A stretch of DNA of 23,914 nucleotides, taken from contig QLUP01000004.1 in assembly GCA_018725485.1 (NCBI GenBank), forward strand, positions 1 to 23,914, written 5' to 3'. This DNA comes from Candidatus Lithacetigena glycinireducens (GTDB lineage: Bacteria; Coprothermobacterota; HKB111). The notes under the pieces were generated by a model, which searched no databases, was not told the DNA's origin, and saw only the letters and a program-made list of their open reading frames with translations. Each line of letters opens with the position of its first letter. The first letter of the stretch is position 1. Shown here piece after piece: positions 1 through 23,914 of this stretch. Both the position numbers and the translations under genes were made by a program.

Positions 1-1310
1 GGGTTAAACAACTTATAAATACTGCTCCCTTTTAAATAAGGCGGAATATTAGATGTTCTCAAAAAAGCAACCCTGCCGTCTTTCAAACTTAAAACCACAA
101 CCCCTTCTATACAGGTTATACTATTAGTAAACTCGCCACCAACAAAAATGCTGGAAATGATTGATCCGGAATCCAGATCCACTTCTAACAATTCCCCATG
201 CTTAGCTCCCACAAGAAGTGAGTTATCCATTATACAAAAATTACAGGCAGGAATATTCCCCAGATTTATCTCATAAAGGGGTAAATTGTAAGATTTCAGA
301 TGGTAATTCAAGCTAAGAGAAGCTGGAGATTTAAAATTAAACTTTTGAGTGATATCCTGATAACCACTTTTCTTTATCAATAAAGATCCTTCTCCAGGGA
401 GTAAACCTCCAATTTGGATAGGGGTAAGGCCTCTAAATATGTTATCGTAATATATTTCAGCTTTTTCAGGAAAAGTTTTTAATGACAACTCAATGCCAAA
501 GGACGAACTTTGAGATTTCAAGTTCTCAGGAAGTTTATCAAAATCAACCATTATTTCTTTAACTGTGGAATACCTTTCTTCTGGATCTTTTTTAAGAGCT
601 TTGAAAATTATGGTTTCTAACTCCCTCGGGTAGTTAGGAATAAAGCTTGAAGGGGGTAATGGGTTTTCTTTTAAATGTTTCTGTAAAACCTCATAAGCGG
701 TTTTACCCTGAAAAGGTAATTTCCCGGTGGTTATTTCGTAGAGAATTACTCCCAAAGAGTAAATGTCGGCTCTCTGATCAACTTTATCATCGGTAATTAC
801 TTCTGGAGCCATATAGGCTGGAGTCCCCATCCTATCAGAAGTAACCACAATGGTTGCTAATCCAAAATCAGTAATTTTAATCTGACCATCTTTCTTTAGT
901 AATATATTGCTGGTTTTCAAATCTGCGTGTCTTATACCAACTGAATGAGCATATCTCAAACCTTCCATAACCGTAGATAATAAATAGACTGCATGTGATA
1001 TACCCATTACACCAAAAGTAAGTAGATCACTGAGTGATCCTCCATCCATATACTCCATAACAATAAAGGGAATACCGCTCTCTTTTCCAAAATCTAATAC
1101 TTTAACAATGTTTGGATGGTTTAGCTGAGATATCAACTGAGCTTCGTTTTCAAATCTTTTAATCTTTATTCCATCAAGGAAATGGACAGGCTTCATTTTT
1201 TTAAGAGCAAAGTGGGTTTGTTTTTCTTGATCCTCAACTAGATATACAATTCCCATGCTACCAGTACCCAACTCTCTGATGATTTTATATTTACCTATAT
1301 AATCATTCAT
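1..1310 (-). CDS. Ser/Thr protein kinase with PEGA-like domain and propeller-like tail (3' end outside window)
   Basis: This is a Hanks-type protein kinase, partial: 436 residues are visible and the frame is still open at base 1. The kinase domain spans about residues 8-260. It has a glycine loop GTGSMGIV (15-22), the ATP lysine in ALKK (K37), an alpha-C Glu (E56), a catalytic loop HADLKTSN (128-135), DFG (148-150) and APE (168-170). The usual HRD arginine is Ala129, although Asp130 and Lys132 are kept. Residues about 271-326 resemble a PEGA domain (PEKAEIYYDN, then LTPIQI, LLPGEGSL, KKSGYQD). From about 345 onward, beta-rich repeats such as GELLEVDLDSG and KDGRVAFL suggest a PQQ/WD-type propeller. 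No membrane segment or PASTA repeat is visible, unlike PrkC. The ATG overlaps the phosphatase gene by 8 bases, so kinase and phosphatase form a translationally coupled pair. The kinase assignment is secure; its target and sensed signal are unknown. Confidence 0.93.
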   Translation of the reverse strand, partial: MNDYIGKYKIIRELGTGSMGIVYLVEDQEKQTHFALKKMKPVHFLDGIKIKRFENEAQLISQLNHPNIVKVLDFGKESGIPFIVMEYMDGGSLSDLLTFGVMGISHAVYLLSTVMEGLRYAHSVGIRHADLKTSNILLKKDGQIKITDFGLATIVVTSDRMGTPAYMAPEVITDDKVDQRADIYSLGVILYEITTGKLPFQGKTAYEVLQKHLKENPLPPSSFIPNYPRELETIIFKALKKDPEERYSTVKEIMVDFDKLPENLKSQSSSFGIELSLKTFPEKAEIYYDNIFRGLTPIQIGGLLPGEGSLLIKKSGYQDITQKFNFKSPASLSLNYHLKSYNLPLYEINLGNIPACNFCIMDNSLLVGAKHGELLEVDLDSGSIISSIFVGGEFTNSITCIEGVVVLSLKDGRVAFLRTSNIPPYLKGSSIYKLFN

Positions 1311-2031
1311 TTTCCTCAAGTTCCTCGACTATACCCACAGCCACAGTTATATTGTCATGACCCCCCCTGGCTAAGGCTGCTCCGATCAACATCTCCGGGA
1401 GGTCGTGAACATCAGAGCTGATTGCTATTTTTTTTATTTCTCTTGTTGAAACATATTTTCCCAAACCATCAGTAGACAAAAGGATGATGTCCTTTTTTTT
1501 AAGTAAAATAGATCTGGCATCAACCAAAAGGGGTTCTCTTTGCCCAATAACCTGGGTGAGCACATGACTAAAGGGGTGATCTTCTGTTTTAATTTTCATA
1601 AAATGTGCCAGGGTATGGAGTTTAGTAAGGGTAATAATACGGTTTTTCCTGATAATGAAAGCCTGGGAATCTCCTACATGGGCTACAAAAAGCTTTTTAT
1701 TATAAATCAGTGAAAGAGTCAAAGTGGTACACATCCCGTGGAAATCTGGACTCCCTTTACCAGCTTTATATACTAACAGGTTGGCTTTATCAAATATCTC
1801 CTTTAACAAAAGGTTCATTTTGTTTCTGGAAAAACCGCTTTTTAGATAATTATATAGGTGAGCAATAATTGCCTGGGAAGCTAACTCTGATGCTACCTCA
1901 CCTTTTCTTTCTCCACCCACACCATCAGCGACCATCAAAAGAGGGTAAGGATTATCTTCAATAAAATAAAAATCTTCGTTCTTTTTCCTGTGGTAACCAG
2001 GGTGAGTTGAACCGTATAGTTTAACTATCAT
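1303..2031 (-). CDS. PP2C-family Ser/Thr protein phosphatase
   Basis: This is a metal-dependent (PPM/PP2C) protein phosphatase of 242 residues, the usual size of bacterial Stp/PrpC enzymes, which remove phosphate from Ser/Thr kinase targets. The metal and phosphate ligands are all present: NED (18-20), DGVGG (36-40), GDS (120-122), STDG (186-189) and GGHDN (223-227). It is soluble, with no signal or membrane segment. Its ATG overlaps the thioredoxin reductase stop as ATGA, and its own stop lies inside the start of the kinase gene. The shared transcript implies that it counteracts the adjacent kinase. The name stp or prpC would fit, but orthology was not tested. Confidence 0.95.
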   Translation of the reverse strand: MIVKLYGSTHPGYHRKKNEDFYFIEDNPYPLLMVADGVGGERKGEVASELASQAIIAHLYNYLKSGFSRNKMNLLLKEIFDKANLLVYKAGKGSPDFHGMCTTLTLSLIYNKKLFVAHVGDSQAFIIRKNRIITLTKLHTLAHFMKIKTEDHPFSHVLTQVIGQREPLLVDARSILLKKKDIILLSTDGLGKYVSTREIKKIAISSDVHDLPEMLIGAALARGGHDNITVAVGIVEELEENE

Positions 2032-2954
2032 CTTTTTAATTCTTCAAGGTAAAGATAAGCAGAAAAAGCTGCGATTGCCCCATCGCTAACAGCAGTCACG
2101 ATCTGGCGAAAAGGCTTTTTCCTTACATCACCAGCTACAAATAGACCAGGAGTAGATGTTTGCATAGACTCATCAGTAAGGATATAGCCATTTTCATCAA
2201 GATTCACCAGGTTTTTGACTAATTCAGTCTGAGGCGTCTCACCAACATAAATAAATACGCCCTTTATGGGTATGGAGGCTATTTCTTCTGTTTTTACATT
2301 TTTAATCTCCAACCCGGTAACTTCCTTTTCCCCTACAATTCTCAGGGGAATAGAATTCCAAACTATTGATATATTCTCCATTTTCACTAATTTATCCTGT
2401 AAGGATTTAACTGCTCTTAACTGGTTTCTTCGGTGAATTATATATACTTTACTACATAGAGAAGCCAGGTAGATTGCTTCCACAACTGCTGAATCGCCTC
2501 CACCAATCACTGCTACTTCTTTATCCTTAAACATATAAGCATCACAGGCTGCGCAAAAAGAAACCCCTTTTCCAAAAAACCTATCCTCACCAGCAATTCC
2601 CAGGGTTTTAGGTTTTGTACCCGTGCAATAAATCAAACTCTTTGATTGATAATTGTTATATTCTCCCGTTATGATAAAAAAGCCATTTTCAGCAGTAACT
2701 CTTTTTACTTCATCGTAAACTGTTTCAGTATCATAAGCTAAGCAATGGTCAGCTAAAAGGTTCCCTAACTCTTTTCCACTTATCCCTTCGGGGAAACCAG
2801 GATAATTATCAACCCGGTCAGTTAGATTTATCGTTCCTCCAAGAGTAAGTTTCTCGATAAGGAGTACTTCCAATCCAAACCTGCGCGCATAGAGGCAAGC
2901 GGTTAAGCCAGCTGGTCCTCCACCTACCACTATTAAATCAAATATTTTATCCAT
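2028..2954 (-). CDS. trxB: Thioredoxin reductase (NADPH)
   Basis: This low-molecular-weight flavoprotein thioredoxin reductase has 308 residues. It moves electrons from NADPH through FAD and a redox disulfide to thioredoxin in the cytoplasm. Visible motifs are the FAD-binding GGGPAG (11-16), the redox pair CAAC (134-137), the NADPH-binding GGGDSA (151-156), HRRNQLRA (174-181), which is the NADPH-type signature, and a C-terminal FAD motif GLFVAGDV. I chose the ATG at 2954, which overlaps the prmC stop as TGATG and has a GGAGG about 8 bases upstream. A TTG one codon earlier (2957) is possible. The 4-base overlap with the phosphatase gene indicates coupling. A variant using another NAD(P)H or ferredoxin donor cannot be excluded from sequence alone. 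Confidence 0.93.
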   Translation of the reverse strand: MDKIFDLIVVGGGPAGLTACLYARRFGLEVLLIEKLTLGGTINLTDRVDNYPGFPEGISGKELGNLLADHCLAYDTETVYDEVKRVTAENGFFIITGEYNNYQSKSLIYCTGTKPKTLGIAGEDRFFGKGVSFCAACDAYMFKDKEVAVIGGGDSAVVEAIYLASLCSKVYIIHRRNQLRAVKSLQDKLVKMENISIVWNSIPLRIVGEKEVTGLEIKNVKTEEIASIPIKGVFIYVGETPQTELVKNLVNLDENGYILTDESMQTSTPGLFVAGDVRKKPFRQIVTAVSDGAIAAFSAYLYLEELKR

Positions 2955-3817
2955 CAATAACCCTCCTCTTTTTTAAAAACCACTACCCTTTCCTGACCAC
3001 TCAAATCTGTATAGGTATTCTCTGGCTGGTAGTTTAATCTTATAGCTTTCTCAATAAGAAGTCCTGCGTTGTCGGTTTCCAAAAAAACTCTACCATTTAT
3101 AGATATCTTATCGTAATAAGATTCTAATATTTTAAGGGATACTTCAATTCCTTGTTCGCCTCCTAACAAGGCAACTATTGGTTCTTTCTGTACTTCTGGT
3201 GGAAGTCCTCCCCACAAACTGTTCTTAATATAGGGAGGGTTACTAACAAGTATATCGATTGAACCAGGTTTAACCAGTTCACAATACTTAAACCCATCAA
3301 CCTGGAAAATCGGAATGGTATTAACCAGACCATGATATTTAGCGTTTTTTTCAGCCACCTGACAAGCCTGGGGGTTAATATCCACCCCCACAAAATTGAT
3401 TTGAGGGTATTCCAATATAAGAGTAATCATCAAAGCTCCTGTGCCTATTCCCCATTCCAGAGCATTATACCGGGTATTTATATCCTGATCTCTTTTTAGA
3501 TAGTTTAAAACAGCTAATACAAGAATTTCGCTATCATAGCGGGGGATAAACACCCCTGGATAAACAAAAAACTTTCTTCCATAAAAATATTGATAGCCGA
3601 TAAGGTAGGCCAGGGGTTGTTTATTTAACCTCAAATTTATTAAATTATTAAAAGCGTTTTCCATAGCGCTATTAACTTCTAGGGGTTTTATAAATAAATT
3701 TTCATCCTGTTTTTCCAAAATATGGGAAAGTATTAATTCACTTTCACAAAGAGGAGAGGTAATGCCACCATTTTTTAGTTTTTCTACTCCTCGGTAAAGC
3801 AACTCTATACTTTTCAA
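2954..3817 (-). CDS. prmC: Peptide chain release factor N5-glutamine methyltransferase
   Basis: PrmC/HemK methylates the glutamine of the GGQ motif in release factors RF1 and RF2 using S-adenosylmethionine. The 287-residue protein has an N-terminal helical domain (about 1-85) that recognises the release factor, then a class I methyltransferase fold. That fold has motif I as EWGIGTGAL (121-129), an acidic ribose ligand in FVGVDI, and the catalytic NPPY (193-196). The loop IPRYDSE (91-97) corresponds to the family's usual IPRPxTE and is slightly divergent. The start is TTG, overlapping the prfA stop as TTGA, with AAGGAG 6 bases upstream. Its position directly after prfA, its substrate gene, is the classic arrangement and supports the call. 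Confidence 0.94.
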
Positions 3818-4890
3818 TTAAGCTCCTTGATAAATTCTTCCTGCAAACTAAGTTGAAGTGGTTCAATTATCAATTCCATATTGCCTTCAAGAACATAATT
3901 CAGGTTATGTACAGATAAATCAATTCGGTGGTCAGTAATCCTGTTTTGGGGAAAGTTATAGGTTCTAATTTTTTCACTCCTTTCACCCTTACCCACCTGG
4001 GACTTACGTTTACTGGCAACCTCTTTATCCTGTTTCATCTTAAAAAAGGTATAAAGTCTGGAACGAAGAACTTTTATAGCTTTTTCACGATTCTTTATCT
4101 GGCTTCTTTCATCCTGACAAGACACTACAATACCGGTGGGAATATGTGTAATTCTGACAGCTGAATCAGTCATCTGAACATGTTGCCCACCGGCACCTGC
4201 GGCACCAAAAGTATCAACCCTAATGTCATCTTCATTTATTTCTACTTCCACATCTTCAACTTCAGGCATAACTGCCACTGTTATTGTTGAGGTGTGCACT
4301 CTTCCCGATGATTCGGTTTCAGGTACTCTCTGAACCCTGTGTACTCCAATTTCGTGTTTGAATTGAGAATAGGCTCCATTACCTTTTATTTCAAGGATGG
4401 CTTCTTTAAAACCTCCAATATCCGTTGAATTATAATCCACTAATTTGTATTTATAGCCTTTCTTCTCAGCATAGCGGGAATACATCCTTAATAGGTCAGC
4501 TGCGAATAAGGCTGATTCCTCCCCACCTGCTGCAGCCCTGATTTCAATAAAAACTGACCTGTCATCAAGTGGATCGCGTGGTATAAAAGCTTTGATTAAT
4601 TCACGCAGGAGCAATTCCTGCTCTTGTTCTTGAAGTCTAACTTCCTCTCGGGCCAGTTCTTTATATTCTATGTCTTCTGATTGAAAAAGGTCTTTTGCTT
4701 CATCTAATCTGCTGGATGTCAGAAGGTATTTATCAGCGATCTCCAGGATATCTGAGATTTGGCGGTACTCTTTTCCTAAATCTATTAATTTAGAAGAAAA
4801 CTCAACTACTTCTGGATGAGCTAACAAATTTTCCAATTCGTCTTTTCTTCTTTTTAAATCAGATATTTTTTTCATAATCAATTCTTTCAT
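3814..4890 (-). CDS. prfA: Peptide chain release factor 1
   Basis: RF1 terminates translation at UAA and UAG. The 358-residue length is normal. The N-terminal part (1-105) is helical and charged. The codon-recognition tripeptide PET (190-192), in [14 protein letters not shown], fits the RF1-type PxT rather than the RF2 SPF. The peptidyl-hydrolysis motif GGQ is at 234-236. The residues after it read [10 protein letters not shown], where most RF1 proteins that I recall have HVN. An ATG five codons downstream of the chosen one is an alternative; neither has a clear Shine-Dalgarno, so translation may depend on coupling to tdk, which ends 9 bases upstream. The frame overlaps prmC by 4 bases. Confidence 0.97.
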
Positions 4891-4899
4891 AGTTGTTTT

Positions 4900-5502
4900 T
4901 TAGGTATTATCATATAGGTTGCGAGGGTGACTACCAACCTGATGATGTGTCCGGCACCTGGCTTCATAAGCTTCCTGAGCACCCACTAAAATCACGGGGT
5001 CATAATAGGAAGCGGGAATTCCAGAAATTATCCTTTGAGTATAATAAGCTGGAACTCCGCAAACCGTACAAACAGCTTCCAGTTTATCAATTTTATTTGC
5101 CATGGACATTAATTCAGGCATAGGTCCAAATGGCTCACCCCGAAAATCCATATCTAATCCCGCAGCAATTACTCTTATTCCGTTTATAACCAACTTTTCA
5201 ATAATATACCTTATCTCTTTTGTAAAAAACTGAATCTCGTCAATCGCTACCACCTGGATTTCGGATAAATCATGTTTCAGCATAGATTCAGGGTTTTCTA
5301 CCGGTATAGCTTCTATGGATATGCCACTATGGGATACTACCCCCTTTCTACTATATCTTTGATCAATAAGGGGTTTAAATACCAGAACTTTTTGTCGTGC
5401 TATTTCAGCCCTTCTAATTCTCCTAATCAACTCTTCACTCTTGCCAGAAAACATACAACCGGTAATAACCTCAAAGCTTCCCATTTTATAATTATGATTC
5501 AT
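4900..5502 (-). CDS. tdk: Thymidine kinase
   Basis: This is a type II (TK1-like) thymidine kinase that phosphorylates thymidine with ATP in pyrimidine salvage. The 200-residue protein shows the P-loop GCMFSGKS (15-22), the catalytic and Mg region DEIQFF (88-93) and a zinc site made of CTVC (145-148) and CRTH (183-186). The lasso-loop residues around [10 protein letters not shown] also match the family. The start is the ATG at 5502, two bases after the upstream stop, because AGGGAG sits 8 bases ahead of it. A GTG at 5511 lies inside that ribosome binding site and is less likely. The tdk-prfA-prmC order is typical of Bacillota. Confidence 0.96.
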
Positions 5503-5504
5503 TT

Positions 5505-6518
5505 TTACCACTCCCTAAAATAGTATTCATATAATTCTCTTACCTGTTCAGGGGGTAATCCTTTCCCCAGATATTCATCATCAATCCAGATTTCAAAGTG
5601 AAGGTGAGTAAAACTACCACCAGTACCTGAGTTGCCTGCCCTGGCAATAAACTCTCCTTGAAATACTTTATCTCCAACTTTAAGGTCGGTTCTGACCCAG
5701 GACAAATGAGCATAGACCGTCTTAATACCGTTACCATGTTTGATATGAATCTGCCTACCCATAAATTTATCGAGATTTTCAGATGAAGTAAATCCCTTCC
5801 TTACAGATTCCAGTGAAAGATTCTTCCACTCCTGGTAAGTCATATCAATATAGTTATGATCAATCCTTATGATTTCGCCATCATACACAGAGTATATCTC
5901 TGTGGAAGTGGTTATCGGTACTCCAACATAACCTGTAAAAAAATCAACTCCCCTGTGTTTTCCTGCTCTATAGGGACGAGGAGCATTAGGGAGGTGAGCC
6001 TTCTCAAAAGGGAAAATAGCTCCTTTAATGGGTATCAAAAGGGAGTCTTGTTTGAGAACTTGCATTGGGGGTAGAGTAATATTAATAATCGTATTTCCCT
6101 TTAACACTTCAGCAAAAGCCACATCAGAAATGATTAAAGGGAGTTTTGAATCAGCTATCATTTTTTCGAAGTCTAAGCGAGAATAATAAAAGGTGGGGTC
6201 TCTATGGAAAACAAACAAATCTTCCAGGGTTTTATCCAAATCAATTTTAAGGAACATATTTCTGGTAAATGTTTCCTTCATATTTTCATAGTTTATTAGA
6301 ATTCGTTCATTTTCAAATTCTCTTATTTTTTCTATAACCAGACCTTTAGCTTCTGTTAAGGTCAAACCTTTTAAGCTTAAGTCCAAAAAAAGAATGTTAT
6401 TCTCAATACGAACGATTCTTAAGCTACCGGGTAAAAACAGGGTTAGCAAAATATTCAGAACGATAATAATTACTAATCTTGAAGATATGTTCAACAAATT
6501 GTATTTCTTAAAGACCAA
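5505..6518 (-). CDS. Membrane-anchored M23 peptidase (lysostaphin-type metalloendopeptidase)
   Basis: This 337-residue cell-wall hydrolase has one N-terminal membrane segment (about 13-31) and should face outward. Residues about 44-105 ([11 protein letters not shown], then ILINYEN) resemble the YoaR/VanW-associated peptidoglycan-binding domain (PG_binding_4); this part is inferred. The C-terminal M23 domain keeps the zinc and catalytic residues: HRGVD (H188, D192), H271 in YAHLSW, and HLHFE (H305, H307). A segment of about 30 residues (222-252) inserts between core strands. All catalytic ligands are present, which suggests an active endopeptidase. The start is TTG, overlapping the HD gene by 11 bases, with no strong ribosome binding site. 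SpoIIQ-like or EnvC-like roles are possible but unsupported. Confidence 0.88.
5511..5516 (-). promoter_or_regulatory. Ribosome binding site deciding the tdk start
   Basis: On the minus strand this reads AGGGAG, 8 bases before the ATG at 5502. The upstream in-frame GTG at 5511 uses its last base, so the downstream ATG is the better start. Confidence 0.7.
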
Positions 6519-7065
6519 GTGCTTCTGAAATACCTGACATTTCCTTAAGAGCTAAACTTAAGAAATCCTCGAGAGATATATCTAATAAACTAATTAATTT
6601 AATTTGCTCTCTATCTGCACCTTTGGCAAACCATTTTTCATTGAACCGTCTAAGTACAAAATCTAAATCCAGTGAAGATATTTTCCGGTCGGGATGGACT
6701 AAAGCTGCAGCTACAATAAGACCGGTGATAGGATCAGCTGCATATAGCGCTTTGGCTACTAAAGAATCTCGAGGAAATCCATGAACTTCATTATGCGCTT
6801 CTACAGCTTGTACTAACTCTTTAGGAAAGCCTAACTCCCTCATGATTTTTCCGCTTTCCAGTGAGTGAGTATTCATATCTCCACCAACGACATCGGAGTC
6901 TATATCGTGCAACAAACCTGTTAAACCCCAGGCAGTTTGATCCTGGTCCAATGTCCTGGCAAGCCCCTTCATCACTGCTTCCACTGCTAGGCAATGCTTC
7001 ACCATATTCTTATTTTTAACTTTATCTATTAGTATGTTATAAGCTTTATCTCGGCTTATCAGCAT
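6508..7065 (-). CDS. HD-domain (HDIG-type) metal-dependent phosphohydrolase
   Basis: This 185-residue soluble protein has an HD-superfamily fold. Metal ligands are visible as H24 (MVKHCLAVE), HD (53-54, in LLHDID), H67 (NTHSLE), H91 and a later Asp in YAADPITG. Small HDIG proteins of this kind hydrolyse phosphate esters of nucleotides, but the substrate of this subgroup is not known to me. The ATG has GGAGG 6 bases upstream (7072-7076). It is the first gene of the eight-gene minus-strand unit, and the next gene starts inside its 3' end. Function beyond hydrolase is not assigned. Confidence 0.85.
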   Translation of the reverse strand: MLISRDKAYNILIDKVKNKNMVKHCLAVEAVMKGLARTLDQDQTAWGLTGLLHDIDSDVVGGDMNTHSLESGKIMRELGFPKELVQAVEAHNEVHGFPRDSLVAKALYAADPITGLIVAAALVHPDRKISSLDLDFVLRRFNEKWFAKGADREQIKLISLLDISLEDFLSLALKEMSGISEALGL

Positions 7066-7144
7066 GTAAAACCTCCATTCAATATAGTTTCATAAGGAAA
7101 AAACAACTTATAACGCTTATAGGTAAACCAAAGAGTTATATTTG

Positions 7145-7173
7145 ATTATATCCTTTTGAAACTGTATCGTCAA
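7145..7173 (-). promoter_or_regulatory. Strong sigma-A type promoter of the HD-to-kinase operon
   Basis: Read on the minus strand: TTGACG (7173-7168), a 17-base spacer and TATAAT (7150-7145). This is an almost perfect housekeeping promoter. The predicted transcript start is near 7138, giving a leader of about 70 bases before the HD gene. No other equally good promoter was seen in front of the later genes of this unit. Confidence 0.8.
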
Positions 7174-7202
7174 TTAATATAAATAAAGATTGCCAATCAA
7201 CA

Positions 7203-7220
7203 TTGACATTAAAATGTTAA
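7203..7220. promoter_or_regulatory. Candidate operator (dyad over the feoA -35 box)
   Basis: The inverted repeat TTGACATT-AA-AATGTTAA pairs 7 of 8 positions per arm and covers the -35 box and part of the spacer. Its position would let a repressor block RNA polymerase. Iron regulation by a Fur- or DtxR-type repressor is the natural guess for feo genes, but the sequence does not match either consensus closely enough to name the protein. Confidence 0.5.
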
Positions 7221-7232
7221 GTATGCTAAACT
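7203..7232 (+). promoter_or_regulatory. feoAB promoter
   Basis: A perfect TTGACA (7203-7208), an 18-base spacer and TAAACT (7227-7232), with an extended -10 TG at 7224-7225. The predicted transcript start falls at about 7239-7240, on the feoA ATG itself, which implies a leaderless mRNA. It diverges from the promoter at 7145-7173. Confidence 0.6.
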
Positions 7233-7239
7233 ATTTTAG

Positions 7240-7491
7240 ATGATTGAAAAAATGAATAATTATTTAGCTAATTTGAAAATAGGTCAAAAAGGGATAATTA
7301 TGGAGATTAAAGGAGGCAAAGGACTTCTTCAGAGACTTTATTCCCTGGGTATTATTCCGGGACTTCCATTTCAAGTTGAAAATACTTCATTTGGACCGGT
7401 AGTAATAAAGGTAAGCAGTGCTAAAGTAGCTTTAGGTAGAGGGGTTGCCTCCAAAATCATGGTGAAAACTATAAGTGAACAAATGCCATAA
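7240..7491 (+). CDS. feoA: FeoA, ferrous iron transport accessory protein
   Basis: This 83-residue SH3-like FeoA domain includes KIGQKGIIMEIKGG near the N-terminus and RLYSLGIIPG, the usual conserved loop. FeoA is a small cytoplasmic partner of the ferrous iron permease FeoB. There is no Shine-Dalgarno sequence before the ATG at 7240, and the promoter places the transcript start on or next to it. A second in-frame ATG at 7252 gives an N-terminus (MNNYLANLKIGQKG) closer to other FeoA proteins and is an alternative. It overlaps feoB by 17 bases. Confidence 0.93.
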   Translation: MIEKMNNYLANLKIGQKGIIMEIKGGKGLLQRLYSLGIIPGLPFQVENTSFGPVVIKVSSAKVALGRGVASKIMVKTISEQMP

Positions 7492-9457
7492 TAATAACCA
7501 ATCCAACAGAAAACTGTCAGATGAACCACTCAGGATAGCCCTGGTTGGTAGCCCTAATGTAGGTAAATCAACTATTTTCAATTCGCTGTGCGGATTATCC
7601 CAACATGTAGGAAATTGGCCCGGTAAAACAGTAGAAAAAAAAGAAGGCACTACCAGATGTGGGAATAGGGTAATAAAACTGATGGATTTACCAGGAATTT
7701 ACTCGCTTTCAGCTAATTCTGTCGAAGAACAAATTACCAGGAACTATATTGTTGACGAAAAACCCGATTTAGTAATTAATATCGTGGATGCCAGCAATTT
7801 AGAGAGAAACCTGCTGCTTACAACTGAACTTTTAGAACTTACACCCAAGGTAATCGTGGTATTAAATATGATTGATATTGCTAATACTGAAGGATATGAA
7901 ATAGATGTAGAGAAGCTGGAACAACACCTGGGAGTAAAGGTTGTTCCTTTAGTAGCTACCAGAAAAGGGGTAATGGATACCCTATCCTGCCATATAACTT
8001 CTGCTGCAACTGATGTTAATAAAAACCCAGCACTGGTAGACTATCAAGATTTAGAAAGTAAAATATCTTTAATCATCAAAGAAATGGGGAATCATCCTCC
8101 TTATCCTCCAAGGTTTGCGGCTGTTAAAGCCCTGGAAGAAGACGAATTTGTTGTTAACCACCTTAAAGCTGAAAATACCGAACTTCCCGAGGGATATTCT
8201 GAAAAAATTAAACAATTAAGACATTCTTTCATTCATAACCTCATTTCTGAAGTTACTATCAAACGAAGAGAGAGCCAGGGTATAACAGATAAAATTGACA
8301 GGATTGTTCTTTCGCCTATATGGGGAGTGCCGATTCTGTTAACAACCCTTTTTTCTATTTTTTATTTAACCTTTACTATCAGCAGTATTTTTCAAAAACC
8401 TATTGAGCTGCTTTTTTCCGTATCTGGTAGTTTTCTTGAAAATATATTATTACCACTACCATCCTGGGTACCCAGCTTAATTGTTGACGGTATTTTAGCT
8501 GGTGTAGGGGGAGTTATGACCTTTCTCCCGCTTATGACAATATTTTTTATCCTATTTTCCTTATTAGAAGATTCGGGGTATTTTCCCCGGATTGCCTTTA
8601 TTCTGGATAGATTTATGAGTCTTATCGGGTTGCAGGGTAAAGCATTTTTCTCTGTTCTTATGGGTTATGGTTGCAATATCGCAGGGATAATGGCAACCCG
8701 TATCCTGGAAAGAGAAGAAGATAGAGTTCTTTCTATTCTTTTAAACCCAATTATTCCCTGTAGTGCGAGGTTAGGGGTTATTACTCTGATTTCAAGCGCT
8801 TTTTTTGGACATAGAGCAGCTTTTGTGGTTACTTTGTTAATAGTGTTTGACTTACTGTTAATAGGCATTATAGGATTCATTTTCAAAAATATTTTCTTTA
8901 AAAAGAGGTCGTCATATTTTTTGATGGAGCTTCCTCTCTACCATGTTCCCCATTTGAAAACTATATTCCTTTTCTCTTTTGATAGGATAAAAACCTTCAT
9001 CTATAGAGCAGGGACAATTATTGTGTTCCTTTCGGTGATTGTCTGGATATTATCATCTTTTCCCACCAACACTCCCTTAGCAGAAACTTACTTAGGGCGC
9101 CTGGGCCGTATCTTAATGCCCGTTACCAGGTTGATGGGTTTTAACCAGGAATTGACTACCTCGTTACTTACCGGTTTTGTAGCCAAAGAATCTGTGATAT
9201 CAACCCTGGCAATTCTTTACAGTACCGGAGAGGAAACACTGATGAATATTTTACTATCCAAAATATCTCCTCTAACAGCATTTGTATATCTTATAGTAAC
9301 AATGTTATATGTACCCTGTGTTGCCACTATCGCCACCATATTCCGAGAAACTGGTTCATATCGGTGGACAGTTCTGGCAATTATGTACAACCTGGTATTA
9401 GCTACCTTATCAGGAATAGTAATTTATCAGGCTGGAAAACTCCTGGGGTTTGGATAA
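7475..9457 (+). CDS. feoB: FeoB, ferrous iron permease with GTPase domain
   Basis: This 660-residue inner-membrane Fe(II) transporter has a short N-terminal extension and then a G domain: G1 GSPNVGKST (25-33), G3 DLPG (71-74) and G4 NMID (131-134). A helical linker follows, and then a polytopic membrane part from about residue 280. The membrane part carries the conserved GYGCNIAGIMATRIL and PCSARLGV motifs, two Gate-type segments and several more helices. The start is GTG at 7475, within the end of feoA, with only a weak GGTGA ahead of it; no other good in-frame start precedes the G domain. No feoC-like gene follows. Expression is probably controlled with feoA from the promoter at 7203-7232. 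Confidence 0.97.
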   Translation: MNKCHNNNQSNRKLSDEPLRIALVGSPNVGKSTIFNSLCGLSQHVGNWPGKTVEKKEGTTRCGNRVIKLMDLPGIYSLSANSVEEQITRNYIVDEKPDLVINIVDASNLERNLLLTTELLELTPKVIVVLNMIDIANTEGYEIDVEKLEQHLGVKVVPLVATRKGVMDTLSCHITSAATDVNKNPALVDYQDLESKISLIIKEMGNHPPYPPRFAAVKALEEDEFVVNHLKAENTELPEGYSEKIKQLRHSFIHNLISEVTIKRRESQGITDKIDRIVLSPIWGVPILLTTLFSIFYLTFTISSIFQKPIELLFSVSGSFLENILLPLPSWVPSLIVDGILAGVGGVMTFLPLMTIFFILFSLLEDSGYFPRIAFILDRFMSLIGLQGKAFFSVLMGYGCNIAGIMATRILEREEDRVLSILLNPIIPCSARLGVITLISSAFFGHRAAFVVTLLIVFDLLLIGIIGFIFKNIFFKKRSSYFLMELPLYHVPHLKTIFLFSFDRIKTFIYRAGTIIVFLSVIVWILSSFPTNTPLAETYLGRLGRILMPVTRLMGFNQELTTSLLTGFVAKESVISTLAILYSTGEETLMNILLSKISPLTAFVYLIVTMLYVPCVATIATIFRETGSYRWTVLAIMYNLVLATLSGIVIYQAGKLLGFG

Positions 9458-9471
9458 GCAGGTAATTTTGG

Positions 9472-9954
9472 TTAAAATTTATAACCGAACCTGCGAAGTA
9501 GATCTTTCCGAGATTTAATATCCTCTTCAATCTCTATGCCCAGGGGAGAACCGCCATCAATTACTCCCAATACACCCCTACCCTGTTCTGTTTCAGCAAC
9601 TACAACCTCCAGGGGATTAGCAGTTGCTGAAAAGATCGTACAAACCTCAGTAACCATTTTGATTGAGTTTAAGACATTAATAGGAAAACTGTCTTTAAGG
9701 AAAATAATAAAGGAATGTCCTGCACCTATTTTTAATAAATTATTCCTCGCTAAGTCTATCAATTCATCATCATTACCGGTAAAACGGACTAACCTGGGTC
9801 CTGAGGCTTCAGCAAAAGCAACCCCAAAACGAATAAATGGAGAAGAAGAAATTAGTACTTCATAAATATCTTCTACGGTTTTAATGAAATGGGATTGACC
9901 GAGGATAAAGTTGTAAGCCTGAGGGTTTTCAATCTTAACTAATTTAATTTCCAT
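9472..9954 (-). CDS. Adenosine-specific kinase (DUF355 / PF04008 family)
   Basis: This 160-residue protein matches along its length what I recall of the family described structurally as an adenosine-specific kinase: [55 protein letters not shown] and [12 protein letters not shown], ending in RRFGYKF. The biochemical assignment for the family is thin, so the reaction should be treated as provisional. It is soluble. Its ATG follows the stop of the QueT gene with no gap, and GGAGG sits 6 bases upstream inside that gene, so the two are one operon. It converges on feoB, 14 bases away, with no clear terminator between them. Confidence 0.88.
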
Positions 9955-10431
9955 TTAGAACCTCCAAAATAAATATTTTAACCTCTTCTTTAATACCACA
10001 AGCAGGGGTAATCCTATTCCATAACATACCACAAACTGGGAAATACCTATATAGCTAACCATTAACCAATAAGGAATTCCTGTCAGATTGCTTAAGTATA
10101 CCGATACTATAAACGCATTTACAACCACAGGAGGAAGAGGAGCAAGGTAAATGTTAGGAGCTTTTGAAGTAAGATAGGCAGCAATCAAGGTAGCAATACT
10201 TCCAAAAATAATATCCAATAACCCAAAAGGGCTGAACAAATTAGCTATAAAGCACCCAATAAACAGCCCATAAACTGCCTGGGGAAACAGGTAAGGTAAT
10301 ACGGTCAAAGCTTCGGATAACCGCAGTTGGAAAGGTCCATAACTAAGAGGCATTAATAATAGGGTAAGGGCAGCATAGGTAGCTCCGATAATAGATAAAA
10401 AGACTATTTTGCGGATATCTTTTTCCAGCAT
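9955..10431 (-). CDS. queT: QueT-family membrane transporter (predicted queuosine-precursor uptake)
   Basis: This 158-residue polytopic membrane protein has about five hydrophobic segments and matches the QueT family (PF06177). Typical stretches are GATYAALTLLL, FQLRLSEALTVLPYL, GLFIGCFIANL and GLLDIIFGSIATL. Family members act as substrate-binding (S) components of vitamin-type transporters, usually linked to preQ0/preQ1 uptake. The usual preQ1 riboswitch is not visible in the short leader. There is no clear ribosome binding site before the ATG. It is cotranscribed with the adenosine-specific kinase, so a different nucleoside-like substrate is possible. Family is reasonably sure, substrate is not. 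Confidence 0.8.
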   Translation of the reverse strand: MLEKDIRKIVFLSIIGATYAALTLLLMPLSYGPFQLRLSEALTVLPYLFPQAVYGLFIGCFIANLFSPFGLLDIIFGSIATLIAAYLTSKAPNIYLAPLPPVVVNAFIVSVYLSNLTGIPYWLMVSYIGISQFVVCYGIGLPLLVVLKKRLKYLFWRF

Positions 10432-10467
10432 GGATTCTAATATATTAACATAATAAACCAGGATATA

Positions 10468-10476
10468 TGGTATTAT
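10468..10476 (+). promoter_or_regulatory. Extended -10 promoter of ctfA-ctfB-thiolase
   Basis: TG (10468-10469), one base, then TATTAT (10471-10476). No good -35 lies at normal spacing (TTAACA at 10445-10450 is 20 bases away), so an extended -10 promoter is proposed. The transcript would start near 10483, about 30 bases before the ctfA start. Confidence 0.5.
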
Positions 10477-10477
10477 A
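10472..10477 (-). promoter_or_regulatory. -10 box of the queT promoter
   Basis: On the minus strand this is a perfect TATAAT, overlapping the rightward -10 box almost entirely. The -35 is weak (GTGTCA-like). The leader would be about 34 bases. Confidence 0.45.
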
Positions 10478-10513
10478 TCTTAATTTTAACCACCTGACAC
10501 AAGGAGGAATACT

Positions 10514-11176
10514 TTGTTGTCCAAATTAGTGAATAAAGAAGATTTACCAAAAATAATTAAACTCTGGGATGGGATGACCGTCTTAGTTGCTGGTTTTTTG
10601 GGGAATGGAACTCCCGAAATGCTTATAGATTTTTTACTTGAATCCGGGGTAAAGAATCTCAAAATTATAGTAAATGACACTTCTTTCCCCGGTAAGGGTG
10701 TTGCCCGGTTAATTGAAGCTCATAGGGTAAAAAATTTAATTACAACTCATATAGGGACAAACCCTGAAACTCAAAAACAGTTTAACAATCAGGAGTTAGC
10801 TATTGAATTCAGTCCACAGGGAACATTGTTAGAAAGAATAAGGGCTGGAGGTTCTGGACTGGGAGGAATACTCACTCCTGTGGGAATTGGAACCCCTGTG
10901 GAAGAAGGTAAGCAGAAAATCAGGGTAAACGATAGAGAATATATTCTTGAGCTTCCTCTGACCGGGGACCTTTCCATATTAAAAGCCAGAAAAGCAGATA
11001 GTTTTGGAAATCTCGTATACTATGGCACTTCCTGCAACTTCAATCCGGTAATGTCTTTATCTGGAAAAACAGTAATTGCCCAGGTTGATGAGGTAGTGGA
11101 AGTTGGAGAATTAAACCCTAATTTAATTGCTACTCCTGGTATTTTAGTTGATTATATTATCCAAACAAGCAAATAA
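10514..11176 (+). CDS. ctfA: Acetoacetate/butyrate-type CoA-transferase subunit A
   Basis: This is the alpha subunit (220 residues) of a family I, two-subunit CoA-transferase that moves CoA between acetoacetyl-CoA and acetate or butyrate. It resembles clostridial CtfA and AtoD throughout: GFLGNGTPE near the CoA site, ELSPQG-like EFSPQGTLLERIRAGG, GLGGILTPVG and ELPLTGDLSILKA. The start is TTG at 10514, 6 bases after AAGGAGG (10501-10507); the next codon is also TTG and would sit 9 bases away. ctfB follows after 11 bases with its own strong ribosome binding site. The exact acyl specificity (acetate, butyrate or succinate donor) cannot be fixed from sequence. Confidence 0.92.
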   Translation: MLSKLVNKEDLPKIIKLWDGMTVLVAGFLGNGTPEMLIDFLLESGVKNLKIIVNDTSFPGKGVARLIEAHRVKNLITTHIGTNPETQKQFNNQELAIEFSPQGTLLERIRAGGSGLGGILTPVGIGTPVEEGKQKIRVNDREYILELPLTGDLSILKARKADSFGNLVYYGTSCNFNPVMSLSGKTVIAQVDEVVEVGELNPNLIATPGILVDYIIQTSK

Positions 11177-11187
11177 GGAGGTTTATA

Positions 11188-11844
11188 ATGGATTATCGTG
11201 AATTCATAGCCCGAAGAGTTGCTAAAGAGTTTAAAGACGGTGATGTAATAAATGTTGGGTTTGGCATACCGTTAATGTCTACAAGATTCATATCCCCTGA
11301 AATCACTGTCCATATTCATTCAGAAAATGGGATCATCAGGATGGGTGAATCCCCAGAGCTACTGGGACTTCCTGTGGACCCTGATATTACCGATGCTGGG
11401 GGAAACCCTAAAACAATCCTTCCTGGCGGTTCTTTTTTTGATTCACTTCTCTCTTTTGCTTTGATCAGGGGTGGACACCTGGATACTACTGTTTTGGGAG
11501 CTTTACAGGTAGATGAGGAGGGTAACCTGGCTAACTGGATAATTCCCGGAAAACTGGTACCAGGTATAGGAGGGGCTATGGACCTGGCAGTTGGTTCTAA
11601 AAGGGTTATAGTAGCGATGGAACACACCGCTAAAGGAAATCCAAAAATTTTAAAGCGATGCACCTTACCTCTTACAGCCAGAAAAAAAGTAAGCCTGATA
11701 ATTACCGAGATGGGGGTATTCGAAATAACCTCTGAGGGTATGAGTCTAATTGAGATCTCTCCTGAGGTAACGGTGGAAGAAATACAAAAATGCACGGAAG
11801 CAAATTTTTCAGTAAGCCCTACGCTTAAATTAATGGAGGTTTAA
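11188..11844 (+). CDS. ctfB: Acetoacetate/butyrate-type CoA-transferase subunit B (catalytic)
   Basis: This is the beta subunit (218 residues) of the same enzyme. It holds the catalytic glutamate of SENG (E46), which forms the glutamyl-CoA thioester. Other family stretches are VGFGIPLM, LPGGSFFDSLLSFALIRGG, TVLGALQVDEEGNLANW, GGAMDLAVG and CTLPLTA. Length and motifs match CtfB/AtoA. AAGGAGG lies 6 bases before the ATG. The thiolase gene starts one base after its stop, so all three genes form one transcript and act on acetoacetyl-CoA together. Confidence 0.94.
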   Translation: MDYREFIARRVAKEFKDGDVINVGFGIPLMSTRFISPEITVHIHSENGIIRMGESPELLGLPVDPDITDAGGNPKTILPGGSFFDSLLSFALIRGGHLDTTVLGALQVDEEGNLANWIIPGKLVPGIGGAMDLAVGSKRVIVAMEHTAKGNPKILKRCTLPLTARKKVSLIITEMGVFEITSEGMSLIEISPEVTVEEIQKCTEANFSVSPTLKLMEV

Positions 11845-11845
11845 T

Positions 11846-13033
11846 TTGACAAACAATATTGTGATATCTTATCCTTTTAGAACTGCTGTAGGTACTTTTG
11901 GAGGAACCCTTAAGGATATATCAGCTTCAGATCTGGGAGCAACAGTTCTTAAACATATTGTCACCCAGAGTAAAGTTGACCCTTCGGAAATTTCCGACTG
12001 TATATTAGGAAATGTTCTGCAAGCCGGACAGGGCATGAATCCAGCCCGTCAGGTAGTATTAAAAAGCGGACTTCCAGTGACTATACCTGCTATTACTATA
12101 AACCGCGTTTGTGGTTCAGGTTTGCAATCAATCATTTCGGCTGCGCAGTCAATTAAATCAGGGGAGGGAAAGGTAATCATAGCCGGGGGCATTGAAAACA
12201 TGGATATGGCTCCCTATTACCTTAAAAAAGCCCGTTACGGTTACCGCTTAAGCCTTCCATCCGAAGAAATGCTCGATGGCATGGTATACGATGGTCTTTG
12301 GGATATATTTAATAATGTTCATATGGGGCTAACTGCAGAATACATTGCTGAAAAATATTCTATAAGCAGGGAGGAACAAGACATTTTTGCGTATAACAGC
12401 CAGCTAAAAGCTATAAAAGCTATTAGCGAAGGTAGGTTTATTAACCAGATAGTACCCGTTGAGCTACCTTCAAAAAAAGAACCTATTATATTTAAAGAGG
12501 ACGAGCACCCCAGAAAGGATACTACCCTGGATAAATTGTCTAACCTGAAATCGGTATTTAAAAAAGACGGTACAGTAACTGCAGGTAATTCCTCTGGTAT
12601 TAATGATGGCGCAGCTTTGATGCTTATCTCTTCAGAAGAAACAGCAGAAAAATCAGGACTAAAGGTGATGGGAAGATTAGTATCCTATGCTCTGGCAGGC
12701 CTTGAACCCACTCTAATGGGTATGGGTCCAGTACCCGCAATTACTTCAGCTTTAGAAAAGGCCAGGCTAACCTTAAACGATATTGACCTTTTTGAAATTA
12801 ACGAAGCTTTCGCCGCTCAGGCTTTAGGTGTGATAAAAGAACTACAGATACCCGAGGAAAAAAATAATATCAATGGTGGAGCCATTGCCCTGGGACACCC
12901 AATTGGTGCCAGCGGTGCTATATTGATGGTTAAACTACTTCATGAAATGGAAAGACAGCAGAAAAATCTTGGCATAGTTTCTCTATGCGCTGGTGGAGGT
13001 ATGGGAATAGCTGCTATTGTATCCCGATATTAA
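11846..13033 (+). CDS. thlA: Acetyl-CoA C-acetyltransferase (thiolase)
   Basis: This 395-residue thiolase reversibly joins two acetyl-CoA molecules to acetoacetyl-CoA. The acyl-accepting Cys is C89 in NRVCGSG. The active-site loops are NEAF (319-322), GHPIGASGA (H351) and CAGGGMG (C381). Length and motifs match the biosynthetic/degradative acetoacetyl-CoA thiolases ThlA/AtoB. The start is TTG, 5 bases after ATGGAGGT in the end of ctfB. With ctfAB it would either make acetoacetate from acetyl-CoA or consume it; no acetoacetate decarboxylase or hydroxybutyryl-CoA genes are nearby to decide the direction. The symbol atoB would fit equally well. Confidence 0.95.
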   Translation: MTNNIVISYPFRTAVGTFGGTLKDISASDLGATVLKHIVTQSKVDPSEISDCILGNVLQAGQGMNPARQVVLKSGLPVTIPAITINRVCGSGLQSIISAAQSIKSGEGKVIIAGGIENMDMAPYYLKKARYGYRLSLPSEEMLDGMVYDGLWDIFNNVHMGLTAEYIAEKYSISREEQDIFAYNSQLKAIKAISEGRFINQIVPVELPSKKEPIIFKEDEHPRKDTTLDKLSNLKSVFKKDGTVTAGNSSGINDGAALMLISSEETAEKSGLKVMGRLVSYALAGLEPTLMGMGPVPAITSALEKARLTLNDIDLFEINEAFAAQALGVIKELQIPEEKNNINGGAIALGHPIGASGAILMVKLLHEMERQQKNLGIVSLCAGGGMGIAAIVSRY

Positions 13034-13113
13034 ATCATTTGTTAACTAATAATAATTCAGGATAATATTAACTGTTTACTTAAACACCTGACTGCAGAAT
13101 GTGGTCATAATTC

Positions 13114-13142
13114 TTGACAATATATTTCTAATACCTTATATT
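13114..13142 (+). promoter_or_regulatory. Promoter of marR-MATE unit
   Basis: TTGACA (13114-13119), a 17-base spacer and TATATT (13137-13142). The predicted transcript start is near 13149, only about 5 bases before the ATG of the regulator, so the mRNA is practically leaderless and no Shine-Dalgarno is present. Confidence 0.75.
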
Positions 13143-13149
13143 TAGGTAT
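13131..13149. promoter_or_regulatory. Candidate MarR operator (inverted repeat across the -10 box)
   Basis: ATACCT (13131-13136) and AGGTAT (13144-13149) form a perfect 6-base inverted repeat separated by 7 bases that contain the -10 box. Size and spacing suit a dimeric MarR-family repressor, and the position predicts self-repression together with the exporter gene. Confidence 0.65.
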
Positions 13150-13154
13150 ACGAA

Positions 13155-13586
13155 ATGGATATTAATTATTTTAAACGCATAGAAAAAATACTCAGGAACA
13201 TAAACCGTATTATGAATGTTGAGTTAAGACGCGAGGCTACTCGTATGGACATTAATTTAACTCAGTTCTATATTCTAACTTTCCTCACCTCTTACCCTCT
13301 GAGCCCAATCGGTGAACTAAGCCGAAAGTTTGAACTCAGCCCATCTACTATGACTGCTCATATGGATATATTAGAATCTAAAGGGTTTATTACCAGAATA
13401 AGAGAAGATGAAGACAGGAGAGTTGTCAAACTTGATTTAACTCCTGAAGGTAAAACTTTTATTAACAACCTCGTCGCAAGCAGGGTTGAAGTTTTAAGAA
13501 AAGCGTTACTCAATCTTGATGAGCAAAAATACCTGGACATAGAAGAAGTCCTTTCTTACCTCGAAGGCAAGCTACTTGCTCAGTAA
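13155..13586 (+). CDS. MarR-family transcriptional regulator
   Basis: This 143-residue winged-helix regulator has dimerisation helices at both ends and a central DNA-binding unit. Recognition-helix region: LSRKFELSPSTMTAHMDILE. The wing contains EDEDRRVVKLDLTPEG, with the conserved DRR. MarR proteins usually repress their own operon and a linked exporter until a small ligand binds. That fits here, because the next gene is a MATE exporter overlapping by 11 bases and an inverted repeat covers the promoter. The ligand is unknown. The ATG at 13155 lies immediately after the predicted transcript start. Confidence 0.93.
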   Translation: MDINYFKRIEKILRNINRIMNVELRREATRMDINLTQFYILTFLTSYPLSPIGELSRKFELSPSTMTAHMDILESKGFITRIREDEDRRVVKLDLTPEGKTFINNLVASRVEVLRKALLNLDEQKYLDIEEVLSYLEGKLLAQ

Positions 13587-14937
13587 TTTCATTTATGGTA
13601 ATAACGCAGCAAAAATATTTTTAAGAAGGGAAATTTTCAGAGTAGCCCTTCCGGTAGTGGGCGAACAGTTCACTTTATCAATTTATGCCCTGGTTAACAC
13701 AGCTATTATTGGTATTCTCGGCCCGCTTTATCTTTCAGCTGTTGGATTATGCCATCAGATTACCATGACCATTGGTGCTATTCTGGCTTTCCTGGTAGTG
13801 GGGACAACTGTTCTAATTTCCCATAAAGTTGGAGCAAAGGATTACGATGGTGCCAGGGAGGTAATTTATAATTCGTTGATTTTAGCGTTAATAACCGGTA
13901 CTATATTAAGTCTTTCTGCCTGGTTTTATCCGGAAAAGTTTTTCATCTTCTTTAAAATGGAAGAAGCCCTGATTAGGGAAACTTCTACCTATTTTAAATA
14001 TGCCATGGCACCTGGTATTTTTTATGTATTGGCTTTAATTATACCCGCAATTTTCAGGGGATACGGCGATACGCGCACACCATTTTTCCTTTCCTTAATT
14101 TTTATAATAATTAACATCTGTCTTGATTTAATTCTTATTACCGGGAAGTTTGGATTGCCAGCTCTGGGAGTTAAAGGAGCTGCTTTTGCCTTTGGTATAA
14201 CCCGAGTGTTAATGGCAATATCATATTTACTTCTTCTCTTTTTCCAGAGAAGAAAGATACAACCAAAAATAGGCTTTCGTCTTTTAAACCTAAAAAGTGT
14301 CGTCGCCTTATTTAAACTCGGTATTCCAGCTTCTATGGAACAAATCTTGTTCACTACAGGACTATTAGTATTCAGTGGTATGGTTTTAACCCTGGGAACC
14401 AAAACTTTCGCTGCTCACAGGATAGCCCTTAATATTGAGTCCCTTTCTTTTGTTATAGGGTGGGGCTTTGCTATGGCAGCCACAGTTCTGGTAGGCCAAA
14501 GCAGGGGTAAATTAAACGAAACCAGGGCTTTTGATATTGCTATGGAAACACTTAAGCTGGGAGCTATAGTAATGGGTTTTATTGGTTTATTATTATTTTT
14601 GTTTTCTAAGTCAATGGTTATGTTGTTTTCTAAGGATATGGAAGTAATTCTTGCTTCTTCACAAGTATTGCGAATAATCGCTGTCCTTCAGGTTTTCCTG
14701 GCTGCTCACTTTATTATGGCTGGTTCTTTAAGAGGTGCTGGAGATACTCGTTTCCCCATGTTTACTACCAGTGTGGGAGCCTGGTTGATCAGAATACCTA
14801 TAGCCTATTTATTAGTCTTTGTTTATGAATGGGGTTTATTAGGTGCCTGGATAGCTATGAGTATAGATATTCTTTTCAAAGCCACTTTAAACTTCCTGAG
14901 GTTTTATTCCCGAGTTTGGCAAAAAATAAAAGTGTAA
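13576..14937 (+). CDS. MATE-family multidrug/metabolite exporter
   Basis: This is a polytopic membrane exporter of 453 residues with about twelve hydrophobic segments in two related halves. It is recognised by the MATE pattern: an early VVGEQFTLSIYALVNTAI helix, GDTRTP (and GDTRFP in the second half) after RGYG/RGAG, and GVKGAAFAFG. MATE proteins expel cationic drugs or metabolites using Na+ or H+ gradients. The start is TTG at 13576, inside the end of the MarR gene, with GAAGG 8 bases upstream; no in-frame ATG is better placed. Regulation by the upstream MarR protein is inferred. The substrate is unknown. Confidence 0.92.
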   Translation: MLSNFIYGNNAAKIFLRREIFRVALPVVGEQFTLSIYALVNTAIIGILGPLYLSAVGLCHQITMTIGAILAFLVVGTTVLISHKVGAKDYDGAREVIYNSLILALITGTILSLSAWFYPEKFFIFFKMEEALIRETSTYFKYAMAPGIFYVLALIIPAIFRGYGDTRTPFFLSLIFIIINICLDLILITGKFGLPALGVKGAAFAFGITRVLMAISYLLLLFFQRRKIQPKIGFRLLNLKSVVALFKLGIPASMEQILFTTGLLVFSGMVLTLGTKTFAAHRIALNIESLSFVIGWGFAMAATVLVGQSRGKLNETRAFDIAMETLKLGAIVMGFIGLLLFLFSKSMVMLFSKDMEVILASSQVLRIIAVLQVFLAAHFIMAGSLRGAGDTRFPMFTTSVGAWLIRIPIAYLLVFVYEWGLLGAWIAMSIDILFKATLNFLRFYSRVWQKIKV

Positions 14938-14964
14938 TATTGATAAAGTGTCTAACTTTATTTA

Positions 14965-14973
14965 TGGTATAAT
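14965..14973 (+). promoter_or_regulatory. Extended -10 promoter of groES-groEL
   Basis: TG (14965-14966), one base, then a perfect TATAAT (14968-14973). No -35 is seen at 16-18 bases. The predicted start near 14980 gives a leader of about 95 bases. No CIRCE repeat (TTAGCACTC-N9-GAGTGCTAA) accompanies it. Confidence 0.5.
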
Positions 14974-14990
14974 CATTTGTTATAAATCTT

Positions 14991-15041
14991 ATTACCCGAT
15001 TATGTTTAATTTTATTGTTTTTTTGGGTAATTATATTTTTT
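14991..15041 (+). other. Leader inverted repeat before groES
   Basis: ATTACCC (14991-14997) and GGGTAAT (15025-15031) are complementary across a 27-base AT-rich loop and are followed by TATATTTTTT. It could be a weak attenuator or a heat-labile leader structure, or a coincidence in AT-rich DNA. Confidence 0.3.
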
Positions 15042-15062
15042 GAATAGGATAAGTAATAAAAT

Positions 15063-15067
15063 GGAGG
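15063..15067 (+). promoter_or_regulatory. Ribosome binding site deciding the groES start
   Basis: GGAGG lies 8 bases before the ATG at 15076. It places the start at [10 protein letters not shown] rather than at the upstream in-frame TTG (15040) or ATG (15061), which would add residues not found in GroES. Confidence 0.85.
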
Positions 15068-15075
15068 TTGATTTA

Positions 15076-17006
<1,931 letters not shown>

Positions 17007-17032
17007 TATATAAAACTACCTGAATGTTATTT

Positions 17033-17072
17033 AAAAACCCCCCTTCCTGAATAAGGAGGGGGTTTATTTTTT
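17033..17072 (+). terminator. Rho-independent terminator after groEL
   Basis: AAACCCCC pairs with GGGGGTTT, and TCCT pairs with AGGA inside it past a small bulge. The loop is short and the stem is followed by TATTTTTT. This is a clear intrinsic terminator about 30 bases past the groEL stop. Confidence 0.9.
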
Positions 17073-17082
17073 AGATATTTGA

Positions 17083-17088
17083 TATAAT
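17083..17088 (+). promoter_or_regulatory. -10 box of the deacetylase promoter
   Basis: Perfect TATAAT just after the groEL terminator. The -35 position would fall in the terminator stem and does not match the consensus, so support rests on the -10 alone. The predicted start is near 17095, about 20 bases before the gene. Confidence 0.4.
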
Positions 17089-17114
17089 ATGTATATTAGT
17101 GTAATGCATATAAA

Positions 17115-17855
17115 TTGTTTATCATAGAAAGTATTGAAAGTATAACTGGTTTAGGGTTAACATTTTCAGCCCTCGCTTACTTTGGGCTGAATGCTTATGT
17201 TTATAGAAGTTACCCCCGCTCGGTTATCAGGAAAGGTTCTGCCCACTATAAAGGAGTATATTTTTCTTTTGATGATGGGCCTAATCCAAAATTAACCCCG
17301 CAGGTTCTAAATATCCTGGAAAAAAATAACACTTCAGCATGTTTCTTCTTAATTGGTAAAGAAGCAATGAAATATAAGCAATTAGTTAAAGAAATCAGAA
17401 AAAGCGGGCATATTATCGGAAACCACACCAAAAGTCATTACCTTTTACCTTTTCTATCTTCCAGAAAACTATTTAGAGAAGTAACCGAGGGAAAATTCAT
17501 CTTAGAAGACATACTCGGAGAAGAAGTTGACATATTTAGACCTCCGAGAGGTTTATTCGACCGAAGGGTGTTGAAATTATCCAGAAAATTAAACACCAAG
17601 ATAATCCTCTGGTCTTTAAGTAGTTATGATTGGACCGGGAGAAAGCCCAAAACATTATCAAACCATATTAAAAGCAAAATTAAAGATAGAGATATAATAC
17701 TGTTTCATGATGGGGGTTACCTTTTTGGTAAAGTCGGAGGAAGCAGAAATAATTCACTTGAATGCCTTAGCCATACCTTTAATATCTTAAAAGAGAAAGA
17801 TCTTAAGCCTTTGCCTTTTAACCTTATCCTTGAAAAACAGAAGGTTATCCGATAA
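17115..17855 (+). CDS. Polysaccharide deacetylase (NodB homology domain)
   Basis: This 246-residue carbohydrate esterase family 4 enzyme removes acetyl groups from N-acetyl sugars of peptidoglycan or a related polymer. A hydrophobic N-terminal stretch (about 8-28) suggests a membrane anchor or uncleaved signal. The NodB motifs are complete: SFDDGP (51-56, D53 catalytic and D54 metal), H104 and H108 in NHTKSH, RPPRG (142-146), YDW (171-173) and HDGG (198-201). The start is TTG at 17115; no ribosome binding site is visible, and an in-frame stop lies just upstream, so the N-terminus is less certain than the domain. It stands alone between the groE terminator and the converging transporter operon. 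The substrate is not assigned. Confidence 0.9.
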   Translation: MFIIESIESITGLGLTFSALAYFGLNAYVYRSYPRSVIRKGSAHYKGVYFSFDDGPNPKLTPQVLNILEKNNTSACFFLIGKEAMKYKQLVKEIRKSGHIIGNHTKSHYLLPFLSSRKLFREVTEGKFILEDILGEEVDIFRPPRGLFDRRVLKLSRKLNTKIILWSLSSYDWTGRKPKTLSNHIKSKIKDRDIILFHDGGYLFGKVGGSRNNSLECLSHTFNILKEKDLKPLPFNLILEKQKVIR

Positions 17856-17867
17856 AAACGGATAGCC
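17843..17867. terminator. Hairpin between converging transcripts
   Basis: GGTTATCCG (17843-17851) pairs with CGGATAGCC (17859-17867) over nine pairs including one G-T, with a 7-base loop. It overlaps the deacetylase stop. Neither side has a strong T-run directly after it, so it is a likely but weak bidirectional terminator. Confidence 0.5.
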
Positions 17868-17892
17868 CCCTATGAAATAATAAACCTGTTTC

Positions 17893-18867
17893 TTATACTA
17901 AATGACAGGCTACAAAGCGATTTGGTCTAATCTCTCTAAGTTCAGGTACTTTTATTTCGCAGAGACCTGCTGTGAAGTTCTGGCAACGGGTATGGAACTT
18001 ACACCCTTTTGGAGGGTTAATGGGAGATGGAATGTCTCCCCTTAATATTATCCTTTCTTTTTTGATATCAGGGTCCGGGATAGGAACTGCAGATAATAAC
18101 GCCTGGGTATAAGGGTGAAGAGGTTGCCCGAATAACTTAGAATTTTCAGCATGCTCCATTATATTGCCGAGATACATAACCGCAATAGTATCGCACATTC
18201 TTTTTACCACACCAAGGTCATGAGCAATAAAGAGGAAAGTCAGGTTGAATTTACTCTGAAGATCGATAAGCAGGTTTATAATCTGGGCTTGAATTGACAC
18301 ATCCAGCGCTGAAACAGGTTCATCAGCCACAATAAATGCTGGATTTAAAGCTAAGGCCCTGGCAATTCCTACTCTTTGTCTTTGCCCTCCAGAAAATTCA
18401 TGAGGATACCTGCGGGCGTGCTCTCCTCTTAAACCCACTAATTCTAAGAGTTCTTGAACCTTGTGGTCCTTTTCTCTTCCCCGGGCAACTCCGTGAATCT
18501 CCATTGGTTCTCCTAACATCTCTCCCACGGTCATACGGGGGTTAAGTGAGCCAAAGGGATCCTGAAAGATAATCTGCATATATTTCCGCATAGGTCTCAA
18601 CTTACCGCGAGAAAGAGAGGTTATATCAACCCCATTGTATATAATCTTGCCTTTAGTGGGTTCGATTAAGCGAAGCAGGGTCCTACCAACTGTGGTTTTA
18701 CCACTTCCTGATTCTCCCACCAGACCCAGGGCTTCCCCTTTTCTGATTAAAAAAGAAACCCCATCAACAGCTTTGACCTGAGCCACTGTTCTTCCAAAAA
18801 CTCCACCGGTAATAGGAAAATATTTATAAAGATTTTTTACCTCGACTAATACATCATCGTTAGCCAT
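17893..18867 (-). CDS. dppF: Oligopeptide/dipeptide ABC transporter ATPase (DppF/OppF type)
   Basis: This 324-residue cytoplasmic ATPase powers peptide import. Motifs: Walker A GESGSGKT (51-58), Q-loop [15 protein letters not shown], signature [14 protein letters not shown], Walker B FIVADEP and switch His in FIAHDLG. The C-terminal peptide-transporter extension carries GCKFHTRC and further Cys residues, a conserved cluster of Opp/Dpp ATPases. It is the last gene of the operon, and its ATG overlaps the previous ATPase gene by 8 bases, with GGAGG about 8 bases ahead. It should pair with the DppD-type protein. Which oligopeptides or other ligands (for example nickel) are carried cannot be told from the ATPase. 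Confidence 0.95.
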
Positions 18868-19891
18868 TTTCTACGCCTCCTTCCGACAAGAAATCTTGCT
18901 TCCCTTTATGAAGGAATAACCAACAAGCAACTAATCTTTCACTGTTATCAATGCTGATTAATGGCGGTTCTTCCTTATCGCAACTATCCATTCTGAATTT
19001 GCACCGTGGGTGAAATCTGCAACCTGGAGGCATATTATAAGGATTGGGGACTACCCCTTCTATGGTAAGTAGTGGTTCTTTGCTCTTTCCTCTATCCAGA
19101 CGAGGGACTGAATAAAGCAGACCATAACTGTAAGGGTGTTGAGGAGTCTTAAATATTTCTCGAGCTGTAGCATATTCAACAACCTTTCCAGCATACATAA
19201 CCATGATATTTTGAGCCATTTCTGCAACAACACCTAAGTTATGGGTAACCAGCATAATGGCCATCCCTAATCTCGCCTTAAGTTCCTTCATAAGTTCAAG
19301 TATTTGAGCTTGAATTGTAACATCAAGGGCTGTGGTAGGTTCATCTGCAATTAATAAATCAGGGTTGCAAGATAAAGCCATAGCTATCATAACCCTTTGT
19401 CTCATTCCCCCGGACATCTGGTGAGGGTAGCTGTTTACCCTTCTTTCAGCATCGGATATGCCAACCAATTTAAATATTTGCACAACTTTATCAATGGCGT
19501 CTTTTTTAGATAGTTCCTGGTGTAATATTATTGCTTCAGAAACCTGGTCTCCTACGGTATAAACAGGGTTTAAGGAGGTCATGGGTTCCTGAAAGATCAT
19601 GGCTATATCTCCGCCCCTAACTTTCCTCATCTCGTCTTCAGGCTTTAGTAAAAGATTTTCTCCCTTAAAAAAGATTTCTCCCTCCAGAATTTTGCCTGGT
19701 GGTTGTTGTATTAATCTCATTATACTCAAAGAGGTGACAGATTTCCCGCATCCTGATTCTCCCACCACCCCCAGGGTTTCACCAGGCTTGATTCTCAGGC
19801 TAACCCTATCTACCGCAGGGACCACACCATCTTCAGTATAAAAGTAGGTCTTCAAATTTCTTACATCTACAAGGTAATCGTATTCAGGCAT
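18860..19891 (-). CDS. dppD: Oligopeptide/dipeptide ABC transporter ATPase (DppD/OppD type)
   Basis: This is the second ATPase subunit, 343 residues. Motifs: Walker [10 protein letters not shown]-loop [15 protein letters not shown], signature [14 protein letters not shown], Walker [13 protein letters not shown] and switch His in LVTHNLG. The C-terminal extension has [15 protein letters not shown], a Cys-rich segment that in some relatives binds an iron-sulfur cluster; that role here is inference. The ATG has GGAGG about 7 bases upstream, and 15 bases separate it from the permease gene. With DppF it forms the ATP-hydrolysing heterodimer beneath the two permeases. Confidence 0.95.
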
Positions 19892-19906
19892 TAAGAACCT
19901 CCACTA

Positions 19907-20824
19907 TTACAATTTCAGTCTGGGGTCAAGGGCATCTCTTAAACCATCACCTATAAAATTAACGGATAATGCTGTTAAAAGGATCATTAAGCCCGGATAA
20001 AAGGTTAACCACCAGGGAGGTCCTCCACCTTCGACAGGTGCTCCCAGGATGTATTCCATTGACCTTTGAAGCATATTACCCCACGAGGGAGTAGGTGGTT
20101 GAATACCCAAACCAAGATAGCTCAAGGCTGCTTCAAAAAGGATTACGCCACCAACACTTAGAGTTACGGAAACAATTAAGATCGCTAAAGCGTTAGGCAT
20201 GATATGTCTAAAGATAATTCTCCTGGAAGAGGCGCCTATGGCAAGAGCTGCTTCTACAAACTCGGACTCTTTTAGAGAAAGGAAGTAACCCCTGATAAGT
20301 CTGGATTCTCCCATCCAACCAAGAACAGTAAAGATGAGAATGATGTTCCACAAACTACCTCCAAAATACATAGCTAATAACATTAACAAAGGAAAGGTAG
20401 GAATTGATAAGAGCACATCTACCAGTCTCATTAAAACATTATCCAGCCATCCACCAAAAAAACCAGCTATACTACCAATAATAGCGCCTACTAACAATGA
20501 GGAAAGTGAAGCTATTACTGCTACAAAAAGGGACACTCTCCCTCCATAGGCCAGTCTTACCAGAACATCTCTTCCCAATTCATCTGTTCCCAGGATGAAT
20601 TTGCTGGAGGGCCGAGAGAACTTGTCTTCTAAGGAAATAGCATCAAAAGTATAGGGGCTGATTAGGGGAGCTATTATTGCAAATAAAACTATGAAAGTTA
20701 GTGTAACCAAACCACCGATAGCCATCCTGTGTCTTCTGAATCTTCTCCAAACAACACCCCAATAACTGTATTCTTTTTCAGATAAATCAAATTCGGTACT
20801 TTCAATTTTGGAAACTTTTGCCAT
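19907..20824 (-). CDS. dppC: Oligopeptide/dipeptide ABC transporter permease (DppC/OppC type)
   Basis: This 305-residue inner-membrane permease has about six hydrophobic segments. The N-terminal cytoplasmic tail is followed by a helix at about 35-57 and the OppC-typical FILGTDELGRDVLVRLAYGG. The ATPase-contacting EAA loop is EAALAIGASSRRIIFRHIMPN, and DALDPRLKL at the C-terminus is typical of the family. The ATG has GAGG about 9 bases upstream. It lies 17 bases after dppB and forms the translocation channel with it. Confidence 0.95.
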   Translation of the reverse strand: MAKVSKIESTEFDLSEKEYSYWGVVWRRFRRHRMAIGGLVTLTFIVLFAIIAPLISPYTFDAISLEDKFSRPSSKFILGTDELGRDVLVRLAYGGRVSLFVAVIASLSSLLVGAIIGSIAGFFGGWLDNVLMRLVDVLLSIPTFPLLMLLAMYFGGSLWNIILIFTVLGWMGESRLIRGYFLSLKESEFVEAALAIGASSRRIIFRHIMPNALAILIVSVTLSVGGVILFEAALSYLGLGIQPPTPSWGNMLQRSMEYILGAPVEGGGPPWWLTFYPGLMILLTALSVNFIGDGLRDALDPRLKL

Positions 20825-20841
20825 ATTTATCTATCCTCAAT

Positions 20842-21828
20842 TTAACTGAATCTAACTCGTGGGTCAACAACAGCGTACATTATGTCTGCTAACAAATTGG
20901 ACACAATAGTAAGGATGCATAAGAAAGTCAAGCAACCCACTGCCAGGTTAAAATCTTTACTTACAACTGCTGTAAAAATTAATCGCCCCATTCCTGGAAG
21001 CGCAAAAACTGTTTCGGTTATAATAGCACCTGCAAAAAGTGCCGGTAGAGTTAAGGCTACCAGGGTTATAAGTGGAATTAACACATTTCTGAAAGCATGT
21101 TTCCAGATAACCACTCTTTCAGAAAGCCCTTTGGCCCGGGCAGTTCTTATGTAATCCTGCCCTAATACTTCCAGTAGGGTGGACCTTACATAACGGGTCC
21201 AACCGGTCATTCCGGCAAGACCAAGTACTAAAACAGGTAAGATATGATGTTTAGCGGCATTTAATTGAAGGGTTATCCAGGGAACACCTTCTGGGAACAC
21301 AATACTGCTAAGGCCACCCATAGGCAATTCAATGGGTGTACCTCCCAGGTAAATTCCGAAAATCAAAATCAGCATAATCCCGAACCAGAATGTTGGCATG
21401 GAACGTCCAAAGAAAGCTAACCCTGTAAAAATATTATCCCAGCCGGAGTACTGTCTGCGGGCGGAAAAGATACCCACCGGCAGGGCTACCGCTAAACTTA
21501 CAGCCATTGCCAATAGGCTTAACCTCAAAGTAACCGGTATCCTGTGCAAAATTAAATCCCAGACAGGATAAGGGTGAAATCGAGCAACACCTAAATCCTG
21601 GTATCTAATTAATCTCCAGAACCATTTACCCCATCTTTCCAGGAAGGGACCGCCAACTCCGTAAATCTCCTTTAATCTTTCTATATCTTCCATTTTAATA
21701 TCAGGATCTAAGAGCAGGTGCTCTAAGGGGTCACCTGGAGCAAGGTCAATTATGAAATAGATGAGAAGGCTTACGGCTATAACTAGCGGGACGAGCTGTA
21801 ACAATCTTCTTATAAGATAATCGCGCAA
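20842..21828 (-). CDS. dppB: Oligopeptide/dipeptide ABC transporter permease (DppB/OppB type)
   Basis: This 328-residue inner-membrane permease begins with RRLLQLVPLVIAVSLLIYFI, the usual first helix, then APGDP, the periplasmic GDP motif of OppB proteins. The EAA loop is YIRTARAKGLSERVVIWKHA, and the C-terminus is DIMYAVVDPRVRFS, typical of DppB. The start is TTG at 21828 with GAGGTGA 7 bases upstream (21836-21842). It is separated from the binding-protein gene by a GC-rich hairpin, which may reduce permease expression relative to that protein. Confidence 0.95.
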   Translation of the reverse strand: MRDYLIRRLLQLVPLVIAVSLLIYFIIDLAPGDPLEHLLLDPDIKMEDIERLKEIYGVGGPFLERWGKWFWRLIRYQDLGVARFHPYPVWDLILHRIPVTLRLSLLAMAVSLAVALPVGIFSARRQYSGWDNIFTGLAFFGRSMPTFWFGIMLILIFGIYLGGTPIELPMGGLSSIVFPEGVPWITLQLNAAKHHILPVLVLGLAGMTGWTRYVRSTLLEVLGQDYIRTARAKGLSERVVIWKHAFRNVLIPLITLVALTLPALFAGAIITETVFALPGMGRLIFTAVVSKDFNLAVGCLTFLCILTIVSNLLADIMYAVVDPRVRFS

Positions 21829-21851
21829 ATTTCAGTCACCTCTCTTTCTGG

Positions 21852-21879
21852 AAAAGGGGGGTGGTGAAAACCACCCCCC
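21852..21879 (-). terminator. GC-rich hairpin between binding-protein gene and dppB (partial terminator)
   Basis: GGGGGGTGGT (21856-21865) pairs perfectly over ten bases with ACCACCCCCC (21870-21879) around a 4-base loop. On the transcribed minus strand the stem is followed by only TTTT, so it probably stops some transcripts and protects the 3' end of the binding-protein mRNA rather than ending the operon. A smaller CAGTT/AACTG hairpin lies just upstream (21886-21899). Confidence 0.7.
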
Positions 21880-21904
21880 CTTCATCAGTTCTTTAACTGT
21901 TGCC

Positions 21905-23914
21905 TTAACGCCAGTACCAATAGTAGGGGTTCCAGAGAACTCGCAAACCAGGTCTTACTGTAGCTATGTTAGCATGGTGGGCCATAACAGTAGAGCGGAA
22001 ATAGAGGGGGATAACGGGAAGTTCTTCACTTATCAGTCTTTGAACTCTGAATAATGCTTTTCTTCGTTCAACTTCACTCATAAGATTGGGTGCCTTCTTT
22101 AGAAGTTCGGTTGCCTCATCATTTTTCCAGAAGTAGACGTTTTGCCCTTCCCAGCCGACCTCTGGAGATGGTATCATATCACCTCTAAAGATAGTGTCAC
22201 CCATAGAAGTGGGGGACATGCTCCAGGCAAACATAATCAGATGAGGCCACCTTCGTCCATAGAAATGGTCTCTCGCAAATAGCACACCAGCTGGCATGTT
22301 TCTGGTTATATCCAGATCTATTCCAACCTTTTTGAGTTGAGCCTTGAGAACAGCTTGAACTGGTTGTCTCATAACCGGATCAATGGTGGTTCTAAGTTCT
22401 AAAGTTAGTCTCCTACCTGCTTTGTATCGCCATCCGTCAGGACCAAGTCTCCAGCCTGCTTCGTCCAGAAGCTTTCTCGCCAACTCTAAATTGTGCTCGT
22501 ATTTTATCGGTGCAGCATCATCATAACCCCAGTGCTCAGGAGGTAAGTAGCTATGAGCTACCGGTTGACGACCTCTAAAGAGTCTTTCCACCATCTCCCT
22601 TCGGTTGATAGCGTGGATAAAAGCTTTGCGTACCCTTAGGTCGATCATGGGGTTGTCGGGGTTTTCTAAGTTAACTCCTATATGCTCCCACGTAAGACTT
22701 CTGGCGAAATGAAGTTTAAGATGAGCTGGTCTCCGTTTCTCTAACGACATACCGTGAGTAAATGCTAGACCTACCTGGCAGGTTATGTGTACATCCTTCC
22801 CAGCGATGACCCGAGCTAAGAAAGCAGTGGTGTCAGGAATGAAGCGATGGATTATACGCCTTACTAACGGCTTTCCGAGAATGTAGTCATCAAATCTTTC
22901 TAAGGAAATAAAGCTGCCTGGCCTCCACTCCACTATCTTGTAAGGTCCCATACCGATGGGTTTACGGGCCATTACCTCGTTTATTCTGAAGTGGTCTACC
23001 CCAGCAGTTCCACCAATCTCCTTCATCCTCTTGTAGACGGGTTCAGTTACATGACGGGGATAGATACCCAGACCTGGTAGACCTAAGTTAGCTCGCCAGT
23101 CAAGCTCTTTAAAATAGACCCTTACTACATCAGGAGCTAAAAAGTCAAACCCCCGAATCCCATGGGCTCCAGTTCCTTTTTCAAAGTCTATCTTTCTTTC
23201 AATTACTCTAGCTACCACCGGAGTCATCTCGTCCATAAAGACCATGAAGTTGTAAGCCCAGTCATCCAAGGTTGCCGGTTTTCCATCGTGGAATTTAAGT
23301 CCAGGACGTTGCCTAAAGGTTATCTCCATGGCGTTCCCTACGACTTTCCATAGACCATTTTCCACCGTGGGAATTTCCCTGAGAGAGCCGGGGAATAGAG
23401 CCCAGTTCTCGTCCCTATGGGCAGAGGGCAGATCCACCATCCCCAGCAATGACCAGGCTGATAACATAGTGGTGATGTAGTGGTGTAAGGTATCAGGTTC
23501 CTGCCAGGTAGCTGTGCTAATGGTTCCCCCTTCTCTGGGAGGATTCATGATATGATAGATGCCATAAGCTACTTCTGCTCTCGTTGCAGGTGCCAACGGA
23601 GCAATCAAACGAAAGCCTGCTACGCTTCTATGACTTAGATACTGGTGCTCAGGCCTATAACCTAAGGTTACCCAACCCATTGCCCATTTCGGTATAGCAG
23701 CTTCGTCTTGGGCAAAAGCGATGGGGACGGTTATTTTAGCAGCTTCAGCAGCCAGACCTTTTGCCTGACCAAGAATGGCAGCTTTTTCTGACCGGTTAAC
23801 ATTGGCTGCTGGACGGAAGGTGCCATCGGGATAACCCCTAAGATAACCAGCATTTCGTGCAGCAACAATATATTCATAGGCATAATGAGTGGTAGGAACA
23901 TCTCTGAAGGGGCT
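21905..23914 (-). CDS. SLH-domain-bearing peptide-binding protein of ABC transporter (family 5; 5' end outside window)
   Basis: This extracellular solute-binding protein feeds the DppBCDF importer. The frame is open from base 23914 down to 21905 (669 residues visible); the Met at 23680 is internal, not the start. Visible residues 3-50 form an SLH repeat (FRDVPTTHYAYEYIVAARNA, then GYPDGTFRP and NRSEKAAILGQ). Residues about 61-122 form a second, divergent repeat (IPKWAMGWVTLGY, then APATRAEVAYGIY). The family 5 binding domain follows from about 125 (GGTISTATWQEPDTLHHY) and includes FRQRPGLKFHDGKP and a C-terminal aromatic stretch. SLH repeats normally bind pyruvylated cell-wall polymers, so this protein is probably fixed to the wall or S-layer. 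A third SLH repeat and a signal peptide would lie outside the window. By eye the gene is richer in G+C than its neighbours. Confidence 0.93.
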   Translation of the reverse strand, partial: SPFRDVPTTHYAYEYIVAARNAGYLRGYPDGTFRPAANVNRSEKAAILGQAKGLAAEAAKITVPIAFAQDEAAIPKWAMGWVTLGYRPEHQYLSHRSVAGFRLIAPLAPATRAEVAYGIYHIMNPPREGGTISTATWQEPDTLHHYITTMLSAWSLLGMVDLPSAHRDENWALFPGSLREIPTVENGLWKVVGNAMEITFRQRPGLKFHDGKPATLDDWAYNFMVFMDEMTPVVARVIERKIDFEKGTGAHGIRGFDFLAPDVVRVYFKELDWRANLGLPGLGIYPRHVTEPVYKRMKEIGGTAGVDHFRINEVMARKPIGMGPYKIVEWRPGSFISLERFDDYILGKPLVRRIIHRFIPDTTAFLARVIAGKDVHITCQVGLAFTHGMSLEKRRPAHLKLHFARSLTWEHIGVNLENPDNPMIDLRVRKAFIHAINRREMVERLFRGRQPVAHSYLPPEHWGYDDAAPIKYEHNLELARKLLDEAGWRLGPDGWRYKAGRRLTLELRTTIDPVMRQPVQAVLKAQLKKVGIDLDITRNMPAGVLFARDHFYGRRWPHLIMFAWSMSPTSMGDTIFRGDMIPSPEVGWEGQNVYFWKNDEATELLKKAPNLMSEVERRKALFRVQRLISEELPVIPLYFRSTVMAHHANIATVRPGLRVLWNPYYWYWR

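Follow-up and report, generated by a model that had tools for sequence, protein, structure and literature searches.

The receptor of an ABC importer has to make contact with the membrane permease; in the textbook cases, it is either lipid-anchored or free in a periplasm. Among the family 5 (cluster C) solute-binding proteins (SBPs), the known Gram-positive receptors are held at the membrane by a lipid anchor, whereas their Gram-negative counterparts move freely in the periplasm, and the operons encode two permeases and two oligo_HPY ATPases alongside. SLH wall proteins such as B. anthracis Sap (3pyw, 6bt4) and P. alvei SpaA (6cwf, 7sv3) carry three SLH repeats that form one trimer; their cargo is a lattice protein or a hydrolase, and the genomes of their hosts contain CsaB and a TagA-type enzyme. 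A review ties CsaB, TagA and SLH binding together (PMC6801904). Nutrient capture on the Gram-positive cell surface is represented by Bacillus cereus IlsA, which captures iron from heme and ferritin (PMC2777315). IlsA is not known to be the SBP of an ABC importer.

In the locus described here, it is the SBP itself that bears the SLH trimer, and its gene stands together with those of its permease. The window analysed is an entire contig of 23,914 bp, taken from a draft genome of 1.24 Mb in 204 contigs that is 83% complete. Its host belongs to the 'Ca. Lithacetigenota'/Coprothermobacterota branch and is not an ordinary Gram-positive bacterium. The likeness to AppA (1xoc), Thermus OppA (2d5w) and Opp4A/DppA receptors comprises the SBP fold along the whole domain, as well as the accompanying permease and ATPase genes, and the likeness to Sap and SpaA comprises the three-repeat trimer and a genome encoding both CsaB and a TagA-type enzyme. 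In contrast to AppA/OppA/DppA-type receptors, the fusion contains no Cys and carries its SLH trimer at the N-terminus, after a type I signal peptide (as read from the ortholog); in contrast to Sap- and SpaA-type proteins, the cargo of the trimer is an importer receptor. The SLH-SBP fusion is real and conserved. Its parts are known, and their combination is new in the open-access literature searched, in which no description of SLH-SBP fusions, or of Coprothermobacter with SLH or an S-layer, was found.

Table 1. Features of the SLH-SBP fusion gene and the adjoining importer operon, in window coordinates.
Feature	Position	Strand	Basis or remark
SLH-SBP fusion gene	21905..23914	(-)	669 aa in window; 5' end cut by contig end; ~87 residues missing
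SLH repeat, second of three, GYPDGTFRP and NRSE motifs	23786..23911	(-)	Pfam PF00395 aa 2-43, E 4e-10
Divergent third SLH repeat, TRAE motif	23543..23722	(-)	Alignment and AF2 model; Pfam gives no score
Family 5 solute-binding domain, Opp4A/AppA-like	21908..23539	(-)	PF00496 core 22301-23350; almost no linker after third SLH
Strong G/C intergenic hairpin, SBP stop to dppB	21853..21882	(-)	Folding of gap
DppB/OppB-type permease	20842..21828	(-)	PF00528 E 1.5e-41; Opp2B/Opp4B best NCBIfam models, below equivalog cut-offs
DppC/OppC-type permease, Opp4C-like	19907..20824	(-)	PF00528 and OppC_N; Opp4C 336.5 bits vs cut-off 350
DppD/OppD-type ATPase	18860..19891	(-)	ABC_tran and oligo_HPY; OppD/DppD best NCBIfam models
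DppF/OppF-type ATPase	17893..18867	(-)	ABC_tran and oligo_HPY; PRK11308 407.9 bits vs cut-off 408

A previous, sequence-only reading of this DNA held that the frame remains open upstream of an apparent Met at 23680 as far as the edge, that it encodes an SLH repeat with a GYPDGTFRP motif, and that the SLH part is joined directly to a family 5 SBP. All three points are borne out. The 669-residue frame is free of stop codons as far as the window edge, and because the window spans the whole contig and the contig ends there, the gene is incomplete at its 5' end. Pfam scores the SLH repeat at 39.8 bits (cut-off 20.8) and SBP_bac_5 at 182.8 bits (cut-off 32.4; aa 189-538, E 1e-53), with the two parts almost linker-free. 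The DNA pattern for GYPDGTF occurs once, where none would be expected by chance. An independent start at ATG 23680 is rejected, since a search upstream of this codon revealed no ribosome binding site and the preceding codons are conserved as protein. Specifically, the 78 codons 5' of the ATG encode a stretch that is 83% identical to the ortholog from the same genus, and the 56 base differences between the two are distributed 8/8/40 over codon positions 1/2/3, which argues that this stretch is protein under purifying selection. Judged by this pattern of substitution, the SLH part upstream of ATG 23680 is real protein. Both observations that had been named beforehand as grounds for abandoning the fusion, a start with a ribosome binding site near 23680 together with a stop or frameshift just upstream, and the lack of an SLH profile match, were looked for, and neither was made.

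The portion lost at the contig end can be read from an ortholog in the same-genus 'Ca. Psychracetigena formicireducens' BS5B28, which comes from serpentinite springs and belongs to the candidate phylum 'Ca. Lithacetigenota' (PMC9751293). The ortholog comprises 754 aa and is 60% identical to the window protein, with an identity of 58% in the SBP domain and the higher value given above in the SLH region upstream of the Met. Residue 1 of the window protein aligns to residue 88 of the ortholog, so the window copy lacks both its signal peptide and its first SLH repeat. Both of these elements, which the sequence-only reading had proposed to look for in a longer sequence, are present in the ortholog, where the order is signal peptide, three SLH repeats in total, and SBP. 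Its N-terminus, VKRLIGLTVAGLLVISIFSSLGFANAQ, is devoid of a lipobox, and the signal peptide ends ANA-Q. No Cys occurs in the complete ortholog or in a complete paralog from the window's own genome, so the lipobox Cys of Gram-positive SBP lipoproteins is absent from both; the window copy's own N-terminus is missing.

Pfam scores two SLH repeats in the full ortholog, with the third falling below scoring. Modelled with AF2, the SLH region of the ortholog (pLDDT 87.1) consists of three helix-loop-strand-helix units. It superimposes on the Sap SLH trimer 3pyw with a Z of 21.6 (175 residues, 2.5 Å), the match extending over residues 1-186 and all three repeats, and on the SLH part of SpaA solved with pyruvylated ManNAc with a Z of ~21. 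The modelled trimer thus matches the Sap and SpaA wall-polysaccharide anchors. The stretch with the TRAE motif, originally taken for a second SLH repeat, folds as one in the model, and its rank is corrected to third of three.

The border between the SLH and SBP parts was set partly from a plasmid search, because the matches, all of them SBPs of other bacteria, in most cases start at about residue 126-130 of the query. The nearest structures of the SBP domain are those of Thermus OppA with a pentapeptide (2d5w) and B. subtilis AppA with a nonapeptide (1xoc). A full-length AF2 model of the ortholog, which has a modest mean pLDDT of 66.7 and was used for the SBP fold alone, shows a two-lobed cluster C SBP fold with a Z of 30.4 over 473 residues to CtaP (5isu). 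On the Opp4A NCBIfam model NF045467, the window SBP scores 146 bits, far below the equivalog cut-off of 650; the protein may act like Opp4A but is not classed as Opp4A. By homology, an oligopeptide is most likely the ligand of the window SBP.

The fusion gene is located directly upstream of dppB-C-D-F both in the window (17893-23914) and in the same-genus genome (L053), and both loci have the gene content of an Opp/Dpp-type ABC importer operon: an SBP, a pair of permeases and a pair of ATPases. The permease and ATPase proteins of the two operons share 85-93% identity. Downstream of the fusion, Caldisericota loci carry dppBCDF (L058, L062), dppBCD and a cut dppF (L057), dppBC (L055), or a dppB at the contig end (L056). 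Folding of the gaps between the SBP and dppB genes revealed a stable hairpin in every one (energy z of -3.9, -2.1, -4.2, -2.3, -1.4 and -4.4, values that are not all independent). The hairpins differ in sequence from one another and recur at this position in related operons from two phyla. Hairpins after SBP genes boost SBP over permease expression, and the hairpin in the window would likewise raise the amount of receptor over that of permease. The G+C content is 47-49% in the SBP gene, 41-43% in the dpp genes and 38% in the remaining contig (1-17800). A polysaccharide deacetylase gene (17115-17855) is convergent with the dpp operon, and the same-genus genome has a counterpart at the equivalent position (L053 12235-12975); the deacetylase could modify the wall polymer.

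In an inventory of the window's own genome based on family searches, only two family 5 SBPs were detected in the 83% complete draft, and both are SLH fusions. The second of these is the complete paralog mentioned above (L051 145-2403, contig C169), a protein of 752 aa with signal peptide, SLH repeats and SBP. The space between its gene and the contig end is too small for a permease gene, and the paralog may use the DppBCDF of the window. The only other SLH protein detected is propeller-like and has three C-terminal SLH repeats (L007 1-1668, contig C140). A gene for a possibly propeller-like protein (L045 11695-13758, a weak match) adjoins the SLH-SBP genes in Coprothermobacteraceae, and the same-genus genome encodes a 5'-nucleotidase-like protein with an SLH repeat (L141 43-2091, contig C112), another nutrient-scavenging function on a wall anchor. 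A CsaB-type pyruvyl transferase, which the sequence-only reading had proposed to look for, is encoded in the window's own genome (TIGR03609, 261.8 bits; curated cut-off 213.1), and a WecG/TagA-family gene adjoins csaB on contig C194.

Lgt is present in seven of eight genomes, namely in all seven relatives, the same-genus one included; it was not found in the window's own genome, whose completeness of 83% means that this absence is not evidence. Because the relatives have Lgt, lipid anchoring is available and SLH anchoring is not forced. The idea that the SLH anchor substitutes for a lost lipoprotein pathway is rejected on the same count. One Caldisericaceae genome has both anchor types, with a lipoprotein SBP (VTFAGC) alongside two SLH-SBPs.

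The spread of SLH-SBP_bac_5 fusions, which the sequence-only reading had left to a survey, was assessed by running a profile of the SLH-SBP joint over 386 genomes. The architecture was found in three phyla, Lithacetigenota, Coprothermobacterota and Caldisericota, with several loci beside permease genes. The same joint was restricted to these groups, plus one vestigial form in genome G199, and nearly all remaining profile matches cover the SLH end alone or the SBP end alone. The G199 protein (L097 172-2268) is a 698 aa SBP with a signal peptide and a vestigial SLH-like N-terminus below Pfam SLH scoring, perhaps a decaying fusion. Within Coprothermobacteraceae, fusions occur in isolate Ch108 and as a tandem pair in genome G002, presumably C. 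proteolyticus. The protein of C. platensis DSM 11748 shows the SBP and third repeat, its first part being masked or cut. The tandem genes of G002 (L045 6587-11559) are similar and have no permease genes nearby.

A tree of the SBP domains contains two supported SLH clades. The first such tree apparently needed six label changes, and the unlabelled rows within its SLH clades are truncated or masked. In a reduced tree, which leaves out the truncated or masked rows and one long-branch row and includes fewer outside rows, two changes are needed, and a single SLH clade has an AU p of 0.41. By these trees, one origin of the SLH-SBP fusion is not rejected and not proven.

Several other explanations of the locus were considered. 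Because the gene abuts the end of a contig and the draft consists of 204 contigs, one might suspect that two genes had been joined falsely during assembly or gene calling. However, codon-position bias persists across the joint, and the same architecture recurs in the independent same-genus genome, in Coprothermobacteraceae contigs of 1.42 and 1.00 Mb (complete or long) and in Caldisericota; an artefact is refuted by these independent assemblies, and its probability is practically nil. Another proposal would be that the SBP fold now serves as a building block of the surface or S-layer, or traps peptides passively, and that ligand is no longer passed to a permease. The Coprothermobacter tandem genes and the own-genome paralog, all orphans with respect to a permease, speak for this proposal, as do the better conservation of the SLH part relative to the SBP part and the small number of other SLH proteins in these genomes. 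We consider it unlikely, given that the fusion heads a permease operon with a recurring hairpin in both Lithacetigenota and Caldisericota and that a complete family 5 domain is kept, with good scores to Pfam and to peptide-bound structures.

If the cell did have an outer membrane, the SLH trimer could simply fasten an ordinary periplasmic receptor to peptidoglycan or its polymers, and the delivery puzzle would disappear. The solved SLH relatives include SLH domains from diderm proteins, among them the structures 8bz2 and 8bym, which are presumably OmpM-type entries. In one taxonomic paper, the envelopes of Coprothermobacter and Caldisericum are called negibacterial and relatively normal, with an outer membrane that stains weakly, and no LPS enzymes are reported for Caldisericum (PMC7203096). 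Against an outer membrane, a search for Omp85 homologues gave no match in eight genomes (the window's own and seven relatives, several near complete), whereas 7 of 14 controls, Thermotoga maritima included, were positive; a standard outer membrane is therefore unlikely. Moreover, no SLH-porin look-alike was seen among the SLH proteins inspected, many of which are visible only in part. A periplasmic receptor tied in this way appears quite improbable.

The reading that we prefer, with a probability of about 0.62, is that of a non-lipidated oligopeptide receptor that forms a wall-bound pool and feeds a DppBCDF/Opp4-type ABC importer. What is observed is the domain order, the Cys-free ortholog and paralog, the dppBCDF operon, CsaB, the lack of detectable Omp85, and the recurrence in three phyla; we infer the wall anchoring, the ligand and the delivery to DppBC alike. 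Counted against the receptor reading are the SLH-SBPs without an adjacent permease (the C169 paralog and the Coprothermobacter tandem pair), Lgt in the relatives, the negibacterial envelope described for relatives (PMC7203096), and the Opp4A score of 146 vs 650.

In the proposed working of the receptor, the product of the fusion gene would be the ligand receptor of the Opp/Dpp-type importer and would be secreted through its type I signal peptide, without lipidation. The SLH trimer would grip a pyruvylated cell-wall polysaccharide made by CsaB and the TagA-like enzyme, keeping the receptor outside the membrane, and the hairpin between the SBP and dppB genes would lead to the synthesis of more receptor than permease. 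The resulting pool would be concentrated in the wall zone as a pseudo-periplasm, where loaded receptors near enough to the membrane would dock on DppBC. A non-covalent grip and the flexibility of the polymer would permit receptor exchange, by analogy with the free periplasmic receptors of Gram-negative cells. The almost linker-free joint between SLH and SBP parts may restrict reach to the membrane.

A receptor held non-covalently by a wall polymer and encoded with its permease in three related, little-studied phyla would open reach and exchange to direct testing, for which cultured relatives are available. With regard to the host, the paper describing 'Ca. Lithacetigenota' reports neither a glycine nor a formate transporter and leaves ABC transporters out of account (PMC9751293), which makes the window importer a candidate amino-acid or peptide route; GrdB is present in the window's genome, and a role of DppBCDF as such a route for the phylum is speculation. 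More generally, and tentatively, it is possible, if somewhat doubtful, that the deep-branching Lithacetigenota, Coprothermobacterota and Caldisericota import peptides via a polysaccharide-tethered, exchangeable receptor pool that replaces lipid-anchored receptors, and that these lineages would share one ancient fusion and a wall-based pseudo-periplasm, with no normal outer membrane.
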